DNA of 39,314 bases, from the IMG/VR virus record IMGVR_UViG_3300023180_000146, positions 1-39,314 of that record, one strand, 5' to 3'. The notes below the pieces were generated by a model. That model searched no databases, was not told where the DNA came from, and saw only the letters and a program-made list of their open reading frames with translations. The translations under genes and the position numbers were made by a program. The stretch comes from a virus. Positions 1 through 39,314 of the stretch are shown one piece after another (within the stretch, counting starts at the first letter, position 1; every line of letters begins with the position of its first letter).

Positions 1-110
1 TGAGTAAGCAATTCGTCTATATGCTCACAACCACTAATCATATCAGTAGTAATAGCATCTTCTACGTCTTGCTCAAGGGCAAGTGTTTTAAGTGACTTAT
101 CGTATTTCAT
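1..110 (-). CDS. Hypothetical protein, N-terminal fragment (cut by window edge)
   Basis: The first 36 codons of a gene running off the left edge; the protein begins MKYDKSLKTLALEQD and is acidic after the first few residues. An AAGGA ribosome binding site lies 5 bases before the ATG at 110. It is the first gene after the promoter at 228-256 and the structured leader at 131-212, so its expression is probably controlled by that leader. I do not recognise the family from this fragment. Confidence 0.7.
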   Translation of the reverse strand, partial: MKYDKSLKTLALEQDVEDAITTDMISGCEHIDELLT

Positions 111-130
111 AACAATCCTTTTAGTAGTTC

Positions 131-212
131 ATAGAGACTTGCAGTTAATCTAGAAACGCTCCAGTTGCCGTGTGGCATTCAGTTAATCTAGCGTTTCGCC
201 AGTAGTCTCTAT
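131..212 (-). ncRNA. Structured 5' leader RNA with twin internal loops
   Basis: Read on the minus strand, three nested helices can form: P1 (212-204 with 139-131, 9 bp), P2 (197-190 with 160-153, 8 bp) and P3 (177-174 with 169-166, 4 bp, loop of 4). The P1 and P2 arms are perfectly complementary. On either side of P2 the same two strands face each other, ACTGG and TAGATTAACTG, with 5' and 3' strands exchanged. The element starts about 9 bases after the predicted transcription start and ends just before the ribosome binding site of the gene at 1-110. It may be a cis-regulatory RNA, a processed small RNA, or a DNA-level dyad operator. It lacks the T-arm and overall geometry of a tRNA. Confidence 0.6.
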
Positions 213-227
213 CTCGACTATGTGTAT

Positions 228-256
228 AGTATCGCATACTTTCTGGTAAATGTCAA
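228..256 (-). promoter_or_regulatory. Sigma-70-like promoter with A-tract upstream element
   Basis: The -35 TTGACA (256-251) and -10 GATACT (233-228) are separated by exactly 17 bp. Upstream, positions 257-298 read on the minus strand as four or five A-tracts of about 7-9 A repeated roughly every 10 bp, typical of a bent UP element. The bases around the -10 form a small dyad (AGTAT, GCG, ATACT). The predicted start near 221 gives a leader of about 110 bases ahead of the gene at 1-110. Confidence 0.75.
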
Positions 257-298
257 GTGTTTTTTTGCTTTTTTTTTAACTTTTTTTCGTTTTTTTCT

Positions 299-483
299 CT
301 TGACACGGGCGCTCGTATGTGCGAAAAGCAAAGATGATATTCCCTATTATATTTAATTGCGTTATTTCGCCCTTTTGAGCAATTCATTCTTACCATATCT
401 GTGTATTATTGTGTGAAATAGTGTGAAAATGTGGGGTAAATATATGCTGTTTTTGTGAACATTCATGCTATATGTGTGAACTA
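299..483. other. Non-coding region with phased TGTGAA boxes
   Basis: No convincing gene lies here. On the plus strand TGTGAA occurs at 412-417, 422-427, 454-459 and 475-480. Two further copies at 494-499 and 505-510 lie in the 3' end of the next gene. The start-to-start distances are 10, 32, 21, 19 and 11 bp, close to whole turns of B-DNA. The left part is AT-rich except for a short GC-rich patch near 307-324. A role as a protein-binding array (operator or origin iterons) is an inference. Confidence 0.5.
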
Positions 484-681
484 CTATTGCTCTTGTGAAG
501 TTCTTGTGAACTGTCTAATTACAGTGATAATCGTTACTATGCATACAATGATGATATACTCTTCTACTAAGTTCTTCTCTTGACCTATTGCGTATTCTAT
601 TAGTCTCTCTTTACCCATTAGACCTGCATAGAACATCATGATAAAGAATGAATAGAACGGTATGAGTAGATAGCGTATCAT
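484..681 (-). CDS. Small membrane protein, unknown
   Basis: A 65-residue protein with two hydrophobic stretches, about residues 3-22 and 40-56, separated by a charged loop (GKERLIEYAIGQEKNLVEE). It is probably a two-helix inner-membrane protein. It overlaps the preceding gene by 4 bases (ATGA), so the two are likely translationally coupled. Its last codons carry two of the TGTGAA boxes. I do not recognise a family. Its place at the end of a run of tiny genes fits an accessory host-takeover role, but that is only inference. Confidence 0.6.
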   Translation of the reverse strand: MIRYLLIPFYSFFIMMFYAGLMGKERLIEYAIGQEKNLVEEYIIIVCIVTIITVIRQFTRTSQEQ

Positions 682-866
682 ACTAATATGTCTATTGTAT
701 GCTGTGTGACTGACTTGACTATTTGTCCGGTCTTTGAATACGTTATGTACTCATCTACTACTCTTGTGATTTGACCATCTGTGACTACTTGATGCGTTGC
801 TTTATGTGTAATTGTTGTGTCTAGACGATAGATTGGTAAGAATACTGATGAGATTGCTTCAATCAT
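678..866 (-). CDS. Hypothetical protein, 62 residues
   Basis: A small soluble protein rich in Thr, Val and Ile with alternating polar and hydrophobic residues (ITRVVDEYITYSKTGQIVKSVTQHTIDILV), which suggests a small beta-sheet fold. It overlaps the upstream gene by 8 bases and the downstream gene by 4, so it is in the middle of a coupled set. No family recognised. Confidence 0.6.
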   Translation of the reverse strand: MIEAISSVFLPIYRLDTTITHKATHQVVTDGQITRVVDEYITYSKTGQIVKSVTQHTIDILV

Positions 867-1092
867 AATACTGCTTCTCTTCTAGCATATACTCTTTAAT
901 GTCTTTCACTTGCTCATGCTCTATCATGTCTATGATGAGTTTCGTTAAATCGAGTTCTTTTGATAGATACCCAATGCGTTCTTGAATACGAATAAGTTCT
1001 TGAGTATAGTACTCTAGTTCTTTCTCTTTTCGTACCTTGCTTTCTATTACTTCATGAAGAAGAATTATCTTTTTTTCTTTCTGATGTTCCAT
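859..1092 (-). CDS. Small coiled-coil protein, unknown
   Basis: A 77-residue, strongly charged, helical protein. Residues about 10-60 have heptad-like Leu/Ile spacing (ELEYYTQELIRIQERIGYLSKEL), so a coiled coil is likely. The start lies 41 bases inside the preceding 53-residue gene and has no good ribosome binding site at normal spacing, so coupling or a different start is possible. No family recognised. Confidence 0.55.
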   Translation of the reverse strand: MEHQKEKKIILLHEVIESKVRKEKELEYYTQELIRIQERIGYLSKELDLTKLIIDMIEHEQVKDIKEYMLEEKQYYD

Positions 1093-1213
1093 TGAGATAG
1101 TTAGGTGGTACCTCGCCTTCTAATAGTTTATCAAGTTTTTCTTTGTACTTGAGTTTGAATTCTGCTATTCTACGTTTGATTGATAACGTCTTTTCTTCAA
1201 TACTCATATTCAT
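1052..1213 (-). CDS. Small basic protein, 53 residues
   Basis: An open frame starting MNMSIEEKTLSIKRR and ending with KKDNSSS, filling what would otherwise be a gap between two small genes. It is lysine-rich and helical in character (RRIAEFKLKYKEKLDKLL). The ribosome binding site is poor, and the second ATG two codons later is equally possible. It overlaps the downstream gene by 41 bases. It is supported mainly by gene packing and sensible composition. No family recognised. Confidence 0.45.
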   Translation of the reverse strand: MNMSIEEKTLSIKRRIAEFKLKYKEKLDKLLEGEVPPNYLNGTSERKKDNSSS

Positions 1214-1218
1214 TGTGA

Positions 1219-1446
1219 TTAGTCCGTTCTGCGTAAGTCGTAAATGCGTTGCTCTTCAGGAGATTGTGCGTATGTGATGTTCTGCATATAGCAGTTATGC
1301 GTTGGTTTATCACTCATCTGCTTTACCCAATCTAGTTCTTGAATACATCTATTGAACCATGCTCTATCATGCTCATCATGCGCTTTGTCTCGCTCTTCTG
1401 CGAGTTGTGTCATGCGTACATCAATATACTTCTGTTGCTTTGTCAT
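1219..1446 (-). CDS. Hypothetical protein, 75 residues
   Basis: A charged small protein with one Cys and several aromatic residues (KAHDEHDRAWFNRCIQELDWVKQM), mostly predicted helical in its first half. It is packed one base from the upstream gene. I do not recognise the family; the position in the run of tiny genes is the only context. Confidence 0.6.
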   Translation of the reverse strand: MTKQQKYIDVRMTQLAEERDKAHDEHDRAWFNRCIQELDWVKQMSDKPTHNCYMQNITYAQSPEEQRIYDLRRTD

Positions 1447-1447
1447 G

Positions 1448-1654
1448 CTACTTCTTTCTATACTGTTCAGGAACTTTACCTGCGCCGACTGTTCTATCCC
1501 AGTCTCTTTGTGTGTATTTCGTAGACAACTGCTTCTGTGTCTCTAAAGGCGGTGTATCGCCTATTGCTGTATCGCACATCTGACAGCAATCATCTGTACC
1601 GCAATAGAGATGTTCAGTTTTGTTCTTGTCTTTTCCAGTGTTTGATGAATTCAT
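1448..1654 (-). CDS. Small cysteine-containing protein, unknown
   Basis: A 68-residue polar protein with a cysteine cluster CGTDDCCQMC near residues 18-27 that could bind a metal ion. The C-terminal half is charged and looks disordered. The listed start overlaps the upstream membrane-protein gene by 41 bases; a GGAAG lies very close to this ATG, so the start is uncertain. No family recognised. Confidence 0.5.
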   Translation of the reverse strand: MNSSNTGKDKNKTEHLYCGTDDCCQMCDTAIGDTPPLETQKQLSTKYTQRDWDRTVGAGKVPEQYRKK

Positions 1655-1811
1655 AACTTCCGTCTTTCATTTGCTCTATACAGACAAATCCTTGCTGTTC
1701 TAAGAACTCTGTATACTTCTCTATTTCTGCTTTTGCTCTCATGCGAGTACCTACTTTATATGAAATGTAGATAGTTGCAAGTGCGATTACTGTGTGTAAA
1801 ATCGGATCCAT
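1614..1811 (-). CDS. Small membrane-anchored protein, unknown
   Basis: A 65-residue protein with one N-terminal hydrophobic helix (about residues 3-20, ILHTVIALATIYISYKVG) and then a charged cytoplasmic-type tail, so probably a single-pass membrane protein. Its ATG shares one base with the stop codon of the upstream oxygenase gene (TAATG), which suggests translational coupling. No family recognised. Confidence 0.6.
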   Translation of the reverse strand: MDPILHTVIALATIYISYKVGTRMRAKAEIEKYTEFLEQQGFVCIEQMKDGSYEFIKHWKRQEQN

Positions 1812-2371
1812 TACTTTTCCTCGTCTACGAATGCTACTGAATTAATAATCATGCGTCTATCAGTATTTATTGGATTGCTACTGCAATGTTTGTGATATGC
1901 ATCAAATAATACCGCACGATTTGCTTTAGGCGTCACTCTTCTATTTTCTTCACCAAAGAAGAATGTATCACCATCACTATCATGCAGATAGAATATACAT
2001 GACACTGCACCGTCTGCATCTGTGTCTGTGTGTGGAGGATGAAATGGTGGTGCATTAGGACATGGCATAAGCAGATTTGCTTTGATACGATGAAACTTTA
2101 GACTATCAAATATCCACTTACGCTCAGACTTCTCTAGTGCTTTGACAGCGATGTTGTAAAACTCAGGCCATCTGTTTATTATATCGTTTTCTGCAGTATT
2201 TTTATCGCTATCTGCTAAACATATTGGACGTACCATCTGCGGTGTATCTGCACCCATTATACCTTCTGTGGTTCCGGGAGACCATCTCCATAAGAAATTA
2301 CAATCGGAAATTAGACCATATATCAACTTAAATGTATTATCATCTAAGACATCATCAATTACTTCAATCAT
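1811..2371 (-). CDS. 2OG-Fe(II) oxygenase (prolyl-hydroxylase-like)
   Basis: A 186-residue protein with the double-stranded beta-helix signature of 2-oxoglutarate/Fe(II) dioxygenases. H114-T-D116 is the HxD motif, H162 (possibly H160) in HKHCSSNP is the distal iron ligand, and R172 or R173 is placed to bind 2-oxoglutarate. Such enzymes hydroxylate proteins, nucleobases or small molecules using O2; the substrate here is unknown. They are common in marine T4-like phages. It lies two genes after another 2OG oxygenase and three after a carbamoyltransferase in transcription order, so the two hydroxylases could supply hydroxyl groups for that enzyme (inference). Confidence 0.85.
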   Translation of the reverse strand: MIEVIDDVLDDNTFKLIYGLISDCNFLWRWSPGTTEGIMGADTPQMVRPICLADSDKNTAENDIINRWPEFYNIAVKALEKSERKWIFDSLKFHRIKANLLMPCPNAPPFHPPHTDTDADGAVSCIFYLHDSDGDTFFFGEENRRVTPKANRAVLFDAYHKHCSSNPINTDRRMIINSVAFVDEEK

Positions 2372-2372
2372 T

Positions 2373-2576
2373 TTACACCGTAGGGTCTGGATTATTCTTC
2401 TTATCTTGTACTGCTTTACGCTCTACTTGACACCACTTCTGCAAGTCGCTCATGTGCTTTCTTGCTCTTGTGCCTGCTGACTTATTACCTTTCTCATAAA
2501 AGGTCTGTGTCTCTAATTTAATCATACGAACTAAATCATCTAGTTCAAAAATGCTCTCTTGCCAATCACTCATCAT
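2373..2576 (-). CDS. Small helical protein with KGNKSAGTRARK motif
   Basis: A 67-residue, basic, helical protein. The stretch KGNKSAGTRARKHMSDLQKWCQ (about residues 29-50) matches a motif I associate with small, sometimes 'histone-like', proteins in marine T4-like phages. Basic residues and helical character would suit nucleic-acid binding, but this is inference. The AAGGA ribosome binding site favours the first of two adjacent ATGs. It overlaps the upstream gene by 11 bases. Confidence 0.65.
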   Translation of the reverse strand: MMSDWQESIFELDDLVRMIKLETQTFYEKGNKSAGTRARKHMSDLQKWCQVERKAVQDKKNNPDPTV

Positions 2577-3033
2577 CGTCTTCCTTTTTTGTAAATTGAT
2601 TTGGTTGTACGTCAGTCAAAAGATTAGGAAATGCTTTACGCACAATCTCTCTAGTGACGTTAGGATATAGTTTGCTTATATCTTTATCTTTAGCGGCGCA
2701 TACTAAGTCCGCTTCTTCCCAGTGTATTCCTTCTAGGATTTGTACGAAAACCATCTCTTTTCGCATCTTCGGTAGTGGGTCGCTTACGGCGCATCGTGCC
2801 AAGCGTCTACTCTCAGTGTACAATGAGGCGCTAGACATGCCCACAGGTTCTCTTGTGTCTCTTTTGAATGGTGGCGCCCCTTCTGGTAGGTCAAGCACGA
2901 TGTTCTTATCAAACGCTAGTGCTAAAATATTGCGTAGAGGTCGTAGGTTATTCTGTTGTAGAATGCGAATTCGTTCGGCCTTGCTTGGCGCATCATTACA
3001 TTGTTTCAAAATCTCAGGTATATGCTGTCTCAT
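2566..3033 (-). CDS. Conserved T4-like phage protein (DUF6433-like)
   Basis: A 155-residue protein that I associate with the DUF6433 family of marine T4-like phages, on the basis of LRPLRNILALAFDKNIVLDLPEG and the PPFKRD...GMS segment that follows. No biochemical role is known to me. A GGAG lies before the ATG. A late promoter box TATAAATA at 3063-3070, about 30 bp upstream, suggests late expression independent of the upstream oxygenase gene. The tail is acidic (KKEDDDE). Confidence 0.65.
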   Translation of the reverse strand: MRQHIPEILKQCNDAPSKAERIRILQQNNLRPLRNILALAFDKNIVLDLPEGAPPFKRDTREPVGMSSASLYTESRRLARCAVSDPLPKMRKEMVFVQILEGIHWEEADLVCAAKDKDISKLYPNVTREIVRKAFPNLLTDVQPNQFTKKEDDDE

Positions 3034-3051
3034 AATGTCTCCATTTATCTG

Positions 3052-3693
3052 TTAATCAACTATATTTATATTGCCTGCAACGCTTACTCTTTCGACATCT
3101 TCTGTGAATGGATATACTTGATGCTCTAACCATCCGGGAAACACTACAATCTCACCCTCGACAGGAAAGTGTAGCATACGATTAGGTGAGCATCGATGCA
3201 CTTCACCATATCTCCACTCTATCATACCATCTACAGGATCATTTACACTTCTGTCTTGATACTCATAACCTATTGTAGGGTCTGTTAATTCGTTCTTTAC
3301 ATATATCACAAATGCGTAGTTTGCTTCTTCATGCGTATGATGACCTATTGCTTGATTTGCATGTTGTACGTTCATCCACACATTGTCCAACTGTAGTTCA
3401 TCGATATCCCGAAAGTCTTGAGCATTCAGACCTTTTGTGAAACTGCTTACATGACCTAATATCTCATACAATGCGGCATAGTGAAGCACACTGTTCTCAA
3501 ACTCAAGTCTATTATTCTGTGTAGTTGTATGGCACAACAAATCTTTTACACTTTCTCTTGATTCCCGCACCATCTGTTTAATAGTAACTAAAGTATCAGC
3601 ATTTACTGTGCTTTTGTATATGGGCGGACCAAAGTATCTATTACAACCGTTTTGTAATAAAGGTCTTTCGTATTTTCTTAGTTTCTTGACCAT
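3052..3693 (-). CDS. Putative 2OG-Fe(II) oxygenase
   Basis: A 213-residue protein. The segment WMNVQHANQAIGHHTHEEA followed by FPGWLEHQVYPF and ERVSVAGNI resembles the 2OG-FeII_Oxy_5 type family, which has a paired-histidine ligand motif (H119/H121 here), a distal H191 after FPxWLEH, and R202 for 2-oxoglutarate. It starts 16 bases inside the end of the carbamoyltransferase gene with a strong GAGGAG site, so the two are co-translated. The substrate is unknown; a shared pathway with the carbamoyltransferase is likely from context. Confidence 0.75.
   Translation of the reverse strand: MVKKLRKYERPLLQNGCNRYFGPPIYKSTVNADTLVTIKQMVRESRESVKDLLCHTTTQNNRLEFENSVLHYAALYEILGHVSSFTKGLNAQDFRDIDELQLDNVWMNVQHANQAIGHHTHEEANYAFVIYVKNELTDPTIGYEYQDRSVNDPVDGMIEWRYGEVHRCSPNRMLHFPVEGEIVVFPGWLEHQVYPFTEDVERVSVAGNINIVD
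3063..3070 (-). promoter_or_regulatory. T4-type late promoter box TATAAATA
   Basis: An exact TATAAATA on the minus strand, about 30 bp before the ATG at 3033, inside the last codons of the upstream oxygenase gene. In T4 this octamer is recognised by the phage late sigma factor gp55. Chance occurrence in AT-rich DNA cannot be excluded. Confidence 0.5.
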
Positions 3694-5384
3694 GCTACTC
3701 CTCTATGTTCACAAGTATATACATCAGCACCAACAACTAGTACATCAGGTCCATACTCTTCTGTAAAGGAAAAAGCATCACCTGTTGTGTGACACATGGG
3801 TTTACTGTGTGCGTTGAGTGATGTGTTTACAATAGCAGGTGGTTGACCGTATTGTTTTAATTTTTTCAGTAGTTTAGCATACGGACCATCGTTCACTGTT
3901 TGATATCTTACAGTATTATCTACATGAATGACACCTGATAATTCGCTTTCACCTTCAGGCGTTGGTCTTGCGGTATGTAACATATATGGCGATTTAGTCT
4001 TTGTGTGTAACAGTCTAGACAAGTCTTCTTCTAATATAATGATGCCATATGGACGCCACCATTCTCTATTCTTTAATTTACGTTCATTGAAATAATGTGC
4101 CGCATACTGTCTATTAGGAAGATATATCAAAGAGCGATTACCCAATGCTCTTGGACCAATGTGACTTTCTCCTTGACATACTGCTACAATTTTATTCGAT
4201 ATCAGCATATCAACTACTGTAGCAATTGCCTCATCATTCATCATAGGTATTTCTTCTGACTGCCAGTTCGTTGTAGGACAAGCAGGTGCTTTGATACCCA
4301 TGAAATCTAAAAATGCAAACATAGCACCAAGAGATTGACCTTCATCACCAACACTAGGTGGTATTCTCATGTTTGGAAACTTCTTGTTTAGTATTTCATT
4401 GATTACTACATTGTGTGCTACACCACCACTATAACTAAACTCTTCATCATCTGCACACCATTTAGAAAAGAATTCTTCTAGTTTTTCTGACAATACTATC
4501 TGCCATGTATGCATCCAGTTAAGGTGCCACATGTTTATGAATGGATGACCTTCATTATGATGCCAAACCATAGAATGAATGTATTTACTTGTTTCAGGAT
4601 TCACACTTCGTTTATCCCTTGCTATAGCATCTAGACCATGACCAAAATAAGTATCATCTTCAGTATGGTCACTTTTTGGTACATATTTCCATTTATTCAT
4701 TGCTTCAGCAACAAAATCTTCAAATGAGAATGACCTTAGATGTTCAGCATATGCATGATTGTACTGACCATATGATATCAGACCCATTAAATTACCACTG
4801 CGGTCAGCAAATGAGTTACCCCATGTCCATGAAGGTCCTCTGCCTAACAAGTCTGCAGATGCATCATAATACAAGTCTCCAATCGAACACATATCTTGTT
4901 GTGTGTATTTTTTCACACGCTTATTACCTTCGAACACGCTAATGTGTACACCATAATCACCGCAACCATCAATGACAATACCTTTGTTTTTTCGACCAAA
5001 CAACCACTCGGCGTTCATGTAGTGTGCAAAGTGATGCTCACATCTATAGTACTTCTTTGCACGATATGGTAAGGACTCAAATACATTTGTGAATGTTTCT
5101 TCGCTAATCTCTAGCACAAATTCATTTTCTTTGTACCTCCAATTCATATTTGCTTCATACTTTGGATTTTCAATCTGTTCACCTACAGTGACTACAATAA
5201 CATCTAACTCTAGAGGAATATTCATACCTCGTAGGTCATCTACTAACTTAGGAAAGTCCCACTTGTAGTAGTGATACTTCTTGATACCCTTTACACGCTC
5301 AAGATTTAGATAAGTTGCTTTGTCGCCATCGTAGTATGTCACGTTGGCGTCATGGTTGATAAGATGTAGTGCTAGTACTTTCAT
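3678..5384 (-). CDS. Carbamoyltransferase (NodU/TobZ family)
   Basis: A 568-residue enzyme of full family length. The N-terminal Kae1/actin-like half carries CEHHFAHYMNAEW (metal-binding HHxxH near residue 118), VIDGCGDYG, and later FSYSGGVAHNVVINE and HIGPRALGNRSLIYLP. The C-terminal half ends with PAIVNTSLNAHSKPM and TEEYGPDVLVVGADVY, typical of the carbamoyltransferase C-terminal domain. Known members transfer a carbamoyl group from carbamoyl phosphate, through carbamoyl-adenylate, to hydroxyls of sugars, antibiotics or, in some phages, 5-hydroxymethylcytosine in DNA. The acceptor here is unknown. The gene sits directly after RNase H (TAATG overlap) and before an oxygenase. Confidence 0.92.
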   Translation of the reverse strand: MKVLALHLINHDANVTYYDGDKATYLNLERVKGIKKYHYYKWDFPKLVDDLRGMNIPLELDVIVVTVGEQIENPKYEANMNWRYKENEFVLEISEETFTNVFESLPYRAKKYYRCEHHFAHYMNAEWLFGRKNKGIVIDGCGDYGVHISVFEGNKRVKKYTQQDMCSIGDLYYDASADLLGRGPSWTWGNSFADRSGNLMGLISYGQYNHAYAEHLRSFSFEDFVAEAMNKWKYVPKSDHTEDDTYFGHGLDAIARDKRSVNPETSKYIHSMVWHHNEGHPFINMWHLNWMHTWQIVLSEKLEEFFSKWCADDEEFSYSGGVAHNVVINEILNKKFPNMRIPPSVGDEGQSLGAMFAFLDFMGIKAPACPTTNWQSEEIPMMNDEAIATVVDMLISNKIVAVCQGESHIGPRALGNRSLIYLPNRQYAAHYFNERKLKNREWWRPYGIIILEEDLSRLLHTKTKSPYMLHTARPTPEGESELSGVIHVDNTVRYQTVNDGPYAKLLKKLKQYGQPPAIVNTSLNAHSKPMCHTTGDAFSFTEEYGPDVLVVGADVYTCEHRGVAWSRN

Positions 5385-6217
5385 TAGAATTCTTCAATCA
5401 CCTCAATAAGTAGTTTCATACGTTTAGCAATAAACAAGTCAAGCAGTTTCATCTTACTGCCTGTTATAGCACTATTTAGTTGCTCTAAAATATCTACTTT
5501 CATATGCTGTGGTGTTTGTTTTAAGTCTACAAGAATAGCATTCTCTTTGAAACGCTCGTAGTCGATAGGTGGGTTCTGCATGAACTCAGTCATCTTCTTC
5601 TTACTCATAGGTTTTTGACGACCACCTGTTACGAATACATCACCAGGAGACAAGATGTTTGGTACACCATCACCTCTATCACCTTTGAGAATATGCTCTA
5701 GCAAATAACCTTGAGGGTCGTTGCACTTTATGAACTTTTTGAGTATAGGTGAGTACTGCTCAATATTTGCATATTCTTGAAGTTGCTGAAAGTCTTTGTC
5801 ACCAGACAAAATAAGAATAGGGTCGCCCCCTAGTTGCTGACCATGCTCATGACAGATAGTGCCAATTACATCATCTGCTTCTGCATGTTCTACTTGAATG
5901 ACTTTGTAAGGTGCATTCTCGCGTATCTCATCACGCACTTCATTCAGTGCAGTGAAGATTTCATTCCAATCAAGAGGTGACTTCTCACGGTCGCCTTTAC
6001 GACTTGCTTTGTAGTGTGGAAATACTTCTTTACGCCAGTAGTTCTTATCATCACAACAAATGACCATATCGCCATACTTGTTGCCGAACTTCTTTTTATA
6101 CATACGCAGACTATTGAACACCATATGGCGCACAAGGTCTCGGTCGACAGATGGCGCACTTTGTAACTGCATCATCAAATTACTAATCATTACTTGGTTC
6201 AAGTCTACTAATATCAT
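5384..6217 (-). CDS. rnh: T4-type RNase H / 5'-3' exonuclease
   Basis: A 277-residue FEN1/5'-3' exonuclease family protein like T4 RNase H, which removes RNA primers and adjacent DNA from lagging-strand fragments. Metal-binding acidic residues appear in order: D5 in ILVDLN, CCDDKNYWRKEVFPHYKASRKGDR, HAEADDVIG and LSGDKDFQQL. The GDRGDGVPN segment matches the helix-hairpin-helix region. Its own promoter lies at 6246-6274, giving a leader of about 20 bases with only a weak ribosome binding site (GTGAG). The frame ends at the carbamoyltransferase ATG. Confidence 0.93.
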   Translation of the reverse strand: MILVDLNQVMISNLMMQLQSAPSVDRDLVRHMVFNSLRMYKKKFGNKYGDMVICCDDKNYWRKEVFPHYKASRKGDREKSPLDWNEIFTALNEVRDEIRENAPYKVIQVEHAEADDVIGTICHEHGQQLGGDPILILSGDKDFQQLQEYANIEQYSPILKKFIKCNDPQGYLLEHILKGDRGDGVPNILSPGDVFVTGGRQKPMSKKKMTEFMQNPPIDYERFKENAILVDLKQTPQHMKVDILEQLNSAITGSKMKLLDLFIAKRMKLLIEVIEEF

Positions 6218-6245
6218 ATTATTCTCACTATCATTGTTAAGTCTT

Positions 6246-6274
6246 ATTATCGCACATTATTGTGCAAATGTCAA
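6246..6274 (-). promoter_or_regulatory. Sigma-70-like promoter for RNase H operon
   Basis: -35 TTGACA (6274-6269), 17-bp spacer, -10 GATAAT (6251-6246). The spacer contains the inverted repeat GCACA-n4-TGTGC (6252-6265), immediately next to the -10, which could be an operator. It lies in the only non-coding gap between the genes ending at 6277 and starting at 6217. Confidence 0.8.
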
Positions 6275-6276
6275 GA

Positions 6277-6681
6277 CTAATCGTCTAAATCATCCTCAAA
6301 TTCATCTAACATCAACTGCAGACCTACTTGCGATATCTCTCCTGCTCTGTTCTTGATTATATTGAACTTGCAGTATCTATCAACTAAGTCTTGCATATCA
6401 TGATGTAAGTTACCCTGTCTCATAAGACAACTACGCAATGCTTCTAGTGCAAATGCATAGTCTTTAAGAAACTCAGGATCTTGTACATCTACACCATGAG
6501 CGGCAAACTCTTTAGCACCTGCCATTAGAATGCTTTCTGCGAGATAGTTACTCATGTCATATGCTTTTGCTTTCTGCATATCGTCAATCATGTTTGCGGC
6601 GGTCTCTGCTTCTTTTTGAGCATAGTACTGATTGATTTTCGGGAACTGTACAACATTAGTCTCGTTATCATTTTCATACAT
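6277..6681 (-). CDS. Conserved marine T4-like phage protein, unknown function
   Basis: A 134-residue acidic helical protein. The segment DYAFALEALRSCLMRQGNLHHDMQDLVDRY resembles a conserved stretch of small unknown proteins in marine T4-like phages, so I think the gene is real and conserved, but I cannot name the family. It overlaps the upstream gene by 8 bases and is the last gene before a promoter. Confidence 0.7.
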   Translation of the reverse strand: MYENDNETNVVQFPKINQYYAQKEAETAANMIDDMQKAKAYDMSNYLAESILMAGAKEFAAHGVDVQDPEFLKDYAFALEALRSCLMRQGNLHHDMQDLVDRYCKFNIIKNRAGEISQVGLQLMLDEFEDDLDD

Positions 6682-7195
6682 ATCTGTATTTCCCTTTAAC
6701 TAACACTTTACGAGATTTGGTCTGTTGCTCAATCTCTATGTGTCTACTATCTATGAGAGCAGAAATACGTCTACTGATAGCAACACCCACGTTCTTAGGC
6801 AGATATTCTTTATGCTCACTATCAGACAACTGATTACGAACTTCAGAAATGACTAGTCTTTTTTTCGCATACTTGAGACTATCCATTGCTTTGAAGATTT
6901 CTAAGTCGATGACACGATGTATGTCTGCCCTCTTAGGTTTGCGCGGTACAGGATCAGGCATAACCCACTTACGTCTACTACCTGAATTCTCGTAGACCTT
7001 TCTACCATCTGGCATCAGTGTATGCGCTTCTTCAATAACTCTAAACACATATACTTTCGTGCCATCTTCACGCTGGCGAATGAACTTCTGTTCATACTTT
7101 GCGGGTACACGCTTGCCATGTTCTTTATCATGCTCGGCAAGGCGTTGCAAGAAGGTAGGAACTTGTAATTCGTCTTTCTTCTTGCTTTTCGCCAT
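6674..7195 (-). CDS. Hypothetical basic protein, possible winged-helix C-terminus
   Basis: A 173-residue basic protein. The N-terminus (MAKSKKKDELQ) is lysine-rich; residues about 35-75 contain alternating beta-type segments. The C-terminal half (residues about 90-173, ending RHIEIEQQTKSRKVLVKGKYRYV) has a helix-helix-helix then beta-hairpin pattern that could be a winged helix, suggesting DNA binding. That is inference only. Its ATG shares a base with the upstream stop (TAATG). Confidence 0.6.
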   Translation of the reverse strand: MAKSKKKDELQVPTFLQRLAEHDKEHGKRVPAKYEQKFIRQREDGTKVYVFRVIEEAHTLMPDGRKVYENSGSRRKWVMPDPVPRKPKRADIHRVIDLEIFKAMDSLKYAKKRLVISEVRNQLSDSEHKEYLPKNVGVAISRRISALIDSRHIEIEQQTKSRKVLVKGKYRYV

Positions 7196-7488
7196 TACTT
7201 ATCTCCGTATGCTTCAAAAAATGCAATCTTCACACTATCGACACGAAAACTGCGCCATGCTTCTTTTTCTAAGTCCCAACATTTGATGACTTCTCTATTG
7301 ACATCTTTCGCTTGATTAGTCTTCACAGTTTCGAACTGTGGCATCATGTTTTCATTTAGTGTGCATTTCATCTTACGCTCAGTGCCGTCTTTCTTTGTAA
7401 ACGTCACACGCACAACACCGTCATGCAAGTCTTTCATAATATCTTCATACATATACTCAATCTCCTTCGATTTTTTGTCTGAGTTCAT
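7195..7488 (-). CDS. SH3-barrel protein, DUF2693/WYL_2-like
   Basis: A 97-residue protein. GVVRVTFTKKDGTERKMKCTL followed by IKCWDLEKEAWRSFRVDSV matches the pattern of the DUF2693 (Sm-like SH3-barrel) family common in T4-like phages, whose role is unknown to me but which resembles nucleic-acid or ligand-binding barrels. I chose the ATG at 7488 because GGAGG lies 5 bases upstream; an upstream ATG at 7515 has no such site. It overlaps the glutaredoxin gene by 32 bases. Confidence 0.8.
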   Translation of the reverse strand: MNSDKKSKEIEYMYEDIMKDLHDGVVRVTFTKKDGTERKMKCTLNENMMPQFETVKTNQAKDVNREVIKCWDLEKEAWRSFRVDSVKIAFFEAYGDK

Positions 7489-7684
7489 TATACCCTCCGA
7501 TGTATTCATTGTCAATCTCTATAATAGGAAAAGTTCGCGCTGTAGGGAATTTCGCCACTACATCATCTCTAGTGAATTCTTCTCCTAATGTGACAGAGGT
7601 ATATTCGATACCTTTCTGTTCTAGCAAACGCTTCGCCATGTCACAGTATGGACACTGCGGTTTACTCCAAACTGCTACGTTCAT
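7457..7684 (-). CDS. grx: Glutaredoxin
   Basis: A 75-residue glutaredoxin with the CPYC active site (C11, C14), the conserved TFPIIEIDNEYIGGYNEL segment (cis-Pro and glutathione-binding GG) and normal small-glutaredoxin length. It reduces disulfides using glutathione. In T4-like phages its main partner is the phage ribonucleotide reductase, whose subunits are encoded at 12924-16331. It overlaps the upstream gene by 4 bases. Confidence 0.95.
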   Translation of the reverse strand: MNVAVWSKPQCPYCDMAKRLLEQKGIEYTSVTLGEEFTRDDVVAKFPTARTFPIIEIDNEYIGGYNELRQKIEGD

Positions 7685-8382
7685 GATGCCGGTCCTTTAT
7701 TCTCAATTACTTTCACTCGGTTAATGAAAGTTTCTCTAATGTCTGAATATTTATTTATCTCATGCTTACGCACAAAACCATCTAAGTCTACACAATCACC
7801 AATCTTCATTTCCCATGCTTCATGCTTATCGTATGTGACCCAAGTTTTAATCAGATTTCTATGTCGGTCACAAAACGTATATATCCAACTGTCATGGTCT
7901 TGCATATGATGCTTCTGTATCAACTTAATGAAAAAGTTTTTACGCTTACCTGGCACACCTACATAATCGCTATTCTTGTGTGCTTCATTAAATGCATCAC
8001 GTTCTTTACCTTTCAGATAAGTTGGAACCATCGCTACTATGTAACCAATATTTTTCTCGGTGCAAGTATCTTGCAGAGATAAAGCAATACAAGTATTAAT
8101 GAATTCATTCTGCGTTGGTTTCATGTATCGAAAGTAATCAAGTACTTTCTGCGCTTCGGACAACTTAGTCTCATAATTTTCATCATAAGACTGAATAGTA
8201 TAGTCAGGATTCGGCGCCTGGCATTGACGATGTACAAATTCTACAACTTTATCTTTTGTAGATTTGACACCGTGACCGTCGCCACGATATCCTGACCTAG
8301 CATTGCCGATGAAGTGACCGTCTTTGTCAATCTCGTACAATGCCCTTGCAATAATATCAGTAAGTTTTAAATTGTTGTCCAT
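7681..8382 (-). CDS. Phage protein with probable C-terminal OB-fold
   Basis: About 233 residues. The C-terminal region (VGVPGKRKNFFIKLIQ, then DSWIYTFCDRHRNLIKTWVTYDKHEAWEMKIGDCVDLDGFVRKHEINKYSDIRETFINRVKVI) follows the pattern of an OB-fold domain seen in several phage proteins: beta strands, an 'x-GNxIKW' turn, a 'GDxxxxxGxVKxHxxYxG' strand and a final RVKVI. Single-stranded nucleic-acid binding is therefore plausible, but not shown. The start is uncertain: ATG at 8382 or 8409, neither with a strong ribosome binding site. It overlaps a cysteine-rich gene upstream and glutaredoxin downstream. Confidence 0.7.
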   Translation of the reverse strand: MDNNLKLTDIIARALYEIDKDGHFIGNARSGYRGDGHGVKSTKDKVVEFVHRQCQAPNPDYTIQSYDENYETKLSEAQKVLDYFRYMKPTQNEFINTCIALSLQDTCTEKNIGYIVAMVPTYLKGKERDAFNEAHKNSDYVGVPGKRKNFFIKLIQKHHMQDHDSWIYTFCDRHRNLIKTWVTYDKHEAWEMKIGDCVDLDGFVRKHEINKYSDIRETFINRVKVIENKGPAS

Positions 8383-8545
8383 AGTCATTGTCCATAAACC
8401 CATCTTCATTTTCGTTCATCTCTGGTTCTGGTTCATACTGTGGTTCGCACTCACAACCACCACAGTTTATACAAGCGAAACACTGATAGCAAGAGAACTC
8501 ATCTGCTTTCAGTGTATCATCACCGCATACGCTACATTTATACAT
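8357..8545 (-). CDS. Cysteine-rich zinc-binding-type small protein
   Basis: A 62-residue protein starting MYKCSVCGDD, with CxxC (C4, C7) followed by CYQCFACINCGGCEC, a dense cluster of cysteines suited to one or two zinc ions. The C-terminal half is acidic and Pro/Glu/Asn-rich. The ATG at 8545 is chosen because AGGGGG lies 7 bases upstream. The function is unknown; zinc-ribbon proteins of this size are often protein- or nucleic-acid-binding. Confidence 0.7.
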   Translation of the reverse strand: MYKCSVCGDDTLKADEFSCYQCFACINCGGCECEPQYEPEPEMNENEDGFMDNDYGQQFKTY

Positions 8546-8753
8546 ATATTGACCCCCTTTCCATTTGAATTTGTGCATCCCACTTCGCCGCTTGTTCATC
8601 TGCCCACTTGTCGTAGTCTTTCAGAACTTGCTCTTTCTCTTCTAATAAACTAGCAAGAGAGTTAAGTGCCATACGCTTTTCATCTGACGCGCCCTCTTCA
8701 AATGCTATAATAGCATTCTTCAGAACATCAACATCACGAATAACATCATTCAT
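8538..8753 (-). CDS. Small helical protein, unknown
   Basis: A 71-residue helical, acidic protein (MNDVIRDVDVLKNAIIAFEEGASDEKRMALNSL...). A GGAGG site 7 bases before the ATG at 8753 decides the start; an upstream TTG in frame lacks one. It overlaps the next gene by 8 bases. The EKRMALNSLASLLEEKEQVLKDYDKWA stretch could form a coiled coil. No family recognised. Confidence 0.65.
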   Translation of the reverse strand: MNDVIRDVDVLKNAIIAFEEGASDEKRMALNSLASLLEEKEQVLKDYDKWADEQAAKWDAQIQMERGSIYV

Positions 8754-8767
8754 CACTAAACCTCCAA

Positions 8768-8980
8768 TCAATGATACTGAAGAAGTTCATTTGCTTCTTC
8801 AGGAGTTGCGAAATACTCAGAGAGACGGTCATAAGGCATGACAAAACCATGCTCTTTATAGACCTGACCTACATACCAACCAGCGGCAGACGCCATTACT
8901 AGTGGTTGCGACACCATGAGTGTCTCACCGTATGAGACAGTCTCAGTAAACACGATTTCATCAGATTTCCAAACTTGCAT
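8768..8980 (-). CDS. Hypothetical protein, 70 residues
   Basis: A small acidic protein (MQVWKSDEIVFTETVSYGE...), first gene after the promoter at 9011-9039. A strong AGAGGTG site precedes the ATG. The middle (SQPLVMASAAGWYVGQVY) is moderately hydrophobic but too polar for a clear membrane helix. No family recognised; position suggests early expression. Confidence 0.65.
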   Translation of the reverse strand: MQVWKSDEIVFTETVSYGETLMVSQPLVMASAAGWYVGQVYKEHGFVMPYDRLSEYFATPEEANELLQYH

Positions 8981-9010
8981 AATTCACCTCTTTCATCACA
9001 GTATAGTATT

Positions 9011-9039
9011 ATATTAACAAATCAATCATGCTTTGTCAA
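9011..9039 (-). promoter_or_regulatory. Sigma-70-like promoter with -35 in a hairpin
   Basis: -35 TTGACA (9039-9034), 17-bp spacer, -10 TAATAT (9016-9011). The -35 sits inside a perfect inverted repeat (ATGCTT, loop, AAGCAT, 9028-9043) that is flanked upstream by a run of seven A. On the plus strand the same repeat followed by T7 resembles a weak terminator. It drives the genes from 8980 leftwards. Confidence 0.8.
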
Positions 9040-9047
9040 GCATTTTT

Positions 9048-9314
9048 TTAAGAAAATGCAATCAATGCGAGTAGCAAAGAGTTCAGCGAGAACCCTATCG
9101 CATTCGATACAATGTATAGCATATCTTTAGCATAGATTGCCCGCACTAGGAACAAGGACAGTCCTAACCAGACTAGCAAGATAAAGTTCAGTGGAGGTAG
9201 ATGGGTCGACCATCCCATCAGAACTGAGATTGATGTTGGAGCAGTTGCTCCATGTATTAGGATCATTCCGATCCACCCACACATTTCTGGGATTTTATTT
9301 TTCACATTATTCAT
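9048..9314 (-). CDS. Small three-helix membrane protein, unknown
   Basis: An 88-residue very hydrophobic protein with three likely transmembrane helices (about residues 11-30, 38-58 and 66-86) and short loops. AAGGAG precedes the ATG and the promoter at 9341-9369 lies just upstream. The size and topology would fit a holin or a membrane-active early protein, but it lies in the early-gene region rather than with the spanins. No family recognised. Confidence 0.7.
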   Translation of the reverse strand: MNNVKNKIPEMCGWIGMILIHGATAPTSISVLMGWSTHLPPLNFILLVWLGLSLFLVRAIYAKDMLYIVSNAIGFSLNSLLLALIAFS

Positions 9315-9340
9315 AATATAACTCCTTTTCTTATTGTATT

Positions 9341-9369
9341 ATAGTAACACACTTTTTTAGAGTTGTCAA
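9341..9369 (-). promoter_or_regulatory. Sigma-70-like promoter
   Basis: -35 TTGACA (9369-9364), 17-bp spacer, -10 TACTAT (9346-9341), in the gap before the membrane protein gene at 9048-9314. The expected leader is about 20 bases and contains AAGGAG. Confidence 0.75.
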
Positions 9370-9572
9370 GCAATTTCTTCGATTGTTATGCGATATTTTT
9401 TCATATTCATATCACACAAATCAATAGTCTTTTTCGTTGACACGAATGCACCATTCGCATCAAGGTCCATCTTGATAGGGTCAATCAATCCGATAATATT
9501 ATCGGGATCATACTTCAGTAGTGCTTTACGAACTACATCAGCGATTTTATCACAGTATGCTAAATTCATCAT
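9366..9572 (-). CDS. Hypothetical protein, 68 residues
   Basis: A small acidic protein (MMNLAYCDKIADVVRKALLKYD...). AAGGAG 5 bases before the first of two adjacent ATGs sets the start at 9572; this makes an ATGA overlap with the upstream gene. It has a mixed alpha/beta look (GAFVSTKKTIDLCDMNMKKYRITIEEIA). No family recognised. Its stop codon lies within the -35 of the next promoter. Confidence 0.65.
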   Translation of the reverse strand: MMNLAYCDKIADVVRKALLKYDPDNIIGLIDPIKMDLDANGAFVSTKKTIDLCDMNMKKYRITIEEIA

Positions 9573-9775
9573 ATATTCTCCTTCTTTACCCAAGTTTCAA
9601 AATTAACACCAGACCAAGTATAACCTTGATCCATCTTATAGACTTCATATGCTTGAAGAGTTTTCTGGTCTTGTGCCATGGGGTTTCGTTCAATAAACTC
9701 GATTAACTGGTCAAGTGTAAACCCAAAGAATTCACACCGCTTGTTAAGAATTGTCATTGCACCTTTAATTTTCAT
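9569..9775 (-). CDS. Hypothetical protein, 68 residues
   Basis: A small protein starting MKIKGAMTILNKRCEFFGFTLDQLIEFIERNP. AGAGAGG 8 bases before the ATG at 9775 decides the start; an earlier ATG at 9796 would leave almost no leader. It looks like a small helical domain with a C-terminal YTWSGVNFETWVKK. It overlaps the next gene by 4 bases. It is first in a small early transcript. No family recognised. Confidence 0.65.
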   Translation of the reverse strand: MKIKGAMTILNKRCEFFGFTLDQLIEFIERNPMAQDQKTLQAYEVYKMDQGYTWSGVNFETWVKKENI

Positions 9776-9806
9776 AATGTATACCTCTCTTTTCATCTTA
9801 CATATA

Positions 9807-9835
9807 CATTATAAACGCAAAAAACCCTTTTGTCA
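9807..9835 (-). promoter_or_regulatory. Consensus sigma-70 promoter embedded in a terminator
   Basis: A perfect TTGACA (9835-9830), 17-bp spacer, TATAAT (9812-9807). This is the strongest-looking promoter in the window. Its -35 forms the loop and part of the stem of the terminator hairpin at 9818-9841. It drives the small genes from 9775. Confidence 0.9.
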
Positions 9836-9841
9836 AGGGTT
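9818..9841 (-). terminator. Rho-independent terminator overlapping a promoter
   Basis: Minus-strand stem of 8 bp, AAACCCTT paired with AAGGGTTT (9841-9834 and 9828-9821) with a 5-base loop, followed by further T to give a run of six. It lies 35 bp after the stop of the gene at 9876-10187. The stem is almost symmetrical, so it may also act weakly on the plus strand. Confidence 0.75.
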
Positions 9842-9875
9842 TTCTGGTAAAAAAGTGGTAAAAATGTGGTTTTTT

Positions 9876-10187
9876 TTATGTCGCAACTGTCATATTATGT
9901 CGTTTTTGTGATATAGGCGAAAAAGACCTTGCAGTTTTAGGTTCTACACGGACATTTGCTTCGGGTAGAACAAAATGACATTCATATTCTTCATTCGACC
10001 ATTTCCAGTCATCTTCATACTTCAATACTGTGAATGAGTTTTGTTCGCCAAAGTTCATGAAAGCAACAGTAATCCATTCCTTTGTCATATCATCTGAAAA
10101 TCTGTTAGGCATAATACGAACTTCTGCGGGTAACTTTTTACTGTCACTCTTTCTAGTCAACTCTACTATACGTCTTTCAATGTCCAT
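9876..10187 (-). CDS. Hypothetical protein, 103 residues
   Basis: A basic protein with a central stretch of likely beta strands (WITVAFMNFGEQNSFTVLKYEDDWKW). The tail is rich in Arg, Ser and Thr. It has a late promoter box 22 bp upstream and a terminator downstream, so it may form a single-gene late transcript. That arrangement is unusual here. I do not recognise the family. Confidence 0.65.
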   Translation of the reverse strand: MDIERRIVELTRKSDSKKLPAEVRIMPNRFSDDMTKEWITVAFMNFGEQNSFTVLKYEDDWKWSNEEYECHFVLPEANVRVEPKTARSFSPISQKRHNMTVAT

Positions 10188-10208
10188 GTCTACTCCGTGA
10201 TGTATGAC

Positions 10209-10216
10209 TATTTATA
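10209..10216 (-). promoter_or_regulatory. T4-type late promoter box TATAAATA
   Basis: An exact TATAAATA in the 30-bp gap between the genes ending at 10218 and starting at 10187. The non-coding location makes this one of the most credible late promoters in the window. Confidence 0.65.
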
Positions 10217-10217
10217 T

Positions 10218-11408
10218 TTACTTTTTCTTGTCATTTTCTACTCTTCTATTTTCTTCAATATAGTCATGATGTACGATACCACTATTTGGTACTTTCCACT
10301 CTCTTCTCTTCTTAAACTTTTCCCATAGTGTATCTTCATCTTCACTTACAATTTTTTTGACCTGCTCTGTCTCATCCGTTCTTTCTGTTTCCTCAGAGAT
10401 GGTATGAACCTCTTTAGTTTCTGGTTTACTCTCTTCAGTCTCTTCGGTATCAATGATCCCTGGTACTTCAACAGCATGTGCATCTACCTCCGTATTCTTC
10501 TTTTCAATAACACTAGTTTCCACATTTTCTGGCACTTCAGACTTGTCCTCAAACACAGTGTCCACTCTCTCGGATATATCGACTTCCTGCACCCTGTCTG
10601 TAGATAGTTCTGTAAAGTCTCCAACTTGCTCTGTGGGGACCGTGAATTTTTTCTTCTCATCTTGATACTCTCTCAGTGATTGGTTCGCCGCAATCAGTAG
10701 TAACACTGCTAATGGGTCGAACACAAATATCAACAGTAAGATAACCCATCTCACTGCTTCATCAAAGTGGTCTTTCGCTTCATCACCATAGATAAGTTCT
10801 GCGATATATTTGAGAGGTCCTACTTCTGCTTCAAGTGCAATCTGCTCTTTACTTAATACTAGTTTCTCACCTTCTAACTCATCGATATTATTCTGCGCTT
10901 CACTGATGACTGCTTCTAACTCTGCTCTTTCTTCTTTCTGTGATTGACGAACAGCAATAGCACCTTCTGGTCCACGAATACGGTCAAAGTTCATGAGAAT
11001 TTGCACTGCTTCATCCAACTGTCCAATAACTTTCGTGGCATCTTCTATGGTAGTTACTTCTCTTGTAATTTTCTGTTCAATTCTTTCGATTACAACAGTG
11101 TTATCACCAGTAGCAATTGTCTGGTCTAAGTGTGCTTTTGATAAGAAACCAAAGATACCCATGCTTGTGATGAATATGAGTACTACAACTGCAAGTGTCA
11201 AATACGACTTCAGTAGTAGTGGTGTTTTATTCCAGTTCTGATACAACCAAGATGCTGTGACTAGTTTTCCTACTTCTAGCACACCACCCATCAATAGAAC
11301 AGGTAGTTTTGCGGCACTAAAGATAGCGGCAAGACCTAGTAAAGAGTATAGTGCGGCGATTGCTGAAATTGATAATGCCGACAATAGAGTAATTAGTGCT
11401 AGTGTCAT
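10218..11408 (-). CDS. Multi-pass membrane protein with coiled coil and acidic tail
   Basis: A 396-residue protein. Residues about 2-60 and 68-90 hold three hydrophobic helices; about 105-200 is a charged coiled coil (EERAELEAVISEAQNNIDELEGEKLVLSKEQ); about 218-242 is another membrane helix (VRWVILLLIFVFDPLAVLLLIAAN); the rest is a long Glu/Thr/Val-rich, probably disordered tail ending in basic residues. The segment PLKYIAELIYGDEAKDHFDEAVRWV looks like a conserved unknown family of marine myophages. The function is unknown; envelope remodelling or superinfection exclusion are possible. It overlaps the RuvC-like gene by 4 bases (ATGA). Confidence 0.75.
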   Translation of the reverse strand: MTLALITLLSALSISAIAALYSLLGLAAIFSAAKLPVLLMGGVLEVGKLVTASWLYQNWNKTPLLLKSYLTLAVVVLIFITSMGIFGFLSKAHLDQTIATGDNTVVIERIEQKITREVTTIEDATKVIGQLDEAVQILMNFDRIRGPEGAIAVRQSQKEERAELEAVISEAQNNIDELEGEKLVLSKEQIALEAEVGPLKYIAELIYGDEAKDHFDEAVRWVILLLIFVFDPLAVLLLIAANQSLREYQDEKKKFTVPTEQVGDFTELSTDRVQEVDISERVDTVFEDKSEVPENVETSVIEKKNTEVDAHAVEVPGIIDTEETEESKPETKEVHTISEETERTDETEQVKKIVSEDEDTLWEKFKKRREWKVPNSGIVHHDYIEENRRVENDKKK

Positions 11409-11968
11409 AGACGGTCTATTCCTGCTTTGCAGATATAAAAAGCATCGACAATATCTGTCACTGGAGAATCCAGTGTGTCTTGCCCCATTATATCTTTTAA
11501 CTGTAATATATATTTATGTTGTTTCAGAAATGCTTCATACATTGCTTCTTTATTAGCATTACCTTTATCTGTAGCATACTTCTTAACTTCTGCTGGCGAG
11601 ATTGTACTATAAGTCATTTGATTACGATACAAACGCATCTTTAAAGCACCTGCGTTCTCTCCTATATGAAAGACACGACCTTTTGCGCCCATAGCGTAAT
11701 CTTCTATGAAAACATGATTTATTGCTTGCAAACCAAACTGAGCATCTTGTTTGCTCATGCAACTCATCACCCAACTAGAAATATTGTGATAGCGTTCTTC
11801 TGCACTATTCCATGGTTTATGAAGGTCACCATAGATGTTATTCCAGGTGCCTTCATATTTCTTTTTGGTTGTTAAGAAATAAAACTGACAAGTAAAAAAT
11901 GAAATATCTTCACTAGGCGATATGCATATCGCTGGACTGCTTAGTGAATAGTCTATCCCTACATACAT
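11405..11968 (-). CDS. RuvC-like Holliday junction resolvase
   Basis: About 187 residues with an RNase H-type fold as in RuvC. It starts MYVGIDYSLSSPAICI (catalytic Asp in GIDYS), then VFIEDYAMGAKG (second acidic residue), then SPAEVKKYATDKGNANKEAMYEAF and SPVTDIVDAFYICKAG (C-terminal acidic pair), in the order expected of RuvC. It would cut branched DNA during recombination or packaging, a task done by the unrelated gp49 in T4. The start at 11968 directly follows the upstream stop; an in-frame ATG at 12004 overlaps the upstream gene. Neither start has a clear ribosome binding site. Confidence 0.8.
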   Translation of the reverse strand: MYVGIDYSLSSPAICISPSEDISFFTCQFYFLTTKKKYEGTWNNIYGDLHKPWNSAEERYHNISSWVMSCMSKQDAQFGLQAINHVFIEDYAMGAKGRVFHIGENAGALKMRLYRNQMTYSTISPAEVKKYATDKGNANKEAMYEAFLKQHKYILQLKDIMGQDTLDSPVTDIVDAFYICKAGIDRL

Positions 11969-11969
11969 T

Positions 11970-12371
11970 TTATTTCTGAAATTGCAGAGAATATTGTCTG
12001 CCATTGTGTGTGAATTTTACAATGGAATGACTATATACAGTTTTCACTTCTTCTTCGTATCTTGTTTCTACTGTGCAAAATCTTGCAGGTTGTGCTTTTG
12101 CTTGACTGTTGTTGTGACCTATAATACCACCAATGACTGCGCCTACTGCACCCCCATTGTCTACGTTCTTTGTCACGTTATTACCAATCAGACCACCAAT
12201 AATAGCACCTTTGAGCATATCACCTGACCTGTCGCCTGATACTGTTCTATCTGTACAGACTTCTACCTGATATGGTTTCTTAATGATGACTTGTTTGTTT
12301 ACATCAGTCACCGTTTGAGCATTTGCTGTTGTTGTAAATAGTGCAATTGCACCAATCAAAATATACTTCAT
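11970..12371 (-). CDS. Exported glycine-zipper protein
   Basis: A 133-residue protein with a cleavable-looking signal peptide (residues 1-18, cleavage after TANA-Q). Residues about 52-87 form a glycine-zipper pair of helices (GDMLKGAIIGGLIGNNV and GGAVGAVIGGIIGHNN), as in 17-kDa-antigen or YgdR-type proteins of Gram-negative envelopes. It is probably periplasmic or outer-membrane associated. Such host-like genes are found in some marine phages; the role may be envelope modification during infection. It overlaps MazG by one base. Confidence 0.75.
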   Translation of the reverse strand: MKYILIGAIALFTTTANAQTVTDVNKQVIIKKPYQVEVCTDRTVSGDRSGDMLKGAIIGGLIGNNVTKNVDNGGAVGAVIGGIIGHNNSQAKAQPARFCTVETRYEEEVKTVYSHSIVKFTHNGRQYSLQFQK

Positions 12372-12766
12372 TATAAGTCTCCTTCTTTCCTGTTTTCACT
12401 AAAATATGCGTCAAACTCGCCGCCAGGATATCGACTTTCTAGTTTGAACACATTCTCTTTGATTACATCATTAGGGTCTAAATCCAATGCGCTACATGCA
12501 TTAACCCAATACCAAATAATATCCCCCAACTCTCGTTTGAGGTGAAATATGGTGTCATCATCCAAAGGTTTTCCTTGGAACACACATTTCTTAATAATTT
12601 CATTGAATTCGCCTCCTTCACTTGATAGTCCGATACCTGCAGTCAATAATGTAGCAATATTGACTTTATTGTCCAACTGCATTAGTCTGCCTTCTAAATT
12701 ATGTAGACTTTTACTTTCAATACTTGTCACACTTGTCACAAACTTCTGATAATCATTTAATTTCAT
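12371..12766 (-). CDS. mazG: MazG-like nucleotide pyrophosphohydrolase
   Basis: A 131-residue all-helical NTP pyrophosphohydrolase. GLSSEGGEFNEIIKK gives the first pair of metal-binding acidic residues (ExxE) and LKRELGDIIWYW the second (ExxD), as in the MazG/EAxxE...ExxD family. It hydrolyses (d)NTPs to monophosphates. Phage MazG has been proposed to recycle host nucleotides or tune (p)ppGpp. It lies just downstream of the RNR genes, with a zinc-ribbon protein between, which supports a nucleotide-metabolism role. Confidence 0.9.
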   Translation of the reverse strand: MKLNDYQKFVTSVTSIESKSLHNLEGRLMQLDNKVNIATLLTAGIGLSSEGGEFNEIIKKCVFQGKPLDDDTIFHLKRELGDIIWYWVNACSALDLDPNDVIKENVFKLESRYPGGEFDAYFSENRKEGDL

Positions 12767-12915
12767 TATTCTTCATCCTCTTCAAAATCTAATTCACTTT
12801 CTACTTCGCCCCCACAAAAAGGACACGTTTGCACATCATAATAATCTTCATCCATATTATGTGATATCTTAAACTCGGCATCACAATGAGTACAAAAATA
12901 TGTCTTCCCTCTCAT
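12766..12915 (-). CDS. Small zinc-ribbon protein
   Basis: A 49-residue gene between nrdB and mazG. The protein has two CxxC knuckles, YFCTHCDAEF (C8, C11) and VQTCPFCGGEV (C31, C34), the spacing of a one-zinc ribbon, then a very acidic tail. TAGGAG lies 5 bases before the ATG, and the stop overlaps the mazG ATG by one base, so it is well supported as a real gene. The function is unknown; such ribbons often bind nucleic acid or act as small adaptors. Confidence 0.8.
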   Translation of the reverse strand: MRGKTYFCTHCDAEFKISHNMDEDYYDVQTCPFCGGEVESELDFEEDEE

Positions 12916-12923
12916 AAGAACTC

Positions 12924-14024
12924 CTACAATTTGAAATCTTTAAATGTATCATCTGATACATCTTGCTTGATACCTCCAATGACATAGGATTCAATTTCAG
13001 TTTCTTGAGGTGCGTTCTGAAGTCCAGAACTATTCAACCAATGCATTGTCCACGGTAGTGGGTTGTCACCTGGTTTGATGCTAAAGATAGGGTCTAGACC
13101 AATTGCTTTCATACGCTTGTTTGCTACCCATTCTACATAATCTGACAGTAACTTTTCGTTCAGTCCAATCATCGAACCGTCTTTGAATAGATACTGCGCC
13201 CATCTTTTTTCTTCATCTACTGCTTCTTTATATGCTTCATACATCCACTCTTCTTCTTCTTTGATTACTGAAAGCATCTCTTTATCATTTTCAGAGTTCT
13301 TAAAGTTCTTAATGATATGCTGTGTGATAGCAAGATGCTGACTTTCATCTCTCGCAATGAATGAGATAATCTTCGCACTACCTTCCATCAACTTCAACTC
13401 ACCGAATGCAAATGTACATGCAAATGACACATAGAAACGAATACCTTCTAGAATATTCACCGTCACTAACGCACGCCACAACTTTCTCTTCAGTTCTTTT
13501 GATGAACCTTTACCTGTTACTTCGTACTCTCTCGCATAGTTCATAAAGTCATCATAGCACTTTGTAATGCTATCTGCTCGTTCCATGATGCGCTTGTCAT
13601 CAATGACAGTATCAAAGATTTCTGCTGGATCGGAGTATAAGTTCTTAATCATGTATGTGTAACTGCGACTATGAATTGTTTCCATAAAGTCCCATGTAAT
13701 GATACAACCTTCTAATTCAGGCAGTGAGCAGTGAGGTAGAAACGCAAGACATGGACCTCGTCCTTGCACACTATCAAGCAAAATCTGATACTTCAAATTA
13801 GATGTGAAGATGTGCTTCTGCTCGGGACGCAATTCGTTATAGTCATTACGGTCTTTCTGTAATGAAATCTCTTCTGGTCGCCAGAAGAAACCCAACTGCT
13901 TTTGCGTTAGTTTGTCAAAGACAGGATACTTAAATTCATCGTATCTTTGCATACCTTGGTCTTCGCCAAAGAACATTGCTTGTTTAGTAAAATCTACTTT
14001 ATTCTTATTAAATACGCTTGACAT
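12924..14024 (-). CDS. nrdB: Ribonucleotide reductase class Ia, beta subunit
   Basis: A 366-residue radical-generating subunit. All di-iron and radical residues are present: D84, E115, H118, Y122 (in WDFMETIHSRSYTYMI), E193, E227 and H230 (in ARDESQHLAIT). The first four have the same numbers as in the E. coli protein. It forms the tyrosyl radical used by NrdA to reduce ribonucleotides to deoxyribonucleotides for phage DNA synthesis. A strong AGGAG site precedes the ATG, and it follows nrdA by 9 bases. Confidence 0.97.
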   Translation of the reverse strand: MSSVFNKNKVDFTKQAMFFGEDQGMQRYDEFKYPVFDKLTQKQLGFFWRPEEISLQKDRNDYNELRPEQKHIFTSNLKYQILLDSVQGRGPCLAFLPHCSLPELEGCIITWDFMETIHSRSYTYMIKNLYSDPAEIFDTVIDDKRIMERADSITKCYDDFMNYAREYEVTGKGSSKELKRKLWRALVTVNILEGIRFYVSFACTFAFGELKLMEGSAKIISFIARDESQHLAITQHIIKNFKNSENDKEMLSVIKEEEEWMYEAYKEAVDEEKRWAQYLFKDGSMIGLNEKLLSDYVEWVANKRMKAIGLDPIFSIKPGDNPLPWTMHWLNSSGLQNAPQETEIESYVIGGIKQDVSDDTFKDFKL

Positions 14025-14033
14025 TTCTTTCTC

Positions 14034-16331
14034 CTATATTGCACATGCGTCACATGCTTCATCATCACCACTTAGTTCACTAGGTTGCAATTGCACTTCA
14101 GTTGTTTCTACTTCTTCATCATCATCTTTCTTACCATCGTATGTATTTTGATAATAAGATGTTTTCCATCCATACTTATATGTTGTCAACAAATCTTGCG
14201 CCATCACTGAGATTGGCACTTCATTATTCTCGTAGTTTTCTGGATTGTATGACCAGTTACCACTGATTGCTTGGTCGAAATACTTCTGCATCATTGCTAC
14301 AACTTTGATATACCCTTCGTTGCTTGGCATATCCCACAGCAATGTATAAGCACTCTTCAGCGTAGAGTATTGCGGAACAATTTGTTTAAGAGTCCCTTTC
14401 TTTGATTTTTTAACGGACAAGTAGTCTCTCGGAGGTTCGATTCCATTGGTCTCTCCTGACACAACGGAACTGCTCTCTGATGGCATCTGTGCGGACAATG
14501 TTGAGTTCCTAAGTCCATATGCTTTGATGTCTGCCCTAAGAGATACCCAATCACGACTTAGTTTCCTGTTGCATATTTCATCTATTTCTTTCTTGTAAGT
14601 ATCGATAGGCAGAATACCATCTGCATACTTTGTTTTATCGTAGTATTCGCACTTACCTTTTTCTTGAGCAAGTTTATTTGATGCTTTCAACAAGAAATAC
14701 TGAAAACTCTCAGACAACTCATCTACTAGTTCCCACGCTTTAGGGTCATCATACTTGACTTTATTTCTTGCTAAGTAATGTGCTAGACCTATATATCCAA
14801 CTCCTAAACTGCGCCTTGCTTTTGTTGACACTTCTGCCGCAACAACAGGATATCTCTGATAATCAATAATCTCATCAAGTGAGCGAACTGCTAAGTCGCA
14901 CAAATCTTCTAAATCATCAGTATTCTTTAACTGTCCAACATTGATTGCAGATAAAATACACAATGCAATCTCACCTTGGTCATCATCAATATGCTGAATA
15001 GGTTTAGTAGGTAGTGTAATCTCTTGACATAAGTTTGACATATAAATTCTGTCTTTGAATGAACTATGAGTATTACAATGGTCAATGTTCATCAGATAGA
15101 TACGACCTGTTTCTGCACGTTCTTTTAACAGACTGATAATTAAGTCTCTAGCAGAAATAGTCTTTTTAGGTACACTATATGCTCTCTCATACTTCTCATA
15201 TAACTCATCAAACTCTTCTGTGCCGAATGCTTCATATAGACCAGGTACATCGTGCGGCGAGAATAGAGTAACATCTTCGTTCTTTAGAAATCTTTCATAG
15301 AATAATTTCGACAACTGAATAGAGTAGTCGAGTTTACGCACACGATTATCTTCAGAACCTTTGTTGTTTTTTAGTACTAGAATATCTTCAATCTCTTTGT
15401 GCCAGATAGGAAAGTGTGTAGTAGCAGAACCGCCGCGCACACCATTCTGTGTGCAACATCGTACAGTTGCTTCAAACTTTTTTAAGAATGGAATAACACC
15501 AGTATGTTGAACTTCTCCATCTCTAATCTTTGAGTTAATACCTCTGATACGTCCTGCGTTGATACCGATGCCTGCTCGTTGAGACACATAGTATCCGATA
15601 GCACTATCAGAATTGAAAATAGAGTTAAGAGTATCGTCAACGTCAACAAGAACACAAGAAGCGAATTGGCGTATCGGTGTACGAATGCCCGACATGACTG
15701 GCGTTGGGATGTTAATCTTGAATGTCGATATTGCATTATAATACCTCTTAATATAGTTCATTCTAGTTACTCTAGGATACTGTGCAAACAAAGTAGCGGC
15801 AATAAGAATATACATAAATTGTGGTGTCTCAAATATATCACCATTGCTTCTATCCTGTACAAGATATTTGTCAACGACTTGTTGCAGACCAGCGTAAGTA
15901 AAATCTAAATCGCGCTTATGATTGACCATATTATTAAGTGCTTGCCACTCATCTTCATTGTAGTAAGTCAATAGTTCTTTGTCATAAACACCACGGTCAA
16001 TGTTGTGCTTTACATGTTCAAGTAAAGGCGGATACTCAAAGTCACCAAATACATTTTTACGCAACCCGTACAATAACAATCTCGCGGCAACGTATTCGTA
16101 ATTAGGTGCATCTAACGAAATCAAATCTGATGCAGACTTTACCAAAATCTTCTGAATATTACTCGTTTCAATGCCATCATAGAATTGAATGCCAGAATTC
16201 ATTTCTACTTGTGATGGTGACACACCGTGTAAACCTTCACATGCTTCTTGAGTAATCTTCTGAATTTTTCTGATATCTAATGGTCTTTTTCTGCCGTCAG
16301 ATTTAACGACATGAATATCTTCTTGTACCAT
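14034..16331 (-). CDS. nrdA: Ribonucleotide reductase class Ia, alpha subunit
   Basis: A 765-residue catalytic subunit. It has an N-terminal ATP-cone (about residues 5-95, allosteric activity site), the redox pair C226 (FASCVLVD) and C458 (IALCILSA), the active-site triad N433, C435 and E437 in SNLCQEIT, the tyrosine pair in SYYQNT near the end, and the C-terminal CxxC (C760, C763) that is reduced by glutaredoxin. No intein or split is visible. The first gene of the nrdA-nrdB pair has an AAGGAG site. With glutaredoxin at 7457-7684 the pathway is complete. Confidence 0.97.
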   Translation of the reverse strand: MVQEDIHVVKSDGRKRPLDIRKIQKITQEACEGLHGVSPSQVEMNSGIQFYDGIETSNIQKILVKSASDLISLDAPNYEYVAARLLLYGLRKNVFGDFEYPPLLEHVKHNIDRGVYDKELLTYYNEDEWQALNNMVNHKRDLDFTYAGLQQVVDKYLVQDRSNGDIFETPQFMYILIAATLFAQYPRVTRMNYIKRYYNAISTFKINIPTPVMSGIRTPIRQFASCVLVDVDDTLNSIFNSDSAIGYYVSQRAGIGINAGRIRGINSKIRDGEVQHTGVIPFLKKFEATVRCCTQNGVRGGSATTHFPIWHKEIEDILVLKNNKGSEDNRVRKLDYSIQLSKLFYERFLKNEDVTLFSPHDVPGLYEAFGTEEFDELYEKYERAYSVPKKTISARDLIISLLKERAETGRIYLMNIDHCNTHSSFKDRIYMSNLCQEITLPTKPIQHIDDDQGEIALCILSAINVGQLKNTDDLEDLCDLAVRSLDEIIDYQRYPVVAAEVSTKARRSLGVGYIGLAHYLARNKVKYDDPKAWELVDELSESFQYFLLKASNKLAQEKGKCEYYDKTKYADGILPIDTYKKEIDEICNRKLSRDWVSLRADIKAYGLRNSTLSAQMPSESSSVVSGETNGIEPPRDYLSVKKSKKGTLKQIVPQYSTLKSAYTLLWDMPSNEGYIKVVAMMQKYFDQAISGNWSYNPENYENNEVPISVMAQDLLTTYKYGWKTSYYQNTYDGKKDDDEEVETTEVQLQPSELSGDDEACDACAI

Positions 16332-16340
16332 GTTCTCTCC

Positions 16341-16838
16341 TTATTTAATTCTGAACTGTAAATATACTAACGGATGCTTCGCTTTAATATTTGGTTGTGT
16401 AATCTTACACCAAGGTGTGCCTTTTGACACATAAATTCTACCTGGATATGATGCGACCACATCCTCTGGTTCAGTATCATGAAATGTAATATATTCACCG
16501 CCCCAATTTTTCGACCATGCTTTAGCAAAACAAACACTAACTACATATCCATCTTCAGGTGCATGAAATGGTAAGGGATAATCATCGTAAGTATATGTGT
16601 GTACAGATGGATATAAAATTTCTGAGTTCATATATCTACGCATCTCTGGGTTGTTAGTACAGACTTCTTGTAAAACTTGTTTACATATATCTATAATTTC
16701 TTCATCAGACTTCTCGTATAAATCAATTAATTCAGTATCCATCTGACTTACCATGTTATCATAAAAACATAGTTCTGGTTCTACTCTTGTTTTATCATAC
16801 ATATGGTCTGCTTCTATTGTATGTTGAAGTATTGACAT
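16341..16838 (-). CDS. Degenerate 2OG-Fe(II) oxygenase-like protein
   Basis: A 165-residue protein with the overall layout of the oxygenase encoded just upstream (PFHAPEDGYVVSVCFAKAW, then WGGEYITF, then YPGRIYVSKGTPW). The key residues have changed: the HxD motif is replaced by H92-A-P-E-D96, and the distal His position after PGR is occupied by Trp (GTPW). It may bind iron differently, serve a non-enzymatic role, or act with its neighbour. GGAGAATAG before the ATG and 3-base spacing show it belongs to the same operon. Confidence 0.65.
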   Translation of the reverse strand: MSILQHTIEADHMYDKTRVEPELCFYDNMVSQMDTELIDLYEKSDEEIIDICKQVLQEVCTNNPEMRRYMNSEILYPSVHTYTYDDYPLPFHAPEDGYVVSVCFAKAWSKNWGGEYITFHDTEPEDVVASYPGRIYVSKGTPWCKITQPNIKAKHPLVYLQFRIK

Positions 16839-16841
16839 AAT

Positions 16842-17429
16842 CTATTCTCCGTAACTTTCAGCGAGTTCTGCGCCATGCTTTATTGCATACTCTTCATCGC
16901 CATCAACTGTTAATTTATAAGCAAGTGTATATCGATAATCATGCTGATACAAGCGATTGAAAGAACCTGCTTTGTGTAGCATCCAACCATTGAAGAACAC
17001 TGCTCGACCTGGTTTAGGTGAGACTGCACCAATCACATCTTCGCTATTATCATAAAATATAGTTTCACCACCATATGTTACATTATAATCACGATTGCAA
17101 TATATTATGCATGTTGTATGATTGCCATCATGGTGAGGTAAACTCACATCATCACATTTCCATGCATTTAAATAACCTCTGTATATACTATACTCTTTAT
17201 CAACAATTTCTTTTGCTTGATTTACAATTCTATCATCAAGCATATTTCTCCACTTGTCAGGTAAGTCTGCTATCATGCCAGACAAAACTCGTTGTTGTTT
17301 GTATATGTCAGTTTCAAATGCGTTCCAGTCAAAGTGATTGAGGTCTTTTCTCAATTCAACTAACTCATTAGGTAGCATAAAGTCATCTACAATATCTATT
17401 CTATAATCGTCTATTCGCACTTCTTCCAT
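16842..17429 (-). CDS. 2OG-Fe(II) oxygenase (prolyl-4-hydroxylase-like)
   Basis: A 195-residue protein with a complete facial triad: H99-x-D101 (SLPHHDG), then YGGETIFY, PKPGRAVFFNGWMLH with H152, and R166 in YRYTLAYKL for 2-oxoglutarate. This closely follows the phage prolyl-4-hydroxylase-like pattern. The substrate is unknown. It starts 19 bases inside the primase gene with GAGG 8 bases upstream. It is followed by a degenerate relative. Confidence 0.88.
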   Translation of the reverse strand: MEEVRIDDYRIDIVDDFMLPNELVELRKDLNHFDWNAFETDIYKQQRVLSGMIADLPDKWRNMLDDRIVNQAKEIVDKEYSIYRGYLNAWKCDDVSLPHHDGNHTTCIIYCNRDYNVTYGGETIFYDNSEDVIGAVSPKPGRAVFFNGWMLHKAGSFNRLYQHDYRYTLAYKLTVDGDEEYAIKHGAELAESYGE

Positions 17430-18412
17430 TCCGTAAACCTCATCTTTGCACTTAGATTTTTATGTGTGCTTTTACTTATAATCTCAATTATCTCTGACTT
17501 GCTTTTTCCAGCAATTATCATATCATTAATATCTTTTTCGCCAATGTTATCAGGCCATACCACAACTGCATCACCATTGTTGATATGTTTCTGCATACGC
17601 TTTACAATCTCAGGATTGCGTGGTTCATTATCATACACAAATACATAGTCACCATTGCTAGGTAACTTAGTCGCGTCTGCGCCTGCCATAGCAATACTAT
17701 TATCTATAAACATGGAATCTATAGGACCCTCTACAACGTAGACCTTTTCGGTAAAATTGACTTTATCTAATCCATAAAGTTTAGGTGCAGTCTCATCTAG
17801 CATGATAGTAATGTACTTCGGTTTCTCTTTACCGAATGCTCGACCTTGGAACCCTGTCAGTTTACCAGTCTTATCGTAGAAAGGTATGATAAGTCTAGGG
17901 TGGTCTTGGTCTACACTAGTAAACTTATTAGGTATTAATCTGTTGACGAATGTATAGAACTTATTGACTAAACGCAACTCATCCCAATATACATCAGGTA
18001 TCTTTCGTTGCTTTAGGTACTTTCGCACTGGATGCTCTGAAGATAGTCTAGAAACGGTTTTAACGGTGTCTAGGAGGGTTGTCTGCTTGATTACTACTGT
18101 CTTAAACTCAGGTTCATCATGTATTGTGTGCTTGCTCTCTCCGTTACTATATCTTGCGAGTACATAGCGTTTATATTGGTCACTATCGACACGCTCAAGT
18201 AACTTACCGAAAGTAGTTGATAGACCACAGTTATGGCAACGATAAAGCATCATGTCTTTGACACGATACAAGTACCCTCTTGCTTTGGTCTTTTTCTTCT
18301 GGGAATCACCACAAACAGGACAAGAGAAGTTATACAGATAGTCTTTCTTCTTCTTGAAGTTTCGTAGTTTGTGTGATATAGAATGAATATAATCTAGGTC
18401 TGTCATCAACAT
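17411..18412 (-). CDS. 61: DNA primase (T4 gp61-like)
   Basis: A 333-residue DnaG-type primase. An N-terminal zinc ribbon (C31, C34 in CPVCGDS and C59, C62 in CHNCGLS) recognises template; the TOPRIM domain follows, with E228 in VYVVEGPIDSMF and the acidic VFVYDNEP motif near residue 261. It makes RNA primers with the gp41 helicase encoded at 31932-33365. The length matches T4 gp61 (342). The promoter at 18420-18448 would start transcription within a base or two of the ATG at 18412, so the mRNA may be leaderless or start at the second ATG (18406). Confidence 0.93.
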   Translation of the reverse strand: MLMTDLDYIHSISHKLRNFKKKKDYLYNFSCPVCGDSQKKKTKARGYLYRVKDMMLYRCHNCGLSTTFGKLLERVDSDQYKRYVLARYSNGESKHTIHDEPEFKTVVIKQTTLLDTVKTVSRLSSEHPVRKYLKQRKIPDVYWDELRLVNKFYTFVNRLIPNKFTSVDQDHPRLIIPFYDKTGKLTGFQGRAFGKEKPKYITIMLDETAPKLYGLDKVNFTEKVYVVEGPIDSMFIDNSIAMAGADATKLPSNGDYVFVYDNEPRNPEIVKRMQKHINNGDAVVVWPDNIGEKDINDMIIAGKSKSEIIEIISKSTHKNLSAKMRFTEWKKCE

Positions 18413-18419
18413 AGTACAT

Positions 18420-18448
18420 AATATACTCTAAAAGCGTTACATTGTCAA
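18420..18448 (-). promoter_or_regulatory. Sigma-70-like promoter for primase operon
   Basis: -35 TTGACA (18448-18443), 17-bp spacer, -10 TATATT (18425-18420). It lies immediately before the primase ATG at 18412, so the expected start near 18413 leaves practically no leader. It also separates the lysis-type cassette from the primase/RNR operon. Confidence 0.8.
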
Positions 18449-18449
18449 G

Positions 18450-18869
18450 TTAAAATATCTCTTTCCACGGTAAATGTGATGCTAAGAATCCAAGAACTAG
18501 TGCGCCACCAATAATAGTCCAGCGCCATTGTTCTAACTTGTTCAGTCTTTCGTTCATTTGTTGATGATGTTCTTGTTGGTCTGCTCGTAGACATTTAAGT
18601 TCATCCATGATTTTCTTATGAGATTTATCTATTTCCAATTGAACCTCTTCTCTATGCTGTGTTATTCTTTCATGAATAATCTCTACGTTCTGACCCAATG
18701 CTGTCTCCTGAGTGTCTACTCTACTCTCTTGAACAGCAATCATGCGATTTAGTGAAGTAGCAACTTCAGATATCTTTTCGATTGCGGTGTCAAGTTTATC
18801 AATCACTTTATTCAGTTGAGTGATATCTTTCTTAACTAATGCAATTTCTGTGCGAAAGTCTTCGTTCAT
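18450..18869 (-). CDS. Coiled-coil protein with C-terminal membrane anchor
   Basis: A 139-residue protein: a long coiled coil (about residues 5-110) and one C-terminal transmembrane helix (about 117-133, WTIIGGALVLGFLASHLPW). This tail-anchored layout resembles XhlA-type phage proteins found beside holins and lysins. It lies in a chain of overlapping genes with the spanins, so a lysis role is likely, but sequence does not prove it. Confidence 0.65.
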   Translation of the reverse strand: MNEDFRTEIALVKKDITQLNKVIDKLDTAIEKISEVATSLNRMIAVQESRVDTQETALGQNVEIIHERITQHREEVQLEIDKSHKKIMDELKCLRADQQEHHQQMNERLNKLEQWRWTIIGGALVLGFLASHLPWKEIF

Positions 18870-19129
18870 TTCTCTAACTCGCTTATTCTTGCCTCTAATT
18901 CATCAATTTTTTTGGTGATGCGAGGATATCTTTTTCTCCAGATGTCTTCTGGTTCTTGTAACCATGTCCATCCCCATCGATGAACAAGATAATCTAAAAT
19001 TCTATCAAAGTATGCATATGCCCATAGTCCCATTCTAGTGTCTCTAAACCAAGCAAGAAATGCGGCACCTAAAAGTGCGCCAATTATACTTGTGTATATC
19101 CAGAGAGTATCACTGAATAAGTCTACCAT
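18866..19129 (-). CDS. Small membrane protein, holin candidate
   Basis: An 87-residue protein with one clear N-terminal transmembrane helix (about residues 9-27, LWIYTSIIGALLGAAFLAWF), a Trp/Tyr-rich middle (RWGWTWLQEPEDIW) and a charged C-terminal helix. It overlaps both neighbours by 4-7 bases within the lysis-type cassette. Holins vary so much that size, topology and position are the only support here. Confidence 0.6.
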   Translation of the reverse strand: MVDLFSDTLWIYTSIIGALLGAAFLAWFRDTRMGLWAYAYFDRILDYLVHRWGWTWLQEPEDIWRKRYPRITKKIDELEARISELEK

Positions 19130-19608
19130 GTTCTAGGTGCCGAACTCTTAATTGCGAAACGTCCAAATGCACGAACTGCATAGTATGCGGAATATTTCTT
19201 CCAACTTGCGACTTTAGGTTCAGTGTCTCCCATTGCTTCTAAAAATACATCGTCTGCTATTTTTCTCAATTTCTCAAATGTTGAGGGTGTTACTGTTTCG
19301 CGTACTGCGTTAATTTTTTCATATAGAATATCATGTATAACAGCAGGTCTTGCTACATCGAATGGTGCAATAAATGCCCAACATGCTCTCGGTACTGATG
19401 CCATATCTGTCACATAACCTAGAGGCACCGAGATTTTACCAGTTTGATAGATTTTAATATCTACTTTACATGAAGAGAACAACTCCATTTGTTCTTTGGT
19501 TAATGATGCGGTATAGGTTAATGGTTTCTCTAGTCTCCACTTTTTAGGTCTCTTAAAAGACCCAATAAGAAGTCCATTCCATTTACTTCTCTTGTCCGGA
19601 TTTGGCAT
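19123..19608 (-). CDS. DUF1353 family protein
   Basis: A 161-residue protein with the DUF1353 signature: ISVPLGYVTDMASVPR followed by PAVIHDILYE and later ADDVFLEAM. The conserved Asp and His residues could bind a metal, but no activity is known to me. DUF1353 genes are frequent in phage lysis or tail regions. It overlaps the o-spanin gene by 26 bases, and a late promoter box lies about 80 bp upstream of its ATG. Confidence 0.8.
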   Translation of the reverse strand: MPNPDKRSKWNGLLIGSFKRPKKWRLEKPLTYTASLTKEQMELFSSCKVDIKIYQTGKISVPLGYVTDMASVPRACWAFIAPFDVARPAVIHDILYEKINAVRETVTPSTFEKLRKIADDVFLEAMGDTEPKVASWKKYSAYYAVRAFGRFAIKSSAPRTW

Positions 19609-19963
19609 TATTCTCTCCCTCGTAGTAATCTCGGTACTGTATTATTAATTCTTTTTGTGTACCAAGATATGTTTTGATATCTGCAATATTTATACTTAGT
19701 GCTTCGTAACCATCTGCAGTCAGCGCAAATAGAGCAATTGGTTGTCCCTGTGCTTCTAGTTCTTCAAATATTTGTTCTGCGTTCTCTCTTGTAACCACAA
19801 TCCAACTAGTATCTCGCAATACTAAAGGTTCTGGATTAGGTAAATTCAAAGCAGGTTTAGATACTTCGACTTTGACTGTTTCAATCTGCTTGACAGGTTC
19901 ACGAAATAACGCACAACCTGATAGTAAGATTACACTACTCAGCAGTAAGATTTTCGATATCAT
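19583..19963 (-). CDS. Outer-membrane lipoprotein, probable o-spanin
   Basis: A 126-residue lipoprotein: hydrophobic signal (residues 2-15) and lipobox LLSGC with C17 as the predicted acylated residue, followed by a Pro-rich linker and a region WIVVTRENAEQIFEELEAQGQ...ALTADGYEALSINIADIKTYL that I recognise from phage lysis regions. Its gene overlaps the end of the i-spanin gene by 29 bases, the classic Rz/Rz1 arrangement. It should sit in the inner leaflet of the outer membrane and, with the i-spanin, fuse the two membranes at lysis. Confidence 0.8.
   Translation of the reverse strand: MISKILLLSSVILLSGCALFREPVKQIETVKVEVSKPALNLPNPEPLVLRDTSWIVVTRENAEQIFEELEAQGQPIALFALTADGYEALSINIADIKTYLGTQKELIIQYRDYYEGENNAKSGQEK
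19687..19694 (-). promoter_or_regulatory. Possible late promoter box TATAAATA
   Basis: An exact TATAAATA inside the o-spanin gene, about 80 bp before the DUF1353 ATG. The coding location lowers confidence. Confidence 0.35.
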
Positions 19964-20309
19964 TTAACACATCCTTTGTACCTTTATTTAAGATACGCTC
20001 TATTAATTTTGGTTTCTCTACTGCAAGATAGTTAATATCATGGTCTGCAAGTTTCTTCTGCAACTCTGCTTTTGCACCATTCAACTCTTTTACTTTATCT
20101 GTCAGTTCAACATTTGCAACCATAATCTGTTCATAAGATTTCTTTTGCATCGCAATAACTTCTTGTTGCTCTGTGATACTCTCTTCAAGTTTTATTTGAT
20201 TACCTTTGAGTATTTCATTATCGTGCTGTAATTGTTTTACATAGTAAAAAGCACCACCTGCTCCCGCAAGTAGCACTACAACCATAGCAATTTTAATTGA
20301 ACTAAACAT
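19935..20309 (-). CDS. Inner-membrane coiled-coil protein, probable i-spanin
   Basis: A 124-residue type II membrane protein: one N-terminal transmembrane helix (about residues 6-24, IAMVVVLLAGAGGAFYYV), then a long periplasmic-type coiled coil (about 26-92). This is the topology of Rz-like i-spanins. The gene overlaps the lipoprotein gene at its 3' end, which is why I call the pair spanins. It binds the o-spanin across the periplasm in the last step of lysis. Confidence 0.78.
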   Translation of the reverse strand: MFSSIKIAMVVVLLAGAGGAFYYVKQLQHDNEILKGNQIKLEESITEQQEVIAMQKKSYEQIMVANVELTDKVKELNGAKAELQKKLADHDINYLAVEKPKLIERILNKGTKDVLNDIENLTAE

Positions 20310-20310
20310 A

Positions 20311-20784
20311 TCACTCCTGTATATTAAATTTTAAGTTTGCGTGGTCTGGGTATGTAACAGCAATGTGTCCTTCTGGACAATCATAATCTATATACGCAAC
20401 TAAAGTAGCAATTCCAGTAGCAACCTTGTGTTGATGGTCATCAGCAATTTTCATCTTGTATGCAAAGGTGTCTATTTTATCACTTGCCGGTCCCATAAAT
20501 TTACCAATACTACTTGTTGCAGGATGAACTATATTATCACTGTCTTTTACTGTAAGAGTAAAGTCTGTTACAGTGCAATCATCTCTATGTTTCTCTCTGG
20601 CAACTTCTACTTTGAACTCACCACCGACTGGACCATCAGTAATTGAAAAATACTCTGGTGCCCATGTAAGAATATCTTTATTTTCAAATTTATCCCATAC
20701 ACTATAACCACCACCAATCAATGCAAGACTGGCAGTGACTACACCAATACCTTTTGTTATATTTTCAACATCGAAACTAAACAT
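20311..20784 (-). CDS. Membrane-anchored protein, unknown
   Basis: A 157-residue protein with one membrane helix near the N-terminus (about residues 10-28, KGIGVVTASLALIGGGYSVW) and a C-terminal beta-rich domain with two cysteines (DDCTVTDFTL, DYDCPEGHI) that might form a periplasmic disulfide. It lies directly before the spanin genes, suggesting an envelope role. No family recognised. Confidence 0.65.
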   Translation of the reverse strand: MFSFDVENITKGIGVVTASLALIGGGYSVWDKFENKDILTWAPEYFSITDGPVGGEFKVEVAREKHRDDCTVTDFTLTVKDSDNIVHPATSSIGKFMGPASDKIDTFAYKMKIADDHQHKVATGIATLVAYIDYDCPEGHIAVTYPDHANLKFNIQE

Positions 20785-21529
20785 CTTCTTCTATGAACTC
20801 TTTCAGTGATGCACCTTTTCGTTGTATTTTTCTCCAACTGCCGCCACCATTTGGGTTGAAGCGAATACCTTTTTGATTACCTGTATCTGCACACTGTAGA
20901 ATAATCATACCATCTGGATTCTTCTTAGCAAATGAATAGATGCTTGCTTCTGCTTCATCTTCTGTGTTTAGATATTTACTCCAGCGTTCATATTTTCTCT
21001 TACCTTTAGCAAAACGTCTAAAGACTTCAGGCGTCACTTTAAATACTGCTGTCTTGCGCTTCTTCTTTTTGACTACAACTGTGTCACTATCTTCACCTGT
21101 TCCTGCAACTGCAGGACCTGTCGCATTTGCCGCGGCATCTTCCCATGCTCTTTTTATCTGTTGTTCTGCTAGATAGAATCCAGGTCGGTGTTCTGCGGCG
21201 TCTAGTTTTTCTAGAAGAACTTCGTCTGTTTCCCAAAACTCTTCTTCATTTACAATTTTTTCTCTTACTAACAAAAGTGCCGCGGCATAGTTTGCAAGTC
21301 TAGACTTTACAAACGGCACTTTTTCTAGAAGTCCTCGTAAACGAAATACTAATCTGTGTAGAAGTGTATACGATTGCTCTTGTTCTCTACGAACAAAGTC
21401 ACGCATCTTAATGAGTTGTTCACCCTTATCGTTGATGATACCTAGTCTATAAGCATCAGTCTCTTCGTACTTGACTGTAAACAGTCTAAGCATTCGTAAG
21501 GCGATTAAGTTGTCTACTAGTTTACTCAT
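20777..21529 (-). CDS. Conserved marine T4-like phage protein, unknown
   Basis: A 250-residue protein. The N-terminal part (FTVKYEETDAYRLGIINDKGEQLI, YTLLHRLVFRLRGLLEKVPFVKSRLANYAAALLLVREK) is a pattern I recognise from unknown proteins of marine T4-like phages. A basic linker (KKKKRK, about 154-159) separates it from a C-terminal domain ending SLKEFIEED. A virion or assembly role is plausible from its neighbours. It overlaps the upstream gene by 4 bases. Confidence 0.7.
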   Translation of the reverse strand: MSKLVDNLIALRMLRLFTVKYEETDAYRLGIINDKGEQLIKMRDFVRREQEQSYTLLHRLVFRLRGLLEKVPFVKSRLANYAAALLLVREKIVNEEEFWETDEVLLEKLDAAEHRPGFYLAEQQIKRAWEDAAANATGPAVAGTGEDSDTVVVKKKKRKTAVFKVTPEVFRRFAKGKRKYERWSKYLNTEDEAEASIYSFAKKNPDGMIILQCADTGNQKGIRFNPNGGGSWRKIQRKGASLKEFIEEDV

Positions 21530-21891
21530 TGATTCCTAAGTTCCTGTACTATATTATTATCTAATGCAACATCGACAAATTCATCATCTCTCATATAGTT
21601 CAAGAAAACTAGAAAGGTTTTCAAGCAAGGCAACATATCAGTTTCTACTTTATATAAAAGCATCTTCTTTGTTGCTTCAGGACCAAATACATTATTTAAG
21701 ACTATAATGTGATTAATCACTAGTCTTGCTCTCAACTGACCAGTTTCAAGATATTTCTTGAACAGTCTCTTTATATATTTGATGCGCTTCAAATCTTCTT
21801 GAAACTCATCATAGTCCATGCAATTTGGGTTGTTGTACGCCTTCATTGCATAGACTATAAAGTTTTTTTCTGTCAATTCACTATTCATCAT
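21526..21891 (-). CDS. Conserved T4-like phage protein (DUF7207-like)
   Basis: A 121-residue helical protein. LTEKNFIVYAMKAYNNPNC, then FQEDLKRIKYIKRLFKKY, then ARLVINHIIVLNNVFGPEATKKML and LKTFLVFLNYM match a family that I associate with DUF7207 in marine T4-like phages. Its partner upstream is a structural-type gene and downstream a conserved unknown. The function is not known to me. Two adjacent ATGs compete for the start; the ribosome binding site is weak. Confidence 0.75.
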   Translation of the reverse strand: MMNSELTEKNFIVYAMKAYNNPNCMDYDEFQEDLKRIKYIKRLFKKYLETGQLRARLVINHIIVLNNVFGPEATKKMLLYKVETDMLPCLKTFLVFLNYMRDDEFVDVALDNNIVQELRNQ

Positions 21892-21910
21892 AATAATTTA
21901 TAATAATAAA

Positions 21911-22675
21911 TTAAACGATTTTCGCGTAGACTTTAGTGCATCCTGTTGGATAAGTTTCATATTCAAATTGAATTTTCATACCCTCTGCTGGATTCTCATC
22001 GTCAAGTTGGTCGATAGGAGTAGTTACACTCTTACCAGTGATACCACCAAACTGTGTTAAAGGTGCTTCTGCAACACCCTTTGTCTCAGTCATCGCAGGA
22101 ATATCAAATGTCAGACCAATCGTTGCAAGTTTACCTTGCAGTTGCAATAAAGCACCTTTAGGGTTAATATACTCGCGCTTACCAATCATACCCACATGTG
22201 CATTCAACTGTTGTAGTACATCAGGATTTCTAATGTCATTCAATGACAAATCTGTACCATCACCAGTTGGGTTCTGTGAGTAACCATCTTCCATGATTGC
22301 TTTCACTGCATCTACAATGTCTACACTCTCAGTAGTTGGTTTAGCAGGAGCAGGTGCCTTCGCTTTTGCAATATCTGCTTTTGCTTTAGCAAGTCTCTCA
22401 CGGTCTGCTTTCTTCTTTTGAATTTTAGCAAGTTTTGCTTGTGCGGCATCTGCACGACCAGAAACGGATACTCTATTCGCCGCTTTCTTCGCTACATTTA
22501 CTGCACCTTTTGCTACCTTTGCTACGCCTCGACCGATTGCACCCAGAACACCTTCTTCAAGTTCATTCAGTTCTTCGTCTGTTAAACTCTCAAGAAATGT
22601 GTCAAAGTCCTCATCTGCCATATCGATGACAGATGAGAGTTTTGCTTCGGTGAGATGTGTCTTAAATGATTTCAT
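21911..22675 (-). CDS. Probable head or assembly protein, Ala/Lys-rich
   Basis: A 254-residue protein. The N-terminus MKSFKTHLTEAKL resembles the starts of many marine T4-like phage head and accessory proteins. Residues about 15-42 are acidic, 43-120 very Ala/Lys-rich and helical (scaffold-like), and the C-terminal half (about 125-254) contains GDGTDLSLNDIRNPDVLQQLNAHVG and a beta-rich end with EGMKIQFEYETYPTGCTKVYAKIV. A prohead core or virion role is an inference from composition and neighbours. AGGAGAG precedes the ATG. Confidence 0.6.
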   Translation of the reverse strand: MKSFKTHLTEAKLSSVIDMADEDFDTFLESLTDEELNELEEGVLGAIGRGVAKVAKGAVNVAKKAANRVSVSGRADAAQAKLAKIQKKKADRERLAKAKADIAKAKAPAPAKPTTESVDIVDAVKAIMEDGYSQNPTGDGTDLSLNDIRNPDVLQQLNAHVGMIGKREYINPKGALLQLQGKLATIGLTFDIPAMTETKGVAEAPLTQFGGITGKSVTTPIDQLDDENPAEGMKIQFEYETYPTGCTKVYAKIV

Positions 22676-22687
22676 TACACTCTCCTA

Positions 22688-23152
22688 TTATGCAATCGTG
22701 CAACCCTGATTTGACAGAATTTGCCAAGATGAGTTGTTGTATAGCAACGTGATACTGTCGCCAGCATCTTCCATGGTGATGCTTGCACCGTTCGTAAATG
22801 CGGCAGGATCAATCTGCACATCACCAGCGTCAACAATCAAAGTAATAATCTTGATTTGACCTTGAACACCAGCGGCAAGTGTCAATGCATTTACACCAGT
22901 AGTCGCGGCAGTTGATGTGATATTACAGATTGGTGAAGTTACGTCAATAGCGGCAGTTGCACCCGCCGCTGTGATTGCTTCTGCAGTACCATCAAATGCT
23001 AGAAAACCATCTAGTTTGATGTTACCCGCAATATTTTCTAACAGGTTTTGCACTGTCAGTTTTTTGTTTGTACCACCTTGTACGATGTGGAGCAAGTCTG
23101 CACTTGCACCAGTTGACGCGGCGGTTAGTTCGCTAATTTTTTGGTCTGCCAT
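22688..23152 (-). CDS. Virion structural or fibre-type protein
   Basis: A 154-residue protein. The opening KISELTAASTGASADLLHIVQGGTNKKLTVQNLL is the typical N-terminal segment of many phage fibre and head-decoration proteins ('ISELTA...DLLxIVxGG...KKLTVxNLL'). The rest is Ala/Thr/Gly-rich beta sequence with an end like a trimeric beta-structure (SITLLYNNSSWQILSNQG). It is expected to be on the virion surface. AGGAGACT precedes the ATG. Confidence 0.78.
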   Translation of the reverse strand: MADQKISELTAASTGASADLLHIVQGGTNKKLTVQNLLENIAGNIKLDGFLAFDGTAEAITAAGATAAIDVTSPICNITSTAATTGVNALTLAAGVQGQIKIITLIVDAGDVQIDPAAFTNGASITMEDAGDSITLLYNNSSWQILSNQGCTIA

Positions 23153-23218
23153 GTTAGTCTCCTATTTTGCAGTTTTAATTCACTCTATGCTTTGTTACAA
23201 GACATAGACTTTTCTAGG

Positions 23219-23242
23219 GGGGCGCAGACTATCTGGCGCCCC
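23219..23242 (-). terminator. GC-rich hairpin after structural gene
   Basis: A perfect 7-bp all-GC stem (GGGGCGC with GCGCCCC, plus-strand arms 23219-23225 and 23236-23242), extended by three more pairs after a bulge. It starts 7 bases after the stop codon of the gene at 23249. There is no T-tract on the minus strand, so it may terminate poorly and instead protect the mRNA end or separate expression levels. Confidence 0.55.
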
Positions 23243-23248
23243 AATTTA

Positions 23249-24028
23249 TTATGCTACAACTGTTACAGTTTTTGCTGTTGCACCAGTCAATGCAAGTGAC
23301 ACTGCTTGTGCGCCAAGTGTTACTGTTCCTGTTGCTCCTGTACCAGCACCACCTGTCAAAGTTACAGTTGGTGTATTGATGTAACCAGTACCAGCGTTAG
23401 TAACTGTGAATGCTGTTACTGCACCGGCGGCAACGGTAGCGGTTGCTGTTGCTTGTGTACCACCTGCTACGTCTGGTGCAGAAATTGCTACAGTTGGTGC
23501 TGATGTGTAACCAGACCCGCCTGCGCCCACTGCGATAGATGCAACTTGGTTGTTCTGCTGGTCAACAATTGTACCAGAGTTCAATGCAATGTTGCCTGTA
23601 CCACCGAATGTCAATACATCATCTTCTGATACAGTTTGTGATGCCGCTGTAAATCTCAGTGAGTTTGCAGTTGTACCTGTACCTGTATAAGTCAATGTGT
23701 AGTTACCATCACCATCACCGGATTCGTCACCATTAACAACAGTGACTTGTGGTGAACCAGTTACGGTCACTTCTTCGTTGAACTGTACTTCGACAGTAAT
23801 TGTTTCAGTACCGTCATTCAGTTCAGTTGTGATAAATTCTACTGAAGTAACTTCAGGAACATTAAGTTTCGCTGATAAGTTACCGATTGCTACAAGCACT
23901 TCTTCCAGTCCAGTAGATGGGTTTCTGAAAACCCAACCGCGAGGATCGGCGAAAGTGTCTGCTTTCTGTGCGTCAGTCAAAAACTTTGGTTTTGCTTCTG
24001 CACTGTCGTTTGCGCCCCATGAAGACAT
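23249..24028 (-). CDS. Virion structural protein with Ig-like and SGY repeats
   Basis: A 259-residue protein. The N-terminus ([41 protein letters not shown]) resembles structural proteins of marine T4-like phages. Residues about 60-155 are Val/Thr-rich beta sequence like a cadherin or Ig-type domain; 165-240 hold two copies of a repeat ([14 protein letters not shown] and [15 protein letters not shown]). Such repeats occur in surface-exposed fibre or decoration proteins. A late promoter box 45 bp upstream and a hairpin downstream suggest it has its own strong late transcript. Confidence 0.78.
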
Positions 24029-24050
24029 GTTTATTTCTCCTATTTGTTTA

Positions 24051-24569
24051 TTAGAAACCGTGTTTCTTTAAAGTATTTATAGTTCTTTTAACGTCAGTGT
24101 GATGAATACCTATACCACCTGCCGCTTCCCATTCACGAATATTTTTGATATAATCATCAATCAATATGTTTGCAATACCATCTTGCACTGCATATTTCTG
24201 TTTGTCTTCTCGTTTGACAAGATTTATGCGTTGCTTCGGTATCATCAAATTCTTTTTAATCCAGAAGTTCTTACCATCTTTGCAGTTTTTATCCCAGTTT
24301 GCATAAGCAGACAAGATATGAGGTTGACTAGATTTGACATAACGATACAGTTGTTGACCGCCTGGCATCCAGTCTAACTCATGCCAGAAGCGAGGATTCT
24401 GTTCAATTTCTGCTTTGATTTTACCTTTACCTTTATTATTCAAATCGGGTGATGTAAAATCTTCTCCAGTAGTGTCAGCGACACCTTTAATGAAGTCTGC
24501 TAAAACTCCATCCATGTCTAAGAATATCTTCGCTTGTCCTTTTTGTTCAAACTGCTTTAATGTAATCAT
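24051..24569 (-). CDS. HAD-family phosphatase (5'-nucleotidase-like)
   Basis: A 172-residue HAD hydrolase. The nucleophile motif is [11 protein letters not shown] (D18, D20), the C-terminal acidic motif is [23 protein letters not shown]. This matches the 5' deoxyribonucleotidase-like group often found in phages. It would remove phosphate from nucleotides or similar small molecules. The gene abuts the upstream one (TAAATG) and its end contains a late promoter box for the next gene. Confidence 0.87.
24074..24081 (-). promoter_or_regulatory. T4-type late promoter box TATAAATA
   Basis: An exact TATAAATA, 45 bp before the ATG of the structural gene at 23249-24028. It overlaps the last codons of the HAD gene. 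The position before a virion gene makes it a strong late-promoter candidate. Confidence 0.7.
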
Positions 24570-24818
24570 TTATTCATCTACTTCTTTCGGTTTATCTTTT
24601 ACGTTGTGACTTACTTTCATGACTGTCTCTCTCAAGTTGTCAGCGAAAACCAAATTCAATCGATTTGTAATCTCATGGTCTGGTGTTTCTTTTATCTTCA
24701 ACTCTATATTAACATCATTATCACAAAAGTCAAGACCTAAATCACGAACTTTCTTAATAAAGTTAAACCACAAATCTTCTACTTTGGGAACATCTTCCCT
24801 TGTAAATTGCTTTGCCAT
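24570..24818 (-). CDS. Hypothetical protein, 82 residues
   Basis: A small acidic protein (MAKQFTREDVPKVEDLWFNFIKK...) with a likely helix-strand-helix pattern (NDVNIELKIKETPDHEITNRLNLVF). It is packed against the HAD gene downstream with no gap. No family recognised. Confidence 0.65.
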   Translation of the reverse strand: MAKQFTREDVPKVEDLWFNFIKKVRDLGLDFCDNDVNIELKIKETPDHEITNRLNLVFADNLRETVMKVSHNVKDKPKEVDE

Positions 24819-24842
24819 TGAACTGTCTGTGACTGAATCCGA

Positions 24843-25052
24843 TTAGTCGGATTCGTTGTCACCTTTCCAATTCTTATCAATATAGTCAAAGAATGCTTTT
24901 TTATCTCCTGCTGATAGTTCTGAAGGTGAACTTACACCTCTTTTCTTCAGTTCTTTTGCAAAAAACTTTTGATAAGCACTTTGGTCTTTATCTTCGATTG
25001 TCGGACGCTCTCTCTCTTTTAAGATGAACGGATTACCAATTCCTAAACTCAT
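24843..25052 (-). CDS. Small conserved head-module-type protein
   Basis: A 69-residue protein. The C-terminal FFAKELKKRGVSSPSELSAGDKKAFFDYIDKNWKGDNESD is a motif ('KxFGVSSPSELS..KKxEFFNYVDKNWK') I have seen repeatedly at the ends of small marine T4-like phage proteins. The function is unknown; a link to head assembly is inference. It overlaps the upstream gene by 4 bases (ATGA). Confidence 0.65.
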   Translation of the reverse strand: MSLGIGNPFILKERERPTIEDKDQSAYQKFFAKELKKRGVSSPSELSAGDKKAFFDYIDKNWKGDNESD

Positions 25053-25633
25053 TTTTTTTCTCCTTTAGGTTTCTCGCCACGCTCTTTTTTAGAGATTGCG
25101 ATTGCCGCTTGTTGTGCGGGACTTACTGCTTCGACTTTATCATGGTCGATATTAGCATGAAGTGATTTCATATCTTCATGCGTTGCTGATAGTTTATTTT
25201 GCATCCACTCAGGAAACTCGCCACCATTCTTAATGTGGTCCATAATTTCATTTGCGGCATACGCCATGAACTTTAACTGTTGCATCGCCATTGAACTTTC
25301 ATCTGGTGATGCTGGTTCATCTTGTTCAGGCACATACTCTTCTCCTTGTACTTTTCTAGCAAGGTCTGCATCTGCTTTACCCCATGTACCAGAAGATTTA
25401 GTGACAAATGAATTAACTCGCGCCATACCCCATTGTTGTGGAGTGGTACCTGGACGATGACCACCTTTCCAAGCGGCAACTCCTCTATCATATACTTTCT
25501 TCAATACACCAAGAGGCATACCAGACTTGTCTGCCTTTTTCTTCAGACCTGCTTCTGCACTCTCAGTCATTTCTTCTGAGTACATTTCATCCATAGTCTG
25601 ACGCATTGATTTGTAAATTGTTTTATCTGTCAT
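25049..25633 (-). CDS. DUF5824-like conserved phage protein
   Basis: A 194-residue protein. GLKKKADKSGMPLGVLKKVYDRGVAAWKGGHRPGTTPQQWGMARVNSFVTK (about residues 29-79) is the core of a family I believe is DUF5824, common in marine T4-like phages. The central part is helical (AMQQLKFMAYAANEIMDHIKN), the tail basic. No activity is known to me. It overlaps both neighbours by 4 bases. Confidence 0.75.
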   Translation of the reverse strand: MTDKTIYKSMRQTMDEMYSEEMTESAEAGLKKKADKSGMPLGVLKKVYDRGVAAWKGGHRPGTTPQQWGMARVNSFVTKSSGTWGKADADLARKVQGEEYVPEQDEPASPDESSMAMQQLKFMAYAANEIMDHIKNGGEFPEWMQNKLSATHEDMKSLHANIDHDKVEAVSPAQQAAIAISKKERGEKPKGEKK

Positions 25634-25902
25634 TTATCTTCCCAAATCTTTATTTTAAGATTTCCTTTTCCTTTTATTACTCTGTGATACTCTAATGCTG
25701 GTATCTTATAAATCTTTCCTTTTATCAGTTCTTCAGGTAGTTGATTATCTAACTGCAACTTCCACCCTTCACCTTCTAAAATTGTTATCTCTCTATTGTA
25801 TTTATCCCTATGCCAAATCAACTCTGCATCTTCAACATCTTCGCTGAAAATACGTTCATCTCCTCTATCGGTGTAGGGTTTACCAGAAGAAGTTTCCGCC
25901 AC
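25630..25902 (-). CDS. Cupin-like small protein
   Basis: A 90-residue protein with a GTG start (AGGA a few bases before it). ELIWHRDKYNREITILEGEGWKLQLDNQLPEELIKGKIYKIPALEYHRVIKG has the layout of a single cupin barrel: HRDxxxRxxxxxEGxGW then P-x-x-x-YHRVIKG. In marine T4-like phages this is a frequent unknown protein; metal-dependent binding or catalysis is possible. It overlaps the end of the large fusion gene by 23 bases. Confidence 0.72.
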   Translation of the reverse strand: MAETSSGKPYTDRGDERIFSEDVEDAELIWHRDKYNREITILEGEGWKLQLDNQLPEELIKGKIYKIPALEYHRVIKGKGNLKIKIWEDK

Positions 25903-28738
25903 CAGATAATCCTAACTGCTTTGCATAATAAGGCATACGACACGCCCAATAACCGGGTTTTGTCTTGTCTTTCTTAGTGCTACATTGATGTCGTGCGGCG
26001 AATGACTTTCTTGCTTCTGGATCATTTAGTTTAATCTTCAGACCAGTAGTATCACCCCAACTGACTTTTTTGATATTACCAGATGATGGGTCTTTCACAT
26101 ACACATAGTACTTCTTAGGTCCACCTGCTTTAGGTTTGTTTAATTCGGGTTGCTTTTCTTCTTCCATCATTGGACAGTCAAGTGGTACATGATTACCTTC
26201 ATACATTGCAAATGAACCAATGTCACTCTCAAGCAACTCTCTGTCGAAACTATCTAAATCACTTCTATCAATAGATTTTTTCCATTCATTGAATGTCTCG
26301 TAATACATCTCAGAACCCACACGATATTCATTTGCTTCTATTAGTCTGGACTCCTGTTTATTCTGATTGCGTAATCTTTCTTGTTCTAGTTTCTTTAGTT
26401 TGGGTTTCACACGCATAGCAATACGATTAATCAGTGCGCCTTTACCTTGCATTCTTTTTTCTACTGCTTGCTTTTCTGCAAAACTCAACTCATTATAGTT
26501 CTTACCCTTAATGAATTTTTTACGAATAAGATTTCTAGCATGACGTTGCGCTCTTGACTGTAACTTCTCAGGTGAAGACGGTCTTTTCAGCGCAATTTTT
26601 CTTGCTCTTGCAATCTTACCTTTTAGTCTACGCATTTGTTGACTGCGCTTAAATCTCTGCGCTGGTGTTAGAACTTCATTCACCCATTTGTAGTTATCAT
26701 CAATAACACCTTTTTCTTCGCCATCACGATTGATACGCAATTCTTCATCATCGTCATCGTGGTCACCATCATTATCCAAGTCTGGATACAAATCAGGCAA
26801 ATCTTCGATTTCATCATATGCATCAATTATCTTTTCAAGTTCTATTGCTAATGCATCGTCATCATCACCTTCAACTTGTTCAGTATCTTCTAAAAATAAA
26901 TCGATGTTCCACTCTTCATCCAATTCAAGTTCTTCACGAACTGTAATAGGAAAATTAAGTTGCTTCATAACTTTAGAAAATACATCAAACTTCGATAAAT
27001 CAAATCTTTTATCGCCTTCAGCATTTTTCTTGTTTACAAACTTCATAAGTTCTCTAGCAACTTCAGGTGTAACTTTAACAACTTTACCACCATCTAACTT
27101 AACATCTTTTGGTCTTTTATCTCTGTTAGTTTCAATATTTGATAGTACTTTTTGAATAGGACTCTGCTTTACTGGTTGCTTTTTCTTACGCAAGAATTCA
27201 CGCAACCCATCTTCTTCAGCATGTGTAATTCGACTTTCATCAACTTGTGGTTTATCACCTGCTTTGGAACGATACCACATCTTAATCTGTGGGTCCATCA
27301 GACGCTTACCAATAGAAAACTTTCTTGCATCTCTGAACATCTTCTGAAGACGCTGTTTGACTTCTTGCTTATTTGCACCAGCAACTAGCATTGTACCGAT
27401 ATCTTCAATCTCTACTTCAAATGCAACCTCTGCCGCTTCTGCAAGTGTCTGTTCTGATACTAGTCTAGCAAGAACTCTTGCATCAATACCTTTAATCTGT
27501 TTAGCAACAACAGCGGCATAATATGCAGGGTCATGCTTCAACTTCTTCATACCACCTGCTTCTTTTGCTTTGCGGTCTAAGATTTGCTGTAATAATTGCT
27601 GTGCTTTATCGTAACCACGCTGATTAGTATATGTTCCTAATAGGTCAGTCAACCACCGTGGCATCTCATCTAACTGCTGATGCTCTTTGAAAGATAGTGT
27701 TTCACCAAACATCGCTTTGAATTTCTTAGTGTGCGTTGAAGGTTTTGTCTTTGCTGTAGCATCTCCAGGTGCTGGTTTGTAAGCACTTGGGTCGTCATCT
27801 GATTTCTCTGCGCCCTTCTTGAAATGTGCATCTCTGGCAGATTTGGTAGACTTGGACTTGAGTCCTGCAAAGTATTTTGCTGGTTGTGTACCGTCTTTAT
27901 CGGCGATATCTTTATCTTGTCTAACTTCGGTGTCATCGTCTTTCGCTGATTTCTTTTCTGTAAGGTCGGATAACCACTTTGTATGTACATTACCATCTGC
28001 TCCTTTGCAGTACAAGAAGTTTGTACCTTGCTCTACAATTTCGTATTCTTTGTTCTCATTCATATCATAGACTACATCGCCTACGTTGAAGAGTTCACCA
28101 ACTAAATATGCTTCACGCAATTCATCTCTGTCAAAAATTGCACTATCACTGATAGAATACACTTTGCGAATTTCGTTGTAGATTGCAGTCTTTTCTCTAT
28201 CTGATAGTTTAGATGCTAGTGCTTTCTTAAACGTATCAAGTTGACCAGTCTTCGCAAGTTCACGCAACTTAGTACCAGAGATACCTTCAACACCTTTTGC
28301 ATTAGGGTCACGCTTGCCAGCAGAGACGGAATCGATTGAGTTAAAATTGAATTCTTTTCCATTGTACTTCTTAATAAGATTGACCATCTCAGCATCGCGG
28401 TCTTCACCAAATACTAATACAATATCAGTGTAACCATCTGCTTCTAATTCTTTTGCAACTTCGATAATTGTTCTTGCTCTCGACTTCACAAAAATGCCGA
28501 ATGCTTTCTTAGCATACTTTGCTTTACTATTATAAGTCAAAGGGTCTTTTTCTTTGTTGCTTGTATGAGACAAGTAAAGACGGGCATCGGCGCCTCGCGT
28601 CTTTGCTTCTGATTTGATTTTGTTTACAAGTTTCTCATGTCCAATAGTAGGAGGATTCATTCTACCGAATGAGAATACAACTTTTTTTTCTTTTGCTTCC
28701 TTCAGTCTTTGCTGAAGTTCATTAAACTTTAGTGTCAT
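25880..28738 (-). CDS. Large fusion protein with N-terminal NMNAT-like nucleotidyltransferase
   Basis: A 952-residue multi-domain protein. Residues about 18-200 are a cytidylyltransferase/NMNAT-like domain: FSFGRMNPPTIGH (HxGH variant TIGH, 31-34) and GVEGISGTKLRE (ISxTxxR-type, 150-160). A linker follows. The middle has a helix-rich domain, an acidic calcium-loop-like stretch (DLDNDGDHDDDDEE), a very basic domain (EVLTPAQRFKRSQQMRRLKGKIARARKIALK) and a C-terminal domain (FAARHQCSTKKDKTKPGYW) known to me from other marine phage proteins. The ATG at 28738 forms an ATGA overlap with the ligase-like gene, after a GGTGA site. The substrate (nicotinamide mononucleotide or other) and the reason for the fusion are unknown. 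Confidence 0.78.
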   Translation of the reverse strand: MTLKFNELQQRLKEAKEKKVVFSFGRMNPPTIGHEKLVNKIKSEAKTRGADARLYLSHTSNKEKDPLTYNSKAKYAKKAFGIFVKSRARTIIEVAKELEADGYTDIVLVFGEDRDAEMVNLIKKYNGKEFNFNSIDSVSAGKRDPNAKGVEGISGTKLRELAKTGQLDTFKKALASKLSDREKTAIYNEIRKVYSISDSAIFDRDELREAYLVGELFNVGDVVYDMNENKEYEIVEQGTNFLYCKGADGNVHTKWLSDLTEKKSAKDDDTEVRQDKDIADKDGTQPAKYFAGLKSKSTKSARDAHFKKGAEKSDDDPSAYKPAPGDATAKTKPSTHTKKFKAMFGETLSFKEHQQLDEMPRWLTDLLGTYTNQRGYDKAQQLLQQILDRKAKEAGGMKKLKHDPAYYAAVVAKQIKGIDARVLARLVSEQTLAEAAEVAFEVEIEDIGTMLVAGANKQEVKQRLQKMFRDARKFSIGKRLMDPQIKMWYRSKAGDKPQVDESRITHAEEDGLREFLRKKKQPVKQSPIQKVLSNIETNRDKRPKDVKLDGGKVVKVTPEVARELMKFVNKKNAEGDKRFDLSKFDVFSKVMKQLNFPITVREELELDEEWNIDLFLEDTEQVEGDDDDALAIELEKIIDAYDEIEDLPDLYPDLDNDGDHDDDDEELRINRDGEEKGVIDDNYKWVNEVLTPAQRFKRSQQMRRLKGKIARARKIALKRPSSPEKLQSRAQRHARNLIRKKFIKGKNYNELSFAEKQAVEKRMQGKGALINRIAMRVKPKLKKLEQERLRNQNKQESRLIEANEYRVGSEMYYETFNEWKKSIDRSDLDSFDRELLESDIGSFAMYEGNHVPLDCPMMEEEKQPELNKPKAGGPKKYYVYVKDPSSGNIKKVSWGDTTGLKIKLNDPEARKSFAARHQCSTKKDKTKPGYWACRMPYYAKQLGLSGGGNFFW

Positions 28739-29979
28739 TTTTTCACCCAATTTTTAGCGGCAGTGAAGTTAGCACGACTGAACTCTAAGCGGTTCACTAG
28801 TTTAACTGCATTACCCTTTAATCTGTCCACTGCCACAAACCCCTCAGGTTCTGTGGTCTTTAATCCATCATTTGTTCTCAGAAATGTCCCAATAGATTTC
28901 ACTTTCGACAATTTCTGCACCAATACATTCTTAGCGTCCATAATATAGTTATACAATAAAGTAGCATTCTGCAAATCTGCAGTTTGCTTTTCAATCTTAT
29001 TCAGTCCATCTTTCTTAATCTCAGTATACTTCTCTTTAGCACCTTCTGATTTTACACTTTCAATCTTCTTGTCTAACTTAGTAGTCCAATAAGTCTTAAA
29101 GTCAGCAACCATAGTGTTACTGTCAGGTAAATCATCGGTACTTCTGAAGTATGAGTTCAGATGAACCTTAAAGTTAGTTGGAATAGCGAATTGGTTCTTT
29201 TCATCAAAGTCACCTGCCATCTTATCTAGATAACTAGACACTTTAGGTAGAAGACTTTCAATCCGTTCGATGTAACCATTGAGATTTTCGGTTTCATCTT
29301 TAGTTAGTGTAACTGTGCCTGAAACATCTTTATATGAGGCATCATCGAACCAAACTGTCTTCGTTTTTCTCAACTTACTTATATTTATATTAAACGATGC
29401 TTTCATCGTCTGTAATGTCTTACCTTTATACTCTGTATGAAAGATAATACCCATTTTTGTTTTAGAAACAAACTTACCAAGAGGTCCGTTCTTAGGAATA
29501 GCATAGACAATTGTGTTAGGTTGAAAGATAATATACTCTTCACCTTCAATTGTCTTAGTCTGCAAGTCTGCTTTTGTATACATCATGTCACCTTGAATGA
29601 CACCTTTGATACCTAACTTAGACAATTCTTTAAGTGCAACTTCAAGTTTTTCGACAAGACCACCTTGGTGGTTCTTTTTAATATCTGCACTCGTTTTGTT
29701 TAACTTAGGACTTGCATTGAAAACTGATTTAGTCGCAACAAAGAACTTACCATCTTCTGGGTCGACACCACAGAAAATAGCAGGTGCACCATCCCATTTA
29801 GTAGTGATGTTTACACCAGTTCGAACATTACTTGATAGCATGTTACGAACTTCTTTCAGGAAGTTAATAGCATTTTCTGCACCACTAGCACCATCAGTGA
29901 TAATGGTTTCTTCGATATGTGTCAGATGCGTATTGCGGTTTTCTGACAACTGTTCTGTATGTTTCTTAAAACTAATCAT
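28735..29979 (-). CDS. Ligase-like covalent nucleotidyltransferase (DUF6267-like)
   Basis: A 414-residue protein that I associate with the DUF6267 family of marine phages. It shows the landmarks of the ATP-dependent ligase/RNA-capping superfamily in order: K61-W-D-G64 (motif I, candidate AMP-binding lysine) in NITTKWDGAPAIF, GVIQGDMMY (motif III position, Asp instead of the usual Glu), and near the C-terminus EGFV (379-382) and KLVN (393-396) like motifs IV and V. Between them lies a large insertion. A DNA or RNA joining or adenylylating activity is an inference. ATG 29979 is chosen; the promoter at 29986-30013 would start within a base or two of it. Confidence 0.7.
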   Translation of the reverse strand: MISFKKHTEQLSENRNTHLTHIEETIITDGASGAENAINFLKEVRNMLSSNVRTGVNITTKWDGAPAIFCGVDPEDGKFFVATKSVFNASPKLNKTSADIKKNHQGGLVEKLEVALKELSKLGIKGVIQGDMMYTKADLQTKTIEGEEYIIFQPNTIVYAIPKNGPLGKFVSKTKMGIIFHTEYKGKTLQTMKASFNINISKLRKTKTVWFDDASYKDVSGTVTLTKDETENLNGYIERIESLLPKVSSYLDKMAGDFDEKNQFAIPTNFKVHLNSYFRSTDDLPDSNTMVADFKTYWTTKLDKKIESVKSEGAKEKYTEIKKDGLNKIEKQTADLQNATLLYNYIMDAKNVLVQKLSKVKSIGTFLRTNDGLKTTEPEGFVAVDRLKGNAVKLVNRLEFSRANFTAAKNWVKK

Positions 29980-29985
29980 GCTTAT

Positions 29986-30013
29986 ACTATAACACACTTT
30001 CGGTAAAAGTCAA
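29986..30013 (-). promoter_or_regulatory. Sigma-70-like promoter with A-rich upstream element
   Basis: -35 TTGACT (30013-30008), 16-bp spacer, -10 TATAGT (29991-29986). Upstream (30014-30050) lies a series of A-tracts on the minus strand. The start point predicted near 29979 coincides with the ATG of the ligase-like gene. Confidence 0.65.
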
Positions 30014-30069
30014 GGGTTTTTTTCACTTTTTCTCATTTTTTTTATACTATGTGATATTTTTGTCACACA

Positions 30070-31272
30070 TTATCCTAGTAACTTCTTGCCTGTCGCTTCT
30101 TTTGACGTATAGTCCAATAAGAAGTGAGTTGGTGCTATCCCTCCCTGTTTATTTCTTATATTTAGTTTAAAATCAAAGTACGCATTTGAGAACTTCATAT
30201 CAATACGTTTTGCTGTACCGTTTGTGATACCACCATAATATAAAGTAAACTTAGATGCATTGATATTCGCATACTTTTTATTTTGTTCTGTTCCTACCCA
30301 CCAACAATATGCTTTACCGCCGCCTTGTCCATGAACCATCCAGTAGTTTGCGCCGATAGCAGACATGAGTAGATTTGTTAGAAGTGGTTTGTCAACAGCG
30401 GAAGTCACATCAACCACATGAGGCGTTGCCGCTTTCTGTCCAGTTCCATATAGATTAAATACTGCACAGAATGTTGCATTATCAATACCAAGTGCTTTGA
30501 GTAATTGCTTACCCATATCGTTTGTAATCATTCCTGCTTTTACTTCTGCTTCAGTGAATGGTTTACCAGCACCTTTTACACCAGTATTAACAAATGTCAA
30601 TGTGCTTGAAAACTTTGCTGATAGATAACTCTCAGTTCTATCAGAATGAAAGACTGTGATATCAGTCAACTTTTTACCAACGTCTGCAGGATTACCTGGT
30701 CCGATTGCGACTTTACCATTCATCATAACGAATGGACGACTTTCGTTAGCACCGCCCATCTGCTTAATTTCTTTTACTGGTGAACGGTTCTGCTTACACA
30801 CTGCAGACATTAATTCATGTGCTAGTTTAGCATGTGTGTCTGTGGACTCTTGTATTCCATTCGCGTAATTCACTAGTGAGTTTGCTAAATCACGCTCAAA
30901 CTTCAGTCCTTTATTTTCTTTCTTTCCACCTGCAGGTTGACCACCAAACTCTTCAGTCTTAGTCATCTTACCAATACCAATGATAGTAGTTCTCTCTTGT
31001 CCGGTATATTTACCTTTAAGTTCTACTTTTTGTCCAGCAGTATTATCTTTGAAACTTGCAATCTCTCTAGCAAGTTCATCTGCCAGACTTGGCATCGAAC
31101 TAGGTGTTCGTAGGGTTTCTTTACCATTGATAATGATACCATCTAATTCGAAAGTACCATCTGGTGTATGAATAGTGTTTGAGCGACCATTCAACAGAAA
31201 AAGTTTTTCCATCAATATCTGTGGTCGCTCAATACCATATTTTGTAAACTCACCTAGTGGGAGTAATGACAT
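30070..31272 (-). CDS. Unknown 400-residue protein, nuclease-like features
   Basis: A 400-residue protein I do not recognise. Residues about 130-235 contain GLKFERDLANSLVNYANG, then a conserved-looking KLTDITVFHSDRTESYLSAKFSS, a spacing (E ... D ... S-x-K) that resembles a PD-(D/E)XK nuclease core. The C-terminal half has TAKRIDMKFSNAYFDFKLNIRNKQGGIAPTHFLLDY, beta-rich and basic. It lies between a SprT-like protease and the ligase-like gene, so a DNA-processing role is a reasonable guess, not shown. Confidence 0.6.
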   Translation of the reverse strand: MSLLPLGEFTKYGIERPQILMEKLFLLNGRSNTIHTPDGTFELDGIIINGKETLRTPSSMPSLADELAREIASFKDNTAGQKVELKGKYTGQERTTIIGIGKMTKTEEFGGQPAGGKKENKGLKFERDLANSLVNYANGIQESTDTHAKLAHELMSAVCKQNRSPVKEIKQMGGANESRPFVMMNGKVAIGPGNPADVGKKLTDITVFHSDRTESYLSAKFSSTLTFVNTGVKGAGKPFTEAEVKAGMITNDMGKQLLKALGIDNATFCAVFNLYGTGQKAATPHVVDVTSAVDKPLLTNLLMSAIGANYWMVHGQGGGKAYCWWVGTEQNKKYANINASKFTLYYGGITNGTAKRIDMKFSNAYFDFKLNIRNKQGGIAPTHFLLDYTSKEATGKKLLG

Positions 31273-31685
31273 TAAAAGATTCCTTTATTCCAACATGCTT
31301 TTGCAAGTGATGCTTGCATTGCGTATGCTTCTTTTTCCCAAGGTAGGTCATAATACTTCGTATCTGAAGCAACTGGTCTTTTCTTCCAAACCATCTGACC
31401 TTCTTTCATTTCATTTCGAACATACTGCTTGACATGCACCATCTCATGACAGATAGTCATAACAAGTTCTTTTATGTTAAGGTCTCTTGATATTTCTAAT
31501 TGATACTCACGATTGTTATCTAGCATCATGCAGTAACCTACTGCATCATCGGTCATTTTACTGAACTTGACTTCAATTTCAATATTACGCAATCTAGGTA
31601 GTAGTTTTTGCAACATGAAATGCACGACATTATAAGCAATATCGCGCTTCGTTTTATTACTACCGACTACATCTACTACTAACAT
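31272..31685 (-). CDS. SprT-like zinc metalloprotease
   Basis: A 137-residue protein with the zincin motif H80-E-M-V-H84 (ICHEMVHVKQYV) after a helix and beta strands, as in the SprT/Spartan family, but without a C-terminal zinc ribbon. Spartan-type proteases degrade proteins cross-linked or bound to DNA. In this phage it is expressed with replication genes, which suits removal of DNA-bound proteins. A perfect -35/-10 promoter lies 27 bp upstream, and GAGAGG precedes the ATG. Confidence 0.82.
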   Translation of the reverse strand: MLVVDVVGSNKTKRDIAYNVVHFMLQKLLPRLRNIEIEVKFSKMTDDAVGYCMMLDNNREYQLEISRDLNIKELVMTICHEMVHVKQYVRNEMKEGQMVWKKRPVASDTKYYDLPWEKEAYAMQASLAKACWNKGIF

Positions 31686-31711
31686 ACAACCTCTCTTCTC
31701 AATATAGTTAT

Positions 31712-31740
31712 ATAATACTATACAAATTGGTACTTGTCAA
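31712..31740 (-). promoter_or_regulatory. Sigma-70-like promoter
   Basis: -35 TTGACA (31740-31735), 17-bp spacer, -10 TATTAT (31717-31712). The -35 lies in the palindrome TACTTGACAAGTA. It would give a leader of about 20 bases with GAGAGG before the SprT-like ATG. Confidence 0.82.
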
Positions 31741-31747
31741 GTAGTAT

Positions 31748-31975
31748 TTATGCTTTTTTAAAGAAAGTGTTTCTCATAAATGAAGGAATCTGCCAGTCTT
31801 CGAACCCTGTTCCTGTGTTTAGAATATCACATTTATGCTTTGCTTCAATTCTTTCAGGACTGACTTCAATAATATCATCGTATTTGGTATCATGAATACA
31901 CCAAATATTTCTACTACCATCAAACTCAATCTTAAATCTTGAATGTCGAGAAGTCTTTATACTTTTGCTTTTCAT
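31748..31975 (-). CDS. Hypothetical protein, 75 residues
   Basis: A small basic protein (MKSKSIKTSRHSRFKIEFDG...). The segment RNIWCIHDTKYDDIIEVSPERIEAKHKCDILN is mixed alpha/beta with two Cys. AAAGGA lies about 7 bases before the ATG, and it overlaps the helicase gene by 44 bases, so it is probably co-expressed with gp41. No family recognised. Confidence 0.6.
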   Translation of the reverse strand: MKSKSIKTSRHSRFKIEFDGSRNIWCIHDTKYDDIIEVSPERIEAKHKCDILNTGTGFEDWQIPSFMRNTFFKKA

Positions 31976-33365
31976 TGCGTTGTTCCTTTAGTTTATCAAA
32001 TCCATTAGTTTCTACTACTTGTACCCCTTGTGGTACGTTTTTGGGTACCATGTTCTCTACAAGTTCTTCTTGTGCAGAGTCCTCTACATCATACAACTGC
32101 ATTTTTGCTCTGTCGATACCCAATACAAAACGCTTGTATTTTGTAGGGTCGTTGTATCGATTTTTCAACTGCTTCACTAGAACTTGATTATGCTGTTCTA
32201 GTTCTTCATTTGATATCAGTGCAAACATGAAATCACATGTTGCTGGTAGTCCAAAACTTTCTGAAGTGTCTTCTAGTCCAATATCGGTACTAGAGAACCC
32301 TTGTCTCGTAGTCTGTGTAGCAGAGATGATAGGAACATTATGCTCTACTGCTAGACCTCGCAATTCTTCTGCGATTGATTTGATAATAGTATAGGAGTTC
32401 TGTGATGCTCCTGCTTTGAAACGCTGAGATGCACAGATGTTGAGATAGTCAATAAAGATAGCATCAGGTTTGAAACTTTTCTTTAGTGCTAGTTCATTTA
32501 TCAGCGCATCAAAATGACCTTTGTGTGCGGTCGCTGTAGGGTATTCTTTGACAATCAATTTGCCGTGTGTTTCTTTTTGTAAAGATGCAATCTTCTTGTC
32601 AAACATACTCTTTGGTAGTTCGCTCAATGTCTGAATATCTAAGTTCAGTAGATTAGCATCAATACGTTCAGCAATACGCTCTTCTGCCATCTCCATAGTG
32701 ATGTAAAGGACATTCTTTCCATGCATCATATAGTTTGCGGCAAGGTGGCACATAAATAAGGATTTTCCAACGCCTGTACCTGCTAGTGCTACATTGAGTG
32801 TTTTGCTTGGTAGACCACCTTTTGTAATCAAGTCAAAGTACTTGAGATTGAAAGGTATCTTTTCTTCTTTTGTGTGATAGAAATCAAATCTCTCATCTGA
32901 TTGTTCAAAATAGTCATGACCAACATTAGGATCAAATGACACAGAGAGAGCATCAGATAGTAGAGAAGGAAGAGCATCTGGTGACCGTTGCTTGTCCTTC
33001 CCCTCTACTATCTGAATGCCTTCTACGATGGCATTGTAGATTGCTTTATCTTTACAGAATTTCTCGGTGATATCAATCAACCAAGAGTTATCTGCAGACT
33101 GCTCATTGAGACTATTTATTAGTTCAACTGCAGATTTAAATTCAGGTTCAGGAACATTGTGTGCTTCATTAAGAGAAATAATGATTTGTTCTGTAGTAGG
33201 TAGTTTATTATATTTGGTAATTGCATTGTATATCTCTGCAAATACCAGTTTCTCTGAACTATCATGAAAATATTCAGGACGCAAAAACGGCATAACTTTT
33301 CTTACGAATTCTTCATTCAGTAATAGGTTAGATAATATTGTTGTTTCAATCCGTGCCGTTTGCAT
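31932..33365 (-). CDS. 41: Replicative DNA helicase (T4 gp41-like, DnaB family)
   Basis: A 477-residue hexameric helicase. Its N-terminal helical domain (about 1-150) is followed by the RecA-like ATPase: Walker A ALAGTGVGKS (K201), Walker B PDAIFIDYLNI (about residue 300), then IISATQTTRQ as in DnaB motif 3 and an arginine-finger-like LKNRYNDP. The length matches T4 gp41 (475). It unwinds DNA 5' to 3' ahead of the fork and works with the gp61-like primase at 17411-18412. It begins 20 bases inside the upstream small gene. Confidence 0.95.
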   Translation of the reverse strand: MQTARIETTILSNLLLNEEFVRKVMPFLRPEYFHDSSEKLVFAEIYNAITKYNKLPTTEQIIISLNEAHNVPEPEFKSAVELINSLNEQSADNSWLIDITEKFCKDKAIYNAIVEGIQIVEGKDKQRSPDALPSLLSDALSVSFDPNVGHDYFEQSDERFDFYHTKEEKIPFNLKYFDLITKGGLPSKTLNVALAGTGVGKSLFMCHLAANYMMHGKNVLYITMEMAEERIAERIDANLLNLDIQTLSELPKSMFDKKIASLQKETHGKLIVKEYPTATAHKGHFDALINELALKKSFKPDAIFIDYLNICASQRFKAGASQNSYTIIKSIAEELRGLAVEHNVPIISATQTTRQGFSSTDIGLEDTSESFGLPATCDFMFALISNEELEQHNQVLVKQLKNRYNDPTKYKRFVLGIDRAKMQLYDVEDSAQEELVENMVPKNVPQGVQVVETNGFDKLKEQRNEKQKYKDFSTFKI

Positions 33366-33627
33366 ATACTAATTCACCTGCTTCTATTTGTTTTTCCATT
33401 TGGTCGACAATGATATCACCTATGATACTGGTGATATCATTTTCAATTTCAATCGACTTTTTATTCTCAAGTATCTCGTACTTAAATCGCATTGCTCTAT
33501 GACCTGTCTCATCAGGTCTACTAAACTGAATACGACCGACTTGATACACGATACCTGCATACTTACCTTCATCGATACGAGTGGCGATGAAAGTCTCTTT
33601 TTTAACGTGACTATACTTCACCACCAT
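33346..33627 (-). CDS. Small conserved protein between uvsX and gp41
   Basis: A 93-residue protein. The ATG at 33627 is chosen because AAGGAG lies 10 bases upstream; it overlaps uvsX by 17 bases. The sequence ([27 protein letters not shown]) is beta-rich at the start and helical at the end. The position matches T4 gene 40, but I cannot confirm homology. It is probably part of the recombination or replication unit. Confidence 0.65.
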
Positions 33628-34633
33628 ATGTAAACTTCTCCTTAGCAAATGCGTCTAGTTTTTGCATCACTTCTTCAGTGAAATACTTTTCTGGATCAGA
33701 TAAGATTTGCTTACCATATAGTTTAGCACCATCAGGTAATTCAATACGAGTTGCAACTTTCTTAAAGATACCTGCTTCTTCTGCAAGTTCAAGTAGACCA
33801 TACCAACGACTTAGACCACCTTTGTATTTCAGTGATACATCAACCATAGAGTTTTCTTTAGTCAATCGTGACTTGTTCAGTTTACAGTGAATGATGTTAC
33901 CTACAACTTCTGTTCCTTCTTTGTCTTTTTTCTTAGACAAGAACACAATAGTTGATGCGGCGTATTGAAGACCTGACCCACCGCCCATAACTTTCTGAGG
34001 AAACATAGTACCCATCTGGTCATAAGTGTGATTAGTGACAACCATAGGTACTTTTGCTTTACCTAGTTTTAGCGTCAATACTCTGAATGCCGCTTTGACT
34101 AGTTGTGACCTAGTCATATCTCTTGTCTCTTTACCATCTGCGGTATCTTCGATTTCTTTCGTTGTCGATAGCATACCAAGACTATCAAGTACAAACATCA
34201 GAGGTTGTCTATCTTCTTCTTTCTGCTCAAGATACTTGTCAGCAATACGAATTGCTTCAGTTCTAAACTCTTGCACAGTTGTAACAGGCATCATTACAAT
34301 ACGATTACCATCGATGCCTCGCTCTTCAATCATATCTTTTGTCAATGCACTCTCAGTCTCAAAGTAAACTACTCCAGCATCTGGATTAGCATCTAAGAAA
34401 CTTTTACACAGACCGAGAGCAAAGAAGGTTTTTCCAGTTGCGGATTCCCCTGCGATTGCTGTAATCTTGTTAGCAGGTAAACCACCGTAGATGCTACCAC
34501 TTAACAGTGCATTGAAGATATAAGAACCACTGTCAATAAAAGTAGAAACATCACCTGCTTCTACGCCATCTGCGACAACGCCAGCAAACTCGTTCTTACT
34601 CTCTTTGACAATATCTTTTAAAAAACTATTCAT
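33611..34633 (-). CDS. uvsX: RecA-like recombinase UvsX
   Basis: A 340-residue strand-exchange protein. Walker A is GESATGKTF (residues 62-70), Walker [11 protein letters not shown] (about residue 150), and [13 protein letters not shown] with the following basic segment resembles the DNA-binding loop region. The length is that of T4 UvsX (391) minus a shorter tail. It catalyses strand invasion for recombination-dependent replication and repair. The promoter at 34657-34685 precedes it with a normal leader and AGGAG. Confidence 0.96.
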
Positions 34634-34656
34634 AATATCTCCTATAATTAATATTC

Positions 34657-34685
34657 ACTATACTACAGTTTACATTGAATGTCAA
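34657..34685 (-). promoter_or_regulatory. Sigma-70-like promoter for uvsX operon
   Basis: -35 TTGACA (34685-34680), 17-bp spacer, -10 TATAGT (34662-34657). The bases around the -10 form an imperfect dyad. The leader is about 17-20 bases with AGGAG before the uvsX ATG. Confidence 0.82.
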
Positions 34686-34909
34686 GGTAATTTATCATAA
34701 GGATGGGCAGGACTGATATATTTGTGTATCATCTCAATTTCATCATGATATTCTGCAATTATCTTTAGTTCTTTTTCAATTTCTTCTAGTATATCACCAT
34801 GCTCACCAATTCCTACTGCGTTACGCATGAGAATTTTTACATTCATAGCATGTTTGTCAATATGACCTTGAGCATGAGTAATAAGTGCATTTTTGATTTC
34901 TTCTTCCAT
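34682..34909 (-). CDS. Small conserved protein between gp43 and uvsX
   Basis: A 75-residue helical protein (ITHAQGHIDKHAMNVKILMRNAVGIGEHGDILEEIEKELKIIAEYHDEIEMI) resembling a small conserved protein next to DNA polymerase or uvsX in marine T4-like phages. The GIGEHGDI segment is characteristic. The function is unknown. AGGAG precedes the ATG; its stop codon lies inside the uvsX promoter -35. Confidence 0.7.
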   Translation of the reverse strand: MEEEIKNALITHAQGHIDKHAMNVKILMRNAVGIGEHGDILEEIEKELKIIAEYHDEIEMIHKYISPAHPYDKLP

Positions 34910-34918
34910 ATCTATCTC

Positions 34919-37450
34919 CTATCCAAAAAAATCTTCTAATGTTGCAATCTTTTCTAACTGCCAATTGATACTCTCTGCAATAAATCGTAGAGGTTCTAAA
35001 AATGCTTTCGTAAATTGCATCTCATAGTCAATATACTTATGCATGTCAAACTCTTCGGGAAGAGTTGCTAGAAAAGAAATAATGTTTTCGCCAATAGGGT
35101 TTGGCATCTTACAGTGAATGAACTTGATTTTTTCACCATCTTTAATTTGAGGATAACGATTAGTTATCTTCTTATTGCGTACAAGTTCATTATACATCAG
35201 CGCACCACGAACATGCATGGGCGTACCTTTCGTATAGATTTTGATATCAGACTTGTACTTTTCAACACCATTCACCGAGCGAGGAAAAGCAATCTCTTCT
35301 GGCGGTAGTGAGTTGAATTCTGTTCTTGCATTCTCAATGAATTCTAGAAGGTCATCATTCGAACCATTCACAATAACTTTGATAGCATCTTTCAACATCA
35401 CACGCACAGGTGCAGGCGTTGAAGACTTGACAACCTCTAACCCCATAATCTTGAGTTTTGGTTCATCATACTGCACACCTTCAGAATTGTGTACATTCAA
35501 AACGTATCGTTTCTTTGCAGTCCAGATGCCTCTGTCAGCGATTACTTCACGCTTCATGAACATCTTCTGCTCATATGCATTCATATAGTCAGCAAGGTCT
35601 TTATAACTCTTATCAATAAAAGGTTCAAGTTTCTCGTTAGCAACTCGGTCAAGAAACTTAACAATTCGCTCTTTCGATACACCACCCTCGTCTTTCGATA
35701 AGTGGACTCTCTCGCCAAACACTTGACTAACAAGTCCGCTAAGATTAAGGTAAACCGAATCCGTATCGCTTGCAATGACATAATTTTCTCCATCAGTCTT
35801 TAGTAGTTTGTTAAAGTATTTATTCAGTGCTTCTTCAATCCATCGAATAGACAACTGACCAGAGAGTGTGATGCCCTCTGCTTGTCGAATGTCAAAGTAT
35901 CTAAAGTACTGATTACCTAACGCACCATAAGCAGAGTTTAGTGCAATCTTCTTTGCAAGTTGAATGTTGCCATATCTTGCAATATCTCTCTGCAAGTCAG
36001 ATTTCTTTGTAATCTCATATTCTTGCTCTGCTTCAAGCATCTTCTTCTTATAGAACTTTCTACTCTCATAGAGTTCTTCCATCATAGCAGGTAGAAACCC
36101 TTGAAAGTCTGTTCTGAAACATTGACCATTTGCCGACATACAAAGATTGTTTTCTTTCAAGTGAGAAGTGTCGAGTTTCTTTGCTAGAAGTTCATCTACA
36201 CTACATTGTACTCTCTCATCAACAATAGTATCAGGTGAAATGTTATACTGCATAATCAAGTGAGGATACAGAGAGTTCAAATCAAAAGAAACAACCCAAT
36301 CATGCTGACCGATAGTAGGGTCTTTCACATATGCACCAGCATATGCTTCATTCTTGTAGTTCATTTTCTTTGGCGGAATGACAATACCTTTCTTACGCAA
36401 AGTATTATAGATGAGCATATCCCAACAACGAACCTGCGAGAATACATCTTCATAGTTTACGCGAAAGTCATACGCCATCGTCAACTGCAAGTCAATCAAA
36501 CCAAGTTTGTCTTCTAATTGTGCAACAAGTTCAACGTCACGAATGTTGTAGTCAACAAACTTATCCCAGTCTTGTTCATAGAAGTCTTTGAAGTTTTGAT
36601 ACTCAGAGTGGTCAAGTTTCTCAGAACCAAGTTCAACATTTGCAATATGTGCAAGTGCAAAACTCTCATAACCAATACCACGATACTTGCGAAACAGTTC
36701 TAGATAGTCAATGCCAGCAATACCAAAAATATCATAGTATTGTTGCTCTCTACCTTGAATAGTAATCTTACCACCTTTGACAATCTTCCAGGGAGAGATA
36801 AGACGAACTTTCTCTTCACCGAGAAGTCTTTCGATGCGATTGACAATGTATGGAATATCAAAGAAGCGAGTGTTCCAACCAGTGATAACATCAGGTTTAT
36901 AATCATTTAGAAACGCGATGAAGTCACTCAACATAGTTCGCTCATCAGTGAAAGTTCGATAGTCTACATCTCTATTGCTACCGTGATATTCTTTGAGACC
37001 CCATGTAGTCAACTTCTTAGTCAGACTATCTCGCACAGTGATGAGCAAGATTTGTTCATTAGCAGTTTGAATGTTTGGGAAACCATACTCTGTAGAAGTC
37101 TCAATGTCGAGTGACAGAATAGAGATTTGATTAGTGTCAAAGTCAATCTCATCTTTATCTACAAAGTTGTCAGATATCCACTGATAGAGATATTGCGTCT
37201 GACCATAGATTTTGAAGTTCTCAACATCTCTGTACTGGTCAAGAAACTCTCTTGCTTCTTTGACACCGCCAGGTTTGAATTCATCGACATACTCACCCTC
37301 AATAGTCTTGTACTTTGTGGGTTTGTTTGCTTTTAAGAATAGTGTGGGTGAAAAGTCTTTATGTCTTTGCATAACACGTTGACCATCATGACCTACACCA
37401 CGAACTAGAATGTTGTTACCCCATTGCTGGACGTTTGTATAGAACTTCAA
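34919..37450 (-). CDS. 43: DNA polymerase, family B (T4 gp43-like), TTG start
   Basis: An 843-residue polymerase with proofreading. Exonuclease motifs: D115/E117 in LSLDIETST, GWNTRFFDIP (N193, D198) and YNIRDVE (D305). Polymerase motifs: DLNSLYPHLIM (A, from residue 390), KIALNSAYGALGNQ (B, near 501) and IASDTDSVY (C, D562/D564). The N-terminus FYTNVQQWGNNILVRGV aligns with T4 gp43. The only in-frame start after upstream stops is TTG at 37450, with GAGG 7 bases before it. Its promoter carries a palindrome over the -10 (37473-37500). Confidence 0.97.
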   Translation of the reverse strand: MKFYTNVQQWGNNILVRGVGHDGQRVMQRHKDFSPTLFLKANKPTKYKTIEGEYVDEFKPGGVKEAREFLDQYRDVENFKIYGQTQYLYQWISDNFVDKDEIDFDTNQISILSLDIETSTEYGFPNIQTANEQILLITVRDSLTKKLTTWGLKEYHGSNRDVDYRTFTDERTMLSDFIAFLNDYKPDVITGWNTRFFDIPYIVNRIERLLGEEKVRLISPWKIVKGGKITIQGREQQYYDIFGIAGIDYLELFRKYRGIGYESFALAHIANVELGSEKLDHSEYQNFKDFYEQDWDKFVDYNIRDVELVAQLEDKLGLIDLQLTMAYDFRVNYEDVFSQVRCWDMLIYNTLRKKGIVIPPKKMNYKNEAYAGAYVKDPTIGQHDWVVSFDLNSLYPHLIMQYNISPDTIVDERVQCSVDELLAKKLDTSHLKENNLCMSANGQCFRTDFQGFLPAMMEELYESRKFYKKKMLEAEQEYEITKKSDLQRDIARYGNIQLAKKIALNSAYGALGNQYFRYFDIRQAEGITLSGQLSIRWIEEALNKYFNKLLKTDGENYVIASDTDSVYLNLSGLVSQVFGERVHLSKDEGGVSKERIVKFLDRVANEKLEPFIDKSYKDLADYMNAYEQKMFMKREVIADRGIWTAKKRYVLNVHNSEGVQYDEPKLKIMGLEVVKSSTPAPVRVMLKDAIKVIVNGSNDDLLEFIENARTEFNSLPPEEIAFPRSVNGVEKYKSDIKIYTKGTPMHVRGALMYNELVRNKKITNRYPQIKDGEKIKFIHCKMPNPIGENIISFLATLPEEFDMHKYIDYEMQFTKAFLEPLRFIAESINWQLEKIATLEDFFG

Positions 37451-37472
37451 TATATTGCCTCATCATTTATCA

Positions 37473-37508
37473 TCACACTATTATGCGCCATAATGTGTGA
37501 TTTGTCAA
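37473..37508 (-). promoter_or_regulatory. DNA polymerase promoter with palindromic operator
   Basis: -35 TTGACA (37508-37503), 17-bp spacer, -10 CATAAT (37485-37480). A 28-bp imperfect palindrome (37473-37500) with 12 paired positions and one bulge covers most of the spacer, the -10 and the start region: TCACAC, ATTATG, GCG, CATAAT, GTGTGA on the minus strand with one extra A. Because transcription starts at its edge, it is more likely a DNA operator than an RNA hairpin. Confidence 0.78.
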
Positions 37509-37534
37509 CAGTTTTATGCGCGTAAAAGTGTCTT

Positions 37535-37852
37535 TTACCCCTTTAGAAATGCACTGGTATCAAGTTTCTTATTAGGAATAACAAGTCCACTACCAAAGTT
37601 TTGATTATAACTATTGAGAAGTTCTGTTGTTGGTTCTGCAATATACATTACGCTAGGTTTAGAAACTGCAATTGGTTTATCTGTGAAAGAGTCCCAAGGA
37701 CCCATCTGAACTTGAACTTGATTTCCTTGTCCAGGAGCAAGCATAACAATAGCAGGTTTTTCTACTGTGATTGTATCCTCATCTTCACCCGTTACTTTGG
37801 CGATAATTTGTTCACCATTAATCATTTTAATTAGAGTTACATCACTCATCAT
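37535..37852 (-). CDS. Small LSm/SH3-like phage protein
   Basis: A 105-residue protein. SDVTLIKMINGEQIIAKVTGEDEDTITVEKPAIVML has the strand pattern and GEQIIAKV signature of an LSm-like barrel, followed by a conserved-looking DSFTDKPIAVSKPSVMYIAEPTTELLNSYNQNFG. I associate it with small conserved proteins near gp43 in marine T4-like phages. The ATG at 37852 has AGAGGA 6 bases upstream; an upstream ATG at 37870 lacks a site. It overlaps the coiled-coil gene by 11 bases. A 7-bp hairpin (37522-37538) straddles its stop codon. Confidence 0.72.
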   Translation of the reverse strand: MMSDVTLIKMINGEQIIAKVTGEDEDTITVEKPAIVMLAPGQGNQVQVQMGPWDSFTDKPIAVSKPSVMYIAEPTTELLNSYNQNFGSGLVIPNKKLDTSAFLKG

Positions 37853-38069
37853 TTTTTTCCTCTTCATCAATCAGCACTTTACGCAAAGCACTAATAGAAC
37901 CAACAAGAGAATTTGCTTCTGCTTCAAGTTGAACTTGTGCTTGTTTCATATTGGTGATTTGTTCTTTACGCTTTTGAAGTTGAACTTCATATTCTTCAAT
38001 GGCGTCTTCAATTTTATTCTTTGCTATATTCATTTTTTCAAGTTTCTCAGTTACAGGTTTATTCATCAT
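37842..38069 (-). CDS. Small coiled-coil protein
   Basis: A 75-residue protein, almost wholly coiled coil (KIEDAIEEYEVQLQKRKEQITNMKQAQVQLEAEANSL). TAGGAG precedes two adjacent ATGs. It sits between hsp20 and the LSm-like gene, after a terminator-like hairpin at 38086-38108. The function is unknown; a scaffold or adaptor in replication is possible. Confidence 0.65.
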   Translation of the reverse strand: MMNKPVTEKLEKMNIAKNKIEDAIEEYEVQLQKRKEQITNMKQAQVQLEAEANSLVGSISALRKVLIDEEEKNDE

Positions 38070-38085
38070 ATACTCCTAATATAAA

Positions 38086-38108
38086 TGAGCAGTTTTTACA
38101 CATGCTCA
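38086..38108 (-). terminator. Terminator-like hairpin after hsp20
   Basis: A 6-bp stem TGAGCA/TGCTCA (38108-38103 with 38091-38086) and an 11-base A-rich loop, followed by TTTAT on the minus strand. It lies 20 bases after the hsp20 stop. It is weak as a rho-independent terminator because the U-tract is short. Confidence 0.45.
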
Positions 38109-38127
38109 GGTGATGCCCTCCGAAGGA

Positions 38128-38583
38128 TTATTTAATTTCAATCTTCTTAGGTAGTTTCTCTTCAGGAATGATACGTTCAAGTTCAACTCTCAACATACCA
38201 TCTTTTAGTTCTGCGCTGTTGACAACAACCTCATCTGCAAGAGTAAACTTTCTAGTAAACGAGCGATTAGAAATACCTTTCCAAATCGACAGCGTATCTT
38301 TAGCATCTTCTTGTTTTTTAGATTTGATTGTTAGACAACCTTCTGCAAAATCAATTTCAATATCATCTTTACTGTAACCAGCAAGTGCCATCTCAATGGT
38401 ATATTTGTAACCATCTTCAGCATCTTTGACAATATTGTAAGGCGGGAATCCTGAGGATTCTGCCTGATGTGTCGCATAGTCCCACAACCTATTAAAGGTG
38501 TGGTCGAATCCAACAGCATATGGGGTTAAAAGATTTTGGTCAAACGACTGTAGCGCCGACCTTAGTGTCGTTAAATTAGTCAT
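38128..38583 (-). CDS. hsp20: Small heat-shock protein, Hsp20/IbpA family
   Basis: A 151-residue chaperone. The alpha-crystallin domain spans about residues 45-145, with PPYNIVKDAEDGYKYTIEMALAGYSKDDIEIDF at the start and the typical DGMLRVELER (GxL) motif at the end. Phage Hsp20 is common in marine T4-like phages and is thought to protect or assist folding of virion proteins. It is in the replication block, between regA and gp43. AGGAG precedes the ATG; a 6-bp hairpin (38622-38644) lies in the upstream leader. Confidence 0.95.
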   Translation of the reverse strand: MTNLTTLRSALQSFDQNLLTPYAVGFDHTFNRLWDYATHQAESSGFPPYNIVKDAEDGYKYTIEMALAGYSKDDIEIDFAEGCLTIKSKKQEDAKDTLSIWKGISNRSFTRKFTLADEVVVNSAELKDGMLRVELERIIPEEKLPKKIEIK

Positions 38584-38683
38584 GTTTTTATCTCCTATTA
38601 AGCAAGACTTTATTTTTTATAGAAGACCCAACTGAGGCGTCTTCACATTATATATAGTCATCAATTTCATAATATCAAGTACT

Positions 38684-38788
38684 TTACATGCACAAATCTT
38701 CATATTTGCCAGAGTGTAGTCTATGTTGAGACATATCACCGACAATAGAAGGTCTATACCAGAAAACTTTTCTAAACCAACTAAGCAT
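38684..38788 (-). CDS. Possible 34-residue peptide after regA
   Basis: A short frame starting MLSWFRKVFWYRPSIVGDMSQ, whose ATG overlaps the regA stop. The composition (Trp, Arg, Tyr) is peptide-like rather than random. Support is the overlap with regA, typical of this genome, and sense composition; the ribosome binding site is poor. A second frame of 28 residues (38617-38703) overlaps its end. If both are real, the regA-hsp20 gap is almost fully coding. Confidence 0.35.
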   Translation of the reverse strand: MLSWFRKVFWYRPSIVGDMSQHRLHSGKYEDLCM

Positions 38789-39188
38789 CTATTTTTTTCT
38801 TTCCTATGTTGTATTTAGTTTCAAGTATCCATTCATTCTTTTCTTTGAATGCAATTACTTTAATTTGAGATAAGGGTGCTTGGTCAGCAATCTTATCTTC
38901 AGCGACTACAGAAATTAATCCCCAATCTTTCAAAAGTTTTACAATGGTATTTCTACGCTCTTGGTCTTCTTGTGAAAAATTTGTTTGCTTGCCATCTAAA
39001 CCGAACAACTCTTTAAAGTGTACGATAAAGTATCTACCTTGCTTATGCAAGATATGACAAGACTGATATAATTTCTTGTCTTTCTTTGACGCAATTCCCA
39101 TGCGAGAAAGTGTCTCTCTAATTTTTAGAAAATCATCAGGTTGAGACAGCGTAACCTCAACCATATTTTCAACTGTCCAATCATTCAT
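38781..39188 (-). CDS. regA: RegA translational repressor
   Basis: A 135-residue homologue of T4 RegA (122 residues). LSQPDDFLKIRETLSRMGIASKKDKKLYQSCHILHKQGRYFIVHFKELFGLDG and the C-terminal KVIAFKEKNEWILETKYNIGKK closely match T4 RegA. It binds near the start codons of early mRNAs and represses their translation. It extends about 10 residues beyond T4 at the N-terminus and has a basic tail. The gene order gp62-regA is as in T4. GGTGGAG precedes the ATG, which overlaps the gp62 stop (ATGA). Confidence 0.95.
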   Translation of the reverse strand: MNDWTVENMVEVTLSQPDDFLKIRETLSRMGIASKKDKKLYQSCHILHKQGRYFIVHFKELFGLDGKQTNFSQEDQERRNTIVKLLKDWGLISVVAEDKIADQAPLSQIKVIAFKEKNEWILETKYNIGKKKIDA

Positions 39189-39314
39189 TTTACTCCACCT
39201 TTATTGTCTATCTTCTTTTTAATAGTATCAATTTGTTGATTGGAAAGGACTGACAAAGCGGCAATTGCTTTAGGGTAGGAGTAATTGTAGTATGCTCGTA
39301 CATAATCTAACTCT
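39185..39314 (-). CDS. 62: Clamp-loader small subunit gp62, C-terminal fragment
   Basis: The last 42 residues of a gene cut by the window's right edge (ELDYVRAYYNYSYPKAIAALS...KKKIDNKGGVK). Identification rests on position directly before regA, as in T4 (44-62-regA-43), and on a YYxYSxxKAxxxLxxLSxxQIxxIKK pattern similar to what I recall from marine phage gp62. The stop overlaps the regA ATG by 4 bases. The gp44-gp62 complex loads the sliding clamp. Confidence 0.7.
   Translation of the reverse strand, partial: ELDYVRAYYNYSYPKAIAALSVLSNQQIDTIKKKIDNKGGVK

Follow-up and report, generated by a model that had tools for sequence, protein, structure and literature searches.

A modular internal-loop RNA recurs in early-gene leaders of T4-like and T5-like marine phages

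Results

A structured leader at the end of a T4-like phage fragment

The stretch of DNA analysed here (39,314 nt, hereafter the window) comes from a T4-like marine myovirus. This 39-kb fragment encodes gp43, gp41, UvsX, a primase, RegA, Hsp20, NrdA/B and spanins. By their helicase, the isolates closest to it include Pelagibacter phage HTVC008M and Methylophilales phage Melnitz. On the minus strand close to its first nucleotide, a consensus scan identified a promoter, TTGACA-17-GATACT with an extended TG (256-228), followed by a leader and a small early gene that the contig end truncates (Table 1). The product of this gene resembles that of a 69-aa gene located behind the leader of another phage, L379 (51% over 37 aa). 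Upstream of the leader gene (1811-5384, minus strand) lie genes for two 2OG-Fe(II) oxygenases and a Nol-like carbamoyltransferase. Note also that the start region, GGATTGTTATGAA (106-118, minus strand), bears a likeness to the RegA target consensus; RegA itself is encoded at 38781-39188.

The initial annotation of the leader was made from the sequence of the window, and most of its description held. The repeat ACTGG-CGAAACGC-TAGATTAACTG is present on the minus strand at 203-180 and recurs as ACTGG-AGCGTTTC-TAGATTAACTG at 165-142, the middle parts being complementary as claimed (GAAACGCT and AGCGTTTC), and the window contains no further exact copy of TAGATTAACTG. The proposed 9-bp outer helix (P1), in which 212-204 pairs with 139-131, and the 4-bp inner hairpin TGCC/GGCA are likewise where it had put them. 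The element was correctly placed between a strong promoter and the ribosome binding site (Shine-Dalgarno sequence, SD, at 120-116), a layout found at four loci, the window among them. The two equal asymmetric internal loops stood only in part: the loops are conserved, but they are not plain 5x11 loops, since CUGG can pair with CUAG. With this pairing in place, two nucleotides bulge out of one strand, and AUUAACUGMA in the other faces a lone A.

Table 1. Features of the leader region in the window
Feature	Position	Strand	Basis
A-tract-rich stretch upstream of -35, UP-element-like	257..299	-	sequence; function inferred
-35 hexamer TTGACA	251..256	-	consensus scan
-10 hexamer GATACT, extended TG, 17-nt spacer	228..233	-	consensus scan
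P1 5' arm AUAGAGACU	204..212	-	pairs with 131-139, 9 bp
R strand of module 1, A-CUGG-CG	197..203	-	module model
P2 core 5' strand AAACG	192..196	-	compensatory changes vs L379
L strand of module 2, CUAG-AUUAACUG-AA	178..191	-	module model, 54.3 bits (in training set)
P3 hairpin UGCC-ACAC-GGCA	166..177	-	sequence; altered with compensation in L379
R strand of module 2, A-CUGG-AG	159..165	-	module model
P2 core 3' strand CGUUU	154..158	-	compensatory changes vs L379
L strand of module 1, CUAG-AUUAACUG-CA	140..153	-	module model
P1 3' arm AGUCUCUAU	131..139	-	pairs with 204-212
Shine-Dalgarno AAGGA	116..120	-	sequence; ahead of ATG at 110
Downstream early gene (MKYDKSLKTLALEQ...), truncated by contig end	1..110	-	homologue of 69-aa gene behind L379 leader

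The element recurs at four further loci

Pattern scans of 2.9 million viral contigs revealed the element at four loci beyond the window: L379/L383/L385, an orthologous leader in a T4-like phage whose downstream gene is homologous to that of the window; L126/L133, in a second T4-like phage; L392, in a T5-like phage; and L415, on a T4-like contig, where the element lies near a UvsX-like gene (identified by eye). Comparison of the genomes (G028, G001 and G030 correspond to L383, L126 and L392, respectively) placed the window, G028 and G001 among the T4-like phages, and G030 carries a T5-type polymerase, a ligase and an SbcC-like protein. An overlapping Rz-like spanin pair is common to the T4-like window (19583-20309, minus strand) and the T5-like carrier (L484 73-814, plus strand). 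In four of the eight carrier contigs the element is situated within 1 kb of a contig end (window, 131; G028, 81151; G029, 414; G030, 51607), a placement that may reflect a variable region, repeats or genome ends. We found no second element in the carrier contigs that were searched.

In four leaders, which are 111-156 nt long, P1 lies directly behind a sigma70-type promoter, beginning at approximately +7 to +17, and an SD and ATG follow downstream. Among the distinct matches examined, P1 arms of 9-10 bp and a promoter occur together only in the window, L126, L379 and L392. (The patterns that found L126, L379 and L392 did not include the P1 arms or the promoter.) L415 has no clear promoter and no gene directly downstream. 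The ~400 nt downstream of the L415 element (3100-3500, minus strand) are devoid of a long open reading frame, end in a hairpin-like run (AAGGACTCTTTAGCGAGAGTTCCTT) and may represent an unannotated RNA; they have no match in Rfam.

The genes downstream of the elements are small and mostly unrelated, and a query with the downstream 69-aa protein returned the L379 group only. In one related phage, with similar promoter and gene order, a short leader takes the place of the element, which is therefore probably optional. Note that the protein similarity of the gene behind this short leader is not significant, so its orthology rests on position. In the close relative L159, the leader behind another promoter (~812, plus strand) is a simple hairpin, GAGATTGCATTTTGCAGTCTC, and lacks the module.

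The repeating unit is a single internal-loop module

Comparison of the loci revealed that the repeating unit is one internal-loop module, in which [helix a]-YUAG-AUUAACUG-MA-[helix b] (the L strand) faces [b']-A-CUGG-MR-[a'] (the R strand). In this geometry YUAG pairs with CUGG, the latter being followed by a bulge of 2 nt, and the two helices are free in sequence yet paired. Each element contains two or three modules, which can be in either orientation. The window and L379 each carry a pair of modules placed head to head across a common helix of 5 bp. In L392 the corresponding helix measures 3 bp and joins two good modules, and a degenerate third is also present; in L126 three modules are stacked with the same orientation, such that the strands follow the order LLL..RRR. 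The variants comprise a one-base insertion in L379, a two-base insertion in L126, and degenerate further copies in L392 and L415. The pseudo-symmetric twin arrangement described for the window thus does not extend to L126, with its three same-orientation modules, or to L392, with its degenerate third. Because the number and orientation of modules differ among the window, L379, L392 and L126, pseudo-symmetry is a special case, one arrangement among several.

Comparison with relatives favours a rod

The window leader is more stably folded than shuffled sequences (z -2.9). The computed minimum-energy fold is a multibranch structure in which each repeat forms its own hairpin (-25.2 kcal/mol, compared to -18.0 kcal/mol for the rod), but comparison with relatives favours the rod as the probable fold. 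The window and L379 differ by two double changes in P2 and one in P3, each of which retains pairing, and the other differences are mostly at A/C positions. A self-hairpin for each repeat was rejected: outside CUGG/YUAG at most two pairs are kept per unit, and no R-then-L neighbours occur in L126 from which such a hairpin could form.

Among eight aligned modules, 98.9% of the pair cells are standard, compared to 26-43% paired after slides of 1-3 columns; double changes occur in 7 of the 11 pairs, and the covariation score was reached by none of 500 shuffles. (The alignment was cut by hand, its helix-sharing modules W1/W2 and N1/N2 are not independent, and the structure test was also run on seven modules.) YUAG:CUGG is nearly invariant, and the case for its pairing comes from geometry and a single C/U exchange. 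A strict-register descriptor matched only the window, L126, L392 and L415, together with one false match in repetitive, low-complexity sequence, in 3.86 Mb, much of which consisted of loci preselected for the L motif; the thresholds of the descriptor were set after the modules had been seen. L415, which was outside the training set of the module model, scored 37.6 bits (E 9.6e-10), with 11 of 11 pairs standard.

The number of distinct loci is small. Compensatory helix changes and conserved loops, the marks of a conserved structured RNA, are both present, and we consider a real RNA structure to be well supported by these comparisons. The suggestion of the initial annotation that structure is under selection gains from the compensatory changes in P2 and P3 and from L126, L392 and L415, where the module recurs but its helices are unrelated. 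Neither of the outcomes it had named as contrary, an absence of covariation or loops that drift freely, was seen among the loci found.

Database, isolate and literature searches

The element had been said to match no familiar riboswitch class, and Rfam 15 agrees: there was no match at the gathering threshold in the whole window or L379/L385, and nothing credible at E up to 5-10 in the leaders of the window, L392 and L126 or in the L415 region. No homologous leader turned up in isolate phages when the leaders of the window, L126, L392 and L379 were used as BLASTN queries. Two module models gave weak matches only on eleven isolate phages (T4, KVP40, HTVC008M, Melnitz, P-SSM2, S-H38, S-H35, S-SCSM2R, Aeromonas 65, pVp-1 and KKP_3711; T5 and Serratia phage Slocum were outside this set), and the three matches that were looked up lie inside genes. 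A text search of the literature with the core string gave no phage paper among the matches listed.

Several candidates were set aside. Matches to the single-repeat pattern were mostly coding sequence; most paired-pattern matches and the matches in bacterial genomes look like chance or coding; and L408/L416 and L371 are coding or repetitive. The 16S rRNA-like strings (AACUGCA, ACUGGC) were dropped, most of them being absent from L126 and L392.

Discussion

We lean, if only slightly, towards the view that the element acts in cis as a structured 5' leader of an early phage transcript, in the form of a rod of two or three modules that offers a multivalent platform to a trans-acting, probably host, factor. 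Its most likely function would be as a docking site for a factor that controls early phage mRNA. Each module would be the putative binding site for one trans-acting factor, two or three such sites would provide avidity, and binding may tune the stability or translation of the adjacent early gene; alternatively, the factor may act on the polymerase rather than on the fate of the mRNA. We consider a host factor likelier than a phage protein, since no regulator common to the T4-like and T5-like carriers was found, the proteins that they share in these incomplete contigs being replication and lysis genes. (As the contigs are incomplete, a shared phage regulator could have been missed.) The strong promoters, the small and mostly unrelated downstream genes, and the occurrence in two phage types between which no common regulator was detected lead us to favour a platform for a host factor. 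More tentatively, and with somewhat less confidence than doubt, we suggest that the element represents a modular RNA class not described before, in which a host factor would dock at internal-loop units that are interchangeable and act multivalently, and which lytic phages of unrelated kinds, T4-like and T5-like, would have acquired before different early genes.

Other explanations have to be weighed against a binding platform. The rod begins some 7-17 nt from the predicted 5' end and does not clearly sequester the SD, and RNase III is known to target phage early mRNAs; the leader might thus be a putative mRNA stabiliser or RNase III processing signal, with a 5' rod that protects or is cut and loops that serve as recognition determinants. 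Such elements, however, seldom require a strictly conserved 10-nt loop with a fixed bulge, and the inter-module helices are only 3-9 bp long, so that we regard this explanation as unlikely. Conserved internal loops between free helices, repeated in the manner of tandem aptamers, would also suit a candidate riboswitch with two or three small-molecule aptamers. An expression platform is what one would then look for, but no terminator-like site was found in the element, and no switch platform is evident because the SD, modelled in isolation, has an unpaired probability of 0.52-0.66, with no clear sequestration. Given also that the downstream genes are unrelated and that no Rfam class matches, a riboswitch seems very unlikely.

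We think it less probable again that the element is a putative stable small RNA or decoy that accumulates alone and sequesters a host RNA-binding protein. The strong promoter, the compact fold, the multiple identical sites and the lack of a gene directly behind the L415 element accord with such a role, but four elements continue into an SD and start codon without a terminator. Quite unlikely, too, is a candidate put-like element, in which the nascent leader would bind RNA polymerase and resist pausing and termination across the early genes. Its position directly after strong early promoters is like that of HK022 putL (PMC9378689), and the independence of put from any phage protein fits the occurrence of the element in unrelated phages. 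Against this, early genes behind the L385 leader have further strong promoters and hence less need for read-through, and the element appears to be a single rod of repeated loops rather than the two stem-loops in ~73 nt that characterize put: covariation favours the rod, but the energy model yields a multibranch of hairpins.

Structured leaders have been described for few lytic phages. That this element, sharply defined in geometry and without an Rfam entry, turns up in marine phages of both the T4-like and the T5-like kind makes the factor to which it points worth capturing. The 39-nt module model can be used for searches, and modules of this small size lend themselves to pull-down and structural studies.

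Several known systems share features with the element. Type III toxin-antitoxin RNAs (ToxI-like) consist of direct tandem repeats followed by a terminator and then a toxin gene, and they resemble the element in having short repeats after a promoter and ahead of a gene. The element differs in that its repeats are not simple tandem ones (LLL..RRR in L126) and no terminator follows them; the proteins downstream of L379 and L126 have no credible Pfam match and were not recognised as toxins. Phage RNase III processing sites, such as those of T7, are likewise irregular hairpins in early transcripts, whereas the element has a recurring, strictly conserved asymmetric loop module. Guanidine-II and glycine riboswitches are tandem-module cis-regulatory RNAs that, like the element, repeat conserved loops within a single leader; in contrast to these, the element has internal-loop modules in one rod, in either orientation, with no expression platform seen and no Rfam match. 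The put RNA of HK022 comprises two stem-loops in ~73 nt, acts in cis after phage early promoters without a phage protein, and renders RNA polymerase resistant to terminators via the beta' zinc-binding domain (PMC9378689). Like the element, putL and putR are structured RNAs just 3' of phage early promoters, but they form two stem-loops where the element would form one rod with two or three repeated internal-loop modules. Of the published systems considered, HK022 put RNA is the nearest functional parallel, with a different architecture.
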